The notes beneath the pieces are model-generated. The model worked only from the letters and a program-made list of their open reading frames with translations. It had not been told where the DNA came from and made no database searches. Source: Actinomycetospora succinea (GTDB lineage Bacteria; Actinomycetota; Actinomycetes; Mycobacteriales; Pseudonocardiaceae). Taken from it: a stretch of DNA of 64,000 nt. This document shows positions 1 to 64,000 of the stretch, one piece after another (position 1 is the first letter of the stretch; the number at the start of each line of letters is the position of its first letter). Both the position numbers and the translations under genes were made by a program. The stretch is taken from positions 124,001 to 188,000 of the forward strand of contig NZ_SNYO01000011.1 in the NCBI RefSeq assembly GCF_004363095.1, given 5' to 3'.

Positions 1-685
1 CGGGACGCCGCTGACGGTGCTCGAGCTCAACGCGTTCGAGGGGAACGCCGACGCGGGGGCGCTCGCCGCGGTGGTGCGCCGCGAGCGCCCGGACCTCGTC
101 GTGCTGCCCGAGGCCGGTGAGCGCTTCCGGGCCCGCATGGCCGCGCTGCTGCCCGAGTACCGCTCGTGGACGAACGTGCCCGCGCGGGCCGCCGACGTCC
201 GCGGGATCACGGTGCTGTCCTCGCCGCGGGCGGGCGACGTCACGGCGCGCACGATCTCCGACGCGCCGGGGACGCCGACCGACACCCGCTACCCCTGGGC
301 CGAGATCACCGGCGGGATCCTCGGCCCGGTCCGGCTCGGCGCGGTACACGTCGTCTCGATCGTCCCCGGCTGGGTCTCGTACTGGCCCGGCGAGCTGGCG
401 CAGATGCAGCGGTGGTGCTCGGGTGGCCCGGCGCTCGTGGTCGGCGACTTCAACGCGACCCCGGACCACTCCGCCTTCCGCGCGGGCACGGCGGGGTGCA
501 CGGACGCCGCCACCGAGCGCGGGGCGTCGCTGACCGGGACCTGGTTCGCCGGCGTGCCCCGCGCCGTCGGCGCCCAGATCGACCACGTGCTCATGACCGG
601 CGGACCGCAGGCGCGGGACGTCTCGGTGATCGACGTGCCGGGCACCGACCACCGCGCCCTGCTCGCCCACCTCCGGCTCATGTGA
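1..685 (+). CDS. Endonuclease/exonuclease/phosphatase family protein (5' partial)
   Basis: The frame is open from base 2, so the N-terminus lies outside the window; the GTG at 17 is probably internal because the first core strand of the fold (LTVLELNAFEGNADA) already begins there. The fold's landmarks are visible: the acidic residue in VVLPEAGE, the metal/phosphate motif GDFNATPDHSAF and the terminal IDHVL...GTDHRALL pair carrying the Asp-His. The family hydrolyses phosphodiester bonds in nucleic acids or lipids; the substrate here cannot be read. The visible part shows no membrane segment, but related actinobacterial proteins often carry N-terminal membrane helices, which would be off the window. 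The stop codon lies inside the 681-722 hairpin. Confidence 0.85.
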   Translation, partial: GTPLTVLELNAFEGNADAGALAAVVRRERPDLVVLPEAGERFRARMAALLPEYRSWTNVPARAADVRGITVLSSPRAGDVTARTISDAPGTPTDTRYPWAEITGGILGPVRLGAVHVVSIVPGWVSYWPGELAQMQRWCSGGPALVVGDFNATPDHSAFRAGTAGCTDAATERGASLTGTWFAGVPRAVGAQIDHVLMTGGPQARDVSVIDVPGTDHRALLAHLRLM

Positions 686-722
686 GCACTTTCCGGCCCT
701 CGAGGGCCGGAAAGCGCTCACA
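681..722. terminator. Palindromic bidirectional terminator between convergent genes
   Basis: A nearly perfect inverted repeat: outer TGTGAGC pairs with GCTCACA, then one A/C mismatch, then CTTTCCGGCCCTC pairs with GAGGGCCGGAAAG with almost no loop. It contains the stop codon of the plus-strand nuclease-fold gene (683-685) and that of the minus-strand gene (718-720). There is no T-tract, so it would act as an actinobacterial hairpin terminator for both genes. Confidence 0.75.
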
Positions 723-1086
723 TGCGGGTCAGGGCCCCCGCGTGGGCGTGGCGGGGGCGCACGTGGCGGCCGCGCAGGTCCTGGTGCCCGCCCGTCAGCC
801 CGCACCACGTGCAGGTCGGGCCGGTCGCCCGGGGACGCGCCGGCACCGGAGCGGGAGCAGGGGCCGGCGTCGCGAGGGACGCCGCCACGGCACCCGGCAC
901 CACGGCCTGCCGCGCCTCCCGGCGCGCCCGCACCGCCGCCACCACGCGCCGCAGCGCGAAGCGCAGCACGGCGAGCAGGACGACCGCGGCGATGGCGACC
1001 ACCGCCAGCCACTTCGCGAGGAGCACGGCGCAGAACGCGATGAGCAGGCCGACGATCATCGTCGTCACACGCACATCGCCGTCCAC
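718..1086 (-). CDS. Small two-helix membrane protein with a CxxC motif
   Basis: A 122-residue protein of unknown function. Residues about 10-42 are strongly hydrophobic and can form one hairpin of two membrane helices. An Arg-rich stretch (ALRRVVAAVRARREARQ) follows, then an Ala/Pro-rich linker, and near the C-terminus CTWCG followed by a His/Arg-rich tail (GGHQDLRGRHVRPRHAHAG). The Cys pair and histidines could bind a metal, but that is inference. The GTG start sits 7 bases after a TACCCT -10-like hexamer, consistent with a leaderless message. It is convergent with the upstream nuclease-fold gene. Confidence 0.65.
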   Translation of the reverse strand: MDGDVRVTTMIVGLLIAFCAVLLAKWLAVVAIAAVVLLAVLRFALRRVVAAVRARREARQAVVPGAVAASLATPAPAPAPVPARPRATGPTCTWCGLTGGHQDLRGRHVRPRHAHAGALTRM

Positions 1087-1093
1087 GCGGGCG

Positions 1094-1099
1094 AGGGTA
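1094..1099 (-). promoter_or_regulatory. -10 hexamer for leaderless start at 1086
   Basis: On the minus strand TACCCT ends 7 bases before the GTG at 1086, the spacing expected when transcription begins at the start codon. No Shine-Dalgarno sequence is present. No convincing -35 was seen. Confidence 0.45.
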
Positions 1100-1200
1100 C
1101 GTCCGTCGGGGCACGGAACGACGTCTCATTCACCCCGCGTGTCACTCCGACACCTTGAGTCACACGACCGGTGGGCGCCGGAGATCCCTGATCGGGCACG

Positions 1201-1249
1201 AAAAAGCCCCGCGGGCCACCGGGTCGGGGGTCCGGTGGCCGCGCGGGGC
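1201..1249 (-). terminator. Rho-independent terminator of the DUF1990 gene
   Basis: On the minus strand a GC-rich stem (1249-1232 pairing with 1222-1206, one bulged base, loop about 9 bases) is followed directly by five T residues (complement of 1201-1205). This is a textbook intrinsic terminator just downstream of the DUF1990 stop codon at 1281. Confidence 0.85.
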
Positions 1250-1280
1250 ACCGGGGATGTCGTCACGGGCCCGCGGGTCG

Positions 1281-2063
1281 TTACACCGCGGCGGAAGAAT
1301 TTTCCTCCGGGCTGTGTGCACCGTCCGGCCACGCGACCGTCCGCGTCCGGACGGTGACCCCGTCCGGCGCGTGCCCGCCGGAGAGCTCCGCGGCCCGCAC
1401 GCAGAACTCCACCCAGAGCAGGTACTGGATCTGCTTGGCCAGCCCGAGGCGGCTGTAGAGCACGTCGGCGACGCGGTCACCGGCGCGCGCCCAGGTCGTG
1501 ATCCCGAACTCCAGCTCGCCGTCCGGCAGGTCGCGGGCGGCGAACTCGATCTGCCCGGCCTCGAGGTGCCCGGCGAGCGTGCCGAGCCGGAACGAGGTGG
1601 CCGTCCGCGTCAGCACCCGCACCGGCCCGTCCCACGGCCCGGGCATGCGCACGACGAGCTCCTCGCCGACGCGCAGCGCACCGCTCGCCGCGACGTAGTC
1701 GAAGCGCGCCACACCCGGCACGACGGCGCGGTTCATGTCCCGCGCGACGGCGTCGATCAGCTCGGCGGCACCGCGCCGCGCCCCGACGACCCGCACCCGG
1801 AAGTCGCGGTGCAGCGCCGGACCGAACCCCGCCTCGAGGGGCTGGTCGCGCAGGGTGGCGTCGGGCAGGGGCGGCGGTAGGTCGCGGTGGTCGCCGGCCT
1901 CCTCGATCGTGTGCACGGTCGCGTCGGGCTTCACGCAGCGCCAGAGCACGCCCGCCACCCCGCGCGGGAGCCGGGTGAGCATCAGGGCCTCGCGGAGCAC
2001 CTGTCGCGGCCCGGGGATCCAGGTCGAGGTGCCGAGGGAGGGATCCGCCATGCCGATGGACAT
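1281..2063 (-). CDS. DUF1990 family protein
   Basis: A protein of 260 residues, or 256 if it starts at the second ATG (MADPSLG). The DUF1990 signature is clear in the C-terminal half: FRLGTLAGHLEAGQIEFAA, then the segment around GELEFGITTWARAGDR, and a final helix LAKQIQYLLWVEFCVRAA. The N-terminal half carries ATVHTIEEAGDHRDLPPPLP. The biochemical role of the family is unknown; it is a soluble protein with a START-like fold. The gene starts 18 bases after the glycoside-hydrolase-like gene and is probably cotranscribed with it. It ends in a strong terminator (1201-1249). Confidence 0.8.
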   Translation of the reverse strand: MSIGMADPSLGTSTWIPGPRQVLREALMLTRLPRGVAGVLWRCVKPDATVHTIEEAGDHRDLPPPLPDATLRDQPLEAGFGPALHRDFRVRVVGARRGAAELIDAVARDMNRAVVPGVARFDYVAASGALRVGEELVVRMPGPWDGPVRVLTRTATSFRLGTLAGHLEAGQIEFAARDLPDGELEFGITTWARAGDRVADVLYSRLGLAKQIQYLLWVEFCVRAAELSGGHAPDGVTVRTRTVAWPDGAHSPEENSSAAV

Positions 2064-2081
2064 ACCCGCGCGCGGACACGA

Positions 2082-3407
2082 TCAGCCCGTGACCGCCCTG
2101 ACGTAGTCCTGGCGCGTCACGCCCGACGCCGGGTCGTTCAGCACGCTCTCGAAGGCCAGGAAGAAGCCGAGGAGGTCACAGCCCCGCGCGTAGGCCGGGC
2201 TGCGCCGGATCTGCTCGGCGATCGGGTCGCTGGACGCCGTCCCGCCGGTCTCCGCCGCGGGCGGGCCGGGGTTCTCCCCGACGGCCGCGAGCCCCGCCCG
2301 GGCCGCCTGGGCGCGGGCGAAGCGCAGGTTGGACCAGTTCTGCACCGGGGTCCCGGCCGCGACGCTGGTCGTGGCGTCGGACGCGGCGCACCGGTCCTGG
2401 GGCGGGGTGAGCCCGCGCGCGGTGACCGCGGTGGCGTCGTCGACCCCCGTCAGGTCCACCACGACCGGGCCCGCGACGTTGCCGGCCAGCGCCGGGAACT
2501 GGTCGACGTAGTAGAGGCCCCGCCCGAGCGAACCGTCGCGGTCCCCGGCGCCGCCCAGCAGCGCGTTCACGGCCGTCGTGAGGTCGGCGGGCAGCACGCC
2601 CTTGCCCGGTGACGGGACGTGGACGGGCTTCGCGTACCCCGCGGCGCGCAGCGCGTCGACCTGGCCCTTGATCCCGTACAGCAGCGAGCGCGAGTACCAG
2701 AGGAACCAGTTCTGGGCCATCGCCGGCGTCACCGTGCGCCCGTTCCACGTGGGCTGACCGGGCTTCCACCCCGGCATGGGCGTCGCCGGCGTGCCGGCCG
2801 CGAGCCCGCTGCCCTGCTGCGGTGCCGCGCCGAAGGCCCACCAGCTCTGCAGGAACCCGTCGCCCGCCTCGTTGGGGCCGGGGAAGCCGACCTCGCCCGC
2901 GGTGCTCGTCCCGACCCGGATGCCGTCGAGGCGGGCCGAGGGCAGGCCGGCCACGAGGCGCCGCAGGTAGTCGTTCTGGGCCCCCCGCACGGCGGCGGAG
3001 TACACGGTGTCGACGGCTCCGGTGACGGAGTTCTTGCCGCGCTGGTCGACCAGCGCGGCGCCCGGGAGCCCGCGGACCCAGCCGGGCGGGTACTGCGTAC
3101 CGGGGCCGACGACGACGCGGATGCCGGCGTCGAGGCAGGCCGTCACGCGCGAGCGCAGGTCGGCGGCGTAGGCCGCGTTCACCGCGCCCGGCCCGCTCGG
3201 CAGGTACCGGTCCCAGTAGGCCTCGACCTCGACCAGCCCGATCCCCACCGCGCGGTTGGCGGCGATGTCGGACGGCGTGCACGACGAGGCCACCAGCCCC
3301 CACGCCGGCTCCGTGACGGCCTGGGCCGGCACCGGCCCGGTGAGCAGGGCCAGGGCGGCGGCGAGGCCCGTGGTGACCGCGAGACGGACGGGGCGGAGGA
3401 GGCGCAT
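2082..3407 (-). CDS. Secreted glycoside-hydrolase-like protein, paralogue A
   Basis: A 441-residue exported protein: a Sec signal peptide (Arg-rich start, hydrophobic core, cleavage near VPAQA-VTEPA) followed by one large domain. The pattern suggests a clan GH-A-like TIM barrel: an early YWDRYLPSGPG strand/loop, GPGTQYPPGWV (as in beta-galactosidase-type enzymes), a candidate acid/base Glu in RVGTSTAGEVGFPGPNE and a candidate nucleophile Glu in VGENPGPP. The reaction and substrate are not known. A full-length paralogue lies at 14743-16059 and conserves these motifs. Both sit near polysaccharide genes, so remodelling of the exopolysaccharide is a reasonable guess. The start is the ATG giving a complete signal peptide. 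Confidence 0.75.
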   Translation of the reverse strand: MRLLRPVRLAVTTGLAAALALLTGPVPAQAVTEPAWGLVASSCTPSDIAANRAVGIGLVEVEAYWDRYLPSGPGAVNAAYAADLRSRVTACLDAGIRVVVGPGTQYPPGWVRGLPGAALVDQRGKNSVTGAVDTVYSAAVRGAQNDYLRRLVAGLPSARLDGIRVGTSTAGEVGFPGPNEAGDGFLQSWWAFGAAPQQGSGLAAGTPATPMPGWKPGQPTWNGRTVTPAMAQNWFLWYSRSLLYGIKGQVDALRAAGYAKPVHVPSPGKGVLPADLTTAVNALLGGAGDRDGSLGRGLYYVDQFPALAGNVAGPVVVDLTGVDDATAVTARGLTPPQDRCAASDATTSVAAGTPVQNWSNLRFARAQAARAGLAAVGENPGPPAAETGGTASSDPIAEQIRRSPAYARGCDLLGFFLAFESVLNDPASGVTRQDYVRAVTG

Positions 3408-3518
3408 GTCCGGTCGGATGGCCCCGCCTCACGCCGAATTCACGGAGACGGCCACTCCGACAGCCGACCGGCCCAGCGACGCCACCCGGGTAGCGCAAGA
3501 ACGAGAAGCCCGTTCGGC

Positions 3519-3974
3519 TCAGCCCGTCGGCGCAACGACCCCGCTGCGGCGGCGCGACTCGCAGTGCTCCTTGAGGTCGCCCGCGAGGAGCTGGAGGTTC
3601 GCCTCGACCGTGCGCGCGGTGATCCGGGCCATCGGCGACCCGAGCCAGCCGCTGCGGTCGTGGGTCACGACGAGACGCGAGCGGGAGACACCCGTGGCCA
3701 CGAGCGCGAACCGGACGTCCGCGTGCCCGCCGACGCCCTCATGGCGCAGCGTGAAGCGGTGGCGGCGGCCCTGGAACTCGGCGACGCGCCACGTGCGCTC
3801 GGGCAGGCGGGGTGCGCGCAGCCGCACGACGCCGTGCAGTGCGAGCGTGCCGCCGCCGAGCAGCGCCGCCTCACGGACGGCGGTGGTCCAGCGGGGCCAG
3901 CGGTTGAGGTCGGTGATCACCGCCCAGACGTGGTCCGGGCAGGAGTCGATGTCGACCGCGATCTCGCAGCGCAT
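3519..3974 (-). CDS. SRPBCC / polyketide-cyclase-like protein
   Basis: A 151-residue soluble protein of the START/SRPBCC superfamily. It opens with CEIAVDIDSCPDHVWAVITD, LNRWPRWTTAV is the usual 'W..W' segment, and it ends with a long C-terminal helix (ARITARTVEANLQLLAGDL). Such proteins bind hydrophobic ligands in a deep cavity; the ligand here is unknown. The ATG at 3974 is preceded by GGAGAGG at 5 bases. A TACCGT -10-like hexamer lies at 4035-4040 on the minus strand. The next gene downstream is the secreted hydrolase-like gene, 111 bases away. Confidence 0.75.
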   Translation of the reverse strand: MRCEIAVDIDSCPDHVWAVITDLNRWPRWTTAVREAALLGGGTLALHGVVRLRAPRLPERTWRVAEFQGRRHRFTLRHEGVGGHADVRFALVATGVSRSRLVVTHDRSGWLGSPMARITARTVEANLQLLAGDLKEHCESRRRSGVVAPTG

Positions 3975-4075
3975 GCTCGCCTCTCCGATGAGACCGACGC
4001 GCCGTGTCCACGGCCGCCCCGACGTACGCTCACCACGGTAAGCGGGCGTCCGACGCCGGACCAGACCCGGGCGGG

Positions 4076-5440
4076 TCAGGCCTCGCGGCGTCCGAGGCCG
4101 TAGCCGGTCAGCCCGGCGCGACGCAGCGTGGCCGGGTCGAGCAGGTTGCGGGTGTCGACCACGATCGGCTGCTTCATCGCCCCCGCCATCGCCACCCAGT
4201 CCAGCGTCCGGAACACCGGCCACTCGGTGAGCACCACCAGCGCCTCGGCGCCCTGCGCGGCCTCGGTCGGGTCGTTCACCAGCGGCACCCCCTCGACCTC
4301 GTCCACCAGCGGACGGTCCGGGTTGCCCGGCTCGGCCACCAGCGCCGGGTCGTAGCCCACCAGGTCCGCCCCGGCCTGACGCAGCAGCGCCGCGATCGCC
4401 AGCGCCGGCGAGTCGCGCAGGTCGTCGGTGCCCGCCTTGAACGTCAGCCCCAGCAGACCCAGCCGCACCCGCGTCAACGACCCCGTCCGCCGGCCGGTCA
4501 CCGCGTGCCGCACCTTGTCCACGATCCGCTGCCGCTGCCGGGTGTTCGTGTCGATCGTCGCGCGCAGCAGCCGGAACTCGAAGTCCGCCGCGTCCGCCAC
4601 CTGCAGCAGCGCGTGCGTGTCCTTCGGCAGGCACGACCCACCCCACCCCGGACCCGGCGACAGGAACGCCTGCCCGATCCGCCGGTCGTACCCGATCCCC
4701 TCGGTCACGTCGCCGATGTCCGCACCGACGCGCTCGCACAGCTCGGCCATCGCGTTGACGTACGACAGCTTCATCGCCAGGAAGCAGTTCGCCGCGTACT
4801 TCATCAGCTCCGCCGACGCCGCGTCGGTCAGCACCGTCGGCGCACCCAGACGCGCGTACAGCGCCGCCACCCGCTCCGCGGCCTCCGCGGTGTCGCAGCC
4901 GACCACGATCCGGTCCGGGTTCAGGAAGTCGTGCACCGCCGAGCCCTCACGCAGGAACTCCGGGTTCGACACCACCGCCACGTCCGCCCGGTCCAGCAGC
5001 TCCGCCGTCCGCCCCGCGGTCCCCACCGGGACCGTCGACTTGTTCACCACCACCGTGCCCGCCGCCAGCAGCTCCCGGGTCTCCTCGACCACGGCCTCCA
5101 CCGCCCGCAGATCCGCCACCCCGCCCACACCCATCGGCGTCGGCAGGCAGAGGAACACGATCTCGGCGTCCAGATCGCCAGAACCAGAAGACCCCGGGAA
5201 AGCCTCGGACACGCCCGCGGTCGCCCCCACCACGAACGACAACCGGCCCGCCGACACCTGCTCGGTGACCAGATCCGACAGACCCGGCTCCACGATGTCC
5301 ACCACGCCGCGGCGCAGACGCTCCACCTTCGCGGTGTCGATGTCCGCGCACACCACCTGGTGGCCCAGCGACGCCAGACACGCCCCCGTCGTCAGCCCGA
5401 CATAGCCCGTTCCCACCACGGCCACCCGACGCGTGAACAC
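4076..5440 (-). CDS. UDP-glucose 6-dehydrogenase family
   Basis: Oxidises a nucleotide sugar (most likely UDP-glucose) to the uronic acid with two NAD+, in the cytoplasm. The 454-residue protein begins with the Rossmann motif VVGTGYVGL, has the central NPEFLREGSAV segment, the catalytic Cys270 in GGSCLPKDT, and the C-terminal domain with GLTFKAGTDDLRDSPAL. The GTG at 5440 was chosen because GAGGGG lies 7 bases upstream and the Rossmann strand starts at once; a longer open frame upstream has no signal. Relative to shorter family members it has a small Gly/Ser insertion (PGSSGSGDL) before the second nucleotide-binding strand. A second family member lies at 37422-38747. Confidence 0.9.
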   Translation of the reverse strand: MFTRRVAVVGTGYVGLTTGACLASLGHQVVCADIDTAKVERLRRGVVDIVEPGLSDLVTEQVSAGRLSFVVGATAGVSEAFPGSSGSGDLDAEIVFLCLPTPMGVGGVADLRAVEAVVEETRELLAAGTVVVNKSTVPVGTAGRTAELLDRADVAVVSNPEFLREGSAVHDFLNPDRIVVGCDTAEAAERVAALYARLGAPTVLTDAASAELMKYAANCFLAMKLSYVNAMAELCERVGADIGDVTEGIGYDRRIGQAFLSPGPGWGGSCLPKDTHALLQVADAADFEFRLLRATIDTNTRQRQRIVDKVRHAVTGRRTGSLTRVRLGLLGLTFKAGTDDLRDSPALAIAALLRQAGADLVGYDPALVAEPGNPDRPLVDEVEGVPLVNDPTEAAQGAEALVVLTEWPVFRTLDWVAMAGAMKQPIVVDTRNLLDPATLRRAGLTGYGLGRREA

Positions 5441-5544
5441 GGCGTTCCCCCTCAGGTCCCCGGACCGAGCGGCCCGATCGATCTCGTCCGACACGCTGCC
5501 AGATCACGCTCCGCGCCCGGGGTGCCGGTCGGGTCCTGGGCTGA

Positions 5545-5550
5545 CAGGGT
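5545..5550 (+). promoter_or_regulatory. -10-like hexamer for leaderless start at 5557
   Basis: CAGGGT ends 6 bases before the ATG at 5557 and there is no ribosome-binding site. Streptomyces-type -10 elements often have this form. No -35 was identified. Confidence 0.4.
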
Positions 5551-5556
5551 GCCGCC

Positions 5557-6366
5557 ATGGCGACCGGGGCGGTGGACCTCCGCGGCGCGGAGGCGACCCT
5601 GCTGATCACGCTGTACCTGCGGGAACGGGACGCGGCGTCCGCCCACCCGATCCTCGGCGACCCCTACGCCGGGCCCGCGCTCGCGCGGGTGCGGTACGAC
5701 CCGGGCGCCGTGCGCTGGTTCTCCTCGGACACGGCGACGATCACCGCGCGGGCGAAGCAGCTCGACGGGTGGGCGCGCGCGTTCCTCGCCGAGCACCCCG
5801 ACGGCCAGGTGCTGCACCTCGGCTGCGGGCTCGACAGCCGCCCGCTGCGCCTCGAGCGGCCCGCGGGCTCGCGCTGGCTCGACGTCGACACCCCGCGCGT
5901 CGCGGAGCTGCGCCGCCGGGTCTACGACCTGCCCGACGACGTCGAGCTCGTCGCGTCGTCGGTCACGGAGCCGGACTGGTGGGATCGCGTCGACCGCGAC
6001 CGCCCGACGCTCGCGCTCGCCGAGGGCCTGTTCATGTACCTCGCGCCGGACGACGTGCACGGCGTGGTCGACCGGCTGCTCGAGCACTGCGCCCGCGGCC
6101 GGCTCGCGTTCGACGGCGTGGCCGACTGGGTCCGCCCGGCGTCGAACGCCACGCTGGCGCTCTTCGGGATGGACGCCCGCTTTCGGTGGGGCTACGCCGG
6201 TGCCGCGTTCCGCGACCGGCACCCCCGGCTCGAGGAGCGCGACGACGTCGCCGTCACCGAGCTGGCGGCCGCGGCGACCCGGGGGCCGTGGCACGCGGTG
6301 TACCGCGGGGTCGACCTCGTCCCGTACCTGCGCGACACGATGCGGCTGCACCGCTACGCGTTCTGA
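5557..6366 (+). CDS. SAM-dependent O-methyltransferase (LCM/PPM family)
   Basis: A 269-residue soluble methyltransferase of the leucine-carboxyl-methyltransferase-like family (COG3315 type, often annotated as polyketide O-methyltransferase). Diagnostic motifs are QVLHLGCGLDSRPLRL (SAM-binding loop), SRWLDVDTPRV (acidic residue at the end of strand 2), and ALAEGLFMYLAPDDV (post-motif). The N-terminal helix with DPYAGPALARVRYD is also typical. The substrate is unknown; no polyketide genes are nearby. It is transcribed away from the UDP-glucose dehydrogenase gene, and its start looks leaderless. Confidence 0.85.
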   Translation: MATGAVDLRGAEATLLITLYLRERDAASAHPILGDPYAGPALARVRYDPGAVRWFSSDTATITARAKQLDGWARAFLAEHPDGQVLHLGCGLDSRPLRLERPAGSRWLDVDTPRVAELRRRVYDLPDDVELVASSVTEPDWWDRVDRDRPTLALAEGLFMYLAPDDVHGVVDRLLEHCARGRLAFDGVADWVRPASNATLALFGMDARFRWGYAGAAFRDRHPRLEERDDVAVTELAAAATRGPWHAVYRGVDLVPYLRDTMRLHRYAF

Positions 6367-6383
6367 CCAGCGTGCCGGGCCGG

Positions 6384-7055
6384 TCAGTGCATCAGCAGCA
6401 TCAGGGCCATCCCGGCCCCGGTGACGGCCTGGCAGCCGAGCTGGACGGCGGGGGTGTCGACGGCACGGCCGACGCGGGTGCCGAGGCCCACGGATCCGCC
6501 ACCGCCGGCCGTCACGGCGACGGTCGTGGTGGAGCGCACGAGCGTGCCGACGGTCAGGACGGTGTGCAGGATCAGGTAGATCGCGAGGGCGAAGGAGACG
6601 GCCTGGAGCGCGAGCGGCGACCCGCCGCCGCCGTGGCCCGCGTGCTCGCCGGCGCCCATCCCCGCCATCGCCCCGCCGCTCGGGACCATCGCCAGGTACA
6701 TGACGGCCATCGCGGCGTTGCTCAGCAGCAGGTGGGTCGGGTGGGCAGCGCAGCGGTCACCGCCGATCGCCGAGCCCATCGCCCGGCCCCGCGCGCCCAG
6801 CGCGACCAGGCGCACCGCCCACACCGCGCCCACCGCCCCGAAGGCCACGGCGCCCGCGACCGGCGGCACGAGGTCCATCGTCGCCGGCAGCACCATCGCC
6901 GCCATCGCGACGCTCATGACGACGTGGTTCACCTCGGACGCCGCGGCGGCACCCTCGTGCCGGCCTCGACGGCGCCACAGGCTCACCACGCACAGCGCGG
7001 CCGCGGTCAGGAACGCCGCGGAGAGGAATCCCGCGACGGAGGTCGGGAGGGTCAC
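6384..7055 (-). CDS. DUF5134 membrane protein
   Basis: A 223-residue integral membrane protein with about six helices. The pattern EVNHVVMSVAMAAMVLP near residue 40, HPTHLLLSNAAMAVMYLAM in the middle and a Met/His/Gly-rich loop (MAGMGAGEHAGHGGGG) are features of DUF5134 proteins, whose function is not established. The conserved His and Met residues would suit binding of a soft metal such as copper, which is inference, but the neighbouring sigma/CtaG/copper-ATPase region makes it attractive. The GTG at 7055 overlaps the stop of the preceding Cys-rich gene (GTGA), so the two are translationally coupled. Confidence 0.8.
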   Translation of the reverse strand: MTLPTSVAGFLSAAFLTAAALCVVSLWRRRGRHEGAAAASEVNHVVMSVAMAAMVLPATMDLVPPVAGAVAFGAVGAVWAVRLVALGARGRAMGSAIGGDRCAAHPTHLLLSNAAMAVMYLAMVPSGGAMAGMGAGEHAGHGGGGSPLALQAVSFALAIYLILHTVLTVGTLVRSTTTVAVTAGGGGSVGLGTRVGRAVDTPAVQLGCQAVTGAGMALMLLMH

Positions 7056-7336
7056 CGGGCGCCCGCGGCACGCAGCGGAGCGGAGCTGCCGCCGGCAACA
7101 CCGAGGAGGTCGTCGAGGACACCGTCGCGGGCGTCGTCGACGATCACGGCAAGCTGCGCGAGGCTCATCCGGATCGAGGAGCCGAAGTCGTCGGTGATGA
7201 CCACGCGGCGCTCCTCGTCCGCCGCCGGGTCGAGGTAGAGCTCCGGGCAGCCGCACGAGCACTGTCCGCAGAACGTGGTGACGTGCTGCAGGCCGCTCGT
7301 GGGCAGGGCCTCGTGGTCCGGCTCGCGGTCCTTCAT
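7052..7336 (-). CDS. Small protein with a dense cysteine cluster
   Basis: A 94-residue soluble protein not recognised as a named family. Residues about 22-29 read FCGQCSCGCPE, giving CxxCxCxC, a plausible metal or Fe-S site. The next part (RRVVITDDFGSSIRMSLAQL) looks like a small beta/alpha domain. The ATG at 7336 has GGAGG 6 bases upstream. It is the first gene of a two-gene unit with the DUF5134 gene and is divergent from the sigma factor gene. A role in handling copper or zinc is a guess from the cysteines and the neighbourhood. Confidence 0.7.
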   Translation of the reverse strand: MKDREPDHEALPTSGLQHVTTFCGQCSCGCPELYLDPAADEERRVVITDDFGSSIRMSLAQLAVIVDDARDGVLDDLLGVAGGSSAPLRAAGAR

Positions 7337-7641
7337 GGCGGTCCTCCGTCGGGATGGATGTCCGTGACCAGCGGGGACGGTACGGCGGGCGTTCCGGCCG
7401 CACACCCCTCACCTCGCCGCCGGAGGGTGGTGTGCCCGGACGGCGGAGCGTTCTCAGGCGCAGGCCCGCTCCTTCTCAGGAGAGGCCTCCTCGGGTGCCC
7501 GACCGGACGAGGGCCTACCGTCGGGGCAGCACGGTAGGCACCGCCCGCGCGGCCGCGGAGCCTCGTTGTCGCGACGGTCACGGCCGGGAACTGCGGGGCC
7601 TCGCGGGACGACCACGTGCGAGGACGGAGAGGGAGCACCCG
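7337..7641. other. Divergent intergenic region upstream of sigC
   Basis: The 305 bases separate the Cys-rich gene (minus) from sigC (plus). They contain the autoregulatory SigC-type promoter at 7586-7613, a small hairpin (CTCCT-TCTC-AGGAG near 7469-7483) and the sigC ribosome-binding region (GGAGAGGGAG). No promoter resembling the SigC pattern was found facing the minus-strand gene. Confidence 0.6.
7586..7613 (+). promoter_or_regulatory. SigC-type ECF promoter upstream of sigC
   Basis: GGGAAC (7586-7591), 17 bases, CGACC (7609-7613). The same -35/-10 pair with exactly the same spacing recurs at three other unit starts in this region, so this is probably an autoregulatory ECF promoter. Its predicted start of transcription lies about 20 bases before the GTG of sigC. 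Confidence 0.75.
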
Positions 7642-8193
7642 GTGGACGACGCGAGGATCACCGCGCTGGCGCTGCGCGCCCGGGAGGGCGATCGCGCCGC
7701 CGCGGGGGAGTTCGTCGCCGCCACCCAGCACCAGGTCTGGCGCCTGCTCGGCCACCTCGCCGACCCGGGCGTCGCCGAGGAGCTCGCCCAGGAGACCTAC
7801 GAGCGCGCGCTCGGCTCGCTGCGCCGCTACCGCGGTGACGCGCCCGCCCGCAGCTGGCTGCTCTCCATCGCCCGCCGGGTCGCCGCGGACCACCTGCGCC
7901 GGCGCGCCCGCCGCCCGGTCAGCCCCGCCGAGCCGGCCGAGGAGGACCGGCCGCTGGGACGCGCCCCGCAGCCCGACCCCGCCGAGTCCGCCGCCGTCCG
8001 CGACGCGCTCGCCGCCCTCGACGCCGACCGCCGCGAGGCGTTCGTCCTCACCCAGATGATCGGTCTGAGCTACGAGGACGCCGCCGAGGTGTGCCGGTGC
8101 CCGATCGGCACGATCCGCTCGCGGGTCGCCCGTGCGCGCGCCGACCTCGTCGACGCCCTCGGCGAGCCGGGCGCCGAGCGGCGCTCCGGGTGA
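7642..8193 (+). CDS. sigC: ECF RNA polymerase sigma factor, SigC type
   Basis: A 183-residue group IV sigma factor. Region 2 covers the first about 85 residues (EELAQETYERALGSLRRYRG...ARSWLLSIARRVAADHLRR) and region 4 the last about 70 (ALDADRREAFVLTQMIGLSYEDAAEVCRCPIG, then TIRSRVARARADL). Both the sequence and the CRCPIGTIRSR segment closely match mycobacterial SigC, as recalled from family knowledge. In Mycobacterium tuberculosis SigC is linked to copper acquisition genes; the neighbours here (CopD-CtaG, copper ATPase) agree. The GTG start is preceded by GGAGAGGGAG. A promoter of the type repeated in the region lies just upstream, suggesting autoregulation. Confidence 0.9.
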   Translation: MDDARITALALRAREGDRAAAGEFVAATQHQVWRLLGHLADPGVAEELAQETYERALGSLRRYRGDAPARSWLLSIARRVAADHLRRRARRPVSPAEPAEEDRPLGRAPQPDPAESAAVRDALAALDADRREAFVLTQMIGLSYEDAAEVCRCPIGTIRSRVARARADLVDALGEPGAERRSG

Positions 8194-8198
8194 TCGCC

Positions 8199-8226
8199 GG
8201 GAACTCGGGCGACCCCCGCGGCGACC
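8199..8226 (+). promoter_or_regulatory. SigC-type ECF promoter of the anti-sigma/ctaG unit
   Basis: GGGAAC (8199-8204), 17 bases, CGACC (8222-8226). The -10 ends 8 bases before the ATG at 8235, so the transcript would be leaderless or nearly so. The 14675-14702 promoter has the same 8-base gap to its GTG. Confidence 0.75.
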
Positions 8227-8234
8227 GGTAGGGC

Positions 8235-8978
8235 ATGGCCAGCTCCACCGACTGCGACGCCGCCCGGGAGGCGATGTCGGCCGCGCTCGACGGCGAGGCC
8301 GACGCCGTCGAGCTCGCCCGGGTCGACGCGCACCTCGACGGCTGCGCTGCCTGCCGGGCGTGGCGGCGCGACGCGGCGGCCGTGACGCGCCGCGCCCGCA
8401 CCGGGGTCGTGGTCGGCGGGCCCGACCTCGTGGACCGCGTCGTCGGCGCCGCCCCCGGTCCGCGGGTGCGCTGGTGGGGCGTCTCGGCGCGCGTGGGGCT
8501 CGCCGCCGTCGGGCTGGCGCAGGCCGTGCTCGGCCTGGTGGGGCTGCTCGGGGCGACGAGCCACGCCGCCCACACGGACGACCCGCTCATGGTGCTCGGC
8601 GCGGGCATGGCGCACGCGGCGCACGAGAGCGCGGCGTGGAACCTCGCGCTCGGCGTGGCGTTCGTCGCCGGGGCCGTGTGGTGCCGGCACCTCGCGGGCC
8701 TGATGCCCGTGCTCGGCGCGTTCATCGCGGTGCTCGCCGTGCTCTCGGGCATCGACCTCGTCGCCGGGCGCGTCGAGCCCGCCCGCGTCGTGTCGCACCT
8801 CGTCGTCGTGGCGGGCTTCCTGCTCGCGCTCGCCGTGGTGCGCACCGCGCCCCGTCACGGTGCCGGGCCCTCCCCCGGGGCGCGGTGGCGCCCCCGTCCC
8901 ACCACCCGCAGTGCCGCGCCCGACGGCCCGGGCGCCACCACCCCGACCCCCTGGGAGCGTGAGTCCGACGTCGCCTGA
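8235..8978 (+). CDS. Zinc-finger (zf-HC2) membrane protein, probable anti-SigC factor
   Basis: A 247-residue protein. The N-terminal about 45 residues form a ZAS zinc-binding anti-sigma domain: Cys7, then His33-x3-Cys37-x2-Cys40. About four membrane helices follow (near residues 83-105, 135-152, 155-178 and 185-203), then a cytoplasmic Pro/Arg-rich tail. A histidine-bearing external loop (SHAAHTDDPL...HAAHES) could sense a metal or redox state, which is inference. Lying 41 bases after sigC, it is the natural candidate to hold SigC at the membrane. It has its own SigC-type promoter and overlaps the following gene by 20 bases. Confidence 0.8.
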   Translation: MASSTDCDAAREAMSAALDGEADAVELARVDAHLDGCAACRAWRRDAAAVTRRARTGVVVGGPDLVDRVVGAAPGPRVRWWGVSARVGLAAVGLAQAVLGLVGLLGATSHAAHTDDPLMVLGAGMAHAAHESAAWNLALGVAFVAGAVWCRHLAGLMPVLGAFIAVLAVLSGIDLVAGRVEPARVVSHLVVVAGFLLALAVVRTAPRHGAGPSPGARWRPRPTTRSAAPDGPGATTPTPWERESDVA

Positions 8979-10890
8979 CCGCTCGGCCGTCCGCGCCGAT
9001 CCCGTCCGCGTCAGCCCCGTCCTCGTCGTCTCCCTGCTGGTCGCCGTCGGGATCACGGTCGTGTTCGCCGTGCTGCGCGGCGGCCTGCCGTTCGCCGCGC
9101 TCGGGGTCAGCGGGCCGCCGGTCGAGGTGGCGGTGGCGACGCCGCTGGCCCGCCTGGTCACCCTGCTGGCGGCGGGCGCGACCGTCGGCGGCCTGGTCGG
9201 CGCGGTCGTCGCGCGGCCGTCGCGCGACGGCGAGCTCGGCGCGCAGGCGTACGCCGCGGTGCGCTGGGTGGGCGCCGCGGCCGCCGTGTGGGCGGTCGGT
9301 GCGCTGGTCGCGGCCGTGCTCACGGTGCTGGCGGGCACCGGCAGCGACCCGCGCATCCTCACCGCGCCCGACGCGTTCCTCACCTCCGCGGCCGCGCTCG
9401 AGGAGCCGGCGGGGTTCCTCGTCGCCGCCGTCCTCGCCGCCGTGGTGGCCGCGCTGTGCCGCCTGACGCTGTCGTGGCGCACGGCGGCGGGCGCGCTGCC
9501 GCTCGCGGTGCTCGGGGTCGTCGCGCCGGCCGTCACCGGGCAGGTCGCGAGCGCGCGCAGCGGCCACGACATCGCCACCGACGCCGCCGCGCTGGCCGCG
9601 GTCGCCGCCGCGGTGTGGCTCGGGCTCGCGCTGCTCGAGACCGTGCAGCCGGGGCGGGCGCTCGCCGCCCGCGCCCGCCCGATCGCCCTGGTCGCGGCGG
9701 GCACGGCGCTCGCCGGCACGGTCGTCGCGGAGGCGGTCCTCGTGCGCGGCGCGTGGTTCTCCGGGGTCCACGGGCCGCTCGCCCTCGTCCAGCTCGCCCT
9801 GCTCGCCGGCGCGGCGGTGCTCACCCTGCGCGGCCGGGTGCCGGGCCCGTCCGTCGCCGCGCTGCTCGTGCCCGCCGTGGGTCTCGGGGCGCTGCTGGCC
9901 ACCGAGCTCCCGCCCGCCCTCACCGCGCCCGTGCTCACGACGCTCGAGGGGATCCAGGACGCGGCGCTGGGCTACCGCCTCGATCCCCCGACGCTCCTCG
10001 GGCTGCTCGGTCCCGGCCGGCTCAACCTGCTCTGGGCCGTCGTGGCCGTGGTGCTCGCCGGCGCGTACCTGGCCGGGGTGCGGCGGCTGCGCGCCCGCGG
10101 CGACGCCTGGCCGCCCGGGCGCACGGCGTCGTGGCTCGGGGCGTGCGCACTGCTGCTGTGGGCGACGAGCTCCGGGCTCGGCGCGCACTCGATGGCCACG
10201 TTCAGCGTGCACATGGGCGTGCACATGATCCTGTCGATGGGCGTGCCGATCCTGCTGGTGCTCGGCGGTCCCGTGACGCTGGCGCTGCGCGCGCTGCCGA
10301 CCGGCGACACCGGCCCGCGGGCGTGGCTGCTCTCGCTGCTCGACGCCCCGCTGACCCGCCTGCTGACCCACCCGCTCGTCGCGCTCGCCCTGTTCGTCGG
10401 CTCGTTCTACGCGCTGTACTTCTCGGCGCTGTACGCCACCGCGCTGCCCTTCCACTGGGCGCACCAGCTGATGTTCCTGCACTTCATGGTCACCGGCTCG
10501 CTCTTCTTCTGGCCGATCATCGGTGTCGACCGCGCGCCGCGCCCGCTGCCCCACCTCGGGCGCCTCGCGATGCTGCTCGCGTCGATGCCGTTCCACGCGT
10601 TCTTCGCCGTCGCCCTCATGAGCACCGACGTGGTGATCGGCCAGGCGTTCTTCGGCCAGATCGCCCTGCCCTGGGTGCCCGACCTGCTCGCCGACCAGCG
10701 CCTCGGCGGCGGCATCGCCTGGGCCTCGGGCGAGGCGCCGCTGGTCGTGGTGCTCCTGGTGCTGCTCGTGCAGTGGTCGCGCGCCGACAGCCGCGACGCC
10801 ACCCGCCGCGACCGCCACGCCGACCGTGACGGCGACGCCGAGCTCGCCGCCTGGAACCGGATGCTCGCCGACCTCTCCCGCGGGCGCTGA
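8959..10890 (+). CDS. CopD-CtaG fusion membrane protein (cytochrome oxidase assembly / copper transport)
   Basis: A 643-residue protein with many membrane helices. The N-terminal half is a CopD-like copper-resistance domain (its ALPLAVLGVVAPAVTGQVASARSGHD segment). The C-terminal half is a caa3_CtaG domain recognised by HSMATFSVHMGVHMILSMG, a segment beginning LFVGSFYALYFSALY, HQLMFLHFMVTGSLFFW and IGVDRAPRPLPH. His and Met residues facing the membrane are presumed copper ligands. Such fusions (for example Rv0102 of M. tuberculosis) are tied to copper delivery. The GTG at 8959 has GGGAG just upstream and overlaps the end of the anti-sigma gene, so the two are coupled. Confidence 0.88.
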   Translation: MSPTSPDRSAVRADPVRVSPVLVVSLLVAVGITVVFAVLRGGLPFAALGVSGPPVEVAVATPLARLVTLLAAGATVGGLVGAVVARPSRDGELGAQAYAAVRWVGAAAAVWAVGALVAAVLTVLAGTGSDPRILTAPDAFLTSAAALEEPAGFLVAAVLAAVVAALCRLTLSWRTAAGALPLAVLGVVAPAVTGQVASARSGHDIATDAAALAAVAAAVWLGLALLETVQPGRALAARARPIALVAAGTALAGTVVAEAVLVRGAWFSGVHGPLALVQLALLAGAAVLTLRGRVPGPSVAALLVPAVGLGALLATELPPALTAPVLTTLEGIQDAALGYRLDPPTLLGLLGPGRLNLLWAVVAVVLAGAYLAGVRRLRARGDAWPPGRTASWLGACALLLWATSSGLGAHSMATFSVHMGVHMILSMGVPILLVLGGPVTLALRALPTGDTGPRAWLLSLLDAPLTRLLTHPLVALALFVGSFYALYFSALYATALPFHWAHQLMFLHFMVTGSLFFWPIIGVDRAPRPLPHLGRLAMLLASMPFHAFFAVALMSTDVVIGQAFFGQIALPWVPDLLADQRLGGGIAWASGEAPLVVVLLVLLVQWSRADSRDATRRDRHADRDGDAELAAWNRMLADLSRGR

Positions 10891-10896
10891 GCACGC

Positions 10897-10924
10897 GGGA
10901 ACCGGACGGCCCCGCGACACGACC
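10897..10924 (+). promoter_or_regulatory. SigC-type ECF promoter of the DsbA-like gene
   Basis: GGGAAC (10897-10902), 17 bases, CGACC (10920-10924), lying in the 89-base gap between the CopD-CtaG stop and the DsbA-like start. It gives a 5' leader of about 45-50 bases that ends in GAGGAGG. Confidence 0.75.
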
Positions 10925-10979
10925 TGAACACGCGGCGCTGCACACTCGGTCGGCGCCACCGACACGAGGAGGACCCCGG

Positions 10980-11708
10980 ATGCCCTCGGGCCCGAAGCGC
11001 ACGACGACCACGAAGCGCACGACGTCCCGGACGCCGACGATCGTGGCGATCGCCGTCGTGGTGCTCGTCGCGGCCGTGGTGTTCGGCGGCGTGCTGCTCT
11101 CCGGCAACGGCTCGCAGGACGCGGCGGGCGCCGGCATCCCGGTCACCCCCGCGCCCGCCCAGTACACGACGAGCGTCGCCGACGGCGTCGTCACCGCCGG
11201 TGGGCCCGCGCCGCACACCCTCGACCTCTACGAGGACGCGCTCTGCCCCGCCTGCCAGGCGTTCGAGCAGCGCGACGGCGACCGCATCGCCCAGGCCGTC
11301 GCGGCCGGGCGCCTGCAGGTCCGCTACCACCTCGTGAACCTGCTCGAGCAGCGCTCGAACCCGCCCGGCTACTCGTCGGCGGCCGGCAACGCGATGATCT
11401 GCGCGGCGGAGAACAACGCGTTCCCCGCGGTGCACACCAGCCTCTACGCCGCCCAGCCGTCCGAGGGCGGGCGCGGCTACGACACCGGCCAGCTCGTCGA
11501 CCTCGGGCAGCGCGCCGGCGCCGGCCCGGGCTACGCCGACTGCGTCACCACCGGCCGCCACGTCGGCGAGGTCAACCTCAACTTCCACAACGCCTCGTCC
11601 GACCCGGCGCTGCTCAACCAGGGCTCCTTCGGCACGCCGACCGTCGTCCTCGACGGCCGCCTCGTCCAGCCGGGCTCGCCCGATCTCGACCCGGTGCTCG
11701 CCGGCTGA
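10980..11708 (+). CDS. Membrane-anchored DsbA-like thiol oxidoreductase
   Basis: A 242-residue extracytoplasmic thioredoxin-fold protein: a Thr/Lys/Arg-rich cytoplasmic start, one membrane anchor (residues about 20-42) and a DsbA-like domain with the active site Cys89-Pro-Ala-Cys92 (DALCPACQAF) and the cis-proline loop FGTPTVVLDG near the end. It would insert or shuffle disulfides in exported proteins, with the VKOR protein encoded at 13989-14666 as its likely re-oxidant. Start: ATG with GAGGAGG 7 bases before it. It has a SigC-type promoter of its own and ends in a large hairpin. Confidence 0.85.
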   Translation: MPSGPKRTTTTKRTTSRTPTIVAIAVVVLVAAVVFGGVLLSGNGSQDAAGAGIPVTPAPAQYTTSVADGVVTAGGPAPHTLDLYEDALCPACQAFEQRDGDRIAQAVAAGRLQVRYHLVNLLEQRSNPPGYSSAAGNAMICAAENNAFPAVHTSLYAAQPSEGGRGYDTGQLVDLGQRAGAGPGYADCVTTGRHVGEVNLNFHNASSDPALLNQGSFGTPTVVLDGRLVQPGSPDLDPVLAG

Positions 11709-11717
11709 CTTCTTCGC

Positions 11718-11782
11718 GAGATCAGGGGCGACGTCACGCACCCCGCGCGGCCCGGAAGGTGCACCACGTCGCCCCTGATCTC
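11718..11782. terminator. Long inverted repeat between convergent DsbA-like and copper-ATPase genes
   Basis: Seventeen bases at 11718-11734 (starting GAGATCAGGGGCG) pair perfectly with 11766-11782; inside the 31-base loop GCACC and GGTGC can pair further. It lies directly after the DsbA-like stop and just before the ATPase stop at 11800 and would terminate both. Confidence 0.75.
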
Positions 11783-11799
11783 TGCGCGAGGGCGGGCGG

Positions 11800-13992
11800 T
11801 CAGCGGCCCCGCAGGCGCAGGCTCGAGGTCACGACGAGCAGCGACGACAGCGCCATCGCCAGCCCCGCTAGCAGCGGGTTGAGCAGCCCGGCGACGGCGA
11901 GCGGGACCGCGGCGACGTTGTAGCCGAACGCCCAGCCGAGGTTCACGCGGATCGTGCGGTGCGTGGCGCGCGCGAGCGCGAGGGCCTCGGGGACGGCGGT
12001 GAGGTCGTCGCGCACGAGGATCACGTCGGCGGCGTCGAGGGCGACGTCGGTGCCCGTGCCCACGGCGAGGCCGAGGTCCGCGGCCGCGAGGGCGGGGCCG
12101 TCGTTGACGCCGTCGCCGACCATCGCCACGACCGCACCGGCGGCGCGCCGCGAGGCCAGGAACGCGAGCTTGCCCTCGGGCAGCACGCCGGCCACGACCT
12201 CGTCGATCCCCACCGCGTCGGCGACGTGCCGCGCCGCGCGCTCGTGGTCGCCCGACAGCAGCACGGTGTGCAGGCCGGCCTGCCGCAGGGCCGCGACGGC
12301 CGGGGCCGCGCTGGGCTTGACGTCGTCGGCGAGCACCACCGCCCCGTGCACCGCGCCGTCCCAGCCGACCGCGACGACCGTGTGCCCTTCCTCCTCCGCG
12401 GCCGCCCACTCGGCCGACAGGGACTCCGGGACGGCGCCGACCAGGTCCGGGCGCCCGACGGTGACGCGCACTCCGTCGACGACCGCCCGCGCGCCCAGCC
12501 CGGGCAGTGCCTCGAAGTCCGCGGGCTCGCCGGGAGACGCCGCCGCCACGATCGCCGCCGCGATGGCGTGCTCCGAGCCCCGCTCCACGGCGGCCGCCCG
12601 CTCCAGGACGAGGTCACCCCCGAGGACGGCCACGACCGCCATCCGCCCGGTGGTCAGCGTCCCGGTCTTGTCGAGCACCACGGTGTCGACGCGGCGGCTG
12701 GTCTCGAGCGCGTGGTGGCCCTTGAGGAAGATGCCGCGCCGGGCGCCGCGACCGGAGGCGACGACCATCGCCATCGGCGTCGCCAGCCCCAGCGCGCACG
12801 GGCAGGCGATGACGAGCACCGCCAGCGCCGGCGAGAACGCCCCCGCCGCCCCGGCGCCCGCCACCCACCAACCCAGCGCGGTCGCGAGAGCCAGCACCAC
12901 CACCGCCGGCACGAACCACGCCGAGATCCGGTCGACGAGGCGCTGCACGTCGGCCTTGTCGGCGCGCGCGTCCCGGACCAGCCGCACCATCCCGGCCAGC
13001 GCCGTCGCCTCGCCGACCGCGGTCGCCTCGACCACCAGGCGCCCCGAGACCGCGACCGTGCCGCCGACCACCGCGTCGCCGACGCCGGCGTCGGTCGGCA
13101 CCGGCTCGCCGGTGAGCATGCTGCGGTCCACCGGCGAGCGGCCGTCGACGACCCGCCCGTCGGCGGCGATCTTCTCGCCGGGCCGCACCACGAACCGCGT
13201 CCCGACGGCCAGCTCAGAGACCGGCACCCGCGTCTCGGTCCCGTCGTCGGCCAGCACCGCGACGTCGCGCGCCGCGAGCCGCGCCAGCGCCGCCAGCGCG
13301 TCGCCCGAGGCCCGACGCGCGCGGCGCTCGACGTAGCGCCCGGCGAGCACGAACGTCGTCACCCCAGCCGCGACCTCCAGGTACACGGGCCCGGCCGGGT
13401 GCAGCAGCAGCTCCCACGTGCTCGCCGCCGGCGCCGGGGCGACCCCGCCCAGCAGCGCGCCGAACGACCACACCGTCGCCGCCACGATCCCCAGCGAGAC
13501 CAGCGTGTCCATCGACGTCGTGCCGTGGCGCAGGCCCGCGAGCGCACGCCGGTGCAGCGGCCACGCCGACCACCCGACGACCGGCGCCGCGAGCGCCGCC
13601 AGCAGCCACTCCCAGCCGGGGAAGCGCAGCGAGGGCACCGCGGTCATGACGAGCGCGAGGTCAGCGACCGGCAGGAACAGCGCGGCGGCGACGACCAGGC
13701 GGCGCCAGAGGTCGCGCAGCTCGGCGTCCTCGGCCGGGGCGTCCTCCGGCTCGTCGGCGTCGACGGGACGCGCGGGCCGCGCCGTGTAGCCGAGCTTGGC
13801 GACGGTGTCGACGACGGTCGCCGTCGTGACCTCGGGCGAGTCGATGACGACGCGGGCGCTGTCACCGGCGAGGTCGACGGTCGCGGCGACGCCGTCGAGG
13901 CGGTTGAGCCGGCGCTCGATCCTCGACGCGCAGGCCGCGCAGGTCATGCCGCCGATGTCCAGGTCGAGGACGGCGGCAGCCGGAGCGCTCAC
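11800..13992 (-). CDS. Copper-translocating P1B-type ATPase
   Basis: A 730-residue heavy-metal pump. An N-terminal HMA domain carries GMTCAAC. Six to eight membrane helices follow, with the transport motif Cys397-Pro-Cys399 ([15 protein letters not shown]). The actuator TGE is in MLTGEPVP, the phosphorylated Asp441 in [13 protein letters not shown] is the nucleotide-domain HP-like signature, and the hinge is [10 protein letters not shown]. These identify a Cu(I)-type ATPase; transport direction is inferred only from family. The GTG start overlaps the VKOR stop (GTGA). In M. tuberculosis the CtpB-type pump beside Rv0102 is SigC-linked, which parallels the promoter found here. Confidence 0.92.
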
Positions 13993-14666
13993 AGGCCCAC
14001 CAGCCCGGCGGCCCAGGCGGGGAAGGTCGCGACGATGGCGACGACGATCGTGACGTACCAGGCCGCGAGCCCCCAGCCGTGGTGCCGCAGCGGCGCCGGC
14101 GCACCACCGAGGGTGCCCGCGCGCAGGTTGTGCACGGTGACGAACCAGAACATGGCGATCACCGCGACCCACGCGACCATGCACCACGGGCACAGGGCGT
14201 GGATCACCGCGAGGCTCTGGACGATCAGCCAGTGGATGAACAGCAGACCCGCGGTCGTGCCCGCCTGCAGGCTCCACCAGGCCCAGCGGGGCAGCGCCAC
14301 GGCACCGAGCACCAGCGCCCCCGCGGCCGCGGCGACCGGGAAGGTCAGCAGGCCGATGACCGGGTTGGGGAACCCGAGCAGCGCCGCCTGCGGTGTCCGC
14401 ATGATCGTCCCGCAGGACAGCACCGGGTCGATGCTGCACGACGGCACGAAGGTCGGGTCGGCGAGCAGCGCGAGCTTGTCGATCAGCAGGACCAGCGAGA
14501 CGACCGCGCCGGTCAGGCCGCCGACGAGCAGGACGGCGCCGACACCCCGCGCCGGGACGCGACCGGGCGCCTCGACCTCCGGCGCGTCGGCGACCTGCGT
14601 GTCCACGCCCCGATCGTCCTCCCGCCCGACGGGAAAGGCCTCGGTGGGGGCTGTTCGGCTGACCAC
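13989..14666 (-). CDS. Vitamin K epoxide reductase (VKOR) family protein
   Basis: A quinone-linked oxidase that regenerates DsbA-type enzymes. The 225 residues hold about five membrane helices and both redox pairs: Cys77/Cys85 in [10 protein letters not shown] (loop pair) and Cys159-Pro-Trp-Cys162 in [10 protein letters not shown] (active site). FPNPVIGL and [14 protein letters not shown] are family landmarks. The GTG at 14666 is chosen because it lies 8 bases after the -10 of a SigC-type promoter, the same geometry as the anti-sigma gene. A second GTG at 14606 with GGAGGA upstream would give 205 residues. It is the first gene of a two-gene unit with the copper ATPase. Confidence 0.87.
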
Positions 14667-14674
14667 GTCGTGCT

Positions 14675-14702
14675 GGTCGTCGCGGGGATCGATGCGGTTC
14701 CC
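14675..14702 (-). promoter_or_regulatory. SigC-type ECF promoter of the VKOR/copper-ATPase operon
   Basis: On the minus strand GGGAAC (14702-14697), 17 bases, CGACC (14679-14675). The spacing is identical to the three plus-strand copies. It abuts the terminator hairpin of the upstream operon (14703-14750), so the -35 begins directly where the hairpin ends. Confidence 0.75.
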
Positions 14703-14750
14703 GCACGTGAGTGAAATGGGTCGCCAGGGCGACCCGTTTCACTCACGTGC
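14703..14750 (-). terminator. 23-bp hairpin terminating the six-gene glycan operon
   Basis: Bases 14703-14725 pair with 14728-14750 along 23 bp with a single G-T wobble and a two-base centre (left arm begins GCACGTGAGTGAAATGGG). The stop codon of the secreted hydrolase-like gene (14743-14745) lies inside the right arm. No T-tract follows. Confidence 0.75.
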
Positions 14751-16059
14751 GCAGCATCGCCGCCACGTAGTCCGCGAGCGTCACCCCGGAGCGCGGCGTG
14801 TGCAGGTCCTCCTCGAACGCGAGGGTGAACGCCGCCAGCCCGCAGTTCCGCGCGTACCCCGGGGCCCGGCGCACCTGCTCGGCCTCCTGGTCGGAGTCGG
14901 CGGCGCCGCCCGTGGTCTCGCCCGGCGGACCGGGGTTCTCGCCGACGACCGGCAGCCCGGCGCGCGCGGCCTGCGCGCGGGCGAAGCGCAGGTTCGACCA
15001 CCGCTCCACGCGCACCGTCGGGTCGAGCGCGACGGCGGGGTCCTCCGGCCGGCACGTGTCCTCGGGCGGGTCGAGGGCCCGCGCGCGCACGGCGGTGGCG
15101 TCGTCGACCGACGTCAGGTCGACGACCACGGGGCCCGGCACCGCGGCGGCGATCCCGGGCATCGCGGCGACGTGGTCGAGGCCGCGGTGCAGCGATCCGT
15201 CGCGGTCGCCGTGCCCGTCGAGCAGCGAGCCGACCGCCACCGACCGGTCCGCGGGCAGGACGCCGCGTCCCGGTACCGGGAGGTGCACCTCGCCGGCGAA
15301 CCCGGCCCCGCGCAGCACCCGGGCCTGCGCGGCGAGCGCCTCGACCAGCGCGCCCGAGTACCAGCCGAACCACCGCCCGGCGTCCACCGCCGTGACCGCG
15401 CGGCCCTCCCACTGCGCGCTCCCCGGCGCCCAGCCCGGCAGCGGTGACGGCTGCTGGCCGGGCGCGAGGTCCCGCCCCGTCTGCGCGGGCGCACCGAACG
15501 CCCACCACGACGTGACGCCGTACCCGGACTCGTGCGGGCCCGGGTAGCCGATCTCGCCGGCCGCGCTCGTGCCCACCCGCACGCCGGTCAGCCGCGTCGC
15601 GGGGACGGCGGCGACCAGGCGGGTGAGGTAGTCGTCGAGGGCGGCGCGGGGCGCGGCGGCGAACACGAGGTCGACGCCGCCGGTGCGGGCGACACCGCCG
15701 TGCTGGTCGCGCAGCAGGGCGTCGGGCAGGTCGCGCACCCACGACGGCGGGTACTGCGCGCCCGACCCGAGCACCACGCGCATCCCGGCGTCGAGGCACC
15801 GCGTGACCCGCGCGGCGAGACCCGCCGCGGCCGCCGGCTCGAACGCTCCGGGCCGGGGCTGCAGCCGGTCCCAGTGCGCGTCGACGACGGCCACCGACAG
15901 CCCCGCGCCGCGCTGCGCGGCGAGCCGGTCGGGGGCGCAGGCCGAGTCGACGACGCCCCAGGCGGGCTCGACGGGCGCCGGGTCGGCGTACGACGGGCAC
16001 GCCGCGCCGGCGAGCAGCAGGACGCCGGCGAGCCCCGCCCCGAGCGCCCGGAACCTCAC
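14743..16059 (-). CDS. Secreted glycoside-hydrolase-like protein, paralogue B
   Basis: A 438-residue exported protein, full-length paralogue of 2082-3407. The signal peptide has a hydrophobic core (LGAGLAGVLLLAGAACPSYA); the Cys in LLLAGAAC might also allow lipidation. Conserved elements are HWDRLQPRPGAF, GSGAQYPPSWV, RVGTSAAGEIGYPGPHESG with a candidate acid/base Glu, SWWAFGAP, and VGENPGPP with a candidate nucleophile Glu, followed by a shared C-terminal segment (YARNCGLAAFTLAFEEDL). Fold and activity are inferred. The GTG overlaps the acyltransferase stop (GTGA), and it is the last gene of the operon, which argues for a role in processing the glycan made by that operon. Confidence 0.75.
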   Translation of the reverse strand: MRFRALGAGLAGVLLLAGAACPSYADPAPVEPAWGVVDSACAPDRLAAQRGAGLSVAVVDAHWDRLQPRPGAFEPAAAAGLAARVTRCLDAGMRVVLGSGAQYPPSWVRDLPDALLRDQHGGVARTGGVDLVFAAAPRAALDDYLTRLVAAVPATRLTGVRVGTSAAGEIGYPGPHESGYGVTSWWAFGAPAQTGRDLAPGQQPSPLPGWAPGSAQWEGRAVTAVDAGRWFGWYSGALVEALAAQARVLRGAGFAGEVHLPVPGRGVLPADRSVAVGSLLDGHGDRDGSLHRGLDHVAAMPGIAAAVPGPVVVDLTSVDDATAVRARALDPPEDTCRPEDPAVALDPTVRVERWSNLRFARAQAARAGLPVVGENPGPPGETTGGAADSDQEAEQVRRAPGYARNCGLAAFTLAFEEDLHTPRSGVTLADYVAAMLRT

Positions 16060-17243
16060 CGGCGAGGCCCTGACGAGGCGGACTCGGGAGCCTCCACCAC
16101 CGCCTCGGTCTTCTCCTCCACCGACTGCGTCGGCGCCTTGGCCGGCCGTTTGACCAGCGAGCGCATGAACCGCTGGCCGGGCTTCTCGACGAGCACGAAC
16201 GCGAGCCACCCGCACACCCCGACGCCGACGAGCAGCAGCGCGATGCCGAGCCAGCCCCAGTGCCCGGGGAAGGTCCGCGGGTTGATCAGCAGCGACGCCC
16301 CGAGCAGCCACGGCACGTGGGTCAGGAAGATCGCGACGCTGATCTCGCCGCCGTAGAGGCTCGCCCTCGTCGACAGCACGCGGTCGAGCCACCCGCGCTC
16401 CTCGCCGAGCGCGAGGACCGTCAGGCCGACCACGGGCAGCGCGTACATCGTCGAGACCTCGAGGGTCGAGGCCAGCACGATGAGCCCGAACCCGAGCACG
16501 GCGATCGGCCCGGTGAACCGGCCCGCGAGCGCGGGCAGGCGGCGGTCGACCTGCACCAGCTGCTGGAGGCACGCCCCGGCGAGGAAGAAGCCCAGCGCGC
16601 GGGGCAGCGGCATCGCGTAGGTGATCGTCCCGTCGTCGAACCCGATGACCGAGTAGGCGACCAGCGGGATCGCGCACGCCACGAGGTAGCCGAGGACGCA
16701 CGCCGTGCGGGTCCGCAGCAGCAGCACGAGCGGCTGGAGCAGCGGGATCAGCAGGTAGCAGAACCACTCCGCCGACAGCGACCACACCGGCCCGTTCCAG
16801 GTCAGCGCGTCCGCGCCGCCCCAGCCCGAGGTCAGCGTGATCTGGCGCAGCAGGTCGATCCCGAGGTCGCCGCCGTGCGGGATCTCCCGGCCGATCGCCC
16901 GCGCCCCGAGGACGGCCCCGACCAGCACGGCGAGCACCGCGAGGTGCACCGGGTAGAACCGCGACAGGCGCGCCCACAGGAACTTCCCGAACGCGCCCCA
17001 GCCCGGCCAGCGCGCGAACACCCCGCGGTAGCCGGCGGTGATGACGAAGCCGGACAGCACGAAGAACAGGTCCAGCGCGACGTAGGCGTGGTGCCAGATC
17101 GGCAGGAAGAACGGCGCGGTGAGCGGCACGAGGGCGATCGCGAACGGCGCGAGGTGCACCGCGACGACCACGATCGACAGGTAGCCCCGGATGCCGACGA
17201 GGCTCCGGATCAGGCCCTTGGACTTCTTCGGGGGTGCGTTCAT
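16056..17243 (-). CDS. Acyltransferase 3 (OafA/YrhL-type) membrane protein
   Basis: A 395-residue integral membrane O-acyltransferase with about ten helices. It opens with the family pattern SLVGIRGYLSIVVVAVHL; HHAYVALDLFFVLSGFVI and RLSRFYPVHL (the conserved Arg) follow; GPVWSLSAEWFCYLL is the next family landmark. The C-terminal about 50 residues are hydrophilic and cytoplasmic. It likely adds acetyl or another acyl group to a surface sugar. ATG overlaps the GT39 stop (ATGA), and its own stop overlaps the next gene (GTGA). Confidence 0.88.
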   Translation of the reverse strand: MNAPPKKSKGLIRSLVGIRGYLSIVVVAVHLAPFAIALVPLTAPFFLPIWHHAYVALDLFFVLSGFVITAGYRGVFARWPGWGAFGKFLWARLSRFYPVHLAVLAVLVGAVLGARAIGREIPHGGDLGIDLLRQITLTSGWGGADALTWNGPVWSLSAEWFCYLLIPLLQPLVLLLRTRTACVLGYLVACAIPLVAYSVIGFDDGTITYAMPLPRALGFFLAGACLQQLVQVDRRLPALAGRFTGPIAVLGFGLIVLASTLEVSTMYALPVVGLTVLALGEERGWLDRVLSTRASLYGGEISVAIFLTHVPWLLGASLLINPRTFPGHWGWLGIALLLVGVGVCGWLAFVLVEKPGQRFMRSLVKRPAKAPTQSVEEKTEAVVEAPESASSGPRR

Positions 17244-18994
17244 CGCGGCGGCCCCGGGGCGACCGGCGGGGTGCCGTCGAGCGGCTGGTTGAGGTCGTAG
17301 AGCCGCAGGTCGCCGGCCGTGCGCCCGTGCGCGGTGAACACGAGCGTGTAGCGCCGGGAGAGCTCGTCGACGAGCTCCGGCGACGCGGGCGCGAGGCCCA
17401 GCTCCGTGAGCTCGGTCGACACGATGCCGTAGCGCGAGAAGGTCGCGCGGGCGTCGTCGACGGACGTCAGCTCGTGGATCCCGAACCCGGGGAGCACGAA
17501 CTGTGCGGTGTGCTCCCCGACCGCGACCTCGTTCTGGACGTCGATGTTCGCGTACATGTACTCCACCAACTGCAGATACGTGTCGTCACGTTCTGTCCGG
17601 AGGTTGAACCAGATGATCGCCGAGGAGGTCAGCACGAGGGTCACGACGACGGTGAGCGCCGTGCGCCCGGCGCCCTGCCACGACGCCATCTGCGTCAGCA
17701 GCATGGCCACGACGACCGTGGAGGGGACCGCGAGCAGGTAGAACGTCTGCTCCTCGACCTCGCCGAGGCCGAACGTGTAGACGATCGCGGCGAGCACGCC
17801 GGCCAGCCAGCAGGTCAGCAGGCCGAGGTCGTCGCCGTCGCCGTGCAGCGCGTGCGCCCCGCGGGTGCGGCGGCCGTGCGCGCCGCGCTGCTCGCGGGTG
17901 ACGCGCAGCGAGCGCCAGCCGATGAACAGCAGGTAGGCCGCGTAGGTGCAGGCGACGCCGATGAGCAGGTACGACGGGAAGAACCAGACGCCCTGGACCA
18001 GCAGGCGGTCGACGAACGACGGGGCGTGCCCGGAGTTGAAGCCGGTCTGCTTGAGGATGCCGATCGCGCGCAGCGTCCCGGCGATCGTCTGCTCGAACCA
18101 GGGCCCGATGTTGCCCGTGGCGAGGACCCAGACGACGTAGGTGGCGTACACCGAGCACTGGACCGCGAGGACGCTGATGGCCTCCTTGCGCCGTAGTCCC
18201 CAGGACGTCGCGATCATGATGAGCAGCGGGAACGCGGTGATCAGCGCCGCCGTGCTCTTCGTGGTGATCGCGATGCCCCAGGCGAGGCCGCCGATCGCGA
18301 GCCAGGTGAACCGTGCCCGCCGCGACGGCTGGTCGACCGCGACGAGCAGCGCGAGGATGCCGGCGAGGATCCCGAACATCATCGGCGCCTCGATCATGAG
18401 GCGACTGTCGAAGCGCACGACGAACGGGTCGAGCGCGTAGACCAGGCCCGCCAGCAGCGCCGCCCACGGCCCGACGACCCGGCGGGCGACGCCGACGACC
18501 AGCAGCACGTTCGCCGCGCCGAACATCAGCTCGATCGGGCGCAGGCCGAGGACGAACTGCACCGTCATGTGGTCGACGGGTTGGTCGATGAACAGGCCGA
18601 ACAGCGCGAACAGCAGCGGCGGGTGCAGGAAGAACGGCTCGCCGAAGAGCTCCGGCCCGTGCCCCAGGGCGAACGAGTTGCCGACGTCGGCGTACTGGAT
18701 CTCGTCCATGAACAGCTCGTACGCCGAGCTCTGGTGCCAGGCGCGCAGCGCGACCGTGCCCGCGCACAGCAGGGCGAGCAGCACCCAGAAGACGATCTGC
18801 CGGGTCCGCCCGCCCGTGCCGCGCTCCTCCCGGCGCCCGCGCTCGCGGATGGTCCGCCTGCTCCGGCCGCAGGTCGGGAGGGGGTCGTGGTCGCGCTCCG
18901 GGTGGAGCGTGCGGGTGATGGGGTCGCGCGCCGGCTGCTCGCGGAGCGGCACGAGGGCGGCGAACGACCCGCTGCGGGCGGCGCCGGCGGTCAT
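17240..18994 (-). CDS. GT39/ArnT-like polyprenyl-phosphate-sugar transferase
   Basis: A 584-residue membrane glycosyltransferase of the GT-C fold. After a basic N-terminal tail of about 65 residues comes the first helix (IVFWVLLALLCAGTVAL) and then the catalytic-loop signature ELFMDEIQYADVG, with the Asp-Glu pair of GT39/GT83 enzymes. About ten further helices are followed by a soluble extracytoplasmic C-terminal domain from about residue 480. These enzymes move a sugar from a polyprenyl phosphate carrier on the outside of the membrane. The GT2 gene at the head of the operon could make that donor. Confidence 0.82.
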   Translation of the reverse strand: MTAGAARSGSFAALVPLREQPARDPITRTLHPERDHDPLPTCGRSRRTIRERGRREERGTGGRTRQIVFWVLLALLCAGTVALRAWHQSSAYELFMDEIQYADVGNSFALGHGPELFGEPFFLHPPLLFALFGLFIDQPVDHMTVQFVLGLRPIELMFGAANVLLVVGVARRVVGPWAALLAGLVYALDPFVVRFDSRLMIEAPMMFGILAGILALLVAVDQPSRRARFTWLAIGGLAWGIAITTKSTAALITAFPLLIMIATSWGLRRKEAISVLAVQCSVYATYVVWVLATGNIGPWFEQTIAGTLRAIGILKQTGFNSGHAPSFVDRLLVQGVWFFPSYLLIGVACTYAAYLLFIGWRSLRVTREQRGAHGRRTRGAHALHGDGDDLGLLTCWLAGVLAAIVYTFGLGEVEEQTFYLLAVPSTVVVAMLLTQMASWQGAGRTALTVVVTLVLTSSAIIWFNLRTERDDTYLQLVEYMYANIDVQNEVAVGEHTAQFVLPGFGIHELTSVDDARATFSRYGIVSTELTELGLAPASPELVDELSRRYTLVFTAHGRTAGDLRLYDLNQPLDGTPPVAPGPPR

Positions 18995-21813
18995 GTCGGC
19001 TCCTCAGCAGGACGGGGGACGAGGTCGGGTCGCGGGAAGCGGGTGGTGACGGGTCCCTCCTCGGGATCGGGGATCTCGTCGACGACGGGGGCCGGCGGCA
19101 GGCCGGCGGCCGCGCGCAGGACGCACTCCTGGGTGCGGGCCAGCGCGTCCCAGTCGTGGACGGCGGCCAGTGCCGGTCCGCGCTCGGCGGCGGCCTCGCG
19201 CAGGCCCTCGCAGCAGGCCACGGCCCGCAGCGCGGTGGCGAGCGCCGTGACGTCGGCGGCGTGGTCGCCGAGGTAGGGCACGAGCACGCCGGCCTCGCTG
19301 CGCACGACCTCGCGCAGGCACGGGATGTCGTAGGCGACGACGGCCGTGCCGCACGCCAGCGCCTCGGCGGCGACGATGCCGAAGGTCTCGAACCGCGACG
19401 GGACGACGGCGAGCCGGGCGTTGGCGACGAGGTCGTACTTGTCCTCGCCGGACACCCAGCCGGCGAACACCACGCTGTCGCCCACCCCGTGCCGCTCGGC
19501 GCGCTCGCGCAGCGCGGCCTCGTCGGGGCCGGTCCCGGCGAGCACGAGGCGCCCGCCGATCCGGCCGGCGACGCGCGCCCAGGCGTCGACGAGCAGGTCG
19601 AGGCCCTTCTGCGCGATCTCGAGGCGCCCGACGAAGACCACGTCGGTGCCGGGTCCCCGGCGCCGCTCGCGGAAGGCCTGCGGGTCGACGCCGTTGCCGA
19701 TGACGGCGACCTCGGCGCGCGGGTTCGTCGCGAGCAGCGCGTCCGCGACGCCCTGCGACATCCCGATCAGCCGACGGTGGCTGCGCACCCCGAAGCGCTC
19801 GATCCAGTGCAGCGGCAGCTTGTACTGGCGGGACTTCTCGCGCGCGTTGAGCCACTGCACGATCCCGACGGTCGGCGCGGGCGAGAACCGCGGCACCGAC
19901 AGCGACGAGATCGGCGCGAAGAAGTCCTCGATCACCACGTCGGCCTCGACGCCGCGCACCACGAACGGCAGGCCCGCGACGTAGCCGAGCAGGCGGGTGA
20001 GCCGGTTCCCGCCGCGCCCGACGCCGACGTGCACCCAGCGCAGGACCCCGTCGCCGAAGAACTCGGTGCGGTCGCGCGCGCCCGGGAAGGTCTGGGTGAC
20101 CGCGGTGACGTGGTGCCCGGCGGCGGCGAGCCGGCGGTCGATCTCCGCTGTGCGCTTGGCCCCGCCGCCCGAGCCCGGCATCTTCGGGTCCTCGAACGCG
20201 AGGTGCAGCACGTGCATCCCGCCCGGCGCGGGCCGCAGCTCGCCCTTCGGGTCGACGGCGGCGCGCAGGCGGCCGGTGATGACGGGCAGCCCGACGACGC
20301 CGACCCCGAGCACGACGACGGCGAGCAGCCACAGCGGCAGCAGCGGGCGCGTCACCCCCAGCAGGCCGACGGCGACCGCGGCCCAGAGCAGCCCGCGCAC
20401 GACCCAGGCGACGAGGCCGGCGCCCGCGCGGCCGGTGCGCGGGTGGTGGCGCACGCCGAGGACGGTGAGCAGCAGCGCGCCGCCCAGCGCGCCCGCCGCG
20501 GTCCCGGTGGCGAGACCCGGCGCGCCGTCGGCGAGGCCGGCGGCGATCCCGGCGGCGAGCGCGACGGTGGCGAGGACGAGCGCGACGGCCAACGAGCGCC
20601 GCGCCCCGACGGCCAGCAGCAGCGTCGCCAGCACGGTCGTCGCGCCCAGCCCGAGACCGGCGAGCGCGAGCGGCGGCAGGAGCGCCAGCGACGGCGTGTA
20701 GGCGGCGGGCAGGACCAGGCCCACGATCACCGGCGGCACCGTCGCCACGACCGCGGCCGCGGGCACGGCCAGCCGGACGAAGGTGGTCAGCGCCTCGCGC
20801 AGGGCCCGGTCCCTCGCCTCCTCCGCGCCGCGGCGGGGAAGCGCACGCAGCACGGGGAAGCTCACGAGGGCCGTGCCGACCGCGACGTACACCGGCGCCT
20901 TGGCAAGCGTCGCCACGGCCTGGTACCCGGCCGCGGCGACGACGCCGACCCGCGACTCGGCGACGTTCGCGACCACGACGACGTCGGCGGCCGCGAGCGT
21001 CGAGAGCACGAGCTGCACGGCGGCGACCCCGCCGGTCTCGGCCCAGCGCGCGCGGTCGCCGAGGATGCGGCGCAGGCGCGCGAGGCCCGTGTCGTGGGGA
21101 GCGAGGGCGTCGTTCGCTGCGTGGGAGGCAGCGAGGGCGTCCCTCGCTCCCCCAGCCCGGGCCCCGCGCGAGCGTCCCGCCGCGAGCAGCACGACGACCG
21201 CGCCGGCCGCGAACGCGCCGACCGCACCCGCCGCGCCGGCCCCGAGCAGGACCGCGCCGACGCTGACGCCGAGGCGCACCGCGACCTCTGCGACGGTGAG
21301 CAGGGCGTAGCGCGCGAACCGCGACTCGCCCTGCAGCCGGCCCCACACCGGCGCGATCGCGAACAGCGCCCATGCCGAGAGCCCGGCCGCCAGCGCCGTC
21401 GCCGCGGCCGCGAACCCGGCCACGACCGCGCCGAGCACGACGCCCGCGGCGAGCCCGACCAGCACCGACACCGCGGTCGCGAAGGTCAGGGCGTCGCGGC
21501 GCGCCGCGCTGCCCGCGGGGTGCGCGCGCACGACGTGGGCGAGCGGTAGCGGCACGAGTGCGGCCGAGGCGACGCCGGCCGTACCCACGAGCGCCGCCGC
21601 GCCCGCGAACGCCGTGTACTCCGCCGGCGCGAGCAGGTGGGCCATCACGAGCGTGCACGCGTAGCTCAGCAGGCCCACGAGGCCCGCCGACGCCGAGAGC
21701 AGCGTCGCGTGGCCCCCGGTCTGCGCGGGGGCCGGCGTGGTGCCCGCCCCGGTCGCCGGTGGGGGGGCCACGGCGGCGACCGGGGGGACGATCTCCGGGA
21801 CGACCCCGGTCAT
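18991..21813 (-). CDS. Wzx-like flippase fused to a GT4 glycosyltransferase
   Basis: One uninterrupted frame of 940 residues. Residues about 35-515 are a MOP-superfamily polysaccharide flippase with about 12-14 helices. From about residue 533 (MHVLHLAFEDPKMPGSGGGA) begins a complete GT4 transferase with TFPGARDRTEFFGDG, VIGNGVDPQAFRERR, VFVGRLEIAQKGLDLL and the EX7E-type segment SRFETFGIVAAEALACG. No stop codon separates the two halves. An internal ATG at 20217 exists but has only a weak ribosome-binding site, so a separately started GT is possible but less likely. Residues about 221-240 are encoded by a 57-base repeat inserted in frame. The ATG overlaps the upstream GT4 stop. Confidence 0.82.
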   Translation of the reverse strand: MTGVVPEIVPPVAAVAPPPATGAGTTPAPAQTGGHATLLSASAGLVGLLSYACTLVMAHLLAPAEYTAFAGAAALVGTAGVASAALVPLPLAHVVRAHPAGSAARRDALTFATAVSVLVGLAAGVVLGAVVAGFAAAATALAAGLSAWALFAIAPVWGRLQGESRFARYALLTVAEVAVRLGVSVGAVLLGAGAAGAVGAFAAGAVVVLLAAGRSRGARAGGARDALAASHAANDALAPHDTGLARLRRILGDRARWAETGGVAAVQLVLSTLAAADVVVVANVAESRVGVVAAAGYQAVATLAKAPVYVAVGTALVSFPVLRALPRRGAEEARDRALREALTTFVRLAVPAAAVVATVPPVIVGLVLPAAYTPSLALLPPLALAGLGLGATTVLATLLLAVGARRSLAVALVLATVALAAGIAAGLADGAPGLATGTAAGALGGALLLTVLGVRHHPRTGRAGAGLVAWVVRGLLWAAVAVGLLGVTRPLLPLWLLAVVVLGVGVVGLPVITGRLRAAVDPKGELRPAPGGMHVLHLAFEDPKMPGSGGGAKRTAEIDRRLAAAGHHVTAVTQTFPGARDRTEFFGDGVLRWVHVGVGRGGNRLTRLLGYVAGLPFVVRGVEADVVIEDFFAPISSLSVPRFSPAPTVGIVQWLNAREKSRQYKLPLHWIERFGVRSHRRLIGMSQGVADALLATNPRAEVAVIGNGVDPQAFRERRRGPGTDVVFVGRLEIAQKGLDLLVDAWARVAGRIGGRLVLAGTGPDEAALRERAERHGVGDSVVFAGWVSGEDKYDLVANARLAVVPSRFETFGIVAAEALACGTAVVAYDIPCLREVVRSEAGVLVPYLGDHAADVTALATALRAVACCEGLREAAAERGPALAAVHDWDALARTQECVLRAAAGLPPAPVVDEIPDPEEGPVTTRFPRPDLVPRPAEEPT
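21096..21152. repeat. 57-bp inverted-repeat element, copy 2 (inside the flippase-GT gene)
   Basis: Terminal arms GGGGAGCGAGGG (21096-21107) and CCCTCGCTCCCC (21141-21152) are perfect 12-bp complements. The reverse complement matches the copy at 52163-52219 at 50 of 57 positions with no gap. Being 19 codons long it keeps the frame, and adds ARDALAASHAANDALAPHD to a loop between membrane helices. Confidence 0.8.
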
Positions 21814-23345
21814 CGGCCGCGTCCACGGGCGGCGCGGGACTCCACGAGCGCGGGCCCGCCCAGCAGCTCGTGGCGCGAGGCGAGGCGCACGCGCGGGTCG
21901 TGGGCCCCGATGCGCGCGAGGGTCGCGAGCGCGTCGACCTCGTCGCAGCCGCGCAGCAGGGCGGTGATCTGGTTCCCGCGCACCGCGCACTCGTCGGTCA
22001 GGCGCAGCGCGGCGGCCGCGGCGGCCGGGTCGTCGTGCTCGAAGCGCGCGAGCGTCGTCATGTCGGAGCGGGCCTGGCGGCGGGTGGCCGCGCGCCGCAG
22101 CAGCGAGCGGTCCGCGGGCGGCAGGTGCGTGTCCTCCGCGCCGGTGCGGTGGAACCCGCTGATCTCGGAGACGACCACGCCGGCGAGGAGCTCGGCGGAG
22201 CGGTCCCAGGAGAAGCAGCCCGCCCAGGAGCGGCAGTCCTCGGCGACGTCGCGGGCGCGGACCGGGTCGGCCAGCTCGCGCAGCACGCGCGGCAGCGCGG
22301 CGGCGAGGTCGTCGACCCCGTCGACCAGCCAGCCGGTGCCGCCGTCGACCACCGAGTCGCGGATGCCGGGCGCCCGCAGCGCGAGGCAGGGCACGCCCTC
22401 GGCGGCGGCCTCGAGGACCACGCAGCCCCAGCCCTCGCCCTCCGAGGTGCTGGTGGTGAGCCAGGCGGTGCTCATGAGCTCGTCACGCTCGTCGTCGGGC
22501 AGGCGGCCGTGGAAGCGCACGACCCGGCCGAGCCCGAGCTCGACGGCCATGCGGCGCAGGTCGGTGAGCTCGGGGCCGCCGCCGATGACCTCGACGGCGA
22601 GGTCGGGCACGTCGGGCAGGGCGGCCGAGACGGCGTGCAGCAGCAGGTCGAGGCGCTTGTGCGGCACCAGGCGGCTGGTGACGACGACGGTCGGGGTCGC
22701 GGCCCGTCGTGGCTCGCGCTCTCCGGCACCCGGGCGCCCGGCGCACCCGTTGGGCACGACCTCGATGACGTCGCGGACCTTCAGCCGGCGGCGCATCTCC
22801 TGGCGCGTCGACGCGGACACCGCCACCGTGCGGCGCCCCTGGTAGACGCGGCGGGCGACGCGGCCCTCGAGCAGCCGCCCGACCGCGGCGCCGGCCGTCG
22901 AGAAGCGGGTCGCGAACTGGTCCTGGTGCACGTGGTGCACGACCTGCACGACCGGGACGTCCCCGCGGGTGAACAGCGGCGAGAAGAACGGGATGCCGTT
23001 CTGGCAGTCGAGGATGGCGTCGAACCCGCCGCCGTGGCGGACGAGGTCCATCGCCGAGCGCAGGTAGACCGACAACGTGCCGCCCGCGCGCCGGATCTGC
23101 ACGCCGTCGATCTCGTCGCGCGCCGACTGGCCCGCGTCGCGGGCCGTCAGCCAGGTGACCTCGGCGCCCGCCGCAGCCCAGCGGGTCGAGATCTCGTGGG
23201 CGTAGGCCTCGGCGCCGCCGGCCTGCGAGTGCCGGACGTCGCGCCAGTTGAGGACGAGGATGCGCTTCCCGGCGAGGCGGGACAGGGCGCGGCCGCCGAC
23301 GAGGACGGCGGGGGCGGTGTCGGGGCTGGTCTCGATCGTCGTCAT
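21810..23345 (-). CDS. GT4 family glycosyltransferase
   Basis: A 511-residue cytoplasmic retaining transferase. The N-terminal domain starts at about residue 28 (KRILVLNWRDVRHSQAGGAE, with the glycine-rich donor loop), followed by QVVHHVHQDQF, VVPNGCAG, VVTSRLVPHKRLDLLLHA and the catalytic SEGEGWGCVVLEAAAEGVP. The last about 110 residues after the GT domain (RTGAEDTHLPP...ARFEHDDPAAAAAALRL...) form a helical extension that is unusual for the family. The ATG overlaps the preceding GT2 stop. Acceptor and donor are unknown. Confidence 0.85.
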   Translation of the reverse strand: MTTIETSPDTAPAVLVGGRALSRLAGKRILVLNWRDVRHSQAGGAEAYAHEISTRWAAAGAEVTWLTARDAGQSARDEIDGVQIRRAGGTLSVYLRSAMDLVRHGGGFDAILDCQNGIPFFSPLFTRGDVPVVQVVHHVHQDQFATRFSTAGAAVGRLLEGRVARRVYQGRRTVAVSASTRQEMRRRLKVRDVIEVVPNGCAGRPGAGEREPRRAATPTVVVTSRLVPHKRLDLLLHAVSAALPDVPDLAVEVIGGGPELTDLRRMAVELGLGRVVRFHGRLPDDERDELMSTAWLTTSTSEGEGWGCVVLEAAAEGVPCLALRAPGIRDSVVDGGTGWLVDGVDDLAAALPRVLRELADPVRARDVAEDCRSWAGCFSWDRSAELLAGVVVSEISGFHRTGAEDTHLPPADRSLLRRAATRRQARSDMTTLARFEHDDPAAAAAALRLTDECAVRGNQITALLRGCDEVDALATLARIGAHDPRVRLASRHELLGGPALVESRAARGRGR

Positions 23346-24436
23346 GCGGGGCTCCCGGCGGCGCGGAGGGCGGCGGTGGGCGTGGTGCTGGTGCGGCGGG
23401 GCGTGGCGGCGACGACCTCGTCGAGGGGCCGCTCGGGACGTCCGCCGCCGAGCTGGGCGTGCAGGCGGGCGACGGCGCTGAACGCGGCCAGGCCGTCGCG
23501 GACCGGGCGCAGGCTCGAGCCGGCCGCGTCGGTCCACGTCACGGGGATCTCGACGATCCGGCCCCCGTCGTCGCGGACGTGGCGCAGCAGCTCGACGTCG
23601 AACGCGAACCCGACCGAGCGCGAGCGCCACAGCGCGGACTGCACGGCGGCGCGGTCGAAGAACTTGAAGCCGCACTGGGTGTCGCGCACGCCGGGCAGCA
23701 GCGGGCGGGACACGGCGCGGAAGGCGGCTCCGCCGAGGCGGCGGCCCAGCGGCTGGCGGGTGGCGATCTGCGCCCCGGGGGCGTGGCGCGACCCGATCGC
23801 CGCGGCCGCGCCGCCCTCGAGGGCGTCCATGACCGGCCGGAACGTCTCCATCGGGGTGGAGAGGTCGGCGTCGGTGAACCCGACGAAGCGCGAGCGGCTG
23901 GTCCGCAGGCCGCGGTAGACCGCGGCGCCCTTCCCGGCGCGCGAGCAGCCGATCGCCACGACCTCGACGCACCAGCCGGTCGCCACGTTGCAGGCGCGCC
24001 CGTCGACCGCGAGCACCGACGCGGCGGTGTCGTCGACGCTGCCGTTGTCGACGACGACGACGCGGGAGGTCCACGGCTGTTCCGAGAGGAACGCGACCAT
24101 CGCGGTGAGGGTCGCGGGCAGGCGTCCGGACTCGTTGTAGGCGGGGATCACGACCTCGAGGTCCACGGGCCGGCGCAGCTCGCGCGGCTCGGCCCCGGCG
24201 GGCCCGGCCGCGCCGTGGCGCTCGTAGTCCAGGAGGGCGTCGCTCGCCTCCGTCACGCGCGCCGCCACCTCGGCGACCACCGCCTCCTCGACGGCGTCCA
24301 CCAGCTCCGTGCGCCCGACCCCCGCGACCACCTCGGCGGGCCCGAGGCCCCCGGACCAGCCGGGGAGCGCGGGGTGCGGCGCGGTCATGTCGCTCACCGG
24401 CTCCACTGCGTTCTGCACCCCCGAGATATCGACCAT
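23342..24436 (-). CDS. GT2 glycosyltransferase, polyprenyl/dolichyl-phosphate glucosyltransferase type
   Basis: A 364-residue enzyme that probably makes a polyprenyl-phosphate sugar on the cytoplasmic face. Motifs run EVVIPAYNESGRLPATL, VVVVDNGSVDDTA, GKGAAVYRGL, FVGFTDADLSTPMETF (the D-x-D metal site) and DTQCGFKFFDRAAV, an order characteristic of ALG5-like enzymes. There is an N-terminal extension of about 90 residues. The ATG at 24436 has AAGGA 9 bases upstream; an internal ATG at 24388 is an alternative. It is the first gene of the six-gene operon and its product may feed the GT39 enzyme. Confidence 0.85.
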   Translation of the reverse strand: MVDISGVQNAVEPVSDMTAPHPALPGWSGGLGPAEVVAGVGRTELVDAVEEAVVAEVAARVTEASDALLDYERHGAAGPAGAEPRELRRPVDLEVVIPAYNESGRLPATLTAMVAFLSEQPWTSRVVVVDNGSVDDTAASVLAVDGRACNVATGWCVEVVAIGCSRAGKGAAVYRGLRTSRSRFVGFTDADLSTPMETFRPVMDALEGGAAAAIGSRHAPGAQIATRQPLGRRLGGAAFRAVSRPLLPGVRDTQCGFKFFDRAAVQSALWRSRSVGFAFDVELLRHVRDDGGRIVEIPVTWTDAAGSSLRPVRDGLAAFSAVARLHAQLGGGRPERPLDEVVAATPRRTSTTPTAALRAAGSPA

Positions 24437-24745
24437 CTGGCCCAATCCTTAACCCGTCTGCCGCGAGGGCCAGAGGCTGGGCGGTCGGCGAAACCCCAGG
24501 TCGAACGGTGGGCTTCGTCCGATCGAGGTGCACCGGTGGCCGCCGATTTCCGCCCCTTCGGGTGAGGGTCCGGGCGGCGTGTCGTCCACGAACCGACCCC
24601 GGGCGTTGCGCCCGGCGGCCAGGGGGATCCGGTCCGAACCGTGATCGACATCTGCGTCGGCGCCCGCGCGGCCTAGACTCGGGGCAGGCGCCCGTCACTC
24701 CACCGGGCGACGGGGGAAGGAACGCCAGGTGGAACGGCTTGCTCC
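24437..24745. other. Divergent intergenic region between the glycan operon and the OmpA operon
   Basis: About 309 bases. On the plus strand it holds a TAGACT -10-like hexamer at 24673-24678, a GC-rich inverted stretch (CGCCCGTC/GACGGGGG near 24689-24715), a strong ribosome-binding site (GGGGGAAGGA) and the mini-ORF described at 24729-24749. The minus-strand side carries AAGGA for the GT2 gene. No clear -35 was found for either direction. Confidence 0.5.
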
Positions 24746-24749
24746 ATGA
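24729..24749 (+). other. Six-codon upstream ORF coupled to the operon start
   Basis: GTG GAA CGG CTT GCT CCA TGA, preceded at 8 bases by the best ribosome-binding site in the region (GGGGGAAGGA). Its stop overlaps the ATG at 24746 (ATGA). The main ORF has no good site of its own, so translation may begin here and re-initiate. Confidence 0.4.
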
Positions 24750-25570
24750 CCGCGGAGACGCCGTCCTCCCGGGGCCCGGCCGGCTCGGCCCGCCCCTCGC
24801 GACGCGCGACCGCGGCGCGCGCGGTCTCCTACGGCGTCCTCGCCCGGTGGGGCGACCGGCGCCAGGCCCGCGCCGACGGGCGCGCCGGCCTGCCGAGCCT
24901 CGAACCGGGACGGCCGGCGGGCACGCCGGCGCTCGAGGAGTACCACCAGGACTTCCTCGCCCGCGTGCACCGCGAGCGGCTGCGGCTCGACCGCGAGACC
25001 GCCCCCATGCACCAGTCCCGCGCCGGGCTCGCGGTGCGCCTGCCCGCCACCGAGGACGCGCTCGCCCGGGCGCGGGCGAGCCTCGACGCGATCCCCGTCC
25101 TGCTCGACGCCGCGCAGCTCGCCGTGCGCCGCGGCGGTGAGACCCACACCGCCGCCGACGTCGTCGCCGCCCGCCGGGCCCGCGAGCACGAGGCGCGCCG
25201 GCGCCCGCTGGTCGACGAGGCGGCCCGCCTGCACGCCCAGCTGACCCAGATGCGCGCCGAGTACGCCCGCCTGGGCAGCACGATCCGCTCCTGCGAGCTC
25301 GCCGCCGCGACCCGCGTGCGACGCCTGCACGCCCGCGTCATGCGCCGCGTCAGCGCCTACGAACGCCACCTCGTGCGCCGCCACCCCGCGGGCGACCGCA
25401 TCGGGCCCGCGCTCGTCGACCGCCACCCCGTCGTGCCCGAGTGGGTCGCCGCCGCCGAGGCCGCCGATCCGGCGGCACCCGAAACGGGTCCCGTCTCGCC
25501 ACCGACAGGCATACCGACGCCCCGACCGCCCGTGCACCAGCACCCCGCCGACCAGCCCGGACAGGAGTAG
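24746..25570 (+). CDS. Uncharacterised soluble helical protein, first gene of the OmpA operon
   Basis: A 274-residue protein with no recognised family. The N-terminal about 35 residues are Arg/Ala-rich; residues about 60-225 are rich in Ala, Arg, Glu and Leu with heptad-like spacing (LARVHRERLRLDRETAP, RPLVDEAARLHAQLTQMRAE, ARVMRRVSAYERHLVRR), so a long helical or coiled-coil protein is expected. The C-terminal about 50 residues are Pro/Ala-rich and disordered. There is no signal peptide. It precedes a second helical protein by 2 bases in a four-gene unit ending with an OmpA lipoprotein, suggesting a cytoplasmic part of an envelope complex. Confidence 0.75.
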   Translation: MTAETPSSRGPAGSARPSRRATAARAVSYGVLARWGDRRQARADGRAGLPSLEPGRPAGTPALEEYHQDFLARVHRERLRLDRETAPMHQSRAGLAVRLPATEDALARARASLDAIPVLLDAAQLAVRRGGETHTAADVVAARRAREHEARRRPLVDEAARLHAQLTQMRAEYARLGSTIRSCELAAATRVRRLHARVMRRVSAYERHLVRRHPAGDRIGPALVDRHPVVPEWVAAAEAADPAAPETGPVSPPTGIPTPRPPVHQHPADQPGQE

Positions 25571-25572
25571 CC

Positions 25573-26082
25573 ATGGCCCGCAGCCCCTGGCCCCGGCGCC
25601 GCGCCACGGCCGCCCGCACCTCCGGCGCCCGCCTGTCCAACATCCCCACGGGCGCCGGGACGCCCGAGGAGCACCGGTTCGCGCAGGTCTACGCGGCCGA
25701 CCGCGTGGGCCCGATGCCGTACCCCAACCAGCCCACGCCGGACGTCTCCGAGGCGCGCGGCCGGGTCCGCGCCCTGGTCGACGGCCTGCTCAGCGGCGTC
25801 GACGAGGGCAGCGGGCGGGCCCTCGACCCGCTCATCGCCTCGATCGCGTCGGGCTGGCTCGCACGCGTCGACACCCAGCACGCCGACCACCACGCCGTCA
25901 TCGACCGGCTCGTCGGCGGCGCCCGCCAGCAGCTCGCCGGCGCCGAGGCCGCCCACGAGCGCGACCGCCGTGCCCTTGAGATCGCCCGCCGCGACTACGC
26001 GGAGGCGCGCGAGCGACTCGGGGAGCCCCCGGACGACGCGGACGAGGACGCCCCCACCGGACCGCTCGAGGCCGGTCGATGA
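25573..26082 (+). CDS. Uncharacterised helical protein, second gene of the OmpA operon
   Basis: A 169-residue protein of unknown family. A short basic tail leads into LSNIPTGAGTPEEHRFAQV and PMPYPNQPTPDVSEA, then a helical domain (ARGRVRALVDGLLSGVDEGS...LIASIASGWLARVDTQHADH) and a long terminal helix (QQLAGAEAAHERDRRALEIA) before an acidic end. There is no membrane segment or signal peptide. Start: ATG with AGGAG just before it, overlapping the end of the previous gene's control region. Its stop overlaps the next ATG (ATGA). Function unknown. Confidence 0.75.
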   Translation: MARSPWPRRRATAARTSGARLSNIPTGAGTPEEHRFAQVYAADRVGPMPYPNQPTPDVSEARGRVRALVDGLLSGVDEGSGRALDPLIASIASGWLARVDTQHADHHAVIDRLVGGARQQLAGAEAAHERDRRALEIARRDYAEARERLGEPPDDADEDAPTGPLEAGR

Positions 26083-27032
26083 GCGGGCGCGCCCGGTCGT
26101 ACCGGGACGCCACGCTGATGATCAAGCGCTCGCGCGAGGACCACCTCGCGCTCGTGATCGTCCTGCTGGCCATCGGCGGCGACATCGCGGCCTTCTACGT
26201 CGTGCTCGCCCGGGTCTTCCGGGGCTCGCCGCTGCTCATCGCCGTCGGCACGGTCGGGTTCGCCGCGGCCGCGGTCGGCCTCGCCCACCTCGTCGGACAG
26301 GGCCTCGCGCGGCGTCGCTGCGGCGACCCGCGGGCGTCGGTCGTCCTCACCGTGCTCGCGGCGGTCACCTGGCTGACGCTCGGCGCCGCCGCCTTCTACA
26401 CGCGGCTGTTCACCCCGAGCAGCACGTCGTCGGGCGGGTTCGGGGACGCGTCGTCGGGGGGCGGGTTCGGCTCCGGGGGGTCCGGGGGCGGCGGTTTCGG
26501 TGGTGGTGGCGGCGGGTTCGGCGGCGGTGGCTTCGGCGGCTCGTCGAGCGACGTCGACCTGACCGCCCTGCTGCCGGCCCTGCTCTTCGGCGCGCTGTTC
26601 CTCGCCAGCGGGACGGCCGCCATGATCGCGACGTTCGTGTCGTTCAACCCCGTCGCGAGCGCGCTGCGCCGCGCCGAGCGCCGTCTGCGCGACGCGACCG
26701 AGCGCGAGCGGGCCAGCCGCGCCGAGCTCGAGCGCGCCCGCGAGGCCCTGCGCCAGCAGGAGAACGAGCGCGAGCGCGAGGACCAGCGCTGGCGCGCGGC
26801 CCGCCAGCAGGTCACCGCCGAGATGCTCGAGCTGCAGAACTACGCCCGCACCCTGATGGCGTCGAAGAAGGCCGACCCGTCGGTCACCGACGGCCTCACC
26901 GGCGTCTCGCCCTTCCCGCTGTTCACGCCGGCCACCGACGTGGTGCCCGGCGAGGAGGCGCCACGCGAGGTGCGCGACGGGATGCGGCCGTTCACCACCG
27001 TCGACTCGACCCCGAACGGAGACCCTCGTTGA
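26079..27032 (+). CDS. Membrane protein with Gly-rich loop and cytoplasmic coiled coil
   Basis: A 317-residue protein. Helices lie near residues 23-45, 49-70 and 84-107; then comes an extended Gly/Phe/Ser-rich segment (residues about 112-158, repeated GGGGFGGG units), a fourth helix (about 163-193) and a strongly charged coiled coil (RRAERRLRDATERERASRAE...REEDQRWRAARQQ). The C-terminal about 70 residues are soluble. This layout, membrane hairpins plus long cytoplasmic coil next to an OmpA lipoprotein, is reminiscent of envelope-spanning machines, but no family assignment is possible. It is coupled to both neighbours by 4-base overlaps. Confidence 0.75.
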   Translation: MSGRARSYRDATLMIKRSREDHLALVIVLLAIGGDIAAFYVVLARVFRGSPLLIAVGTVGFAAAAVGLAHLVGQGLARRRCGDPRASVVLTVLAAVTWLTLGAAAFYTRLFTPSSTSSGGFGDASSGGGFGSGGSGGGGFGGGGGGFGGGGFGGSSSDVDLTALLPALLFGALFLASGTAAMIATFVSFNPVASALRRAERRLRDATERERASRAELERAREALRQQENEREREDQRWRAARQQVTAEMLELQNYARTLMASKKADPSVTDGLTGVSPFPLFTPATDVVPGEEAPREVRDGMRPFTTVDSTPNGDPR

Positions 27033-28231
27033 CCCACCGGCGGGCCGTCCTGCCCTTGGTGTTCGCCGTGGCGCTGCTCGCCGGCTGTTCGAGCGGTGAC
27101 GACGCCGGCGGCGGGTTCGCCGGCGGGGGCGGCGGCGGGCTGTCGTGCCCGGTGCCGGTCGGCCCGCTGGCGTTCGCGGTGTCGGGCCGCGCGAACTCAC
27201 CGGCGCCGGGCCTGCCGCAGAGCGTCCAGGACGCGACGGTCTCGGTGCTCACGCGCGCGGTCGACCAGGACTACCGGCCCCGCGTGACGCTGATCGACCT
27301 GGACGGGCGGCCGACCTCGGCGGGCAGCGACACGTTCACCACCGACGCCGGCAACGGCATCGCCGCCGAGGACGACCGCAACCAGTTCCTGAACGGCTTC
27401 GGCGAGGCGCTGACCGGGCTGCGCGCCCGGGCGCCCGAGGCCGACGTCCTGTCCGCGCTCGACCTCGCGGGCCGCTCCGCCGGCGGCGACCGTCCCGGCA
27501 CCGTCGTCCTCGTCGACTCCGGGCTCTCCACCGTCGCGCCGCTCGACTTCCGCCAGCGCGGCCTGCTCGACGCCCCGCCCGCGGAGACCGTCGAGGCGCT
27601 GCGCGCGACGAACGCGTTGCCGGGCCTGCAGGGCGTCACCGTGGTGCTGGCCGGCCTCGGGGACGTCGCCGAGCCCCAGACGGCGCTGAGCCCCGCCCAG
27701 CGGTCCTCCCTCGTGGCGCTGTGGACCGCGGTCGCCGAGGCGGGCGGCGCGTCCTGCGTGGCCGTCGTCGACGAGCCCCGCGGCGGCGACGCCCCGAGCG
27801 ACGTGCCGCCGGTGAGCCTCGTCGACGTCCCGCCGCCCCCGACGATCACGCCGGGACAGGCCACCACCCTTCCCGACGACAATTCCGTCGGCTTCCAGCC
27901 CGACACCGCCGAGTTCCGCGACAGGAACGCCGCGCGCGCCGTTCTCACACCGTTCGCGCAATTCGTCGGGGAATCACCGACGCGCCGCCTCGCCCTCACG
28001 GGCACCAGCGCCCGCGCCGGCGCCCTCCAGGGCCAGGTCGACCTCTCGGCCCGGCGGGCGGAGGCGGTGAAGTCGCTGCTGGCCGAGCTCGGGGCGCCGG
28101 CGGACCGGATCAGCACGCGGGGGGTCGGCAGCGAGTTCCCGGGCTACGTCAACGACGTCGGGCCGGACGGCCGCCAGCTGCCGGGTCCGGCGAGCGCCAA
28201 CAGGACGGTGATCGTCGAGCCGAGCGGGTAA
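27029..28231 (+). CDS. OmpA-family peptidoglycan-binding lipoprotein
   Basis: A 400-residue exported lipoprotein: signal peptide with lipobox LLAGC near residue 20, a Gly-rich linker, a middle domain (residues about 40-260) resembling a von Willebrand-like or Rossmann-like fold (PGTVVLVDSGLSTVAPLDF, GVTVVLAGLGDVAEPQ) and a C-terminal OmpA-like domain with FQPDTAEFRDRNAA, LALTGTSAR, DLSARRAEAVKSLLAELG and NRTVIVEPSG. The OmpA domain would bind peptidoglycan. The TTG start overlaps the previous stop (TTGA), with GGAG 7-8 bases upstream. It is the last gene of the four-gene unit. Confidence 0.85.
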   Translation: MTHRRAVLPLVFAVALLAGCSSGDDAGGGFAGGGGGGLSCPVPVGPLAFAVSGRANSPAPGLPQSVQDATVSVLTRAVDQDYRPRVTLIDLDGRPTSAGSDTFTTDAGNGIAAEDDRNQFLNGFGEALTGLRARAPEADVLSALDLAGRSAGGDRPGTVVLVDSGLSTVAPLDFRQRGLLDAPPAETVEALRATNALPGLQGVTVVLAGLGDVAEPQTALSPAQRSSLVALWTAVAEAGGASCVAVVDEPRGGDAPSDVPPVSLVDVPPPPTITPGQATTLPDDNSVGFQPDTAEFRDRNAARAVLTPFAQFVGESPTRRLALTGTSARAGALQGQVDLSARRAEAVKSLLAELGAPADRISTRGVGSEFPGYVNDVGPDGRQLPGPASANRTVIVEPSG

Positions 28232-28493
28232 CCGGTCGGCGACACAGCGTGGTCGTGCCCCCGGGTTCCGTATTCCGGAGGAAACGTGCTGGCCATCACA
28301 GCACGATGTGGTCACGGAGATCCGGGCCGCCGCACACCCGGTCAGAGCAGCGCTGATGGCGCCTTTCGCCGGAGCCGGCGGGGTCCGGACTGTATCGATT
28401 CTGTCGACCGTACGAACTCGGGGGCGCTTCCGAGGAGGCCCGACTCTGCCTAGCGTCGTCTCCCCGGAAGCGTCACCGACGTCCGGAGGACAC
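28232..28493. other. Intergenic region with hairpin and promoter before the betaine-synthesis gene
   Basis: After the OmpA stop comes a hairpin CGTGCTG (28285-28291)/CAGCACG (28299-28305) with a 7-base loop, a likely terminator. Further on is a candidate promoter: TTCCGA (28428-28433), 17 bases, TAGCGT (28451-28456). An inverted repeat CGCTTCCG (28425-28432)/CGGAAGCG (28465-28472) brackets it and could be an operator. GGAGGA precedes the ATG at 28494. Confidence 0.5.
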
Positions 28494-30188
28494 ATGACCG
28501 CAGCCGCAGACCGGAGCCCCGACACCGCGGCTGGCCTCGACGAGTACACCGAGGCCGATGTTCATCAGGAGTTCGGCGAGAACCCGAACGAGGTCCGAGA
28601 CACGAACCACTACCAAGAGGAGTACGTCAAGGGGTTCGTGGACAAGTGGGACGACTACATCGGCTGGGAGGGACGCGCCGCCAGTGAGGGCTCGTTCTTC
28701 ATCGACCAGCTGAGCGCCCGTGGGGTCGAGAAGGTCCTCGACGTCGCCACCGGCACCGGGTTCAACTCCGTGCAGCTCCTCAAGGGCGGTTTCGAGACCG
28801 TCTCCGCCGACGGCAGTGCGGAGATGCTCGCGAAGGCGTTCGAGAACGGCCGCCAGCACGGGCACGTGCTGCGGGTCGTCCAGGCCGACTGGCGCTGGCT
28901 GAACCGCGACGTCCACGGCGAGTACGACGCGATCATCTGCCTCGGCAATTCGTTCACGCACCTGTTCAACGAGCGTGACCGCCGCAAGGCCCTCGCCGAG
29001 TTCTACGCGATGCTCAAGCACGACGGCGTGCTGATCCTCGATCAGCGCAACTACGACGAGATCCTCGACAACGGGTTCTCGTCGAAGCACAAGTACTTCT
29101 ACTGCGGCGACACGGTCACCGCGGAGCCCGAGTACATCGACGACGGGCTGGCCCGGTTCCGGTACACGTTCCACGACGACGGCTCCGTGTACCACCTCAA
29201 CATGTTCCCGCTGCGCAAGGACTACGTGCGCCGGCTCATGCGCGAGGTCGGGTTCCAGAAGATCGACTCGTACGGCGACTTCCAGGAGACCTACGGGACC
29301 GAGAGCCCCGACTTCTGGATCCACGTCGCGGAGAAGACCTACCGACCGGATGACGAATTGAGCGAGAGCTACTCGACCGCGGTCCACACCGCGCGCGACT
29401 ACTACAACTCGACCGACGCCGACACCTTCTACCACGAGGTCTGGGGCGGCGAGGACATCCACGTCGGGCTCTACAACTCGCCCGACGAGGCCATCGCGCC
29501 GGCCTCGCAGCGCACCGTCGAGCGCATGGCCGAGGGCCTGGAGATCACCGCGGAGACGCGCATCCTCGACATGGGCGCGGGCTACGGCGGGTCGGCCCGG
29601 TGGCTGGCCAAGAAGTTCGGCTGCCACGTGACCTGCCTGAACCTCTCCGAGGTCGAGAACGAGCGCAACCGCGAGAAGAACCGCGCCCAGGGTCTCGACC
29701 ACCTCGTCGACGTCGTCGACGGGTCGTTCGAGAGCATGCCGGTGCAGGACAACTACTACGACATCGTCTGGTCGCAGGACGCGTTCCTGCACTCCGGCGA
29801 GCGGGCCCAGGTCGTCGAGGAGATCGACCGGGTGCTCCAGCCGAACGGCCAGGTCGTGTTCACCGACCCGATGGCCGCCGACGGCGCCGACGTCTCGGCC
29901 CTGACGCCGATCCTCGCGCGCCTACACCTCGACACCCTCGGGTCGCCGGGCTTCTACCGCCAGGAGTTCGCGAAGCGCGGGTACAACACCGTCGAGTTCG
30001 AGGACCACACGCAGCAGCTCACGACCCACTACGGGCGTGTGCTGAGCGAGCTCGAGGCGGCGGAGCCGAAGTTCAAGGGCGCCATCTCCGACGAGTACAT
30101 CTCGAACATGAAGACGGGCCTGAAGAACTGGGTGAACGGCGGCAAGAGCGGCCAGCTCGCCTGGGGCATCTTCCGCATCAAGCGCTGA
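28494..30188 (+). CDS. Fused glycine/sarcosine and sarcosine/dimethylglycine N-methyltransferase
   Basis: Makes the osmoprotectant glycine betaine from glycine by three SAM-dependent methylations. The 564-residue protein contains two complete methyltransferase domains: a GSMT half (residues 1 to about 285; VLDVATGTGFNSVQLL, QADWRWLNRD, ICLGNSFTHLF) and an SDMT half (about 300-564; ILDMGAGYGGSARWLAKKFG, IVWSQDAFLHSGER). The length matches the known fusion of the halophilic actinomycete Actinopolyspora halophila, while most organisms have two genes. Start: ATG with GGAGGA at 4-5 bases. The gene is monocistronic: own promoter candidate upstream, perfect 15-bp terminator downstream. It suggests salt or drought tolerance. 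Confidence 0.95.
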   Translation: MTAAADRSPDTAAGLDEYTEADVHQEFGENPNEVRDTNHYQEEYVKGFVDKWDDYIGWEGRAASEGSFFIDQLSARGVEKVLDVATGTGFNSVQLLKGGFETVSADGSAEMLAKAFENGRQHGHVLRVVQADWRWLNRDVHGEYDAIICLGNSFTHLFNERDRRKALAEFYAMLKHDGVLILDQRNYDEILDNGFSSKHKYFYCGDTVTAEPEYIDDGLARFRYTFHDDGSVYHLNMFPLRKDYVRRLMREVGFQKIDSYGDFQETYGTESPDFWIHVAEKTYRPDDELSESYSTAVHTARDYYNSTDADTFYHEVWGGEDIHVGLYNSPDEAIAPASQRTVERMAEGLEITAETRILDMGAGYGGSARWLAKKFGCHVTCLNLSEVENERNREKNRAQGLDHLVDVVDGSFESMPVQDNYYDIVWSQDAFLHSGERAQVVEEIDRVLQPNGQVVFTDPMAADGADVSALTPILARLHLDTLGSPGFYRQEFAKRGYNTVEFEDHTQQLTTHYGRVLSELEAAEPKFKGAISDEYISNMKTGLKNWVNGGKSGQLAWGIFRIKR

Positions 30189-30216
30189 CACGCATCGGGC
30201 GCTGACGCACGGCACA

Positions 30217-30252
30217 CGGGGCCGGCCGGGACACTGTTCCCGGCCGGCCCCG
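30217..30252 (+). terminator. Perfect 15-bp hairpin terminator after the methyltransferase fusion
   Basis: CGGGGCCGGCCGGGA (30217-30231) pairs exactly with 30238-30252 around a 6-base loop. It lies 29 bases after the stop codon; no strong T-run follows. Confidence 0.8.
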
Positions 30253-30283
30253 CTGTCGTCGGTGGCGAGGCACGGGGTGTTCC

Positions 30284-30314
30284 AGCGTGGCGGCCACGCT
30301 GACGTTGAACGTCA
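30284..30314. promoter_or_regulatory. Two adjacent palindromes, possible operator
   Basis: AGCGTGG-CGG-CCACGCT (30284-30300) is directly followed by TGACGTT-G-AACGTCA (30300-30314), a perfect 15-base palindrome of the size used by TetR/MarR-type repressors. They lie just upstream of the broken luciferase-like gene. The function is inferred from symmetry only. Confidence 0.35.
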
Positions 30315-30343
30315 GGAAATCCGCCAGCTCACCGGGAGGGTCG

Positions 30344-30789
30344 ATGCGCCTGGGCGCGACGCTCGTCCACCTCGCGCCGGGTCCGCCGTTCCCCGTGGCC
30401 GACTGGGCGCGCCGGCTCGTGGACGCGGGGTTCGAGAGTCTGTCCGGTTGCTGCTGGCCGAGAACACCGAGGGCCTGCCGGTCCCGCCGCTGCTGCTCGG
30501 CTCGTGGGGCGCCAACGTGGAGAGGGCGGCGAGGGAGTTCGACGGCTGGCTCGCCTCCGGCTACCGGAGCAGCGTCGACGACGTGATCGCCGCCCACGAG
30601 CGGTACCGCGCCGCCGGCGGCGGCCGGGCGATCGTGTGCGCGGTCCCGGTGTCCGGCGATCCCGGGCGCACCCGCGAGACCCTGCGGCGCTACGCCGACG
30701 CCGGCTTCGACGACGCCGTCGTGCTGTTCGCGCCGGACGGCCCGGCCCCGGAACCGTGCGGGCCCTCTTCCCGTAGGACGGGGGTCTGA
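30344..30789 (+). pseudogene. Broken luciferase-like (LLM class) flavin monooxygenase
   Basis: The N-terminal piece (MRLGATLVHLAPGPP, then DWARRLVDAGFESL) has a good ribosome-binding site (GGGAGGG) and reads in one frame. At about 30440 the homology jumps to another frame: VRLLLAENTEGLPVPPLLLG, RAAREFDGWLASGYRSS and the typical C-terminal RRYADAGFDDAVVLFAPDGP. Compared with the usual 280-340 residues of the family, the whole central part is missing. A deletion with frameshift therefore left a non-functional remnant. No functional intact copy was seen in the window. Confidence 0.7.
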
Positions 30790-31079
30790 TGGATCGCGGT
30801 CGCGGGACGGGCCGGCATGCCAGGTGGGGACGGCCGCGTCCTCGACCCGATTCCCCGACCGAGGGCTCCGGCCGAGCTACGCGCATGATCGCGTCGAGTC
30901 GGACGGTCGGTCTCGACGCGATCTTGACCATATGTCTCGCCGATCGACCCGGTGAGGAGCCTCGGCGACGGCCCGACAAGGGTCGCGCTCAGAAGGAGCG
31001 TCCTCGCTCCGACGGAAACGCTTCGGGAACCGAAGCATCCCCACGAATGAGGTGCCCGCCTCGACCCGTCACGCACGCC
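30790..31079. other. Gene-free stretch with three inverted repeats
   Basis: No supported gene. It holds a perfect 12-bp inverted repeat GATCGCGTCGAG (30887-30898)/CTCGACGCGATC (30912-30923), a hairpin GGAGCG-TCCT-CGCTCC (30995-31010) and GCTTCGG-GAA-CCGAAGC (31020-31036). The minus-strand gene ending at 31080 would read into them, so they may terminate it. Confidence 0.5.
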
Positions 31080-31928
31080 CTACGTCGCGTCGAGCGCCTT
31101 GTCGAGCGCCGCGGCGACGGCGTCGCGCCGGTCGGCGTCCCGGCGCAGGGACCGCGACAGCTCGAGGTGCACGAAGGCGGTCCCCGCCCGCGCCGCCGCG
31201 CGCCCCTGCACGTTGCGGCGGCCCAGCAGGTCGCTCCACCGCTCGTCGTCGCCCTCCCCGACCCGCTCCCCCGCGTCCGCGAGCCGCTCCCGCACGGCCG
31301 TCAGCAGCGCGCCCTCCGGCGCCGCGCCGGGCGAGAGGACGACGTCGACGCCGTCGCGGTCGGCGAAGCCGTGGAGCTGGATCTGCGGGAGGCCCCGGCG
31401 CACCAGGACGTCGGCGACGCGGGAGAACGGGGCATCGTCACGGGACGAGACGTCGGCGGGGCAGTCGACGCGGTCGCGGGCCTCGGGCGGCGCGCCGGCG
31501 ATCCGGTGCGCGCCGGCCTGGAGGTACAGCACGTCCGGGCGGCGCTCGGCGAGGGCGAGCCCGACGAGCTCGGTGGCGAGGTCGGCGTTGGGGTGCGGGA
31601 CCTCGACCACGGCACGCGGCACGGCTCGCAGCACGATCGCCAGCCACGCCCGCTCGTCGCCGTTCCCGGACAGGAGCAGCAGCCGGTCGCCCTCGCGGGT
31701 CGCGGCGAGGCCCAGGGGTGCGCCGGCCTCCGTGGCGGCGGCGTGGTCCCCGCGGGCGACGGCGTCGGCGAGCGCGTCCAGGGCGGCGAGCTCGGACCCG
31801 CGGGGCGCGCGGTAGGGGCCGTCGCGGCGCATGTCCCACACGAGCCGGGTGATCCGTCGCGACACCTCGGACCCGCCCACCACCACGACTCTGCCAGCGG
31901 CGGGCCACGCGATCACGGCGAAGGGCAC
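31080..31928 (-). CDS. Uncharacterised protein, possible N-formylglutamate-amidohydrolase-like fold
   Basis: A 282-residue soluble protein. It begins with a helical N-terminal part (SEVSRRITRLVWDMRRDGPY). The second half has ordered metal-site-like elements: VVEVPHPNADLATELVGLAL, LYLQAGAHRI, QIQLHGFAD and FVHLELSRSLRRD. This arrangement recalls zinc-dependent amidohydrolases that cleave glutamate polymers or N-formylglutamate, but the match is only by eye and could be wrong. The GTG start has no clear ribosome-binding site. A Pro-rich gene lies 49 bases upstream on the same strand. Confidence 0.6.
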   Translation of the reverse strand: MPFAVIAWPAAGRVVVVGGSEVSRRITRLVWDMRRDGPYRAPRGSELAALDALADAVARGDHAAATEAGAPLGLAATREGDRLLLLSGNGDERAWLAIVLRAVPRAVVEVPHPNADLATELVGLALAERRPDVLYLQAGAHRIAGAPPEARDRVDCPADVSSRDDAPFSRVADVLVRRGLPQIQLHGFADRDGVDVVLSPGAAPEGALLTAVRERLADAGERVGEGDDERWSDLLGRRNVQGRAAARAGTAFVHLELSRSLRRDADRRDAVAAALDKALDAT

Positions 31929-31977
31929 GTCAAGCAGGCGGATCGCGCCCGCGGGCGCGCCGACCGTGCCGGTCGCG

Positions 31978-32595
31978 TCAGCGCACGGGCTGCGGCGGGC
32001 CCCAGACCGGTCGGCGGTCGGCGACGGGCGTGCCGGGCACGCGGTCGCGGTGGATCGGCGCCCGCCGCGGCGGCGGGCCCGCGGGCCCGGGGGTCACCGG
32101 GACGCCCCCACCGGGCGGCGGCACGGTCGGCGGCGGCGCGAGACCGCGCGGTCCGGCCGCGGAGACCGGCGCGGGCCCGGCCGCCGAGACCGGCCCAGGA
32201 CCGGCCGCAGGGACCGGCACCGGAGCGGGCGCGGGCATCGGCGCAGGACCGGGAAGCGGCGCGGGAACGGGACCCGGCCCCGGCGCCGGTCCGGGAGGCA
32301 CTGCCCGCAGCCCCGGGACGTGCACCGTCGGGGCCACCGGCGATCCCGGCAGGAGCGCGGTCGCCGAGGTCGCCGCAGGAGCCGCCTCGCGGTGCCGCGG
32401 CTCCTCCGTGAGGGTCGCCGTCACCGCGTCCGGGTCGGCGGCGACGGGCCAGGGCACGCGGCGCAGCGGCGTGGCCGCGAGCCGCCGGCGGGAGCGCCGG
32501 GGCACGACGGCGTCGTCGAGGCCGTCGTCGCGCCGCGCGTGGCGCCCGTTCGGAGCGGGCTGCGCTGCTCCGGGAGGTGCGACCGGTGCTGCCAT
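31978..32595 (-). CDS. Proline/alanine-rich low-complexity protein
   Basis: A 205-residue protein of unknown function. Residues about 1-85 are mixed, with basic patches (PRRSRRRLAATPLRRVPWP); from about 86 onward Pro, Ala, Gly and Val dominate, with short repeats such as PVSAAGPA and PAPAPVPVP. There is no signal peptide or membrane helix. The opposite strand is also open and low in complexity, so the coding call rests on the ATG, codon bias and the following gene in the same direction. It may be a disordered or surface-associated protein. Confidence 0.5.
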   Translation of the reverse strand: MAAPVAPPGAAQPAPNGRHARRDDGLDDAVVPRRSRRRLAATPLRRVPWPVAADPDAVTATLTEEPRHREAAPAATSATALLPGSPVAPTVHVPGLRAVPPGPAPGPGPVPAPLPGPAPMPAPAPVPVPAAGPGPVSAAGPAPVSAAGPRGLAPPPTVPPPGGGVPVTPGPAGPPPRRAPIHRDRVPGTPVADRRPVWGPPQPVR

Positions 32596-32700
32596 GCGGA
32601 CCAGTGTGGACGTCGTCGTCGTCCATTCTTGACCGGGGGATGGCCGTTGGGCCGTCGGGGTGGTAGGCCGCTGCCCGCCCGTGACCCGGCGGAGCGGAAG

Positions 32701-32805
32701 ATGACGACACGACCTGTCCGGGGGGACGAGGCTCCCGCGCGGAGCAACGGCTTCGTCACCCTGGACGCCGCCACCGCTCGCCGACCAGGGAAGCTGAGGT
32801 CATGA
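32701..32805 (+). CDS. Possible 34-residue leader ORF before the aminotransferase gene
   Basis: ATG at 32701 has GGAG 6 bases upstream, and the stop overlaps the aminotransferase ATG (ATGA at 32802-32805). The peptide is hydrophilic (starts MTTRPVRGDEAPARSNGF) and unrecognised. It may simply couple translation of the next gene. The evidence is its start signal and the exact overlap only. Confidence 0.35.
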   Translation: MTTRPVRGDEAPARSNGFVTLDAATARRPGKLRS

Positions 32806-34154
32806 CGTCGTCCCAGGCGCCTGCACAACCGGCCTTCACCGAGTCCGCCCGCCTCCAGGCCCGGCTGCACGACCTCGTGCCGGGTGGCGCGCACACCTAC
32901 GCGCGCGGGTCGGACCAGTACCCCGAGACGATGACGCCGATCATCGAGCACGGTCGCGGCGCGCGGGTGTGGGACGCCGACGGCAACGAGTTCGTCGAGT
33001 ACGGCATGGGCCTGCGCTCGGTGACGCTCGGGCACGCGTACGAGCCGGTGACCGCGGCGGTCCGCGAGGTCCTCGACCGCGGCATGAGCTTCTCGCGCCC
33101 CAGCCGCCTCGAGGTGGAGGCCGCCGAGGACTTCCTCGGCCTGGTCTCGGGCGCGGACATGGTGAAGTTCGCCAAGAACGGCTCCGACGCGACCACCGCC
33201 GCCCTCAAGCTCGCGCGCGCCGCCACCGGGCGGGACATGGTCGCCGTCGCCGACCAGCCCTTCTTCTCCACCGACGACTGGTTCATCGGCAACACCCCGA
33301 TGAACGCCGGCATCCCCGCCACCACCCGCGTGGGCACGGTCGGGTTCGTCTACAACGACCTCGACTCCCTGCGGGCGCTCTTCGACGCGCACCCCGGCCG
33401 CATCGCCGCGGTGTTCATGGAGGCCGCGACGGCGCTGCAGGACCCGGCCCCGGGCTTCCTCGAGGGCGTGCGCGAGCTGTGCACCGCGCAGGGCACGGTG
33501 CTGGTGTTCGACGAGATGATCACCGGCTTCCGGTGGTCGGCGCACGGCGCGCAGGCGGTCTACGGCGTGACGCCCGACCTGTCGACGTGGGGCAAGGCGA
33601 TGGGCAACGGCTTCCCGGTGTCGGCGCTCGCCGGGCGCCGGGAGCTGATGGAGCTCGGCGGGCTGCGCACCGACGCCGAGCGCGTCTTCCTGCTCTCCAC
33701 CACCCACGGCCCCGAGACGGTCGGGCTCACCGCGTTCCGCGCCGTCGTCGAGGCCTACCGCCGCGAGGACCCGGTCGCCACCATGCGCCGTCAGGGCACC
33801 AAGCTCGCGGAGGCGTGCAACGAGGTCGTCGCCGCGGCCGGGCTCACCGAGTTCGTCGACGTCGTCGGCCACCCGGCGTGCCTGGTCTTCCGCACCCGCG
33901 ACGCCGACGGGCGCCCGTCGCAGCCGATGCGCACGGTCTTCCTCGCCGAGCTCCTGCGCCGCGGCGTGCTCGGGCAGTCGTTCGTCATCTCCGCGGCGCA
34001 CACCGACGCCGACGTCGAGCAGACCGTCGCCGCCGTCGCGGGCGCGCTGCCCGCCTACGAGAAGGCGCTCACCGACGGGGCCGAGGCGGTGCTCGAGGGC
34101 CGTCCCGTCGCCCCGGCCCTGCGGGCCTCGGCGGCGCCGAGGCGTCTGAAGTGA
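32802..34154 (+). CDS. Class III PLP aminotransferase / glutamate-1-semialdehyde aminomutase-like
   Basis: A 450-residue fold-type I PLP enzyme. It shows LVPGGAHTYARGSDQYPE near the start, VKFAKNGSDATTAALKLARA (phosphate-binding turn), VLVFDEMITGFRWSAHG (Asp that contacts the pyridine N) and catalytic Lys265 in TWGKAMGNGFPVSALAG. It is most like HemL in overall motifs, but a haem role is unlikely here: it is coupled (GTGA) to a sugar-nucleotide epimerase in a polysaccharide region. Similar enzymes in glycan clusters aminate a sugar-derived or small acid substrate. The exact substrate is unknown. Confidence 0.85.
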   Translation: MTSSQAPAQPAFTESARLQARLHDLVPGGAHTYARGSDQYPETMTPIIEHGRGARVWDADGNEFVEYGMGLRSVTLGHAYEPVTAAVREVLDRGMSFSRPSRLEVEAAEDFLGLVSGADMVKFAKNGSDATTAALKLARAATGRDMVAVADQPFFSTDDWFIGNTPMNAGIPATTRVGTVGFVYNDLDSLRALFDAHPGRIAAVFMEAATALQDPAPGFLEGVRELCTAQGTVLVFDEMITGFRWSAHGAQAVYGVTPDLSTWGKAMGNGFPVSALAGRRELMELGGLRTDAERVFLLSTTHGPETVGLTAFRAVVEAYRREDPVATMRRQGTKLAEACNEVVAAAGLTEFVDVVGHPACLVFRTRDADGRPSQPMRTVFLAELLRRGVLGQSFVISAAHTDADVEQTVAAVAGALPAYEKALTDGAEAVLEGRPVAPALRASAAPRRLK

Positions 34155-35134
34155 GCGTGGCGGGGGGACGCTGGCTCGTCACCGGCGGCGCCGGGTACAT
34201 CGGCGGGCACACCGTGCGCGCGCTGCGGGCCCGCGGCGACGCGGTCGTGGTGCTCGACGACCTCTCGACGGGGCTCACCGAGCGCGTCGACGACGACGTC
34301 CCGCTCGTGCGGGCGAGCGTGCTCGACGAGGACGCGGTCGCCGCGGCCCTGGTCGAGCACCGGATCGACGGCGTCATGCACTTCGCGGCCCGCAAGAAGG
34401 TGCCCGAGTCGGTGGCGAGGCCGCTGTACTACTGGCGCGAGAACGTCGAGGGCCTGCGCAGCGTGCTCGCGGCCTGCGACCGCGCCGGCGTCGGGCGGTT
34501 CGTCTACTCGTCGAGCGCCGCGGTGTACGGCGCGACGGCGGGCGGCGCGGTCGCCGAGGACGACCCGTGCGAGCCGGTGAACCCGTACGGCACCACCAAG
34601 CTCGCCGGCGAGTGGCTGCTCGCCGACGTCCACCGCGCGACCGGCCTGCGCTACGTCGCCCTGCGCTACTTCAACGTCGCCGGCGCCCGCGACGCGCGCC
34701 TCGCCGACCGCGGCCAGGCCAACCTCGTGCCGATCGCGCTCGACGCCGTCGCCCACGGCAGCGCGCCGACGGTGTTCGGCACCGACTACGACACCCCCGA
34801 CGGCAGCTGCGTGCGGGACTTCGTGCACGTCGACGACCTCGCCGACGCCCACGTCGCCGCGACCGCACTGCTCGACGCGCCGTGCGCCGAGACCCTCAAC
34901 GTCGGCGTCGGGCGGGGCTACTCGGTGCTCGAGGTGATGGCCACCGTCGCGCGGGTCGCGGGCCGCCCCGTCGACCCGGTGATCGCGGAGCGGCGCCCGG
35001 GCGATCCCGCGTCGGTCGTCGCGGACGTGTCCCGGATCGCCGACCGGCTCGGGTGGCGCGCCCGCCACGACCTCGACGACATCGTCGCCTCGGCGTGGGA
35101 GGCGCGCGTCAGCCCGTCGGCGCCAGCGTCCTGA
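34151..35134 (+). CDS. galE: UDP-glucose 4-epimerase (GalE-type)
   Basis: Interconverts UDP-glucose and UDP-galactose (or the N-acetyl forms). The 327-residue short-chain dehydrogenase-type protein has WLVTGGAGYIGGHTVRAL, VMHFAARKKVPESV, the catalytic Ser (YSSSAAVYG) and Tyr-x3-Lys (NPYGTTKLAGEW), LRYFNVAGA, and GSCVRDFVHVDDLADAHV. The ARKK in place of the usual GLK after the 'HFAA' motif is a small departure. The GTG overlaps the aminotransferase stop. Its 3' end overlaps the convergent deacetylase gene by 26 bases. Confidence 0.9.
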   Translation: MSVAGGRWLVTGGAGYIGGHTVRALRARGDAVVVLDDLSTGLTERVDDDVPLVRASVLDEDAVAAALVEHRIDGVMHFAARKKVPESVARPLYYWRENVEGLRSVLAACDRAGVGRFVYSSSAAVYGATAGGAVAEDDPCEPVNPYGTTKLAGEWLLADVHRATGLRYVALRYFNVAGARDARLADRGQANLVPIALDAVAHGSAPTVFGTDYDTPDGSCVRDFVHVDDLADAHVAATALLDAPCAETLNVGVGRGYSVLEVMATVARVAGRPVDPVIAERRPGDPASVVADVSRIADRLGWRARHDLDDIVASAWEARVSPSAPAS

Positions 35135-36053
35135 CGACCTTCCGCGCGAGCCCCGTGCCCTTGCGCGCGACCTTGCCGAACAGCTCGCCGACGTCGGTGA
35201 GCGGCGTGAGCACGACGCGGTGCATCGCGAACGGGGGCTCGTGGGGCCCGACGAGACCCGGACGGGTGGTGACCGCGGCCCGGTACCCGGCGGCGCGCGC
35301 GAGCTCCATCGTCTGCTGGTCGTAGTCGCCCGCGTTCCCGTTCGGGTACGCGAGGAGATCCACCGTCTGGCCCAGTCCCTGCTCGAGCGCCCGGCGGCTC
35401 TCGACGAGCTCCTCGCGCTGGGTGTCGACGTCCTCGCGGGCGAGGATCGGGTGGGTGACGGTGTGCGAGCCGACGCCGTGGCCGGTGGCGGCGAGCGCCT
35501 TCGCGCCGGGCCAGTCGAGGAACATCGGCGCGCGCTCGGGCGGGGGCGGCGCGATCCGCTCGGCGATGCGGGCGACCGCCTCGACGCGCGTCGCGCGGTC
35601 GACGAGCTTGAGCTCGTCCTTCAGCGCGGCCTGGGCGCCGAGACGGGCCGCGGGCGTCGTGAGGTCGTGCGTGCGCCCGGCCCACTCCAGCGAGGTCGCG
35701 GTGCAGCGGTCGAAGGCGTCCGCGAGCTCCTCCCACCAGGCGCCGATGCGCCCGGACAGGATGTCCGAGACCAGGAAGAACGTGCCGTGCATGCCGCGCC
35801 GGTCGAGGGCCGGCACGGCCGCGTCGAGCCAGTCGGCGTAGCCGTCGTCGAAGGTCAGCGCCACGGCCCGCGGCGGCAGCGAGCCGCCGGCGGCGAGCGT
35901 GTCGATCGCCTCGGAGAGCGGGACGACCGTCGCCAGCCGGTCGATCGCCGCGAGCTGGCGGTCGAAGCCGCGCCGCCCGGCCCCGGGGTCCGCGGGGTAG
36001 AAGGGCGTCGGGTCGATGTTGTGCCAGCCGAGCACGAGGAGCCGTCGACTCAT
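35109..36053 (-). CDS. Polysaccharide deacetylase (NodB homology, CE4)
   Basis: A 314-residue protein. The NodB core shows AVALTFDDGYADW (catalytic Asp and metal Asp), GTFFLVSDIL, the metal His pair in GVGSHTVTHPIL and LLAYPNGNAGDYD. It would remove N-acetyl (or O-acetyl) groups from a glycan. No signal peptide is evident, so it may act in the cytoplasm on a precursor or be exported by another route. The ATG at 36053 lies 8 bases after TACCGT, a leaderless arrangement. It converges on galE with overlapping ends. Confidence 0.88.
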   Translation of the reverse strand: MSRRLLVLGWHNIDPTPFYPADPGAGRRGFDRQLAAIDRLATVVPLSEAIDTLAAGGSLPPRAVALTFDDGYADWLDAAVPALDRRGMHGTFFLVSDILSGRIGAWWEELADAFDRCTATSLEWAGRTHDLTTPAARLGAQAALKDELKLVDRATRVEAVARIAERIAPPPPERAPMFLDWPGAKALAATGHGVGSHTVTHPILAREDVDTQREELVESRRALEQGLGQTVDLLAYPNGNAGDYDQQTMELARAAGYRAAVTTRPGLVGPHEPPFAMHRVVLTPLTDVGELFGKVARKGTGLARKVVRTLAPTG

Positions 36054-36061
36054 GGCGGTCG

Positions 36062-36067
36062 ACGGTA
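36062..36067 (-). promoter_or_regulatory. -10 hexamer for leaderless start at 36053
   Basis: TACCGT on the minus strand ends 8 bases before the ATG of the deacetylase gene. No ribosome-binding site is present. Confidence 0.4.
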
Positions 36068-36076
36068 ACGGCACGC

Positions 36077-37201
36077 TCAGCGCTTGCGTGTCCCGGGCAT
36101 GCGCGCGAGCACGGGCCGGGCGGCGTCGCGCAGGCGCGCCCTCAGCTCCGGCGACAGGCCGTCGGTGGCGCGCCGGACGCCGGCGTCGACCTGGGCGAGC
36201 AGGCGGGTGGGGTCGAGCGCGCCCGCCACGACCAGCGTCTCCACCGCGCGCTCGTCGGTGGCGAAGCGCGCCTTGTAGGTCTCGTCGCCGAGGAGCAGGT
36301 CGTACTCGTCGGCGCCCTCCTCGATGGCCTCGCGCACGGTGTGGGCCATGAGCACGAGCCCGACGCTCTTCTCCGCCCACGCCGGGTCGAAGCCCGCCTG
36401 GAAGTACGCGTAGCGCCCGCCGATCCGCCACGCGTAGAGCGCCGCGACCGCGACCCCCTCGATCTCGAGGAACGACATCCGCAACCACCCCCGCTCCAGC
36501 GCGGCGGCGGCGAAGTCGGCGTGGAACGCGTGCACCGTGGGACTGGTGATCGTCGAGCCGCCCTCGCGCTCGTCCCACCGCAGGTTGTGCAGCCGGAAGA
36601 ACTCCGCGACGTCGCGCGTCACCTCGTCGGGTGTCGACGTCGCGCGCACCTTGGCCCCGAGGCCGTCGACCAGCGCCCGCTCCTTGCGCCGCACCTGCTG
36701 GCGGAAGTTGCGGCTGCGCGCGCCGAGGAACGAGTCCCACGTGTGCCCGGTCAGCGGCACGAACGGCATGACCCCGCCGCGCAGCCGGGTCGCCGCGACC
36801 TTGCCGCGCAGCCCCTCGCCCAGCGCCGCGATCCACGGCGCGCCGGCGTCGACGTTGTGCAGCACGACGGCCTCGCGGCCCAGCGCGCCGGCGGCCGCGC
36901 GGGCGACCTCGGCCTCGCGCCCCGCCGCGGCCACCGGGGTGAAGCGGTCCCCGACGTTCGCGCCGGCGAAGCGCACGGTCCGCCCCGAGCGGCACAGAGG
37001 CAGCAGCCCCGCGAGCGACCCGTCCCCGTCGCGCACCCGCACCACGAACGGGGGAGCGTCCTGCCCGTAGTGCCGGGCGTAGGCGGCGTACCACTCCGGG
37101 GAGACGAAGGCGTTGCCCGCGGCCTCGGCGAGGGCGCGCCACTCGTCCACCAGGCCCGGCTCGTCGGCGGGATCGGCGAGGATCTCGACGTCACGGCTCA
37201 C
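36077..37201 (-). CDS. GNAT-fold acetyltransferase of the BcsL/CelD type
   Basis: A 374-residue soluble protein with tandem GNAT-like folds (Acetyltransf_6). Visible elements: EWRALAEAAGNAFVSPEWY, the middle WDSFLGARSRNFRQQVRRKE (the R-x-x-R-R-K helix typical of CelD/BcsL and FemAB-like proteins), GVAVAALYAWRIGGRYAYFQ, and LMAHTVREAIEEGADEYDLL followed by a Gly-Asp-Glu. Such proteins occur in cellulose and other exopolysaccharide clusters; their reaction is not well defined. The GTG start follows TAGCCT at 7 bases. The next gene downstream is the deacetylase, 23 bases after its stop. Confidence 0.82.
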   Translation of the reverse strand: MSRDVEILADPADEPGLVDEWRALAEAAGNAFVSPEWYAAYARHYGQDAPPFVVRVRDGDGSLAGLLPLCRSGRTVRFAGANVGDRFTPVAAAGREAEVARAAAGALGREAVVLHNVDAGAPWIAALGEGLRGKVAATRLRGGVMPFVPLTGHTWDSFLGARSRNFRQQVRRKERALVDGLGAKVRATSTPDEVTRDVAEFFRLHNLRWDEREGGSTITSPTVHAFHADFAAAALERGWLRMSFLEIEGVAVAALYAWRIGGRYAYFQAGFDPAWAEKSVGLVLMAHTVREAIEEGADEYDLLLGDETYKARFATDERAVETLVVAGALDPTRLLAQVDAGVRRATDGLSPELRARLRDAARPVLARMPGTRKR

Positions 37202-37208
37202 CTGCCCG

Positions 37209-37214
37209 AGGCTA
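37209..37214 (-). promoter_or_regulatory. -10 hexamer for leaderless start at 37201
   Basis: TAGCCT on the minus strand ends 7 bases before the GTG of the acetyltransferase gene. Confidence 0.4.
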
Positions 37215-37421
37215 ACGGGCGGCGTCCGGCGCATTCCGGGGCCAACCTCGGGGGCGCCCGGACGTCCTCCTATCGGTGAGCGAATCCTCAGTGTCGCGTC
37301 CCGGCGCGCTGCCCGACGGCGGTGGCGCCGAATGGCGTCGGTACCGTTGCTCCAGCCCGGCGTGCGGTTCGCTCCCCATCGGCCCGCCGCGACCCCGACC
37401 CTTCTGCGAGGACTCCCTGCG

Positions 37422-38747
37422 ATGAAGGTCAGTGTCTTCGGTCTCGGTTACGTGGGCACCGTCAGCGCGGCGTGCCTGGCCACGGAGGGCCACGACGTCA
37501 TCGGCGTCGACGTGAACCCGGCCAAGCTCGCGATGATCGGCGAGGGTCGCACCCCCGTGGTCGAGGAGCGGATCGGCGACATCGTCGCCGAGGTCGTGGC
37601 CTCGGGCCGGCTCACCGTCACCGACGACGTCGCCGCCGCCATCCACGGCACCGACCTCTCGCTCATCTGCGTCGGGACGCCGTCGGCGCCCAACGGCAGC
37701 CTCGACACCACCTACCTCCAGCGCGCGGCCCGCGAGATCGGCGAGGCCCTGGCCACGCGCGACACGGACGCCGGCCGCCACACCGTGGTGTTCCGCTCGA
37801 CGATGCTGCCGGGCACCTGCCTCGGCGTGCTCGTGCCGATCCTCGAGGACGCCTCGGGCCTGGTCGCCGGGCAGGACTTCGGCGTCGCGGTGAACCCCGA
37901 GTTCCTGCGCGAGGGCTCGAGCGTCAAGGACTTCTACGACCCGCCCAAGACGGTGGTCGGCGAGCTCGACCCCGTCAGCGGCGACGCGGTGCTGTCGCTC
38001 TACGCCGGCCTCGGCGCCCCGGAGTTCCGGGTCGAACCGCCGGTGGCCGAGATGACGAAGTACGTCGACAACACGTTCCACGGCCTCAAGATCGGCTTCG
38101 CGAACGAGATCGGCGCGCTGGCCCGTGAGCTCGGCGTCGACTCCCACGACGTCATGGAGATCTTCCTGTCGGACACCAAGCTGAACATCAGCCCGGCATA
38201 CCTGCGCCCGGGCTTCGCGTTCGGCGGGTCGTGCCTGCCCAAGGACCTGCGCGGGCTCGTCCACGCCGCGCGCCGCCACGACGTCCGGGTGCCGATCCTG
38301 GAGAACGTGCTGCCGTCCAACGACGAGCACATCCAGCGCGCGTTCGAGCACGTCGCGGCCACCGGCAAGCGCCGGGTCGGGGTGTTCGGCCTCGCGTTCA
38401 AGGGCGGCACCGACGACCTGCGCGAGAGCCCGCTGGTCGAGCTCTGCGAGCGGATGCTCGGCAAGGGCTACGACCTGCGCATCTACGACCCCGCGGTCGT
38501 CGAGTCCGCGCTGCTCGGCGCCAACCGGGCCTTCATCGAGGCCCACCTGCCCCACCTGCGTGACCTGCTCGTCGACACCGTGGCGGACGTGGTCGACCAC
38601 GCCGAGGTCCTCGTCGTGGGCAAGGCGGACGAGGACGTCCGTGCTGCCCTCGGCCACGGCACCACGGTGCCGGTGATCGACCTCGTCCGGCTCCCCGACG
38701 CCGCGTCGCGTCGCCAACAGGAGGGATACGTCGGCCTTGCCTGGTAG
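37422..38747 (+). CDS. Nucleotide-sugar 6-dehydrogenase, AlgD-like
   Basis: A 441-residue NAD-dependent dehydrogenase that oxidises GDP-mannose or UDP-glucose to the uronic acid. It has MKVSVFGLGYVGTVSAACLA, FRSTMLPGTC, NPEFLREGSSVKDFYDPP, KYVDNTFHGLKIGFANEIG, catalytic Cys271 in GGSCLPKDL and FGLAFKGGTDDLRESPL. The 'LGYVG', 'FRSTMLPGT' and 'NTFHGLKI' pattern is closer to AlgD-type GDP-mannose dehydrogenases than the copy at 4076-5440, but substrate cannot be fixed by eye. It opens the exopolysaccharide locus and overlaps the following GT4 gene by 11 bases. Confidence 0.88.
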   Translation: MKVSVFGLGYVGTVSAACLATEGHDVIGVDVNPAKLAMIGEGRTPVVEERIGDIVAEVVASGRLTVTDDVAAAIHGTDLSLICVGTPSAPNGSLDTTYLQRAAREIGEALATRDTDAGRHTVVFRSTMLPGTCLGVLVPILEDASGLVAGQDFGVAVNPEFLREGSSVKDFYDPPKTVVGELDPVSGDAVLSLYAGLGAPEFRVEPPVAEMTKYVDNTFHGLKIGFANEIGALARELGVDSHDVMEIFLSDTKLNISPAYLRPGFAFGGSCLPKDLRGLVHAARRHDVRVPILENVLPSNDEHIQRAFEHVAATGKRRVGVFGLAFKGGTDDLRESPLVELCERMLGKGYDLRIYDPAVVESALLGANRAFIEAHLPHLRDLLVDTVADVVDHAEVLVVGKADEDVRAALGHGTTVPVIDLVRLPDAASRRQQEGYVGLAW

Positions 38748-39936
38748 AGCACTGATCGTCGTCGAGAACCTCTCGGTCCCCTTCGACCGGCGGGTCTGGC
38801 AGGAGTGCCAGACCCTCACCGGACACGGATGGGAGGTCGAGGTGATCTGCCCGCTCGGCACGAAGCGGGACACCGAGACCGAGATCGTCATCGACGGCGT
38901 CCGGATCCACCGCTACCCGCTCGAGGCGGCGACCGGCGGCCCGCAGGGCTACCTCAAGGAGTACGGCACCGCCCTGTGGCACACCAACCGGCTGATCAAG
39001 CGCATCCAGAAGCGCGCGCCGGTCGACGTCGTGCACCTGTGCAACCCGCCGGACCTGCTCTTCCTGCCCGCGCTGCGCGCGAAGGCGCGCGGCGCCAAGG
39101 TCATCTTCGACCAGCACGACCTCGTCCCCGAGCTCTACCTCTCGCGGTTCCGTGAGAAGAAGGACTCGATGTACTGGGCGATGCGCCTGCTGGAGTGGGG
39201 CACCTACCGCACCGCGGACACGGTGATCGCCACCAACGAGAGCTACCGCGCCGTGGCCACCGGCCGCGGGCGGGTGCCCGTCGAGGACACGTTCGTGGTG
39301 CGCAGCGCCCCGGCCGTCGAGCGCTTCGCGATGCGTCCGGCCGAGCCCGCGCTGGCCCGCGGCCGCGAGCACCTCCTCTGCTACCTCGGGGTCATGGGCC
39401 CGCAGGACGGGGTCGACTACGCGATCCGCGCCCTGGCCGACCTCGCCGAGCGCCGCGACGACTGGCACGCGGTGTTCATGGGCACCGGCGACGCCTTCGA
39501 CGACGTCGTCGCCCTCGCACACGCCTACGGGCTCGACGACCGGGTGTCGTTCACCGGCCGCATCCCCGACGAGGACGTGCTGCGCCATCTGTCCACCGCG
39601 TCGGTCTGCCTCGCGCCGGACCCGCGCAACCCGCTCAACGACGTGTCCACCATGAACAAGATCATGGAGTACATGGCGATGGGGCGGCCGGTGGTGTCGT
39701 TCGACCTGGTCGAGGCGAGGGTCTCGGCCGGTGAGGCGGCGGTCTACGCCCGACCCAACGACGTCGGCGAGTTCGCGGGCCTCGTGTCCGAGCTCCTCGA
39801 CGACCCGCGTCGCCGCCAGGCGATGGGGGAGATCGGTATGGAACGCGTGTCCGGGCCGCTGTCCTGGACCAACTCGGAGAAGGAACTGCTGGCCGCGTAC
39901 GAGTCGGCCACGCAGGCCCGTCCAGCAGGACGCTGA
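38737..39936 (+). CDS. GT4 family glycosyltransferase
   Basis: A 399-residue cytoplasmic transferase. Motifs: LIVVENLSVPFDRRVWQEC (N-terminal donor loop), VVHLCNPPDLLFLPAL, IFDQHDLVPELYLSRF, LLCYLGVMGPQDGVDYAIRA, and the C-terminal LAPDPRNPLNDVSTMNKIME with YMAMGRPVVSFD (E-x7-E-type segment). It resembles WcaI/WbuB-type enzymes of capsule clusters. The TTG start inside the end of the dehydrogenase gene has AGGAGG 12 bases upstream, a loose spacing; a slightly later start is possible. Confidence 0.87.
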   Translation: MPGRALIVVENLSVPFDRRVWQECQTLTGHGWEVEVICPLGTKRDTETEIVIDGVRIHRYPLEAATGGPQGYLKEYGTALWHTNRLIKRIQKRAPVDVVHLCNPPDLLFLPALRAKARGAKVIFDQHDLVPELYLSRFREKKDSMYWAMRLLEWGTYRTADTVIATNESYRAVATGRGRVPVEDTFVVRSAPAVERFAMRPAEPALARGREHLLCYLGVMGPQDGVDYAIRALADLAERRDDWHAVFMGTGDAFDDVVALAHAYGLDDRVSFTGRIPDEDVLRHLSTASVCLAPDPRNPLNDVSTMNKIMEYMAMGRPVVSFDLVEARVSAGEAAVYARPNDVGEFAGLVSELLDDPRRRQAMGEIGMERVSGPLSWTNSEKELLAAYESATQARPAGR

Positions 39937-40075
39937 GCGATGACCAGCTCCGTCGGCGACCCGTGCGCGGGCCCGTCGCCGGGCGCATCACGGCGGTCGC
40001 CTTGATCCACCACAGTAGGATGCCCCCCGGCGTCCTCAGGGGGCGACACGCCGACGACCGGAGGAAAGGCACGTC
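39937..40075. other. Intergenic region before the chain-length/co-polymerase gene
   Basis: Contains a TAGGAT -10-like hexamer at 40016-40021 without a good -35, a short hairpin (GCCCCC/GGGGGC, about 40022-40044) and a purine-rich ribosome-binding stretch (GGAGGAAAGG) before ATG 40076. Confidence 0.45.
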
Positions 40076-42589
40076 ATGAGCCCGCTCCAGATCCAGTGGG
40101 ATCGCATCCGCCGCCGGTGGGTCCTGATCCTCGTCATCGGCATCGTGGCGGCGGCCGGCTCGCTGGGGGCATCGCTCCTGCAGGGATCGACCTACACCGG
40201 CCGGTCGGCGCTGACCATCGTGTCCCAGGACCGCGCTCCCGAGCAGGACACCGTCCTCGCCCAGGGGTACGCCGACTACTTCAACCAGGCGTCCTCGCAG
40301 CAGCAGCTGCGCCAGACCGCCGGTGTGCCCGACTCCGTCGGCCTTAACGCCCGCATCGCCGCGGCCAGCCCGATCGTGTACATCGAGGCCGTCGCCGACA
40401 GCCCCGACGTCGCCTCCGACTCGGCCACCAAGATGGCCGTCGCCCTGCGCGACGACGTCAACTCGAGCCTCGGCGGCGACGCCCAGCAGCAGCAGCTCAA
40501 CACGCTCAACCAGCAGCTCGCGGCCGCCCAGCGCGTCAACAACCAGGGTGAGATCAGCAGGCTGCAGGAGCAGATCAACGACATCCAGGGCCGCAGCACC
40601 AACCAGCTGCAGGACCTCCAGCTCAACGCCGGTGTCGTCTCCAACCCGACCAACGCGGCCCGCAACGCCGGCGCCGCGCTGATCGGCGGTCTCGTGCTCG
40701 GCGCGCTGCTCGCGATGGCGCTGGGCCGCTTCGAGAACCGGATCGTCACGCCCAGCGAGGTCCGCGACCGCCTCGGGCTGCAGGTGCTCGCCGTCGTCGG
40801 CGGCAAGCAGCGCAAGTCCGGCGAGAACGCGCGCAACGAGATGCTGCGGGCGCTGATGGGCCTCACGAACGCCCACGGCATGCCGACCCCGGGCTCGCTC
40901 GCGATCACCGGCCCGGTCACGGCGCGCGCGTCGAAGACCCGCGTCGCCGTCGCCCTCGCCGGTCTGCGCGCCCTGCAGGGCCAGACGACGCTGCTCGTCC
41001 AGGCCGACCTCGAGTCCGACGCCGGCGGGTCCACCGAGCTCGCGTCGATGTCCGGTGTCGCCGACTTCCTCGCCGAGCGCGGCGACAGCCGCATCGACGG
41101 CAAGGTGTTCTCCAACGGCCGGGCGCTGCTGGTCTCGCCGCGCGGCAGCAAGCGCGACGACCTGTTCGCGCTGTACTCCCGCTCGCACGTCTCCCGCCTG
41201 CTCGGGCAGGGCTCGGTGCTCGCCGACCTGGTGATCATCGACGCGCCGCCCGCCGAGAGCGTCGAGGGCCAGGTCGTGTGCTCCGCGGCCGACCGCTCGC
41301 TGCTGGTGGTCGAGGAGGGCGAGACCCGCTCCCGCGACGCCACGAACGCGCTCGACTCGCTGGCCCGCGCCGGCGGCACCGCGCTCGGCGTCGTGCTGGT
41401 CCGCAACCCCGGCCAGCTCGTCGACCCGGGCTTCCTCGCCGAGCGCAACTGGACGCCCGCGCGCCTGCCCGCCGGCCCGGTGCCGGCCCCGGCGCGCCCC
41501 GCCGGTCCGGCCGGCCCCGCGCCCGCTCCGGCCCCGGCCGCGCGGCCCGCGCAGGTCCCGCCGGCCGACCGCACCGCCCCGATCTCCCGCGAGAAGCTCG
41601 AGGAGGCCCGCGCCGCCATGGGTGCCGGTGCCGCCGCGGGTGCGGCCGCCGAGGGCACCAACGGCGCGACCGTGAACGGCGCCAAGCCGTCCAACGGCAC
41701 GCCGGTCCGCGGCTCGTCGGCGCCGTCCGGGCCGTCGAACGGTCAGGGCTCGCAGAGCACCAACGGCAGCGCGGCCCCGCGCCAGGAGCAGGCCTCGGGC
41801 AGCCGTCCGGCCAAGCCCGCCGCCGGCCCGTCCGGTGCGGCCCCGAGCGGCTCGAGCGCATCGGCCGGCACCCAGGGTGCGGCCAAGCCGGCACCGTCGG
41901 CCAAGCCGGCCCCCGGCGCGAAGCCCTCGCCCGGCGGTGCGCCGCAGGGCGGCTCGGCCCCCGGTGCGCAGGCCCCTGGCCAGTCGGGCCAGCAGAGCCA
42001 GCAGGGCCCCGGCGCCAAGCCGGCCCCGGGCGGCCAGGCCGGCCAGGCGAGCGCCCCGAAGCCCGCAGGCGGCGCGCCCCAGCCCGGTCCGGGCGCTCCC
42101 GGCGCGCCGGCGGGCACCGAGGCCCCGGGCGTCAGCGTCCACACGCGCCGCGGCACCGGCGGCAAGCCGTCGCCGAGCCCGAAGCCGACCCCCGGCGGCG
42201 GCACCGGCCCCAAGCCGACCGGCCCGCAGCCCGGCGCCAACCCCGGCGCCAACCCCAGCGCGAACCTCAGCGCCGGCCCGTCCGCGTCGGCCCCGAGCGC
42301 CGCCCCCGCGGGCTCGGCGGGTGCGCGCATGGGCGGCACGGCACCGGCCGCCAAGCCGGCCGCCAAGCCGGCCGCGAAGCCCGCCGCCAAGGCGGACGGC
42401 TCCTCGGCGTCGCCGAGCTCGCCCCCCGGCGCGAAGCGGGTGGGCGTCGCGCGGTTCACGCGCAGCTCCGCCCCGAACGGCGCCGGTGCGGGCGTGAAGG
42501 ACGGTGACAAGAAGTCCTCCGACGTGTCGTCGGGCCCGCACACCGGCGGTCTCTCCGCCCCCACGGTCACCCTGCGCACGGAGAAGTGA
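40076..42589 (+). CDS. Wzz/Wzc-like polysaccharide co-polymerase with degenerate kinase motifs and long low-complexity tail
   Basis: An 837-residue protein. Residues about 1-220 form a Wzz chain-length domain: helix near 14-35, periplasmic coil rich in Gln, second helix near 197-218. Residues about 270-460 resemble a bacterial tyrosine-kinase domain, but the Walker A loop (LAITGPVTARASKTRVAVAL, about 274-290) lacks its glycines, Walker A' reads LLVQADLES, and Walker B LVIIDAPPAES is intact. From about residue 465 on there is a Pro/Ala/Gly/Lys/Ser repeat tail (KPAPGAKPSPGG, AAKPAAKPAAK) with no Tyr cluster. It would set chain length and couple export; kinase activity is doubtful. Confidence 0.82.
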   Translation: MSPLQIQWDRIRRRWVLILVIGIVAAAGSLGASLLQGSTYTGRSALTIVSQDRAPEQDTVLAQGYADYFNQASSQQQLRQTAGVPDSVGLNARIAAASPIVYIEAVADSPDVASDSATKMAVALRDDVNSSLGGDAQQQQLNTLNQQLAAAQRVNNQGEISRLQEQINDIQGRSTNQLQDLQLNAGVVSNPTNAARNAGAALIGGLVLGALLAMALGRFENRIVTPSEVRDRLGLQVLAVVGGKQRKSGENARNEMLRALMGLTNAHGMPTPGSLAITGPVTARASKTRVAVALAGLRALQGQTTLLVQADLESDAGGSTELASMSGVADFLAERGDSRIDGKVFSNGRALLVSPRGSKRDDLFALYSRSHVSRLLGQGSVLADLVIIDAPPAESVEGQVVCSAADRSLLVVEEGETRSRDATNALDSLARAGGTALGVVLVRNPGQLVDPGFLAERNWTPARLPAGPVPAPARPAGPAGPAPAPAPAARPAQVPPADRTAPISREKLEEARAAMGAGAAAGAAAEGTNGATVNGAKPSNGTPVRGSSAPSGPSNGQGSQSTNGSAAPRQEQASGSRPAKPAAGPSGAAPSGSSASAGTQGAAKPAPSAKPAPGAKPSPGGAPQGGSAPGAQAPGQSGQQSQQGPGAKPAPGGQAGQASAPKPAGGAPQPGPGAPGAPAGTEAPGVSVHTRRGTGGKPSPSPKPTPGGGTGPKPTGPQPGANPGANPSANLSAGPSASAPSAAPAGSAGARMGGTAPAAKPAAKPAAKPAAKADGSSASPSSPPGAKRVGVARFTRSSAPNGAGAGVKDGDKKSSDVSSGPHTGGLSAPTVTLRTEK

Positions 42590-44164
42590 GTGAGTCTGCT
42601 GACGGGACGCTTCCGCGGGTCCTCGCGCCGTGACCTGGTCGTCGGCGCCGTAGCGGTCGTCGTCGTCCTCGGTCTCGCGGTCAGCGCGCCGAGCGACGTC
42701 GGCGTCCTGCTCGCGGGGGGTGCGGTGGCCGCCGGGGTGGGGCTCCTCGCCCTCGGCAACCCGCTCCTGGCCCTCCTGCTGGTGTTCGCGGCGAGCTTCC
42801 TGCGGTCCCCGCAGAAGGAGTTCGTCTCGGCGGAGGCGCTGACGCCCTGCTTCTACGCGATGGTGCTGGCCCTCGCGATCGCGGTGGCCCAGCGCGCCCG
42901 GCAGCTCCCCAAGCTGGGCGTCGTCGAGTGGCTGATGACGACCTACATCGTCTGGAACGTCCTCTCGATGTGGCTGCCGCACGAGTACGACGCGATCGAC
43001 CCGATCCTCGGCGCCGAGATCGACGTGTGGCGCTGGATCTTCAGTGGCGTGCTGCTGCCGCTGGTGGTCTACGTGGTCGCCAAGGCCGTCCTCGACACCG
43101 AGGACGCGGTGAAGTGGGTCCTGTGGATCACCATCGCGATGGCGGCCTACTCGGCCTGGGTCAGCATCATGCAGTTCCACGGCCCGGACTGGGCGGTGTG
43201 GCCGTCGTACATCGTCGACTCGCCCAACTGGAAGGGCCGCGCCAACGGCGTGTTCAACCAGCCCGTGGTCAACGGGATGATCCTCACGATGGGGTACGTG
43301 GTCTGCCTGTTCATGGCGTCCCGCCCCGAGCTCAAGCGCTGGCTGCGCTGGGGCCTGTGGGGCCTCGCCGGGGCGTGCGCGTACTCGGTCTACCTCACCC
43401 ACACCCGAGCGGCGCTGCTCGCGCTGGTCGTGGTGGTGGGCCTGGGCGTCGTCTTCGCGAAGCACTGGCGCCGGGCGTTCGTCGTGTCCGGCGTGCTCGG
43501 GCTCGCGGGGGTCGCCGCCAACGCCGCGACGTTCTTCTCCGACGACCGCTCGGCGGGCGGCATCGGCTCCTCGAACGAGGTGTACGACCGGCTCAACATC
43601 ATGGCCACGTCGCTGCGCGCGGTGGCCGAGCACCCGTTCGTCGGCATCGGCATCGGCCGGTTCCAGGTCTACAACACCTGGGAGCACACCGTGTGGTCCC
43701 AGGAGATCGACTGGAACCGCGGGTTCGGCATCATCTCCCACGAGAACGAGCTGGGGATCGCCGCCGAACTGGGGATCCCGGGCCTGCTGCTGTGGCTCGG
43801 CATCCTCGTCACGGTGTTCTGGTCGCTGTGGCGGGCCATGCAGGAGCTGCCGGAGAACACGCTGCTCGGCCGCCCACTGGCGCTGGTCGGCGGCATGGCG
43901 ATGGTCGTCCTCGTGGTCAACGGCGTCACCGTCGACCTGCGCCTCCTGGACTTCGCGTCGATGATGCCGTTCCTCTACGCCGGCATGGTCGTCGGTCAGC
44001 TCGACCGGTTCCGCGAGGGCCGCTACGTCGCCCGGCCCGGTGCCGCGGGCAGCGGCCTGCCGGGCGGGATGACGCCCGACGAGGTCTCGGCCTGGTACGA
44101 CGAGCACCCGCGCGAGAAGGCGGGCTCGGAGAAGCCGCGCGGCGGCCTCGTGGGCGCCCCGTGA
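42590..44164 (+). CDS. O-antigen ligase/polymerase-like protein (Wzy type)
   Basis: A 524-residue integral membrane protein with about 12 helices. A large central loop (NWKGRANGVFNQPVVNGMIL) carries the Arg and Asn typical of Wzy_C proteins, YLTHTRAALLALVVVVGLG is the usual helix, and SHENELGIAAELGIPGLLLWLG is the recognised end of the loop. The hydrophilic tail after about residue 465 is cytoplasmic. It is likely to polymerise the lipid-linked repeat outside the membrane. The GTG directly follows the co-polymerase stop, and its own stop overlaps the next GT4 start (GTGA). Confidence 0.85.
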   Translation: MSLLTGRFRGSSRRDLVVGAVAVVVVLGLAVSAPSDVGVLLAGGAVAAGVGLLALGNPLLALLLVFAASFLRSPQKEFVSAEALTPCFYAMVLALAIAVAQRARQLPKLGVVEWLMTTYIVWNVLSMWLPHEYDAIDPILGAEIDVWRWIFSGVLLPLVVYVVAKAVLDTEDAVKWVLWITIAMAAYSAWVSIMQFHGPDWAVWPSYIVDSPNWKGRANGVFNQPVVNGMILTMGYVVCLFMASRPELKRWLRWGLWGLAGACAYSVYLTHTRAALLALVVVVGLGVVFAKHWRRAFVVSGVLGLAGVAANAATFFSDDRSAGGIGSSNEVYDRLNIMATSLRAVAEHPFVGIGIGRFQVYNTWEHTVWSQEIDWNRGFGIISHENELGIAAELGIPGLLLWLGILVTVFWSLWRAMQELPENTLLGRPLALVGGMAMVVLVVNGVTVDLRLLDFASMMPFLYAGMVVGQLDRFREGRYVARPGAAGSGLPGGMTPDEVSAWYDEHPREKAGSEKPRGGLVGAP

Positions 44165-45267
44165 GCGGTCCGCGCCCGCCCCGGGTGCTCTGGGTCTCCA
44201 CGAGCACGCAGACCCAGGGCGGTATCGCCACCTGCGTGCGCACGCTCGCCGCGACCGGCCTCTGGGAGCGGTGGGGCGTGCGGCACGTGGCGACCCACCG
44301 CGACGGCTCGAAGGGCGACAAGGCGCTGGCGTTCGCCTCGGGACTCGCCCGCTACACCGCGACGATGCTCCTGCGCCGCCCCGACCTCGTGCACATCCAC
44401 ATGTCGTCGGCGGGCAGCTTCGTGCGCAAGGCCGCGATGGCCTGGCTCGCGTACCTGCTGGGCGTCCCCGTGGTGCTGCACGTCCACTCCGGGCGGTTCC
44501 ACCTCTTCCACGACCGCGCGCCCGCCCCGCTGCGCCGGTTCATCGCCGCGACGCTGACGCGCGCCGACGTCGTCATCGCGCTCGGCGAGCTGATGCGCAC
44601 CCGGCTCGCGGCCATCGCGCCCGACGCCCACCTGACCTCGCTGCCCAACCCCGTCCGGATCTCGCCGGTGACCACCCGGCCCGCGGGCGCGGCGCCGCAC
44701 GTCGTCTTCCTCGGCCGCATCTGGGACAAGAAGGGCGCGTTCGCGCTGATCGAGGCCTGGGCGAAGGAGTCCGGCGGCACCGGCGGCCACCTGACGATGG
44801 CCGGCGACGGCGAGCACGAGCGCGCCCGCGCGCTGGCCCGCGAGCTCGGCGTCGCCGACTCGGTGACCGTGCACGAGTGGCTCTCCACCGACCAGGTGGC
44901 CGAGCTGCTCGCGAGCGCCGACGTCCTCGCCCTGCCCTCGGAGAACGAGGGCCAGCCGATGGTCGTGCTCGAGGCCATGTCGCGCGGGCTGGCGGTGCTG
45001 GCCACCGAGGTCGGCGGCATCCCCGAGCTCGTCACCGACGGCGTCGAGGGCCTGCTCGTGCCGCCGCACGACGCCGGGGCGCTGGCCGACGCGCTCGGCG
45101 AGCTGCTCGGGAACGAGCCCCGCCGGCGGGCCCTCGGCGAGGCCGGGGCGGCCCGGGCGCGGGCCGAGTTCGCCGCCGACGCGGTCGCCGCGCGCATCGA
45201 GTCGCTCTACCACGAGGTGCTGGCCCGAAACGGACACCCGGCGCGGGGAGGCAGGGCGGGCCGTTGA
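44161..45267 (+). CDS. GT4 family glycosyltransferase
   Basis: A 368-residue transferase. Motifs: RVLWVSTSTQTQGGIATCVRT (donor loop), LVHIHMSSAGSFVRKAAM, VPVVLHVHSGRFHLFHD, HVVFLGRIWDKKGAFALIEA and the EX7E segment SENEGQPMVVLEAMSRGLAV. It acts in the cytoplasm to extend the lipid-linked sugar; donor and acceptor are unknown. Its GTG overlaps the Wzy-like stop, so it is translated with it. Confidence 0.88.
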   Translation: MSGPRPPRVLWVSTSTQTQGGIATCVRTLAATGLWERWGVRHVATHRDGSKGDKALAFASGLARYTATMLLRRPDLVHIHMSSAGSFVRKAAMAWLAYLLGVPVVLHVHSGRFHLFHDRAPAPLRRFIAATLTRADVVIALGELMRTRLAAIAPDAHLTSLPNPVRISPVTTRPAGAAPHVVFLGRIWDKKGAFALIEAWAKESGGTGGHLTMAGDGEHERARALARELGVADSVTVHEWLSTDQVAELLASADVLALPSENEGQPMVVLEAMSRGLAVLATEVGGIPELVTDGVEGLLVPPHDAGALADALGELLGNEPRRRALGEAGAARARAEFAADAVAARIESLYHEVLARNGHPARGGRAGR

Positions 45268-45281
45268 CTACTCTCCGCACC

Positions 45282-45308
45282 ATGATCGACGCTACGGTCC
45301 GCCCGTGA
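45282..45308 (+). other. Eight-codon upstream ORF overlapping the next GT4 start
   Basis: ATG ATC GAC GCT ACG GTC CGC CCG TGA; the stop overlaps the GTG at 45305 (GTGA). TACTCT (45269-45274) lies 7 bases before the ATG. It may couple translation, but it may also be chance. Confidence 0.3.
45293..45298 (+). promoter_or_regulatory. -10 hexamer for leaderless start at 45305
   Basis: TACGGT ends 6 bases before the GTG at 45305. A TTGACT at 45264-45269 is 23 bases upstream, too far for a standard -35. Confidence 0.35.
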
Positions 45309-46504
45309 GGCGGCCCCGTCGTGCGGTGCGGCCGGAGGGCCCGCTGCGGGTGCTGTTCGTCGTCCCCACCCTCGCCGTCGGCGGCGCCGAGCGCCACGCG
45401 GCCACGCTGCTCGCGGGCCTCGACCAGGACCGCTTCGCGGGCTCGCTGGTCTGCCTGCAGGACGGCGGGCTCGGCACCAACTGGACGGAGCTGCAGGCCG
45501 CGGGCGTGCCCGGCGTCGAGTTCCACCGCAGCCGCCGCGACATCCCCGGCATGCTGGTCCAGCTCGTGCGCCACCTGCGCCGCGAGCGGCCCGACGTCGT
45601 CATCCTGCGCGGCTTCAACGCCGAGACCATCGGCCGCGTCGCCGGGGTGCTGGCCGGGGTCCCGCGCCTGGCGGTGTGGGTGCACAACTGCGGTGACGTG
45701 ACCCCGCACGGGCGCCTGCGCCGCACCGTCGACGGGCTGCTCGCGAAGGTCACGGACGCCGTCTACGGCGTCGCGCACGCCCAGGTCGGCTACATCACCG
45801 GCGAGCTCGGGCACGACCGCGACAAGGTCCGGATCGTGCACAACGGCACCGACCTCGGCTTCACCACGCCCGAGCCCTCGGGCCGCGACACCGCGCTCGC
45901 CCACGAGCTCGGCATCGCCGACGACGAGCTCGTCATCGGCACCGCCGCGGTCATGCGCCCGGAGAAGGACCAGGCGACGCTGCTGCGCGCCTTCCGCCGG
46001 GTCGCGGACGCCCGCGACGACGTGAAGCTGGTGCTCGCCGGCGACGGCCGCGAGCGCCCGGCCCTCGAGGCCCTCGTCGACGAGCTCGACCTGCGCAAGC
46101 GGGTCCTCTTCCTCGGCCACCGCGACGACGTGCCCCGCCTGCTGCGGGTCTTCGACGTGTTCACGCTGTCCTCGAAGACCGTCGAGTGCTTCCCGATGTC
46201 GGTGCTCGAGGCGATGAGCGCCGCGCTGCCCGTCGTGTGCACCGACGTCGGCGGGGTGCCGGAGATGGTCGCCGACGGCGTCACCGGGCGCGTCGTGCCG
46301 CGCGAGGACCCCGAAGCCCTCGCCGGCGCGTTCCTCGACGTGCTCTCCGACCCCGAGCGGGCCCGGACGCTGGGCCGCGCCGGGCGCGCGCGCGTGCGCG
46401 AGGAGTTCACGCTGCAGCGCTCGATCGACCGGGCGCAGGCCGTCATCGAGGAGACCGCCGGGCGTCCCGTGCGGGAGACCGATGCGCTCGCGGCCGGGCG
46501 CTGA
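45305..46504 (+). CDS. GT4 family glycosyltransferase
   Basis: A 399-residue retaining transferase. It shows LRVLFVVPTLAVGGAERHAA, RPDVVILRGFNAETIGRVAG, VRIVHNGTDLGF, VIGTAAVMRPEKDQATLLRAF and the catalytic-side segment VECFPMSVLEAMSAALPVV, followed by CTDVGGVPEMVADG. The first gene after a 37-base gap, it may start a separate leaderless transcript. Its end overlaps the next GT4 gene by 23 bases. Confidence 0.88.
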   Translation: MRRPRRAVRPEGPLRVLFVVPTLAVGGAERHAATLLAGLDQDRFAGSLVCLQDGGLGTNWTELQAAGVPGVEFHRSRRDIPGMLVQLVRHLRRERPDVVILRGFNAETIGRVAGVLAGVPRLAVWVHNCGDVTPHGRLRRTVDGLLAKVTDAVYGVAHAQVGYITGELGHDRDKVRIVHNGTDLGFTTPEPSGRDTALAHELGIADDELVIGTAAVMRPEKDQATLLRAFRRVADARDDVKLVLAGDGRERPALEALVDELDLRKRVLFLGHRDDVPRLLRVFDVFTLSSKTVECFPMSVLEAMSAALPVVCTDVGGVPEMVADGVTGRVVPREDPEALAGAFLDVLSDPERARTLGRAGRARVREEFTLQRSIDRAQAVIEETAGRPVRETDALAAGR

Positions 46505-47648
46505 GGCCGCCGGCCCGATCCGGGTCACGCTCGTCCTCGACGTCGCCGCGGTCGGCGGCGCCGAGATCGTCCTGCGGAACACGTTCGCGCACCTCGACCC
46601 CGCCCGCGTCGTCACCGACGTCGTCTGCCTGCGCGAGGCCGGGCCCCTGGCCGACGACTTCCGCGCGGTGTCGGACGGGGTCGTCACGCTGCCGCGGGGC
46701 GGCAAGCTCGACCGCGCCGGGATCGGACGCGTCCCGCGCCTCGCGCGCCACTTCCGCCGGCGGGGCACCGACGTCGTCGTCGTCTCGCACCACCACCGCG
46801 CGGCGCTGACGCTGGCGCGGCTGGCGGCCGTGCTCGCGGGCGCCCGGTCCGTGGTCGCCGCGCACGACATGGACCTCACGCGCGTCGGCAACCGGGTCTT
46901 GCCGCGCCACGTCGTCGAGACGCTCTTCCTCAGTGCGGGGCTGGCGCTGCTGGCGCCGAGCCAGGGCCGGTACCTGCACGACGAGGAGGGCATGGGGCGG
47001 TCGTGGCGCAGCCGCGCCCGCGAGTTCCTGGTGCCCAACGGCATCCCCGCGCCGGAGCCGGAGCCGCCGGGGCGCCGGGCGGAGGTCCGCGCCGAGCTGG
47101 GCGTCGAGGACGACGACGTCGTCGTGCTCATGGTGGCGCGCCTCTCGCGGCAGAAGGCCCACGAGGTGATGCTCGACGCGGTCGCCCGCGCCGCGCACCC
47201 GAAGCTGCGCCTGGTCGTCGTCGGCGACGGCGCCCGGCGCGGCGAGCTCGAGGCCCTCGTCGCCGCCCAGGGGCTCGAGAAGAACGTCACGTTCCTCGGC
47301 CTGCGCCGTGACGTGCCCCGGCTGCTGGCCGGCGGGGACGTGTTCGCGCTGTCCTCGGTGCACGAGGGCGTCCCGATCTCGGTGATCGAGGCGATGACCC
47401 AGGGCCTGCCCGTCGTGGCCACCGACGTCGGCGCGCTGCGCGACCAGGTCACCGACGGCGTCGACGGCTTCCTCGTCGAGTCCGGCGACGCCGCCGCCCT
47501 CGCGGAGCGCCTGACCCGCCTCGCCGACGACCCGGCGCTGCGCGCCGACCTCGGCCGCCGCGCCCGGGACCGCGCGAGCGCCGAGTTCACGATCGAGAAC
47601 ACGGCCGCCGCGTTCACGGACATGGTCGAGGCCGTCGCGCGCCGGTAG
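46482..47648 (+). CDS. GT4 family glycosyltransferase
   Basis: A 388-residue transferase. Motifs: RVTLVLDVAAVGGAEIVLRN, VVVVSHHHRAALTLARLAAV, FLVPNGIPAPEPE, VLMVARLSRQKAHEVMLDA and SSVHEGVPISVIEAMTQGLP. It is similar in layout to the preceding gene, and the pair may have arisen by duplication. The ATG overlaps the previous coding region, so the two are cotranslated. Confidence 0.88.
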   Translation: MRSRPGAEAAGPIRVTLVLDVAAVGGAEIVLRNTFAHLDPARVVTDVVCLREAGPLADDFRAVSDGVVTLPRGGKLDRAGIGRVPRLARHFRRRGTDVVVVSHHHRAALTLARLAAVLAGARSVVAAHDMDLTRVGNRVLPRHVVETLFLSAGLALLAPSQGRYLHDEEGMGRSWRSRAREFLVPNGIPAPEPEPPGRRAEVRAELGVEDDDVVVLMVARLSRQKAHEVMLDAVARAAHPKLRLVVVGDGARRGELEALVAAQGLEKNVTFLGLRRDVPRLLAGGDVFALSSVHEGVPISVIEAMTQGLPVVATDVGALRDQVTDGVDGFLVESGDAAALAERLTRLADDPALRADLGRRARDRASAEFTIENTAAAFTDMVEAVARR

Positions 47649-47650
47649 CT

Positions 47651-47667
47651 CCCGGGTCGCGCCCGGG
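47651..47667 (+). terminator. Short hairpin after the GT4 pair
   Basis: CCCGGG-TCGCG-CCCGGG lies 2 bases after the GT4 stop. The stem is only 6 bp, so termination is uncertain. Confidence 0.45.
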
Positions 47668-47697
47668 CCCGCCGCCGGGTCACACGGACTCGCGGCC

Positions 47698-47703
47698 TAC
47701 CGT
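47698..47703 (+). promoter_or_regulatory. -10 hexamer for leaderless start at 47710
   Basis: TACCGT ends 6 bases before the ATG of the heparinase-like gene, and there is no ribosome-binding site between them. Confidence 0.5.
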
Positions 47704-47709
47704 TCTCTC

Positions 47710-49887
47710 ATGCCCGGTTCGCGCTCCCTGGCCGCCTCGACCCAGGCCAAGGTCACCTGGTACGCCCGGCGCCTGCGCTCGATGGGCCCGCGGGAGGTGG
47801 CCGACCGGGCGCTGACCGTCGGCGCCACCGCCGCGCGCCGGGTCACCGGTGACCACGAGCCCGACGACGCCACGCTGCTCGGGCGCGCCGACCCCGACTG
47901 GGCGGCGCTGCTCGGCGACTTCCGCGCCGGCTCCGCCCGCCCGGTGCTCCTCGACCGCGCCGGCGCCGCGGCCGTGGCCGCCGCGCACCCCGAGGCCGTC
48001 AAGGAGCTGCTCGCCGCCGCCGACCGCGTGCTCGAGCACCGCTTCACGTTCTTCGCCCATCCCGAGGCGCGCTACGACGGCGCGATCGACTGGTCGTACG
48101 ACCCGCTCGCCGACGTCCGCTGGCCCGCCCTCCCGTCGCACGCGATCAACCACCGCGCCGGGCACGGCGAGCCCAAGTGGATCTGGGAGCTCAACCGCCT
48201 CCAGCACCTGCCGTGGCTCGCGCAGGCGTGGCTGTTCACCGGCGACGAGCGCTACGGCACCGAGGCCCTCGACCAGCTCGAGGCCTGGATCGCCGCCAAC
48301 CCGCCCGGGCGCGGCATCGCCTGGCGCGGGGCGTTCGAGGTGGGCGTGCGGGCGATCTCGGTGCTCGTCGCCCTGCAGGGCCTCGCCGACCACCCCGCGC
48401 TGACGCCCGAGCGCTACCGGCGCGCCGTCCGCATGCTCGCCGCGGGCGCCCGGCGCTGCTGGCGCGACCGCTCGAAGCACAGCTCCGCCAACAACCACCT
48501 CGTCGGCGAGCTCGCCGGCCTCGCCGCCGTCGGGATCCTCCTGCCCGAGCTCGCGTCGTCCGCCCGCTGGGAGCGCGACGCCGTCGCCGCGCTCGCCGTC
48601 GAGGCCCGCCGCCAGATCCTCCCGGACGGCGTCGGCGCCGAGCAGGCCGTCGGCTACCAGGTCTTCACCGCCGAGCTCCTCGGCGTCGTCGCCCTGCTGC
48701 GCCGCCTCGACCCGGGCCACGCACCCACCGCGGCCGACGGGACGCTGCTCGCCGCGATCGGGCGCTCGGCGGGCCACCTCGCCGACCTCGTCGGCACCGG
48801 CGACCCCACCCCGCGCACCGGCGACGACGACGAGGGCTTCGCGCTGCGCCTCGACCCCGCGCCGACCCGCGAAGTCCGCCCGCACCTGGCCTTCGCCGCC
48901 GCCCTCACGGGCCTGCCGGCCGCGCGCCGGGCGGGCACGGGCGACCTGACCTCGGCGTGGGTCGCGGCGCGCCTCGGGACCGACACCGCGGGCACCACCT
49001 GGGAGCCCGGCTCCGCGTACGCCCCGGACGGCGGCCTCGCCATCCTGCGCTCCGGACGACGCCGGGTGCTCGTCGACGTCGGGCCGCTGGGCTACCTGTC
49101 GATCGCCGCGCACGGGCACGCGGACGCGCTGGCCGTGGGCGTCGCCGTCGACGGGCACGACCTCGTCGGCGACCCGGGGACCGGCAGCTACTTCGTCCAC
49201 CCCGACTGGCGCACCGCGCACCGCTCCACCCGCGCGCACCCGACGGTCGCGGTCGACGACGCCGACCAGTCGGTGATGGGCGGACCGTTCCTGTGGACCG
49301 AGCACGCCGCCGTCGCCGTCCACGACGTCGACCTCGACACGGGCCGCGTGGACGCCGAGCACGACGGCTACCGGCGCCTCGAGGCCCCCGTCGTGCACCG
49401 GCGCGTCGTCCACGCCCCGCCGGACGACGACGTGGTGCTCGTCGTCGACGTGCTCTCCCCCGTCGGCGAGGGCGGCGAGCCCGTGCCCGCGGTCCGCACC
49501 ACCTGGCCGCTGCACCCGGACCTGAGCATCGACGACAGCAGCGACGGCACCGTCGTCGCCCGCCGCGACGGCGAGCCGGTCCTGCGGATCGTCACGTCGG
49601 CCTCGGCGCCCGCGGCCGGGTGGCGGCTGCGCGGCGGCGACGCGGACGCGGGCGACCTCGGCTGGTGGTCCGAGCGCCTCGAGCAGCGCCGGCCGTGCTG
49701 GTTCGTCGGCGCGGAGGTCACCCCGAGCCGGACCGAGCCCGTGATCGTGGCCACGCTGCTCGTCACCGGCGACGCCGCGGGCCGCCCGGCACCGTCCCCG
49801 ATCGTGGACCCCGGCCGTGACGGGGCGGTCCGCGTCCACTGGACGGGTTCGTCCGGTCCGCGCGCGACGGTGGTGGGTGCCCGCTGA
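47710..49887 (+). CDS. Heparinase II/III family protein
   Basis: A 725-residue protein likely to cleave a uronic-acid-containing glycan by beta-elimination. The N-terminal half is an alpha/alpha-toroid (KWIWELNRLQHLPWLAQAWL, FEVGVRAISVLVALQ, DRSKHSSANNHLVGELAG, and QAVGYQVFTAELLGVVALL). The C-terminal beta-sandwich has the family signature AHGHADALAVGVAVDGHDLV with GDPGTGSYF. The Tyr in GYQVF and the His residues are expected catalytic groups. No signal peptide is present, a common finding for copies inside capsule clusters. Its position between GT genes and the flippase suggests a quality-control or length-editing role. Confidence 0.88.
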   Translation: MPGSRSLAASTQAKVTWYARRLRSMGPREVADRALTVGATAARRVTGDHEPDDATLLGRADPDWAALLGDFRAGSARPVLLDRAGAAAVAAAHPEAVKELLAAADRVLEHRFTFFAHPEARYDGAIDWSYDPLADVRWPALPSHAINHRAGHGEPKWIWELNRLQHLPWLAQAWLFTGDERYGTEALDQLEAWIAANPPGRGIAWRGAFEVGVRAISVLVALQGLADHPALTPERYRRAVRMLAAGARRCWRDRSKHSSANNHLVGELAGLAAVGILLPELASSARWERDAVAALAVEARRQILPDGVGAEQAVGYQVFTAELLGVVALLRRLDPGHAPTAADGTLLAAIGRSAGHLADLVGTGDPTPRTGDDDEGFALRLDPAPTREVRPHLAFAAALTGLPAARRAGTGDLTSAWVAARLGTDTAGTTWEPGSAYAPDGGLAILRSGRRRVLVDVGPLGYLSIAAHGHADALAVGVAVDGHDLVGDPGTGSYFVHPDWRTAHRSTRAHPTVAVDDADQSVMGGPFLWTEHAAVAVHDVDLDTGRVDAEHDGYRRLEAPVVHRRVVHAPPDDDVVLVVDVLSPVGEGGEPVPAVRTTWPLHPDLSIDDSSDGTVVARRDGEPVLRIVTSASAPAAGWRLRGGDADAGDLGWWSERLEQRRPCWFVGAEVTPSRTEPVIVATLLVTGDAAGRPAPSPIVDPGRDGAVRVHWTGSSGPRATVVGAR

Positions 49888-50011
49888 GGCGGGATCCGGG
49901 AGTGGTCTCCCGTCCCCGATACGATGAATCGTCGCGCCCATCCGGGGCGCGACGCCGCGGGGTCGTCCGGTTCCGGACACCGCCGCCGGCCACCGCAGCG
50001 ATGACGGGTCG
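49888..50011 (+). other. Structured leader with four consecutive hairpins before the flippase gene
   Basis: In order: CGGGAG-TGGT-CTCCCG (49897-49912), ACGAT-GA-ATCGT (49921-49932), GTCGCGCCC/GGGCGCGAC (49931-49939 with 49945-49953), and GTCCGG-TT-CCGGAC (49965-49978). A TACGAT -10-like hexamer lies at 49920-49925. The first hairpin may terminate the heparinase-like gene; the rest could lie in the flippase leader. Confidence 0.45.
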
Positions 50012-52123
50012 ATGACGCAGCCTCCGGAGAGCGACGGGCCCGGACAGGGTCGCCCGCACGGCTCCCCCGACCCCTCCCGTCCTCGCCCCCACGACCACGC
50101 CGAGCCCGGCGTCGGGCAGGCCATGCCCGAGACCGAGGTCGATCCGCCGTTCGAGGGCGGCGCCTCCCCGCAGGAGGAGGCCCCGGACGAGCACAACCCC
50201 TCACTGCAGGGGCTCGGGAGCCGGCTGCGCCGCGGCGCGCAGTTCGCCGCGGTCGCGCTGATCTTCACCCAGCTGATCTCGCTGATCCAGACGGTCTTCG
50301 TCGCCCGCCTGCTGACGGTCGAGGAGATCGGTGTCTTCACGGCCGGGACGCTGTTCGCGAACTTCGCGGTGACCATCGCCGACGGCGGCATGCGCGCGGC
50401 GCTGATCCAGCGCGAGGAGGACGTCGAGAAGGCCACCGAGACGGCCTTCTGGGCGAGCCTGTTCACCGGCGTGATCATGGCCGGCCTCACGCTCGCCGCG
50501 TCGCCGCTGATGACGCTGTTCTTCGACAACGACGAGATGGTCGGCCTCGTCTGCGCGGCCACGTGCGGCACGCTGCTGATCCACTCGCTGGTCAACGTGC
50601 CCGAGGCGCTGCTGCAGCGGCGCTTCAACTTCAAGCGCCGCCTGGTCGTCGACCCGCTGACCGCGGGGTCGTTCGCGGTCGTCACGGTCACGCTCGCGTT
50701 CGCCGGGTTCGGCGTCTGGGGCATGGTCATCGGCCTCTACGCCTCGCAGCTCGCGACGCTCATCTCCTGCTGGGTGATGTGCAAGTGGCGCCCTGGCAAG
50801 ACCCGGCCGAGCTACCGCATCTGGCGCGAGCTGGCGAACTTCTCGTTCCCGCTGATCGTCTCCAACCTCACCGACCGGTCCCGCGACCTCGTCCAGCAGG
50901 GCCTCATCGGCCGCACGCTCGACGTCGGCGCCCTCGGTCAGTACCGCTACGGCCGGCGCATCGGCGTCCTGCCCGGCACGGCCATCATCCAGGTCGCGTC
51001 GTACGTGCTCTTCCCGGCGTTCTCGCGCATCGCCTCGGACGCGAAGCGCTTCCACGACGGGTTCCTGCGCAGCCTGCGGGCGCTGTGGACCGCGACGATG
51101 CCGTTCTCCGCCATGCTCATCGCGCTGGGCCAGCCGATGATCGTCGTGCTGCTCGGCGAGGAGTGGCGCCCAGCAGGCCTGTTCGTCGCGGCGATGGCGG
51201 GCTACGGGCCCGGCGCCGCGATGAGCGCGATCGGCATGGAGTCGATCAAGGGCGCGGGCAAGAGCCGCCGCATCCACGTCATCACGGGGCTGTCGATCGT
51301 GGTCGGCGTCGGCGGCCTCCTCCTGCTGCTGCCCTACGGGCTGGTCGGCGTCGGCATCGCCGTCTCGATCGACGCCGTGCTCGGCGGGTTCGTCAGCCTC
51401 GTGCTCGCGCGGGACCTCGCGAAGGTGTCGTGGCGCGAGCTCTTCCGCGTGCTGGTGCCGGCACTGGTCGCGGCGGCGATCGCCGGGGTGGCCGTCGGGT
51501 TCCTCGAGCACACGGTGGTCCACTCCGACCAGCTGCCGATCCTACTGGGCCTGCTCGCCCTCGCCGGCGAGACGCTCCTGCTGCTGGGCCTCTTCGCGGG
51601 AATCCTCTACCTCATCGACCCGAGCGCCCTGCGCGAGATCCTCTCGGCGGTGCGCAAGCGCCGGTCGGGCGGGGACGACGAGGACCAGGGCGCCGAGGCC
51701 GCCGAGCCGGAGCCCGAGGACGAGCCCGTCGGCTGGCGGCGCGACCTGCTCGACGCCCCGACCGTCGTGCTCGCGCTGCCCTTCTTCGCCGACGACGTCG
51801 CGACCACCCAGGTGCCCCGCCGCCCCGCCGCGCCGGCCGGACCACCGCGGCCGCCGGTGCCGGCCCGGCCGGCGGGCCCCACCCCGCCGCCGCACGGGCC
51901 CCTGCTCGACCCGCCGACGACGGCCCTCGACCCGGTCTCCTCGCTCGACGCCCCGACGACCGCGGTGGCGGCGACCCCGGAGCACCCGCCGAACGGGAAC
52001 GGCAACGGGAGCAACGGCAACGGCAGCAACGGGGGCAGGAGCCGCCTCGTCTCCGTCGTGACCCGCCGCCAGGGCCGGCGCACGCCGCCGACGGACGGCG
52101 ACGAGCACGGCGACGGTTCCTGA
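50012..52123 (+). CDS. Oligosaccharide flippase (Wzx/MOP family)
   Basis: A 703-residue membrane protein that would move lipid-linked repeat units across the membrane. After an acidic, Pro-rich N-terminal tail of about 65 residues come about 14 helices; recognisable segments include RRGAQFAAVALIFTQLISLI, TFVARLLT-type LVNVPEALLQRRFNFKRRLV, FPLIVSNLTDRSRDLVQQGL, YRYGRRIGVLPG and LLGEEWRPAGLFVAAMAG, as in the PST/WzxC group. The cytoplasmic tail (from about 545) is about 160 residues long, first acidic then Pro-rich, with Asn-Gly repeats (NGNGNGSNGNGSNGG). It is the second flippase-type gene in the window. Confidence 0.87.
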   Translation: MTQPPESDGPGQGRPHGSPDPSRPRPHDHAEPGVGQAMPETEVDPPFEGGASPQEEAPDEHNPSLQGLGSRLRRGAQFAAVALIFTQLISLIQTVFVARLLTVEEIGVFTAGTLFANFAVTIADGGMRAALIQREEDVEKATETAFWASLFTGVIMAGLTLAASPLMTLFFDNDEMVGLVCAATCGTLLIHSLVNVPEALLQRRFNFKRRLVVDPLTAGSFAVVTVTLAFAGFGVWGMVIGLYASQLATLISCWVMCKWRPGKTRPSYRIWRELANFSFPLIVSNLTDRSRDLVQQGLIGRTLDVGALGQYRYGRRIGVLPGTAIIQVASYVLFPAFSRIASDAKRFHDGFLRSLRALWTATMPFSAMLIALGQPMIVVLLGEEWRPAGLFVAAMAGYGPGAAMSAIGMESIKGAGKSRRIHVITGLSIVVGVGGLLLLLPYGLVGVGIAVSIDAVLGGFVSLVLARDLAKVSWRELFRVLVPALVAAAIAGVAVGFLEHTVVHSDQLPILLGLLALAGETLLLLGLFAGILYLIDPSALREILSAVRKRRSGGDDEDQGAEAAEPEPEDEPVGWRRDLLDAPTVVLALPFFADDVATTQVPRRPAAPAGPPRPPVPARPAGPTPPPHGPLLDPPTTALDPVSSLDAPTTAVAATPEHPPNGNGNGSNGNGSNGGRSRLVSVVTRRQGRRTPPTDGDEHGDGS

Positions 52124-52162
52124 GGCCCCCTGCTACCCAGGAACCGCCGCCCCGCCCGTCGT

Positions 52163-52219
52163 GTGGAGCGAGGGACGCCCTCGCTGCCTGCCACGCAGCC
52201 GGGGACGCCCTCGCTCCAC
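52163..52219. repeat. 57-bp inverted-repeat element, copy 1 (intergenic)
   Basis: Terminal arms GTGGAGCGAGGG (52163-52174) and CCCTCGCTCCAC (52208-52219) are perfect complements; the interior has a second smaller palindrome. It lies between the convergent flippase and secreted-protein genes, where it may also terminate transcription. It matches the copy at 21096-21152 at 50 of 57 positions in reverse orientation; the outermost variable pair changes from T-A to G-C, keeping the stem. Confidence 0.8.
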
Positions 52220-52233
52220 GTCACGCGAGCGCG

Positions 52234-53265
52234 CTACACCGCGCCGCACGCCGGCGGCGCGCCGCCCGTCCCGTCGGCGAACGGCCCGGCGCACGGCGCG
52301 CGACGCGGGCCGCCGAGCGGGCCCCCGCCCGGCGAGCCCGGGGCGTTGTTGTCGACGAGGTCGAGCTGGGCGAAGAGCTCGCGCATCTGGTCGGACCCGA
52401 TGTTCGGGAGCTCCTTCTCGGCGCCGGCCTGCACCGACAGCGAGTTGGTCGTCTCGCCCGAGGTGTCGTCGACGACGTACGCGCCGTAGGTCTGCATGGC
52501 CTGGGCGATCTTCTTGACGTCGGGGTCGGTGATCCCGGACAGGTCGGCGTCGGGCGGGACCGCCATCAGCGAGCCCATCTTCACGCCGGGCGCCGAGCCG
52601 CCGTACTCCTCCTCGTAGTAGCCGTCGGCCTTGGTCGCCGGCCACCGGTGGCCTTCCTCGGACGTGCTGCAGGAGCGCTTGCAGTTCAGGCTGATCTTCA
52701 GCGCGTGCGCGATCGGCGCCTCGCCGGACACCTCGCCGACGCGGACGCTGCCGCCGAGCCCCGAGAGCCCCGAGCCGCCGTGGCAGCCGGGCAGCCCGTC
52801 GGAGGTCAGCGACACCTCGTCCCAGCCGTGCTCGTAGGACGGGTCGCCGCCGGCGTCGAGCTTGAGCGGCTGGCCCTGGATCACCGTCTGCCGCGTGCCG
52901 TCGTCGACGAGGAACGTCGAGCAGTGGTTCCACGAGCCGTCGGCGGTGAGCTCCGGGTCGGTGTGCACCTTCACCTCGCGCCCGGCCGCGTCCAGGGTCT
53001 TCACCGGGAACGACGGATCCACCGAGATGTCCTCGATGTCGAGGTAGACCTCACCGACGCCACTGTCGAACGGCACGTAGCGCGCTTGGGTCGACAGCGG
53101 CAGGTTCCACGGGGAGTCCCACGAGAACGGCTGGCGGTAGAGGTCCCGCGTCGGCCCGGTCCCGCCCGGCTCGGCAGCCTGGCCGACAGGAGCCCCCAGC
53201 GCCGGGCCCCCGAGGACCCCGACGACGGCGAGCATCGCGGTCGCCAGCAGGCGTGCGCCCCTCAC
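52234..53265 (-). CDS. Secreted protein of unknown function, partner of the lyase
   Basis: A 343-residue exported protein with a signal peptide (ARLLATAMLAVVGVLGGPAL, cleavage near GQAAE). The mature part starts with YRQPFSWDSPWNLPLSTQAR and contains several Cys (NHCSTF, LPGCHG, LNCKRSCSTS) that could form disulfides, plus EHGWDEVSLTSDGLPG and HALKISLN, features also seen in secreted proteins near polysaccharide lyases. No known enzyme family was recognised. The C-terminal 40 residues are Gly/Pro-rich. The GTG overlaps the lyase stop (GTGA), so the two are made together. Confidence 0.72.
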   Translation of the reverse strand: MRGARLLATAMLAVVGVLGGPALGAPVGQAAEPGGTGPTRDLYRQPFSWDSPWNLPLSTQARYVPFDSGVGEVYLDIEDISVDPSFPVKTLDAAGREVKVHTDPELTADGSWNHCSTFLVDDGTRQTVIQGQPLKLDAGGDPSYEHGWDEVSLTSDGLPGCHGGSGLSGLGGSVRVGEVSGEAPIAHALKISLNCKRSCSTSEEGHRWPATKADGYYEEEYGGSAPGVKMGSLMAVPPDADLSGITDPDVKKIAQAMQTYGAYVVDDTSGETTNSLSVQAGAEKELPNIGSDQMRELFAQLDLVDNNAPGSPGGGPLGGPRRAPCAGPFADGTGGAPPACGAV

Positions 53266-54194
53266 GGCGCCGTCACCCGGAGCCCGTCCATGGTCAGGTT
53301 GACCGTGCCGCTGGAGCTGGTGCTGCGGTAGATGCCCTGCTTGAGGTAGTTCTCGCCGTCGACCATGGTCGCGCGGTTGGTGCGCTGCACGGTCTGGCGG
53401 CCGTTCTCCCACGCCTCGACGAACCCGGCGTCCTTGTTCTGCGAGAACTTCACGTGCAGCACGTAGTCGACCCACTCGCCGCGGCGGATCGGGCCGATCG
53501 TGCGCCGCGGTGCCGAGCGCACGCCGTCACCGCCGATGTCGACCGTGCCCTTGCTGAGGTCGATGGCCAGCGGCGGCGAGCCCTCCGCGCTGTGCCACTG
53601 CAGGATGATGAAGAAGCGGCCCTTCACGTCCGGCATGTCCTGCGGGTACTGGACCGACCACTCGTACCAGCGCTCGTCGCCCTCGTGCACCAGCGCGCCG
53701 GGCGCGCTCGACTGCACCTCGCTGCGCTCGCCGCCGCCGAAGTTCGGGACGTCGCCGGGCTTCACCGTGAACCGCGCGGCGTGCTGCCCCTGCCGCACGT
53801 CCGGGGCGTCGGTGATCGTCATGTTCGCGTTGCCGCGGCCCACCCCGCCGCAGCCGCCGTTGACCAGCTTCGACTGGCAGACGCCCCACTGGCTGAAGTC
53901 GCCGGTCTCCCAATCGCCGAGGAAGACCTGGTTGCCGCCGACGGTGACACCGCCGCGGGTGCTCGCGAACTCCCCGCCGCCGTTGCCGACGCTGACGCCG
54001 GCCCCGACCCCGCCGACGTCCACCTCGGCCTCGACCCCCGCCGAGGGGCCGTTCGGGTCAGTCGGCGGTGTGGGCTCGGATGCCCACGCGGCCGCCTCCG
54101 TCGCCGAGACCGACAACGCGAGTGCCAGCGCCGCCACCATGCGGCCCCCTCGTCGCCTTCCGCCTCGTGACGAGACGCCGGTGCCGTTCTTCAC
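53262..54194 (-). CDS. Secreted polysaccharide lyase (heparin-lyase-like, PF14099 type)
   Basis: A 310-residue exported protein: Arg-rich start, hydrophobic core (VAALALALSVSATEAAAWA), Gly/Val-rich linker, then a jelly-roll lyase domain: FLGDWETGDFSQWGVCQSK, GGGERSEVQSS, RWYEWSVQYPQDMPDVKGRF, FIILQWHSAEGSPPLAIDLS, WVDYVLHVKFSQNKDAGFVE, and YLKQGIYRSTSSSG. These features match the lyases that cleave glucuronans or heparin-like polymers. The GTG start has GGAGGG 6-7 bases upstream. It could trim the acidic exopolysaccharide outside the cell. Confidence 0.85.
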   Translation of the reverse strand: MKNGTGVSSRGGRRRGGRMVAALALALSVSATEAAAWASEPTPPTDPNGPSAGVEAEVDVGGVGAGVSVGNGGGEFASTRGGVTVGGNQVFLGDWETGDFSQWGVCQSKLVNGGCGGVGRGNANMTITDAPDVRQGQHAARFTVKPGDVPNFGGGERSEVQSSAPGALVHEGDERWYEWSVQYPQDMPDVKGRFFIILQWHSAEGSPPLAIDLSKGTVDIGGDGVRSAPRRTIGPIRRGEWVDYVLHVKFSQNKDAGFVEAWENGRQTVQRTNRATMVDGENYLKQGIYRSTSSSGTVNLTMDGLRVTAP

Positions 54195-54497
54195 GCGTAC
54201 CCCTCCAGACCGTCGACCGTCGGGCCCTCACCGCTCGTCGCAGACGGAGCAGTGATGCCGTCCGTTCGTCGCATCTAGACGACCACTCGTCGCCACTGAC
54301 CACAATTACACGGGCAGATGAGGCTGGAGGGCACGATGAGGCGGCTGTGGCAGGCGTGATTTAGGGGTAGGACGGCCCGCCGGACACGTTCGAGGCACCG
54401 TCGTCACCGGAACGTGGATCACGGTGCGACACCGTGGTCCTTCCCGGGCCCCGGGCGGCCGATCGGGCGAAAACCCCTCGGCGGTAGCGTTCGGGGG
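54195..54497. other. Divergent intergenic region between the lyase and a GT2 gene
   Basis: About 303 bases, with a visibly lower GC stretch near 54230-54365. It holds the lyase ribosome-binding site (minus strand) and the -10 of the GT2 gene at 54485-54490. A TAATTG-containing AT-rich patch near 54300-54310 could belong to the lyase promoter. No gene or tRNA was seen. Confidence 0.5.
54485..54490 (+). promoter_or_regulatory. -10 hexamer for leaderless start at 54498
   Basis: TAGCGT ends 7 bases before the GTG of the GT2 gene. The GGGGG in between is too close to the start to act as a normal ribosome-binding site. Confidence 0.45.
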
Positions 54498-55586
54498 GTG
54501 ACCACCAGCTCCGACGGCGCCGGCCTGCCGGGAGAGCGGCCTGCGTTCAGCTTCCTCACGACCGCGTACCGCGCCGAGGACACCCTGGGCCGGACGATCG
54601 ACGCGGTGCTCGCGCAGACGCGGGGCGACTGGGAGCTCGTCGTCGTCGACAACGGCAACGACGACGCCGTCGCCGCGGTCGCACAGGCCCACCTCGCCGA
54701 CCCCCGCATCCGCCTCGTGCGCCAGGAGAACAAGGGCGCCGTGGGCGGGGTGCGCGCGGCGGCCGAGGTCGCGACCGGGCGGTACCTGGTGGTGCTCAAC
54801 GCCGACGACGCGATCACCCCGGAGTTCGTCGCGCGCACGGGCGCGGTGCTCGACGCCGAGCCGACGGTCGCCGCGGTCACGTGCGACGCCGTGCAGTTCA
54901 CCGACCCGGGGCAGCAGCCGCTGGCCCGCACCTACCTGCAGGCGGCCGGGCTCGCCGAGGCCCCCGAGGGCGCGGTGCGGCTGCGCGTCGCGGACGTCGT
55001 CGACGGCCCCTGCCCGTACTACTGCGCCCCGATCCGCCGGGACGTGTGGGACGCGCTCGGCGGCATGGGCTTCGAGACCGACGCCCCGCTCGTGCACGAC
55101 CTGGAGTTCTGGCTGCGCGCGATCCTCGCCGGCCACGACGTCCGGATGATCGGCGACAAGCTGGGCCTGTTCCGCATGGAGGCGGGCTCGGAGAGCCGCC
55201 CGGTGGACGCCGAGCACAGCGAGGAGTTCGAGCGCCAGCGCGAGACCGTGCTGCGCCGGGCCGCCGAGGAGGCCTCCCAGCACGGGGACCCCGAGGCCCG
55301 CGCCTCCCTCGACCGCGTCCTGGGCCGCCTGCGCTACCAGCAGGCGATCCGGCGCGCGCGGGTCGCGTTCTCGCAGGGGGACCCCCACGCCGCGCGCCGG
55401 CACGTCACCGAGGCCCACGAGCAGCGCCCGACCGCGCGCACCGGCGCCCTGGTGCTCGCCCTGCGGGTCGCCCCGCGCGCGCTCGGCGCCGTGCACCCGC
55501 TCAAGCGCGGCGTGCAGGCCCGCGTCAAGGCGCTGCGCTCCCGCGACTGGCGTGCGCGCTGGTCGCGGCACCGGACGGTGCGATGA
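54498..55586 (+). CDS. GT2 family glycosyltransferase
   Basis: A 362-residue inverting transferase with a GT-A fold in the first about 230 residues: FSFLTTAYRAEDTLGRTIDA, WELVVVDNGNDDAVAAV, RYLVVLNADDAITPEF (metal-binding acidic motif), CPYYCAPIRRDVWDALGG and HDLEFWLRAILAG (catalytic-loop Asp). The C-terminal about 120 residues are helical and basic. It acts in the cytoplasm on an unknown acceptor. Its stop overlaps the next GT4 start (ATGA). Confidence 0.87.
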   Translation: MTTSSDGAGLPGERPAFSFLTTAYRAEDTLGRTIDAVLAQTRGDWELVVVDNGNDDAVAAVAQAHLADPRIRLVRQENKGAVGGVRAAAEVATGRYLVVLNADDAITPEFVARTGAVLDAEPTVAAVTCDAVQFTDPGQQPLARTYLQAAGLAEAPEGAVRLRVADVVDGPCPYYCAPIRRDVWDALGGMGFETDAPLVHDLEFWLRAILAGHDVRMIGDKLGLFRMEAGSESRPVDAEHSEEFERQRETVLRRAAEEASQHGDPEARASLDRVLGRLRYQQAIRRARVAFSQGDPHAARRHVTEAHEQRPTARTGALVLALRVAPRALGAVHPLKRGVQARVKALRSRDWRARWSRHRTVR

Positions 55587-56797
55587 GGATTCTCGTCCTG
55601 GCGTCGCGGCGCATCGCGTCGCGGCAGAGTGGCTACGACCTGCGCGTCGCCCACCTGTGCGCCCACCTGCCCGGGGAGTCCCACCTCGTCGTCATCCCGC
55701 TCGAGGAGGAGACCGACGGGCCGGTGGGCATCGCCGTCGACCCGCTGTTCGCCTCGATCGAGGTGCTCGCGGCGTTCCCGCCCGGGCGCGAGCGTCCGCG
55801 GCGCTACCTGCGGGCGTCCAACGACCACTACATGCAGCTCTCGCGGCCCGGCCGGTTCGCCGAGGCCCGCGACCGGCTGCGCGAGATCGTGGCCGAGAAG
55901 GAGATCACGCACGTCGTCGTGTTCGGCGTCGCGCTGGCCGAGCTCGCCGTCACCCTCGAGGGCGTCACCACCGTCCTCGACGTCTGCGACAGCGGCGTGC
56001 TCACCGCCGAGCGCGCCCTCTCCGGCAGCGCGCACCCCTCGCGCGGGCTGCAGCTCTGGAAGGACCGCCTCGCGCTGCGGCGCAAGCGGGCCACCGAGGG
56101 CAGCCTGCCCGACCGGTTCGACGTCGTCGTCACCATCAGCGAGCCCGACACCCGCGCCATCGAGCGCCTCCACGGCAGCCGCGGGGTCGTGCGCACGATC
56201 CCCAACGGCGTCGACGACGCGTTCCTCACCCCGCTGCCCGAGCCCGGCGCCCGCCACGGCGTCGTGTTCTGGGGCAACCTCGGCTTCGCGCCCAACCGCG
56301 ACGCGCTCTGGTTCTTCCTCAACGAGATCTGGGAGCCGCACCTGCGCGACGCCGGCGTCGAGCTCTGCGTCGTCGGGCCCAACGCCCCATCGTGGCTCGC
56401 CCAGCTCGCGGAGCACGAGCCGCTGATCGTCCTCACCGGCTACGTCGAGGACCTGCGCACGGCCGTCGCCCCGTACCCCGTGATGATCAACCCGATGCGC
56501 ACCGGCAGCGGGCTGAAGAACAAGGTGCTCGAGGCGTTCGGGATGGGCGTCGTGGTCGTGTCGACGCGGCTCGGCGTCGAGGCGCTGCCCGAGGTCCGCG
56601 ACGGCGTCTCGCTGATGACCGCCGAGGGGCCCGGCGCGTTCGCCGACGCGATCCGCACGGTGCTCAAGGACCCCGAGCTGGCCGACGAGCTGCGCGCCGG
56701 GGCCCACCGGCTGGTCGAGGAGCACTACCGCTGGGACGCCGTCGGGCGCCGCTGGGCGGACCTGGTCACGGCGAGTCCGCGGCACGCCGGGCGCTGA
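55583..56797 (+). CDS. GT4 family glycosyltransferase
   Basis: A 404-residue transferase. Motifs: MRILVLASRRIASRQSGYDL, HVVVFGVALAELAVTL, VVVTISEPDTRAI, RTIPNGVDDAFLTPLPE, VVFWGNLGFAPNRDALWFFL, NPMRTGSGLKNKVLEAFGMG and VVVSTRLGVEALPEVRDG. The 'GSGLKNKVLEA' segment holds the EX7E-type glutamates of the GT4 'Glyco_trans_1_4' subgroup. It is coupled to the GT2 gene by ATGA and converges on a methyltransferase-like gene. Confidence 0.87.
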   Translation: MRILVLASRRIASRQSGYDLRVAHLCAHLPGESHLVVIPLEEETDGPVGIAVDPLFASIEVLAAFPPGRERPRRYLRASNDHYMQLSRPGRFAEARDRLREIVAEKEITHVVVFGVALAELAVTLEGVTTVLDVCDSGVLTAERALSGSAHPSRGLQLWKDRLALRRKRATEGSLPDRFDVVVTISEPDTRAIERLHGSRGVVRTIPNGVDDAFLTPLPEPGARHGVVFWGNLGFAPNRDALWFFLNEIWEPHLRDAGVELCVVGPNAPSWLAQLAEHEPLIVLTGYVEDLRTAVAPYPVMINPMRTGSGLKNKVLEAFGMGVVVVSTRLGVEALPEVRDGVSLMTAEGPGAFADAIRTVLKDPELADELRAGAHRLVEEHYRWDAVGRRWADLVTASPRHAGR

Positions 56798-56818
56798 GGC
56801 CCGGCGCACCGACGAGGC

Positions 56819-57967
56819 TCAGGCGGGCGCCACCGTGCGCACGGTCGGGTCGACGATCACCCAGTGGCCGCCGCCGGCCTCCACCTCGGGGATGCGGCGG
56901 CGCATCTCACCGAGCATGTCGGTGACGAAGAGCACGACCTCGTCCGGCCGGCGCGCGACGACCTCGTCCGGGGCCACGATCGGGATCCCGACGCCGGGGA
57001 AGCGCCGCCCGTGCTTGGCCGGCGCGCCGTCGGCGACGGCGGGCAGGAGGTCGGGGCCGATGCCGGCGCGGTTGAGCAGCGGCACCGCGCGGGACGCCGC
57101 CGCGTAGCCCAGCACGCCGTGCTGCTTCTCGCGGGACGCGACGAGGTGGGCGTGCAGCTCCTCGGCGCTGCGCCGGGCGGCCTCCTCCAGGCCGGCGACG
57201 ACCGCCGGGTCGGTGACCCCGAGCGCGGTCTCACGCTCGATCAGCGACGTCACCGCGGCGGGGTCGCGCGGGCCGTCGACGCCGTGGCGCCGGGCGGCGA
57301 CGAGCACCGTCCCCCCGTAGAGGTCGAAGAGGAACGCGTGCGTGACCTCGAAGCCGATCTCGTCGAGCATCCGCGCGAGCACGGGCGTCGCGTAGTAGGC
57401 GTAGTGGCCGTGGCGCAGGGCGTTCCAGCCGCCGTCGGCGACGATCGCGGCCAGCGTGTGGAACTGGAGCAGCAGCACGCCCCCGGGCGCGGTGGCGGCG
57501 GCCCGCTCGGCGAGCCCGGCCCGCTGGTCGGGGGCGTGCATGAGCCCGAAGCAGTCGACGACGACGTCCGCGGGCCCGTCCGAGGCCTCCGCCAGCCCGG
57601 TCGCGCCGAGCATGCCGAGCCACGAGCCGCCGTGCGGGCTGCCGAACTCCGTCACCGTGCCACCGCCCCCACCGGTCGCGGCCTGCAGCAGCCCGGCCGC
57701 CTCGACCCGCGCCACCGCGTCCCGCGCCTGCGCCACCAGGGCGTCCGGCTCGGCCCCGCGGGGCTCCTCCGGGGTCGTGGGGTCCTCGGCGAGCTGCGCG
57801 AGCCCACACGTGCCGCACAGCCACATCCGCAGCGGGTGCACCGGGTCGGGGCCGGGGTCGTCGGCGGCCGGGAAGTGGTCGGCGGCGGGCTGGTCACCGA
57901 GATCGAGGACGACGGTGCCGTCCGTGGCGCCGCACCAGCGGCAGGGGTCGGTCGGACGGGAATCCAC
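56819..57967 (-). CDS. Divergent C-methyltransferase-like protein (Methyltransf_13/14 architecture)
   Basis: A 382-residue protein related to NDP-hexose C-methyltransferases: N-terminal zinc site (CRWCGATDG and WLCGTCGLAQL), a central SAM-like domain and a C-terminal domain (YAAASRAVPLLNRAGIGPDL...VVLFVTDML). The usual SAM motif is altered (TEFGSPHGGSWLGMLGA), and the segment that normally reads 'GVEP' is missing, while the catalytic-loop region (HGHYAYYATPVLARMLDEIG) persists. Compare the complete homologue at 61148-62440. It may be inactive or have a changed cofactor role. GTG start with GAGAGG about 9 bases upstream. Confidence 0.7.
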   Translation of the reverse strand: MDSRPTDPCRWCGATDGTVVLDLGDQPAADHFPAADDPGPDPVHPLRMWLCGTCGLAQLAEDPTTPEEPRGAEPDALVAQARDAVARVEAAGLLQAATGGGGGTVTEFGSPHGGSWLGMLGATGLAEASDGPADVVVDCFGLMHAPDQRAGLAERAAATAPGGVLLLQFHTLAAIVADGGWNALRHGHYAYYATPVLARMLDEIGFEVTHAFLFDLYGGTVLVAARRHGVDGPRDPAAVTSLIERETALGVTDPAVVAGLEEAARRSAEELHAHLVASREKQHGVLGYAAASRAVPLLNRAGIGPDLLPAVADGAPAKHGRRFPGVGIPIVAPDEVVARRPDEVVLFVTDMLGEMRRRIPEVEAGGGHWVIVDPTVRTVAPA

Positions 57968-58005
57968 GGACGGGATCCTCTCGCGGTCGGCGCGGACGGG
58001 GATGG

Positions 58006-58011
58006 CAGGGT
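58006..58011 (+). promoter_or_regulatory. -10-like hexamer for leaderless start at 58019
   Basis: CAGGGT ends 7 bases before the GTG of the 3,5-epimerase-like gene, the same form as the element at 5545-5550. Confidence 0.35.
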
Positions 58012-58018
58012 TCGTCGG

Positions 58019-58567
58019 GTGGAGGTTCGCACGGCAGGCATCGAGGGTGTGCGGGTGCTCGTCCCCACGCCGCACCGCGACGACCGGGGGCTGTTCACCC
58101 GCACGTTCGACACGGCGATCGCCGCGGAGCACGGCATCGACCTGGGCCCGCAGGCGCAGGACAGCCAGTCGCGCTCCCGGCAGGGCACGATCCGCGGCAT
58201 GCACGGCCGCGGCGGGCGGGGCGAGGCCAAGCTGGTCCGCGTGGCGCACGGGGCGGTGCTCGACGTCCTCGTCGACGCCCGGCCGGACTCGCCGACGTTC
58301 GGGCGGGTGGAGAGCTTCCGCCTCGACGACGAGGACTTCCACCACCTCTGGGTGCCGCCGGGGCTGCTGCACGGCTTCCAGGCGCTCACCGAGGTCGCCG
58401 ACGTCTGCTACCGGATCGACCGCCCGCACGCGCCCGGCGAGGACGTGGCCGTGGCCCACGACGACCCGGACCTCGCGATCACCTGGCCGCAGCCGGTCAC
58501 CGCGATCTCCGAGCGCGACCGCACCGCCGGCTCCTGGAAGTCCCTGGTCGCCCAGCTACGTGCGTGA
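58019..58567 (+). CDS. dTDP-4-dehydrorhamnose 3,5-epimerase-like protein (RmlC family)
   Basis: A 182-residue cupin-fold sugar-nucleotide epimerase, usual length for the family. It shows GVRVLVPTPHRDDRGLFTRT, the core QGTIRGMHGRGGRGEAKLVR with the catalytic His, VLDVLVDARPDSPTFGRVES, and HHLWVPPGLLHGFQAL with VCYRIDRPH. The usual 'GLHxQ' is here 'GMHGR', a departure that may reflect a different sugar. No full rml set is nearby. It converges on the NAD epimerase gene across a long hairpin. Confidence 0.85.
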   Translation: MEVRTAGIEGVRVLVPTPHRDDRGLFTRTFDTAIAAEHGIDLGPQAQDSQSRSRQGTIRGMHGRGGRGEAKLVRVAHGAVLDVLVDARPDSPTFGRVESFRLDDEDFHHLWVPPGLLHGFQALTEVADVCYRIDRPHAPGEDVAVAHDDPDLAITWPQPVTAISERDRTAGSWKSLVAQLRA

Positions 58568-58605
58568 TCTGCTGAGCTCGATCGCTCAGAAGATCACGCA
58601 CGTAG
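58556..58605. terminator. 22-bp hairpin between convergent epimerase genes
   Basis: Bases 58556-58577 (starting CTACGTGCGTGATCT) pair with 58584-58605 with a single mismatch and a 6-base loop. The stop codon of the 3,5-epimerase-like gene (58565-58567) is inside the left arm, and the minus-strand stop at 58609 is 3 bases beyond. Confidence 0.75.
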
Positions 58606-58608
58606 GGG

Positions 58609-59634
58609 TCAGCTGGGGCGCAGGGAGGAGTCGAGGGTGCCGGCCTCCTGGCGGCTCTTCAGCACCGCGAGGCGGGTGAAGCGCCGGTCGAAGGCCTCCT
58701 GCGTCAGGCCGCGGGAGCGGTACTCGCGGATGAGCTCCTCGGCGCCGTCGGCCACCGACCACGCGGGGCGGAAGTCGGGCAGGAACTTGCCGATCTTCGT
58801 GAAGTCGACGCGGTAGGAGCGCGGGTCGCCGCCGGTCTCGCCGGTGATGACCAGCTCGGCCTCGGGCACCGCGACCTTCACCGCGTCGGCGATGTCGCGC
58901 ACCTGCACGTTGTTCTCCGTCGAGCCCACGTTGAACGCCTGCGCGCGCACCGTGTCCGCCGGCGCCGCGAGCGCGGCGACGACCGCGGCGCCGATGTCGC
59001 GGGCGTGGGCCAGCGGGCGCCAGGGCGTGCCGTCGCTCATGACGAGGATGCGGTTCGACAGCAGCGCGTGGCCGACGAGGTTGTTCAGCACGATGTCGGC
59101 GCGCAGCCGCGGCGAGAACCCGAACGCGGTGGCGTTGCGCATCGACACGGGGACGAAGTCGGCGTCGGCCATGTCGACGAGGTCGGCCTCGACGCGCACC
59201 TTCGACTCGGCGTAGGGGGTCACCGGCTTCATCGGCGCCTCCTCGTCGAGCACGTCCTCGGTGCCCGACGCGCCGTACACCGAGCAGGTCGAGGCGTAGA
59301 CGAAGCGCCCGACCCCGGCCTCCTTCGCCAGCCGCGCGAGGCGCGTGGAGGCGTGGTGGTTGATGTCGTAGGTGTGCTGGGGCGCCAGGGCGCCGAGCGG
59401 GTCGTTCGACAGCGCCGCGAGGTGCACGACGGCGTCGAACCCGGCGAGCTGCTCGGCGGTGACGTCGCGCAGGTCGACGGCCAGCGCCGGGGGCTCGGGC
59501 GCGGGCAGCTCGCCGAGCACGCAGTCGGCGTAGAGGCCGGAGTCGAGGCCGGTGACCTCGTGCCCCGCCTGCGTGAGCTGCGGCGCCATGAGGGTGCCGA
59601 GGTAGCCCTGGTGGCCGGTGAGCAGGACGCGCAT
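58609..59634 (-). CDS. NAD-dependent sugar-nucleotide epimerase/dehydratase
   Basis: A 341-residue extended short-chain dehydrogenase. Motifs: VLLTGHQGYLGTLMAPQL (NAD loop, GxxGxxG), FDAVVHLAALSNDPLGAL, YASTCSVYG (catalytic Ser/Thr region), PVTPYAESKVRVEADL (Tyr-x3-Lys), MRNATAFGFSPRLRADIVLN, WRPLAHARDIG and AFNVGSTENNVQVRDIA. It is like enzymes of branched or C-methylated sugar pathways. Its ATG has AAGGAG about 11 bases upstream. It is the last gene of a minus-strand set of tailoring genes. Confidence 0.87.
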   Translation of the reverse strand: MRVLLTGHQGYLGTLMAPQLTQAGHEVTGLDSGLYADCVLGELPAPEPPALAVDLRDVTAEQLAGFDAVVHLAALSNDPLGALAPQHTYDINHHASTRLARLAKEAGVGRFVYASTCSVYGASGTEDVLDEEAPMKPVTPYAESKVRVEADLVDMADADFVPVSMRNATAFGFSPRLRADIVLNNLVGHALLSNRILVMSDGTPWRPLAHARDIGAAVVAALAAPADTVRAQAFNVGSTENNVQVRDIADAVKVAVPEAELVITGETGGDPRSYRVDFTKIGKFLPDFRPAWSVADGAEELIREYRSRGLTQEAFDRRFTRLAVLKSRQEAGTLDSSLRPS

Positions 59635-59669
59635 CGCGGCGGTCACTCCTTCGTGTGGTGCTCGGGACG

Positions 59670-60326
59670 TCAGCCCGACCGTACGGGGCCGCCGAGGCGC
59701 GCCCGCGTCAGGTGGAACCCCTCCGCGTAGCGCACGCCGGCCTGCACGCCGCGCACGCGCGCGAGCCCCCGGAACGTCTCCTCGTCGAACCAGGCGCGGG
59801 CCACCTGTGACGGGTAGTGCTCGTGCAGCAGCCGGACCTTGTCGGCGACGACGTCGGGATCCAGCGGCCACAGCAGCGGCGGCTGCGCGAGGTCCGGCTC
59901 GGCCTTGAGGATCTCGTAGCCGAGCGTGAGGTGGTCGCGGAAGACCGTCGGCACGAGCTTGGCGAGCTCGCGGTGGTCCTGGTGGTCGTCACCCCGGTGC
60001 CCGGCCAGGACGAGGTCGGGCTCGCACGTGCGCCGGAACGCCTCGAGCGCCTCCTTGGCCCACTCCCAGTGCGTCGGGAGCCGGCCGTCGGGCATGTCGA
60101 GGACGGTGACCGCGAGGTCGGCGCCGGGGCAGAACGCCGCCAGCGCGGCGCGCTCCTCGGCCTCTCGCGGCGTCCCGCCGCCGGAGAGCACGAGCACGCG
60201 CACCCGGAGACCCGGATGCGCGCGGCACAGCGTCAGCACGGTGCCGCCCGCGCCGATCGGGATGTCGTCGCAGTGCGCGGCGAGCAGGACCAGCTCGTCG
60301 AGGCTCTCGGGGAGCAGCGCGCGCAC
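59670..60326 (-). CDS. PIG-L (LmbE-like) deacetylase
   Basis: A 218-residue zinc-dependent N-deacetylase. It has the metal motif LLAAHCDDIPIGAGGTVL (family form AHPDDE; here AHCDD, with Cys in place of Pro), LSGGGTPREAEERAALAAF, HRGDDHQDHRELAKLV (second metal motif) and a C-terminal helix/strand set. It could deacetylate an N-acetylated nucleotide sugar or lipid-linked sugar. GTG start, 3 bases after the cytidylyltransferase stop. Confidence 0.85.
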   Translation of the reverse strand: MRALLPESLDELVLLAAHCDDIPIGAGGTVLTLCRAHPGLRVRVLVLSGGGTPREAEERAALAAFCPGADLAVTVLDMPDGRLPTHWEWAKEALEAFRRTCEPDLVLAGHRGDDHQDHRELAKLVPTVFRDHLTLGYEILKAEPDLAQPPLLWPLDPDVVADKVRLLHEHYPSQVARAWFDEETFRGLARVRGVQAGVRYAEGFHLTRARLGGPVRSG

Positions 60327-60329
60327 GGC

Positions 60330-61151
60330 TCAGCGGCCGAGGGCCTCGTCGACGAGGCCCTCCAGCGGCGCGCGCTCGGGCTCGCGCTCCCACACCATCC
60401 ACGGCCGGGTCCCGGCCCGGTAGGCGGCCTCGAGGGCGTTGCGCTCCTTGAGGGTGTCCGCCGGCTGCCAGAACCCGTCGTAGGTGTAGGAGAGCAGCTT
60501 GCCCTCCTTGGCCAGCGAGGTGCAGGCGTCGCCGACGAGGTCGCCGTTCTCCGGGATGTAGTCGATCGCCTCGGGCCGCAGCGCGAAGTACCCGCCGTTC
60601 TCGCGGATCCGCATGTCGGTGACCGGGTAGATCGAGTTGACCCGCTCGCTCGGGTCGATGTCCACGATGTGGAACACCGCCTGCGGCGGGACGGCGAGCA
60701 GCGACGCCGTGGCGTCCGAGCCGCGGAAGCGCTCGATCATGTCGTCGATCGGGGCGTCGGTGAGCACGTCGGCGTAGTTGGCGAGGAAGATCTCCTCGTC
60801 CTCGACGAGGTGGCGCACGCGGCGCAGGCGCTCCCCGATCGGCGACTCCAGGCCGGTGTGGACGAAGTGGATCGTCCAGTCGGCGATGTCCGAGCCCTGC
60901 AGCTCGACCTCGCCGTGGCGCATGACGAAGTCGTTCGACTCGGTCTCGTGGTAGTCGAGGAAGTAGTTCTTGACGTGGTGGGCTCCGTAGCCCAGGCACA
61001 GGATGAACTCCTTGTGCCCGTAGTGCGCGTAGTAGCGCATGACGTGCCAGATGAGCGGGCGTGGCCCGACCATCTGCATGGGCTTCGGGGCATCGGAATC
61101 GCCGTTGCGCATCCGCATGCCGTAGCCACCGCAGAAGAGGACGACCTTCAC
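60330..61151 (-). CDS. rfbF: Glucose-1-phosphate cytidylyltransferase (RfbF-like)
   Basis: Makes CDP-glucose from CTP and glucose-1-phosphate. The 273-residue nucleotidyltransferase begins VKVVLFCGGYGMRMRNG (the normal AGGxGTR loop in altered form), then APKPMQMVGPRPLIWHVMRY, FILCLGYGAHHVKNYFLDY, the acidic YADVLTDAPI, IRENGGYFALRPEAIDYI and SYTYDGFWQPADTLKERNAL, which follows known RfbF proteins closely. GTG start overlaps the methyltransferase stop (GTGA). A CDP-glucose 4,6-dehydratase, the usual next enzyme, is not in the window. Confidence 0.87.
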   Translation of the reverse strand: MKVVLFCGGYGMRMRNGDSDAPKPMQMVGPRPLIWHVMRYYAHYGHKEFILCLGYGAHHVKNYFLDYHETESNDFVMRHGEVELQGSDIADWTIHFVHTGLESPIGERLRRVRHLVEDEEIFLANYADVLTDAPIDDMIERFRGSDATASLLAVPPQAVFHIVDIDPSERVNSIYPVTDMRIRENGGYFALRPEAIDYIPENGDLVGDACTSLAKEGKLLSYTYDGFWQPADTLKERNALEAAYRAGTRPWMVWEREPERAPLEGLVDEALGR

Positions 61152-62440
61152 GGGTCCACCACCTTGCCAGAGCCCGGCTCGACCACCTGCAGCGAGGGGA
61201 TGGGGTAGACGAGCTTCCCGCCCCAGTCGGCCACGTGGGCGAGCTGCGCGGTGATCTCCTCGCGCAGGTTCCACGGCAGCACGAGCACGTAGTCGGGCCG
61301 GTCGGCGTCGATCCGCTCCGGCGGGTGGATCGGGATCCGCGTGCCCGGCGTGTAGCGGCCGTGCTTGTAGGGGTTGCGGTCGACGGTGTACGCGAGCAGG
61401 TCCGGGCGGATGCCGCAGTAGTTCAGCAGCGTGTTGCCCTTGCCCGGCGCGCCGTACCCGGCGACGACCTTCCCGGCGTCGGCCGCCTCGATGAGGAAGC
61501 GCACCAGGTCGTTGCGGATGCGCGAGACCTCGCCGGCGAACCCGGCGTGCCCCTCGACCGTCTCCAGCCCCGCCGCGGCCTCCTCGGCCAGCACGTCGGC
61601 GACGGCCTGCGACGGGCCCGCCCCGAGCTCCGTGGGCCGCGCCCAGCACCGGATCGACCCGCCGTGGGTGGGCACCAGCTCGACGTCGACGAGCTCGAGC
61701 CCGCCCGAGCGCAGCGCCTTCTGGGCGGTGCCGACCGTGTAGTACTGGAAGTGCTCGTGGTAGATCGTGTCGAACTGCCGGTGGCGCATCAGGGTCAGCA
61801 GGTGCTGCACCTCGATCGACACCCAGCCGTCGTCGGCCACCATCGCGCGCAGGCCCTGCGTGAAGCCCACGACGTCGGGGATGTGCGCGTAGACGTTGTT
61901 GGCCACGACGAGCGCCGCGGGACCGTGCTCGGCGCGGACGGCCGCCCCGGTCTCCGGCGAGAGGAACGCCGTGATCGTCGGCACGCCCTTCTCCCGGGCC
62001 GCCGCGCCGACGTTGGCGCTCGGCTCGACGCCGACCGCCCGCATCCCGTCGGCGACGACGTGCTGGAGCAGGTAGCCGTCGTTGCTCGCCGCCTCGACGA
62101 CCAGCGAGTCGCTCGTGAGGCCGGCCCGCTCGGTCGCCGCCGTGACGAACCGCCGCGCGTGCTCGACCCAGGACGTCGAGAACGACGAGAAGTACGCGTA
62201 CTCGGTGAACGTCTCGTCCGGGTCGATCAGGGGCGGCAGCTGCACGAGCAGGCACGAGCGGCAGACCCGCGGGTGGAGCGGGAACGTCGGCTCGGGCGCC
62301 TCGAGGGCCTCCGCGGTGAGGAACAGCTCACAGGGCGGCGTGGCGCCCAGGTCGACGAAGCCGGCCAGGTCGGCCGAGCCACAGAGGCGACAGATGATCT
62401 TGCTGGCTGGGTTGTCCAAGGCTTCCGTCTCAGTAGGCAC
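61148..62440 (-). CDS. NDP-hexose C-methyltransferase-like SAM enzyme
   Basis: A 430-residue protein with the three-part architecture of TylC3/NovU-type C-methyltransferases: N-terminal zinc domain (IICRLCGSADLAGF and RVCRSCLLVQL), SAM domain (LVVEAASNDGYLLQHVVADG, then RAVGVEPSANVG) with VANNVYAHIPDVVGFTQGL and the catalytic EVQHLLTLMRHRQFDTIYHE (segment with Tyr-His-Glu-His), and a C-terminal domain (GYGAPGKGNTLLNYCGI). It would add a methyl branch to a 4-keto sugar. It overlaps the sugar transferase gene by 11 bases. Confidence 0.88.
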   Translation of the reverse strand: MPTETEALDNPASKIICRLCGSADLAGFVDLGATPPCELFLTAEALEAPEPTFPLHPRVCRSCLLVQLPPLIDPDETFTEYAYFSSFSTSWVEHARRFVTAATERAGLTSDSLVVEAASNDGYLLQHVVADGMRAVGVEPSANVGAAAREKGVPTITAFLSPETGAAVRAEHGPAALVVANNVYAHIPDVVGFTQGLRAMVADDGWVSIEVQHLLTLMRHRQFDTIYHEHFQYYTVGTAQKALRSGGLELVDVELVPTHGGSIRCWARPTELGAGPSQAVADVLAEEAAAGLETVEGHAGFAGEVSRIRNDLVRFLIEAADAGKVVAGYGAPGKGNTLLNYCGIRPDLLAYTVDRNPYKHGRYTPGTRIPIHPPERIDADRPDYVLVLPWNLREEITAQLAHVADWGGKLVYPIPSLQVVEPGSGKVVDP

Positions 62441-64000
62441 CGTCCCCGCGGAACACCGCGGAGACCGTCTTCCACATGATCACCAGGTCCATCGCGGGCG
62501 ACCAGTTCTCCACGTACCGCAGGTCCAGGCGGACCGACTCCTCCCACGACAGGTCGGAGCGGCCGCTGACCTGCCAGAGGCCGGTCATGCCCGGACGGAC
62601 GAGGAACTTGCGCTTGGCGGCGTCGGTGTACGCGTCGATCTCGCCGGGCAGCGGCGGACGCGGTCCGACCAGCGACATCGAGCCGCCGATGACGTTGAAC
62701 AGCTGCGGGAGCTCGTCGAGCGAGTAGCGGCGCAGCAGTTGGCCGATCCGCGTGACGCGCGGGTCCTTGCGCAGCTTGAACAGCGGCCCGGAGCCGTCGT
62801 TGGTGCCGGCGAGCAGGTCCTCGCGCAGCTTGTCCGCGTCCGGGACCATCGACCGGAACTTGATCATCCGGAAGGTCTTGCCGCGCTGCCCGACGCGGGT
62901 CTGGCGGTAGAACACCGGGCCGCCGTCCATCTTGACGATCACCGCGATGACCGCGAACACCGGCGCGAGCAGGATCAGGATCGCGGCCGTCGTGACCCGG
63001 TCGAACATCAGCTTGAACACGCGCGGCACGCCGGACAGGCGCGGCTCGGTGAGGCGCAGCAGCGGCAGGCCGTCGACGGGGGCGACGTGCAGGCGCGGCC
63101 CGGCGACCTCCATGAGGCCCGGGTCGACGACGAGCTCGGAGCCGGTGCCCTCGAGGTCCCAGGCGAGGCGGTGCAGGCGCTTCGGGCTCCAGCCCGGCGT
63201 CGGGGCGACGGCGACGACGCCGTAGCGCCCGGTGCCCACGCTGGTGGAGAGGTCGTCGAGGTCGCCGATGACCGGGACGCCGGCCACGTGGCCCTGCCCC
63301 TCCTCGCCCAGGCCGGTCGGGGTGCAGGCCGCGATGACGACCCAGCCCATGTGCGGCACGCGGCGGGTGCGCTCGACGAGGTCGCGGACGGCCTGCTCGG
63401 TGCCGACGGCGAGCACCGGCAGCATCCCGCGGCCGCGCTTGCGGGCCTGGTGCAGCCAGCGGCGCAGCATGTAGCGCCCGGCCATCGCGGCGAGGCCCGC
63501 GACCGGCAGCACGCCGAACACCCAGGGGCGGACGCCCAGACGCTCGACCGAGAGACCGGCGAGGCCCAGCACGATCGCCGCGGAGACGAACGCGCGGATC
63601 AGCCGGCTCCACTCCTCGGCGCCCTGACCGAGGGTGCGCGGGTCCCACGCGCGGCAGGCGATGATCGCCAGCGGCACCATGATCGCGACGACGCCGGCGA
63701 GCGCCCACGGGTCGGAGGCCTGCGGCCCCACGCCCCCGCCGAAGCCGACGAGCGCGCCGAGCAGGACGCAGACCGCGAGGGTGGCGAGGTCGGAGGCGGC
63801 CACGGCGAGCGCGAACTTGCGCTGCCAGCTCGTGGCCACGGCGACGCTGCCCGGCTGCTCCGGGCCCTCGTCCTCCCAGATGCGGACGAACCCGGGCGCG
63901 GTGGGCGCGGGCTCCACGAACACGCCGTCGTCACCGGTCGGTGTGCCGGTGCCGGTCGGCGTCGTGAACGGCGGACCGGTGATCGGCCCGACGTGCTCGG
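62430..64000 (-). CDS. Polyprenyl-phosphate sugar-1-phosphate transferase (priming enzyme; 5' end off window)
   Basis: Starts the repeat unit by moving a sugar phosphate onto undecaprenyl phosphate. The visible about 523 residues have four to five N-terminal membrane helices (about residues 60-165 of the visible part), a CoA-binding-like middle domain (LPVLAVGTEQAVRDLVERTR) and a C-terminal bacterial sugar transferase domain: FDRVTTAAILILLAPVFAVI, GGPVFYRQTRVGQRGKTFRM, KFRSMVPDADKL, RYSLDELPQLFNVIGGSMSL, VGPRPPLPGEI and RPGMTGLWQVSGRSDLSW. The frame is open to the window edge; GTG 63923 is a possible start but lacks a ribosome-binding site, so the true start is probably outside. Confidence 0.9.
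   Translation of the reverse strand, partial: EHVGPITGPPFTTPTGTGTPTGDDGVFVEPAPTAPGFVRIWEDEGPEQPGSVAVATSWQRKFALAVAASDLATLAVCVLLGALVGFGGGVGPQASDPWALAGVVAIMVPLAIIACRAWDPRTLGQGAEEWSRLIRAFVSAAIVLGLAGLSVERLGVRPWVFGVLPVAGLAAMAGRYMLRRWLHQARKRGRGMLPVLAVGTEQAVRDLVERTRRVPHMGWVVIAACTPTGLGEEGQGHVAGVPVIGDLDDLSTSVGTGRYGVVAVAPTPGWSPKRLHRLAWDLEGTGSELVVDPGLMEVAGPRLHVAPVDGLPLLRLTEPRLSGVPRVFKLMFDRVTTAAILILLAPVFAVIAVIVKMDGGPVFYRQTRVGQRGKTFRMIKFRSMVPDADKLREDLLAGTNDGSGPLFKLRKDPRVTRIGQLLRRYSLDELPQLFNVIGGSMSLVGPRPPLPGEIDAYTDAAKRKFLVRPGMTGLWQVSGRSDLSWEESVRLDLRYVENWSPAMDLVIMWKTVSAVFRGDGAY

Follow-up and report, generated by a model that had tools for sequence, protein, structure and literature searches.

In the window, i.e. 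the whole 64-kb stretch of DNA analysed here, the plus strand carries the gene of a SigC-like ECF sigma factor of 183 aa (7642..8193; PF04542 and PF08281 over cut-off), followed by that of a membrane anti-sigma factor (8235..8978) with a zf-HC2 domain at residues 7-41 and four hydrophobic helices. The third gene (8959..10890) encodes a multi-TM protein whose C-terminal Caa3_CtaG domain (PF09678, 278.1 bits) is by name one of oxidase copper assembly, and the fourth (10980..11708) a DsbA-like thiol oxidoreductase, which exceeds the cut-off of PF13462 with 44.7 bits and features a CPAC motif in its translation. On the minus strand, the gene of VKOR (13989..14666; PF07884, 129.7 bits, cut-off 27.5), by family a disulfide-generating membrane protein, precedes that of a copper-type P1B ATPase with an N-terminal HMA domain (11800..13992; TIGR01511, 492.8, cut-off 397; PF00403, 49.7, cut-off 24.8), which overlaps the end of the VKOR gene by 4 bases. 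A first-pass annotation of this DNA had named the third product CopD-CtaG. The CtaG part of this label agrees with the domain found, and the N-terminal half yielded no Pfam match at E 0.01, leaving CopD without Pfam support; this half may be CopD-like.

The motif GGGAAC-N17-CGACC is found exactly four times in the window, compared to a mean of 0.13 in dinucleotide-shuffled sequences, none of 100 shuffles reaching four. Every copy is situated just upstream of a start codon: the first (7586-7613, plus strand) ends 28 nt before GTG 7642 of the sigma gene, predicting autoregulation, the second (8199-8226, plus strand) 8 nt before ATG 8235 of the anti-sigma gene, the third (10897-10924, plus strand) 55 nt before ATG 10980 of the DsbA-like gene, and the fourth (14675-14702, minus strand) 8 nt before GTG 14666 of the operon comprising VKOR and the copper ATPase. 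Since the anti-sigma and VKOR sites lie only 8 nt from the start codon, leaderless messages are predicted for both. A later GTG is also possible as the start of VKOR.

Spacers of 14 to 20 bases yielded no extra site in the window. With one mismatch allowed, seven sites emerged where 3.8 were expected, a count that 9 of 100 shuffles attained; because this is near the shuffle level, the excess is confined to the four exact sites. Hence, the first-pass annotation was right about the position of the four copies, their exact 17-base spacer, the lack of any other full match in the window and the placement before the sigma, anti-sigma, DsbA-like and VKOR genes. A chance origin of the four sites is ruled out by the shuffles, the spacer counts and the recurrence in relatives. 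Two divergent neighbours on the minus strand, namely a small Cys-rich protein featuring CGQCSCGC (7052..7336) and a DUF5134 membrane protein (6384..7052; PF17197), are devoid of an exact site here; a homolog of the former carries the motif in one other locus (L111), as do homologs of the latter in six other loci.

Predicted SigC-type promoters in the genome and in relatives

Throughout the genome, the exact motif occurs 16 times, as opposed to 4 times for a reversed control pattern. In this genome-wide search, called for by the first-pass annotation, four copies are concentrated within a 7.1-kb cluster and 9 of the other 12 fall inside predicted coding frames; at the 3 copies outside predicted frames, the filter used did not show a same-strand gene. 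The variant GGGAACY-N16-CGAC was detected at 18 places, compared to 6 for its control. A larger regulon in the genome was considered and rejected, 8 of the 14 places of this variant outside the cluster lying in a predicted coding frame and the other 6 featuring, by the filter, neither a covering frame nor a convincing gene start.

Among close relatives, GGGAAC-N17-CGAC[CG] precedes the sigma gene at the orthologous place in 9/9 close-clade genomes, the window included, and in 1/8 genomes of the sister group (L049), the spacer being 75% identical across the orthologous sites. The anti-sigma site is kept at the orthologous place in 9/9 close-clade and 3/8 sister genomes, with a spacer identity of 44% over these 12. 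The DsbA site is present in all nine close relatives (window included), in one of them (L037) as AGGAAC, and in none of the eight sister-group orthologs or seven DsbA paralogs, which limits it to part of the genus; before CtaG, no site was seen in the sister group. Orthologous places therefore keep their sites while the spacers diverge, averaging 44-75% identity. These spacer sets, from which the L037 DsbA site was left out, were built from sites found by the pattern, and thus the 100% identity of the boxes is built in and the telling measure is the frequency of the pattern at the same place.

Beyond the genus, the 17-base spacing occurs 120 times around 80 SigC-like sigma loci of other bacteria, which are the best 80 of 593 relatives, compared to 3 to 16 times for each other spacing between 12 and 22. 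The window, 18 same-genus loci and these 80 loci together provided a set of 175 sites; the genes downstream of them include a sequence cluster of 34 members, mostly anti-sigma factors, as well as 13 sigma, 9 copper-ATPase and 7 PepSY_TM genes. The motif also precedes the PPE gene beside SigC in two mycobacteria (L087, L101) and the gene of a TauD enzyme, putatively of the isonitrile type, in L096. Gene starts near the sites of relatives stem from a simple script and are wrong in some cases, e.g. in the mis-called frames L046 8113 and L052 8141 of the anti-sigma cluster. Of 91 sites picked by hand from the 175 according to gene type, the other 84 being chance hits, Streptomyces genes or unclear ones, 26 have their last base precisely 8 nt upstream of the start codon assigned by the script.

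In boxes and spacing, the four sites match those beside SigC-like genes elsewhere, in a comparison made between genomic loci, and thus have the appearance of conserved promoters for a SigC-like sigma factor. Such a promoter is probably known in outline already: the accessible text of PMC7924339 mentions nearly identical SigC elements that an earlier ChIP study had predicted upstream of ctpB and of ppe1. Among the papers listed in literature searches, none giving GGGAAC for SigC was found.

The sigma factor and its membrane anti-sigma factor

The window sigma belongs to the ECF sigma factors according to PF04542 (46.9, cut-off 24), PF08281 (51.2, cut-off 25.7) and TIGR02937 (72.5, cut-off 42.9). 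Its designation as SigC in the first-pass annotation proved correct at the level of a SigC-like family and too narrow beyond it, given 157.8 bits on the NCBIfam SigC equivalog model (PRK09649), under the cut-off of 219, and a position in a clade of its own genus, apart from mycobacterial SigC. The fused mycobacterial sigma of L101 reaches 365.1 bits on the same model. In the PDB, the best match is the N-terminal domain of SigC (2o7g, 84 bits), with other ECF sigmas close behind. In the tree, whose sequences were chosen by similarity, the window sigma groups with other SigC-like proteins, and two Pseudonocardia loci are placed outside its clade. The family of the window is Pseudonocardiaceae, given that loci of this family reach 95% identity to an Amycolatopsis locus; between loci of the window's genus and those of named species, no match over 300 bases at 80% or more was found.

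Likeness to SigC of Mycobacterium tuberculosis (ECF36) consists in the sequence family of the sigma factor and the copper ATPase as target, as well as in the motif before the PPE gene, shared by two mycobacterial loci (L087, L101) related to that of SigC. On the contrary, a separate membrane anti-sigma factor, a site before the sigma gene and the inclusion of CtaG, DsbA and VKOR set the window apart. According to the accessible part of PMC7924339, SigC protects M. tuberculosis from copper starvation, and in this species sigC is monocistronic and not autoregulated and an anti-SigC factor is not known; the sensing of copper deficiency and the missing anti-SigC factor are stated there as open questions.

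The anti-sigma factor of the window features a zinc anti-sigma (ZAS) domain (PF13490, 42.2, cut-off 22.2), in which C7, H33, C37 and C40 of the Cys...HxxxCxxC pattern are conserved in 29/29 homologs. In addition, H127, E131, D174 and H188 (protein numbering) are each present in 28/29 homologs, and alignment and hydropathy predict their position at the outer face of the membrane; two anti-sigma homologs (L070, L096) are devoid of this outer-face pattern. The conserved His/Glu/Asp set constitutes a candidate copper sensor. DUF2275 (PF10039), a mark of ECF36 anti-sigma factors together with TM helices, matches 7 of the 29 aligned homologs, and the window protein gave no match at E 0.1.

Among 148 mycobacterial genomes searched, 41 encode a homolog of this anti-sigma factor as a fusion with SigC, 38 of them without a stop. 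A sigma-anti-sigma fusion as a finding of its own was dropped, as it is already in print in PMC8999054. In the ECF36 fusion protein KLO31890.1 of Mycolicibacter heraklionensis, as presented in the available part of that source, the N-terminal multi-TM anti-sigma portion is homologous to the anti-sigma factor of the window. The window departs from it in keeping sigma and anti-sigma as two genes with a site before either, and in that DUF2275 was not detected at E 0.1 in its anti-sigma factor. CorE of Myxococcus likewise is an ECF sigma factor tied to copper, but according to the same excerpted source (PMC8999054) copper is sensed in its own C-terminal extension, and it is counted among the sigmas without an anti-sigma factor. 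In some mycobacteria, the membrane anti-sigma design is broken or absent beside the sigma gene.

Some Pseudonocardiaceae may employ another design, a soluble zinc domain followed by a metallothionein-like tail (CGCaasCgCGCqxGxxCRC). An order-wide search of 298 genomes for such Cys-tail anti-sigma factors gave hits in 191, nearly all of them to the zinc domain only; the tail itself is present in 3 of 30 readable loci, all 3 in the family of the window. The sites L046 8861 and L050 8367, for which the script set the gene start wrongly, lie 8 nt upstream of Cys-tail genes. Tentatively, and with somewhat less than even confidence, we propose that SigC-like sigmas are run by two copper-sensing anti-sigma designs, the four-helix membrane protein with its His/Glu/Asp site and the soluble tailed one, and that the site loses its copper under shortage, releasing the sigma to promote copper delivery and oxidative folding. 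Since many mycobacteria carry the membrane design as a fusion with SigC, it would supply the sensor missing for SigC. The locus represents a simple version with separate genes, a candidate sensor and four clean promoters, which renders the question of copper sensing by SigC testable in another actinobacterium.

Probable joint control of copper supply and disulfide formation

It is quite probable that the SigC-like ECF sigma reads all four promoters and is freed from a copper-sensing anti-sigma factor upon copper shortage, thereby raising copper delivery and disulfide formation in parallel. Accordingly organized, the sigma would drive its own gene, the anti-sigma gene along with that of the CtaG-type copper assembly protein, the gene of the DsbA-like oxidase and the operon of VKOR and the copper ATPase. 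The anti-sigma factor would hold the sigma via the cytoplasmic zinc domain and probably sense copper through its four-helix membrane part with the outer-face His/Glu/Asp set. Once extracytoplasmic copper becomes scarce, release of the sigma would raise both processes, probably for the assembly of extracytoplasmic copper proteins, e.g. the terminal oxidase. Relatives suggest that the window sigma recognizes the sites and that the signal is copper starvation, and it is solely the anatomy of the locus that points to copper binding by the anti-sigma factor and oxidase assembly as the goal. Copper supply to the oxidase is plausible in the light of the M. tuberculosis work, as far as it is accessible (PMC12140626, PMC7924339).

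The disulfide link holds within the genus, where the motif lies upstream of all 17 VKOR orthologs found (window included). Five of these are situated away from the sigma gene, one at a distance of 0.93 Mb in a single-contig genome; two genomes with VKOR and sigma on different contigs (G004, G011) were left out of this count since their contig ends fit assembly breaks. Outside the genus, none of 30 VKOR loci from other genera of the family, which are the best-scoring of the matches and were chosen irrespective of a SigC-like sigma, carries the motif, and control of VKOR across the whole family was rejected. Together with the absence of the DsbA site from the sister group, this makes the disulfide link look like a lineage-specific addition. 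Of five VKOR paralogs, one (L232) fits a loose pattern. VKOR and DsbA form an oxidative folding pair in mycobacteria as well, resembling the VKOR and DsbA-like proteins of the window; that pair is not known to be controlled by copper or SigC.

The inclusion of DsbA and VKOR in the regulon, put forward by the first-pass annotation, is therefore sustained by the conserved sites and qualified by VKOR heading an ATPase operon and by the retention of the DsbA site in 0/8 orthologs of the sister group. VKOR and DsbA might instead be passengers, with the copper ATPase as the true target, VKOR merely being first in the operon, and no deliberate coupling of copper and disulfides. In 16 of the 17 genus loci, an ATPase match indeed lies behind VKOR on the same strand, and in mycobacteria and Gordonia the motif precedes such a copper ATPase itself, so that the ATPase possibly became a target before VKOR did; the 30 negative loci of other genera point in the same direction. 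This explanation is nevertheless unlikely, because DsbA has its own site in 9/9 close relatives, the VKOR under the site is the only one found in the genome (a single match), and CtaG, DsbA, ATPase and VKOR stay together in 5/5 genomes where they lie away from the sigma gene. Moreover, in the remaining genus locus (G012), the site precedes VKOR and no ATPase match was found to follow, the assembly being only 84% complete. Joint control thus remains the preferred explanation; it suggests a common switch for copper supply and disulfide formation in one genus, which points to a need for copper-protein assembly outside the cytoplasm.

A response to copper excess by efflux, instead of shortage, appears quite unlikely. 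The ATPase matches both copper-translocating and exporter-type models, and CorE provides a precedent for a copper-activated ECF sigma in the available part of PMC8999054; however, SigC of M. tuberculosis, the relative studied best, functions under copper starvation according to the accessible text of PMC7924339, and the motif is located before a PPE gene of the type that heads the SigC-driven operon (L101, L087) and before the TauD enzyme gene (L096). In other actinomycetes, copper-scavenging pathways may be traced with the aid of the promoter pattern.

A GGAAC-type -35 element is common to ECF promoters, and the genome encodes a second SigC-like sigma (L053, contig C2) whose locus features the near-match TGGAAC-N17-CGACT, yet it is highly improbable that this or another ECF sigma reads the four sites, as they are grouped around the window's own sigma gene, whose promoter is one of them, and the pattern tracks SigC-like loci across genera. 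Given this second SigC-like sigma, cross-talk between the two is possible.

Predicted promoter sites of the cluster and the identity of its sigma factor

The first-pass annotation had described four copies of GGGAAC-N17-CGACC, at 7586, 8199 and 10897 on the plus strand and 14702 on the minus strand, and no other in the window, and this was confirmed. Only 0.13 exact sites are expected and none of 100 shuffles reached four, while allowing spacers of 14-20 within the window yielded no extra site; with one mismatch, the window holds seven sites versus 3.8 expected, a number attained by nine of 100 shuffles. The plus strand carries genes for the sigma factor (7642-8193), the membrane anti-sigma factor (8235-8978), an overlapping CtaG-domain membrane protein (8959-10890) and a DsbA-like protein (10980-11708), and the minus strand those for VKOR (13989-14666) and, next to it with a 4-base overlap, a copper ATPase (11800-13992), with families assigned by Pfam and NCBIfam. 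Since the start codons of the anti-sigma and VKOR genes lie 8 nt past the site, leaderless messages are predicted for both. Two genes diverge from the sigma gene, one (7052-7336) for a small Cys-rich protein containing CGQCSCGC and one for a DUF5134 protein. No exact site precedes either of them in the window, and homologs of both carry the site in other loci. Long, near-perfect palindromes occur at gene ends at 14703-14752 (fold z -8.1), abutting the VKOR -35 box, and at 11708-11790 (fold z -4.5).

The proposed label SigC stood only in part: the protein resembles SigC, but misses the SigC equivalog cut-off (157.8 vs 219), as it does that of its best NCBIfam model, PRK12535 (177.1 vs 290). The tree groups it with sequences of its own genus in a supported clade, which lies close to the base of the actinobacterial rows and is separate from mycobacterial SigC. 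Judged by sequence, its proper name is SigC-like. The same clade includes a second copy from the window's genome, located on contig C2 (G000:C2:207663; loci L035 and L053). Its surroundings include genes resembling PepSY_TM and DUF5134 as well as one for a Cys-tail anti-sigma factor, and the only promoter found there is a near-match, TGGAAC-N17-CGACT.

The motif in the genome and in other bacteria

Throughout the 6.47-Mb genome, the motif search found 16 exact copies versus four of the reversed pattern; besides the four in the cluster, nine lie within predicted coding frames and three outside. The relaxed GGGAACY-N16-CGAC occurs at 18 places versus six for the control, and of the 14 beyond the cluster, eight lie in a predicted frame and six are without gene assignment. 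The 80 best of 593 relatives in GTDB species genomes supplied named loci surrounding SigC-like sigma genes (1.35 Mb); in these, GGGAAC-N17-CGAC was encountered 120 times, compared to only 3-16 times for each spacer of 12-16 and 18-22.

Together with loci of the window's genus, these yielded 175 sites, whose downstream frames were clustered by similarity. The consensus of 91 sites hand-picked from these 175 is C-GGGAAC-Y-N16-CGAC-Y (three free positions 74, 89 and 77 of 91), and in 26 of them the start codon follows after exactly 8 nt. One downstream cluster of 34 consists mostly of anti-sigma factors, with at least two mis-called frames; other groups comprise 13 sigma, seven PepSY_TM and six DUF5134 frames, nine copper ATPase rows (mycobacteria, Gordonia, Amycolatopsis, Streptomyces), a Nocardia CtaG protein with an Actinoplanes relative, and three Streptomyces gene sets of 10, 9 and 8. 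Two more sites, in G009 and G014 of the window's genus, precede genes which by eye look like PepSY_TM. In loci L087 and L101, a PPE gene with a site is divergent from a fused SigC; passages of PMC7924339 name the ppe1-nrp operon and ctpB as SigC-driven genes of M. tuberculosis.

Several Streptomyces loci (L099:2486-5583, L108:6675-7883 and similar) carry the motif before a recurrent CoA-transferase/acyl-CoA dehydrogenase/MFS set, possibly a novel copper-scavenging pathway. In Actinophytocola oryzae (L096:8298-9269) it precedes a TauD-family enzyme adjoining a carrier-protein-like frame, which we take to be possible isonitrile chalkophore genes. A Streptomyces cluster (L116:4791-7169 and 9657-13022) bears it before a periplasmic binding protein (PF01497); the cluster further includes an ATPase-like gene whose start resembles HMA, and the small Cys-rich protein has a homolog there.

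Conservation of the sites within the genus

The window belongs to the Pseudonocardiaceae, as judged from the resemblance of loci of this family to those of named Amycolatopsis. Sigma homologs are present in all 18 genus genomes: nine in the close clade including the window, eight in the sister group and one as a contig-edge fragment. Throughout the close clade, the site precedes the sigma gene (9/9; CGAC followed by C or G), the anti-sigma gene (9/9) and the DsbA ortholog (9/9, once as AGGAAC; in G012 the ortholog spans two frames), while it is missing from all eight sister-group DsbA orthologs and seven DsbA paralogs. Mean spacer identity amounts to 75% for sigma (nine sites), 44% for anti-sigma (12), 56% for DsbA (eight, excluding the AGGAAC site) and 48% for VKOR (eight), box identity being preset by the search pattern. 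The 20 bases at 7566-7585, directly 5' of the predicted sigma promoter, are 89% identical in nine sequences, window included, versus 75% for the spacer, and a second regulatory site there is possible from this conservation.

VKOR was detected in 17 of the 18 genomes, and every ortholog has GGGAACY-N16-CGAC in the interval from 333 nt upstream to 26 nt downstream of the extrapolated start; one of five paralogs has a loose match. Because all 17 genus orthologs possess the site versus none of 30 VKOR loci read in other genera, the putative control of VKOR is a trait of the window's genus. In five genomes VKOR lies away from the sigma gene, by 0.93 Mb in single-contig G005 and on separate contigs in G002, G009, G014 and G017, accompanied by CtaG, DsbA and an ATPase; in each of the five, by coordinates, a different anti-sigma gene, one encoding a Cys-rich tail, begins 8 nt past a site. 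The five unlinked loci provide good evidence for function of the predicted sites at a distance from the sigma gene.

Anti-sigma factors and a possible copper signal

The best reading is that copper shortage would free the sigma factor, which would in turn raise copper delivery and disulfide formation jointly. Two papers report that SigC prevents copper starvation in M. tuberculosis (PMC7924339) and that chalkophores keep the copper oxidase functional (PMC12140626). Alternatively, VKOR may be a passenger in the ATPase operon, with no designed copper-disulfide link: VKOR is mostly its first gene, and an ATPase follows VKOR in 16 of 17 genus loci, the exception being G012, an assembly 84% complete.

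Regarding the sensing step of the copper-shortage reading, the zinc-domain Cys/His set is present in all 29 aligned anti-sigma homologs, and hydropathy places four helices of the window protein near 87-105, 132-150, 159-177 and 184-202. Conserved among the 29 are H113 (22) and H127, E131, D174 and H188 (28 each), while position 130 is His in 17 and Asn in nine; given that the zinc domain is inside, these six residues are predicted to be at the outer face, where they look like a metal site that may bind copper. The H..[HNR]E pattern is missing from the homologs at L070 and L096.

A search of 148 mycobacterial genomes showed an anti-sigma homolog fused in frame to SigC in 41, 38 of them without a stop; the fusion also occurs at loci L085, L087, L101 and L110. 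An ECF36 sigma-anti-sigma fusion is already published, classed under proteolytic activation in the relevant passage of PMC8999054. One Mycobacterium genome has the anti-sigma portion split over two frames, and two others have sigma alone in the stretch read and an interrupted match elsewhere in each genome.

A soluble anti-sigma factor with a metallothionein-like tail, CGCaasCgCGCqxGxxCRC, is confined to the window's family among the loci read (L046:8897-9202, L048:7175-7474, L050:8403-8780, L051:6088-6390, L052:8866-9171, L053:5011-5325, L054:10831-11130, L060:8524-8925 and L291), and at several of these it stands beside PepSY_TM-like and DUF5134 genes.
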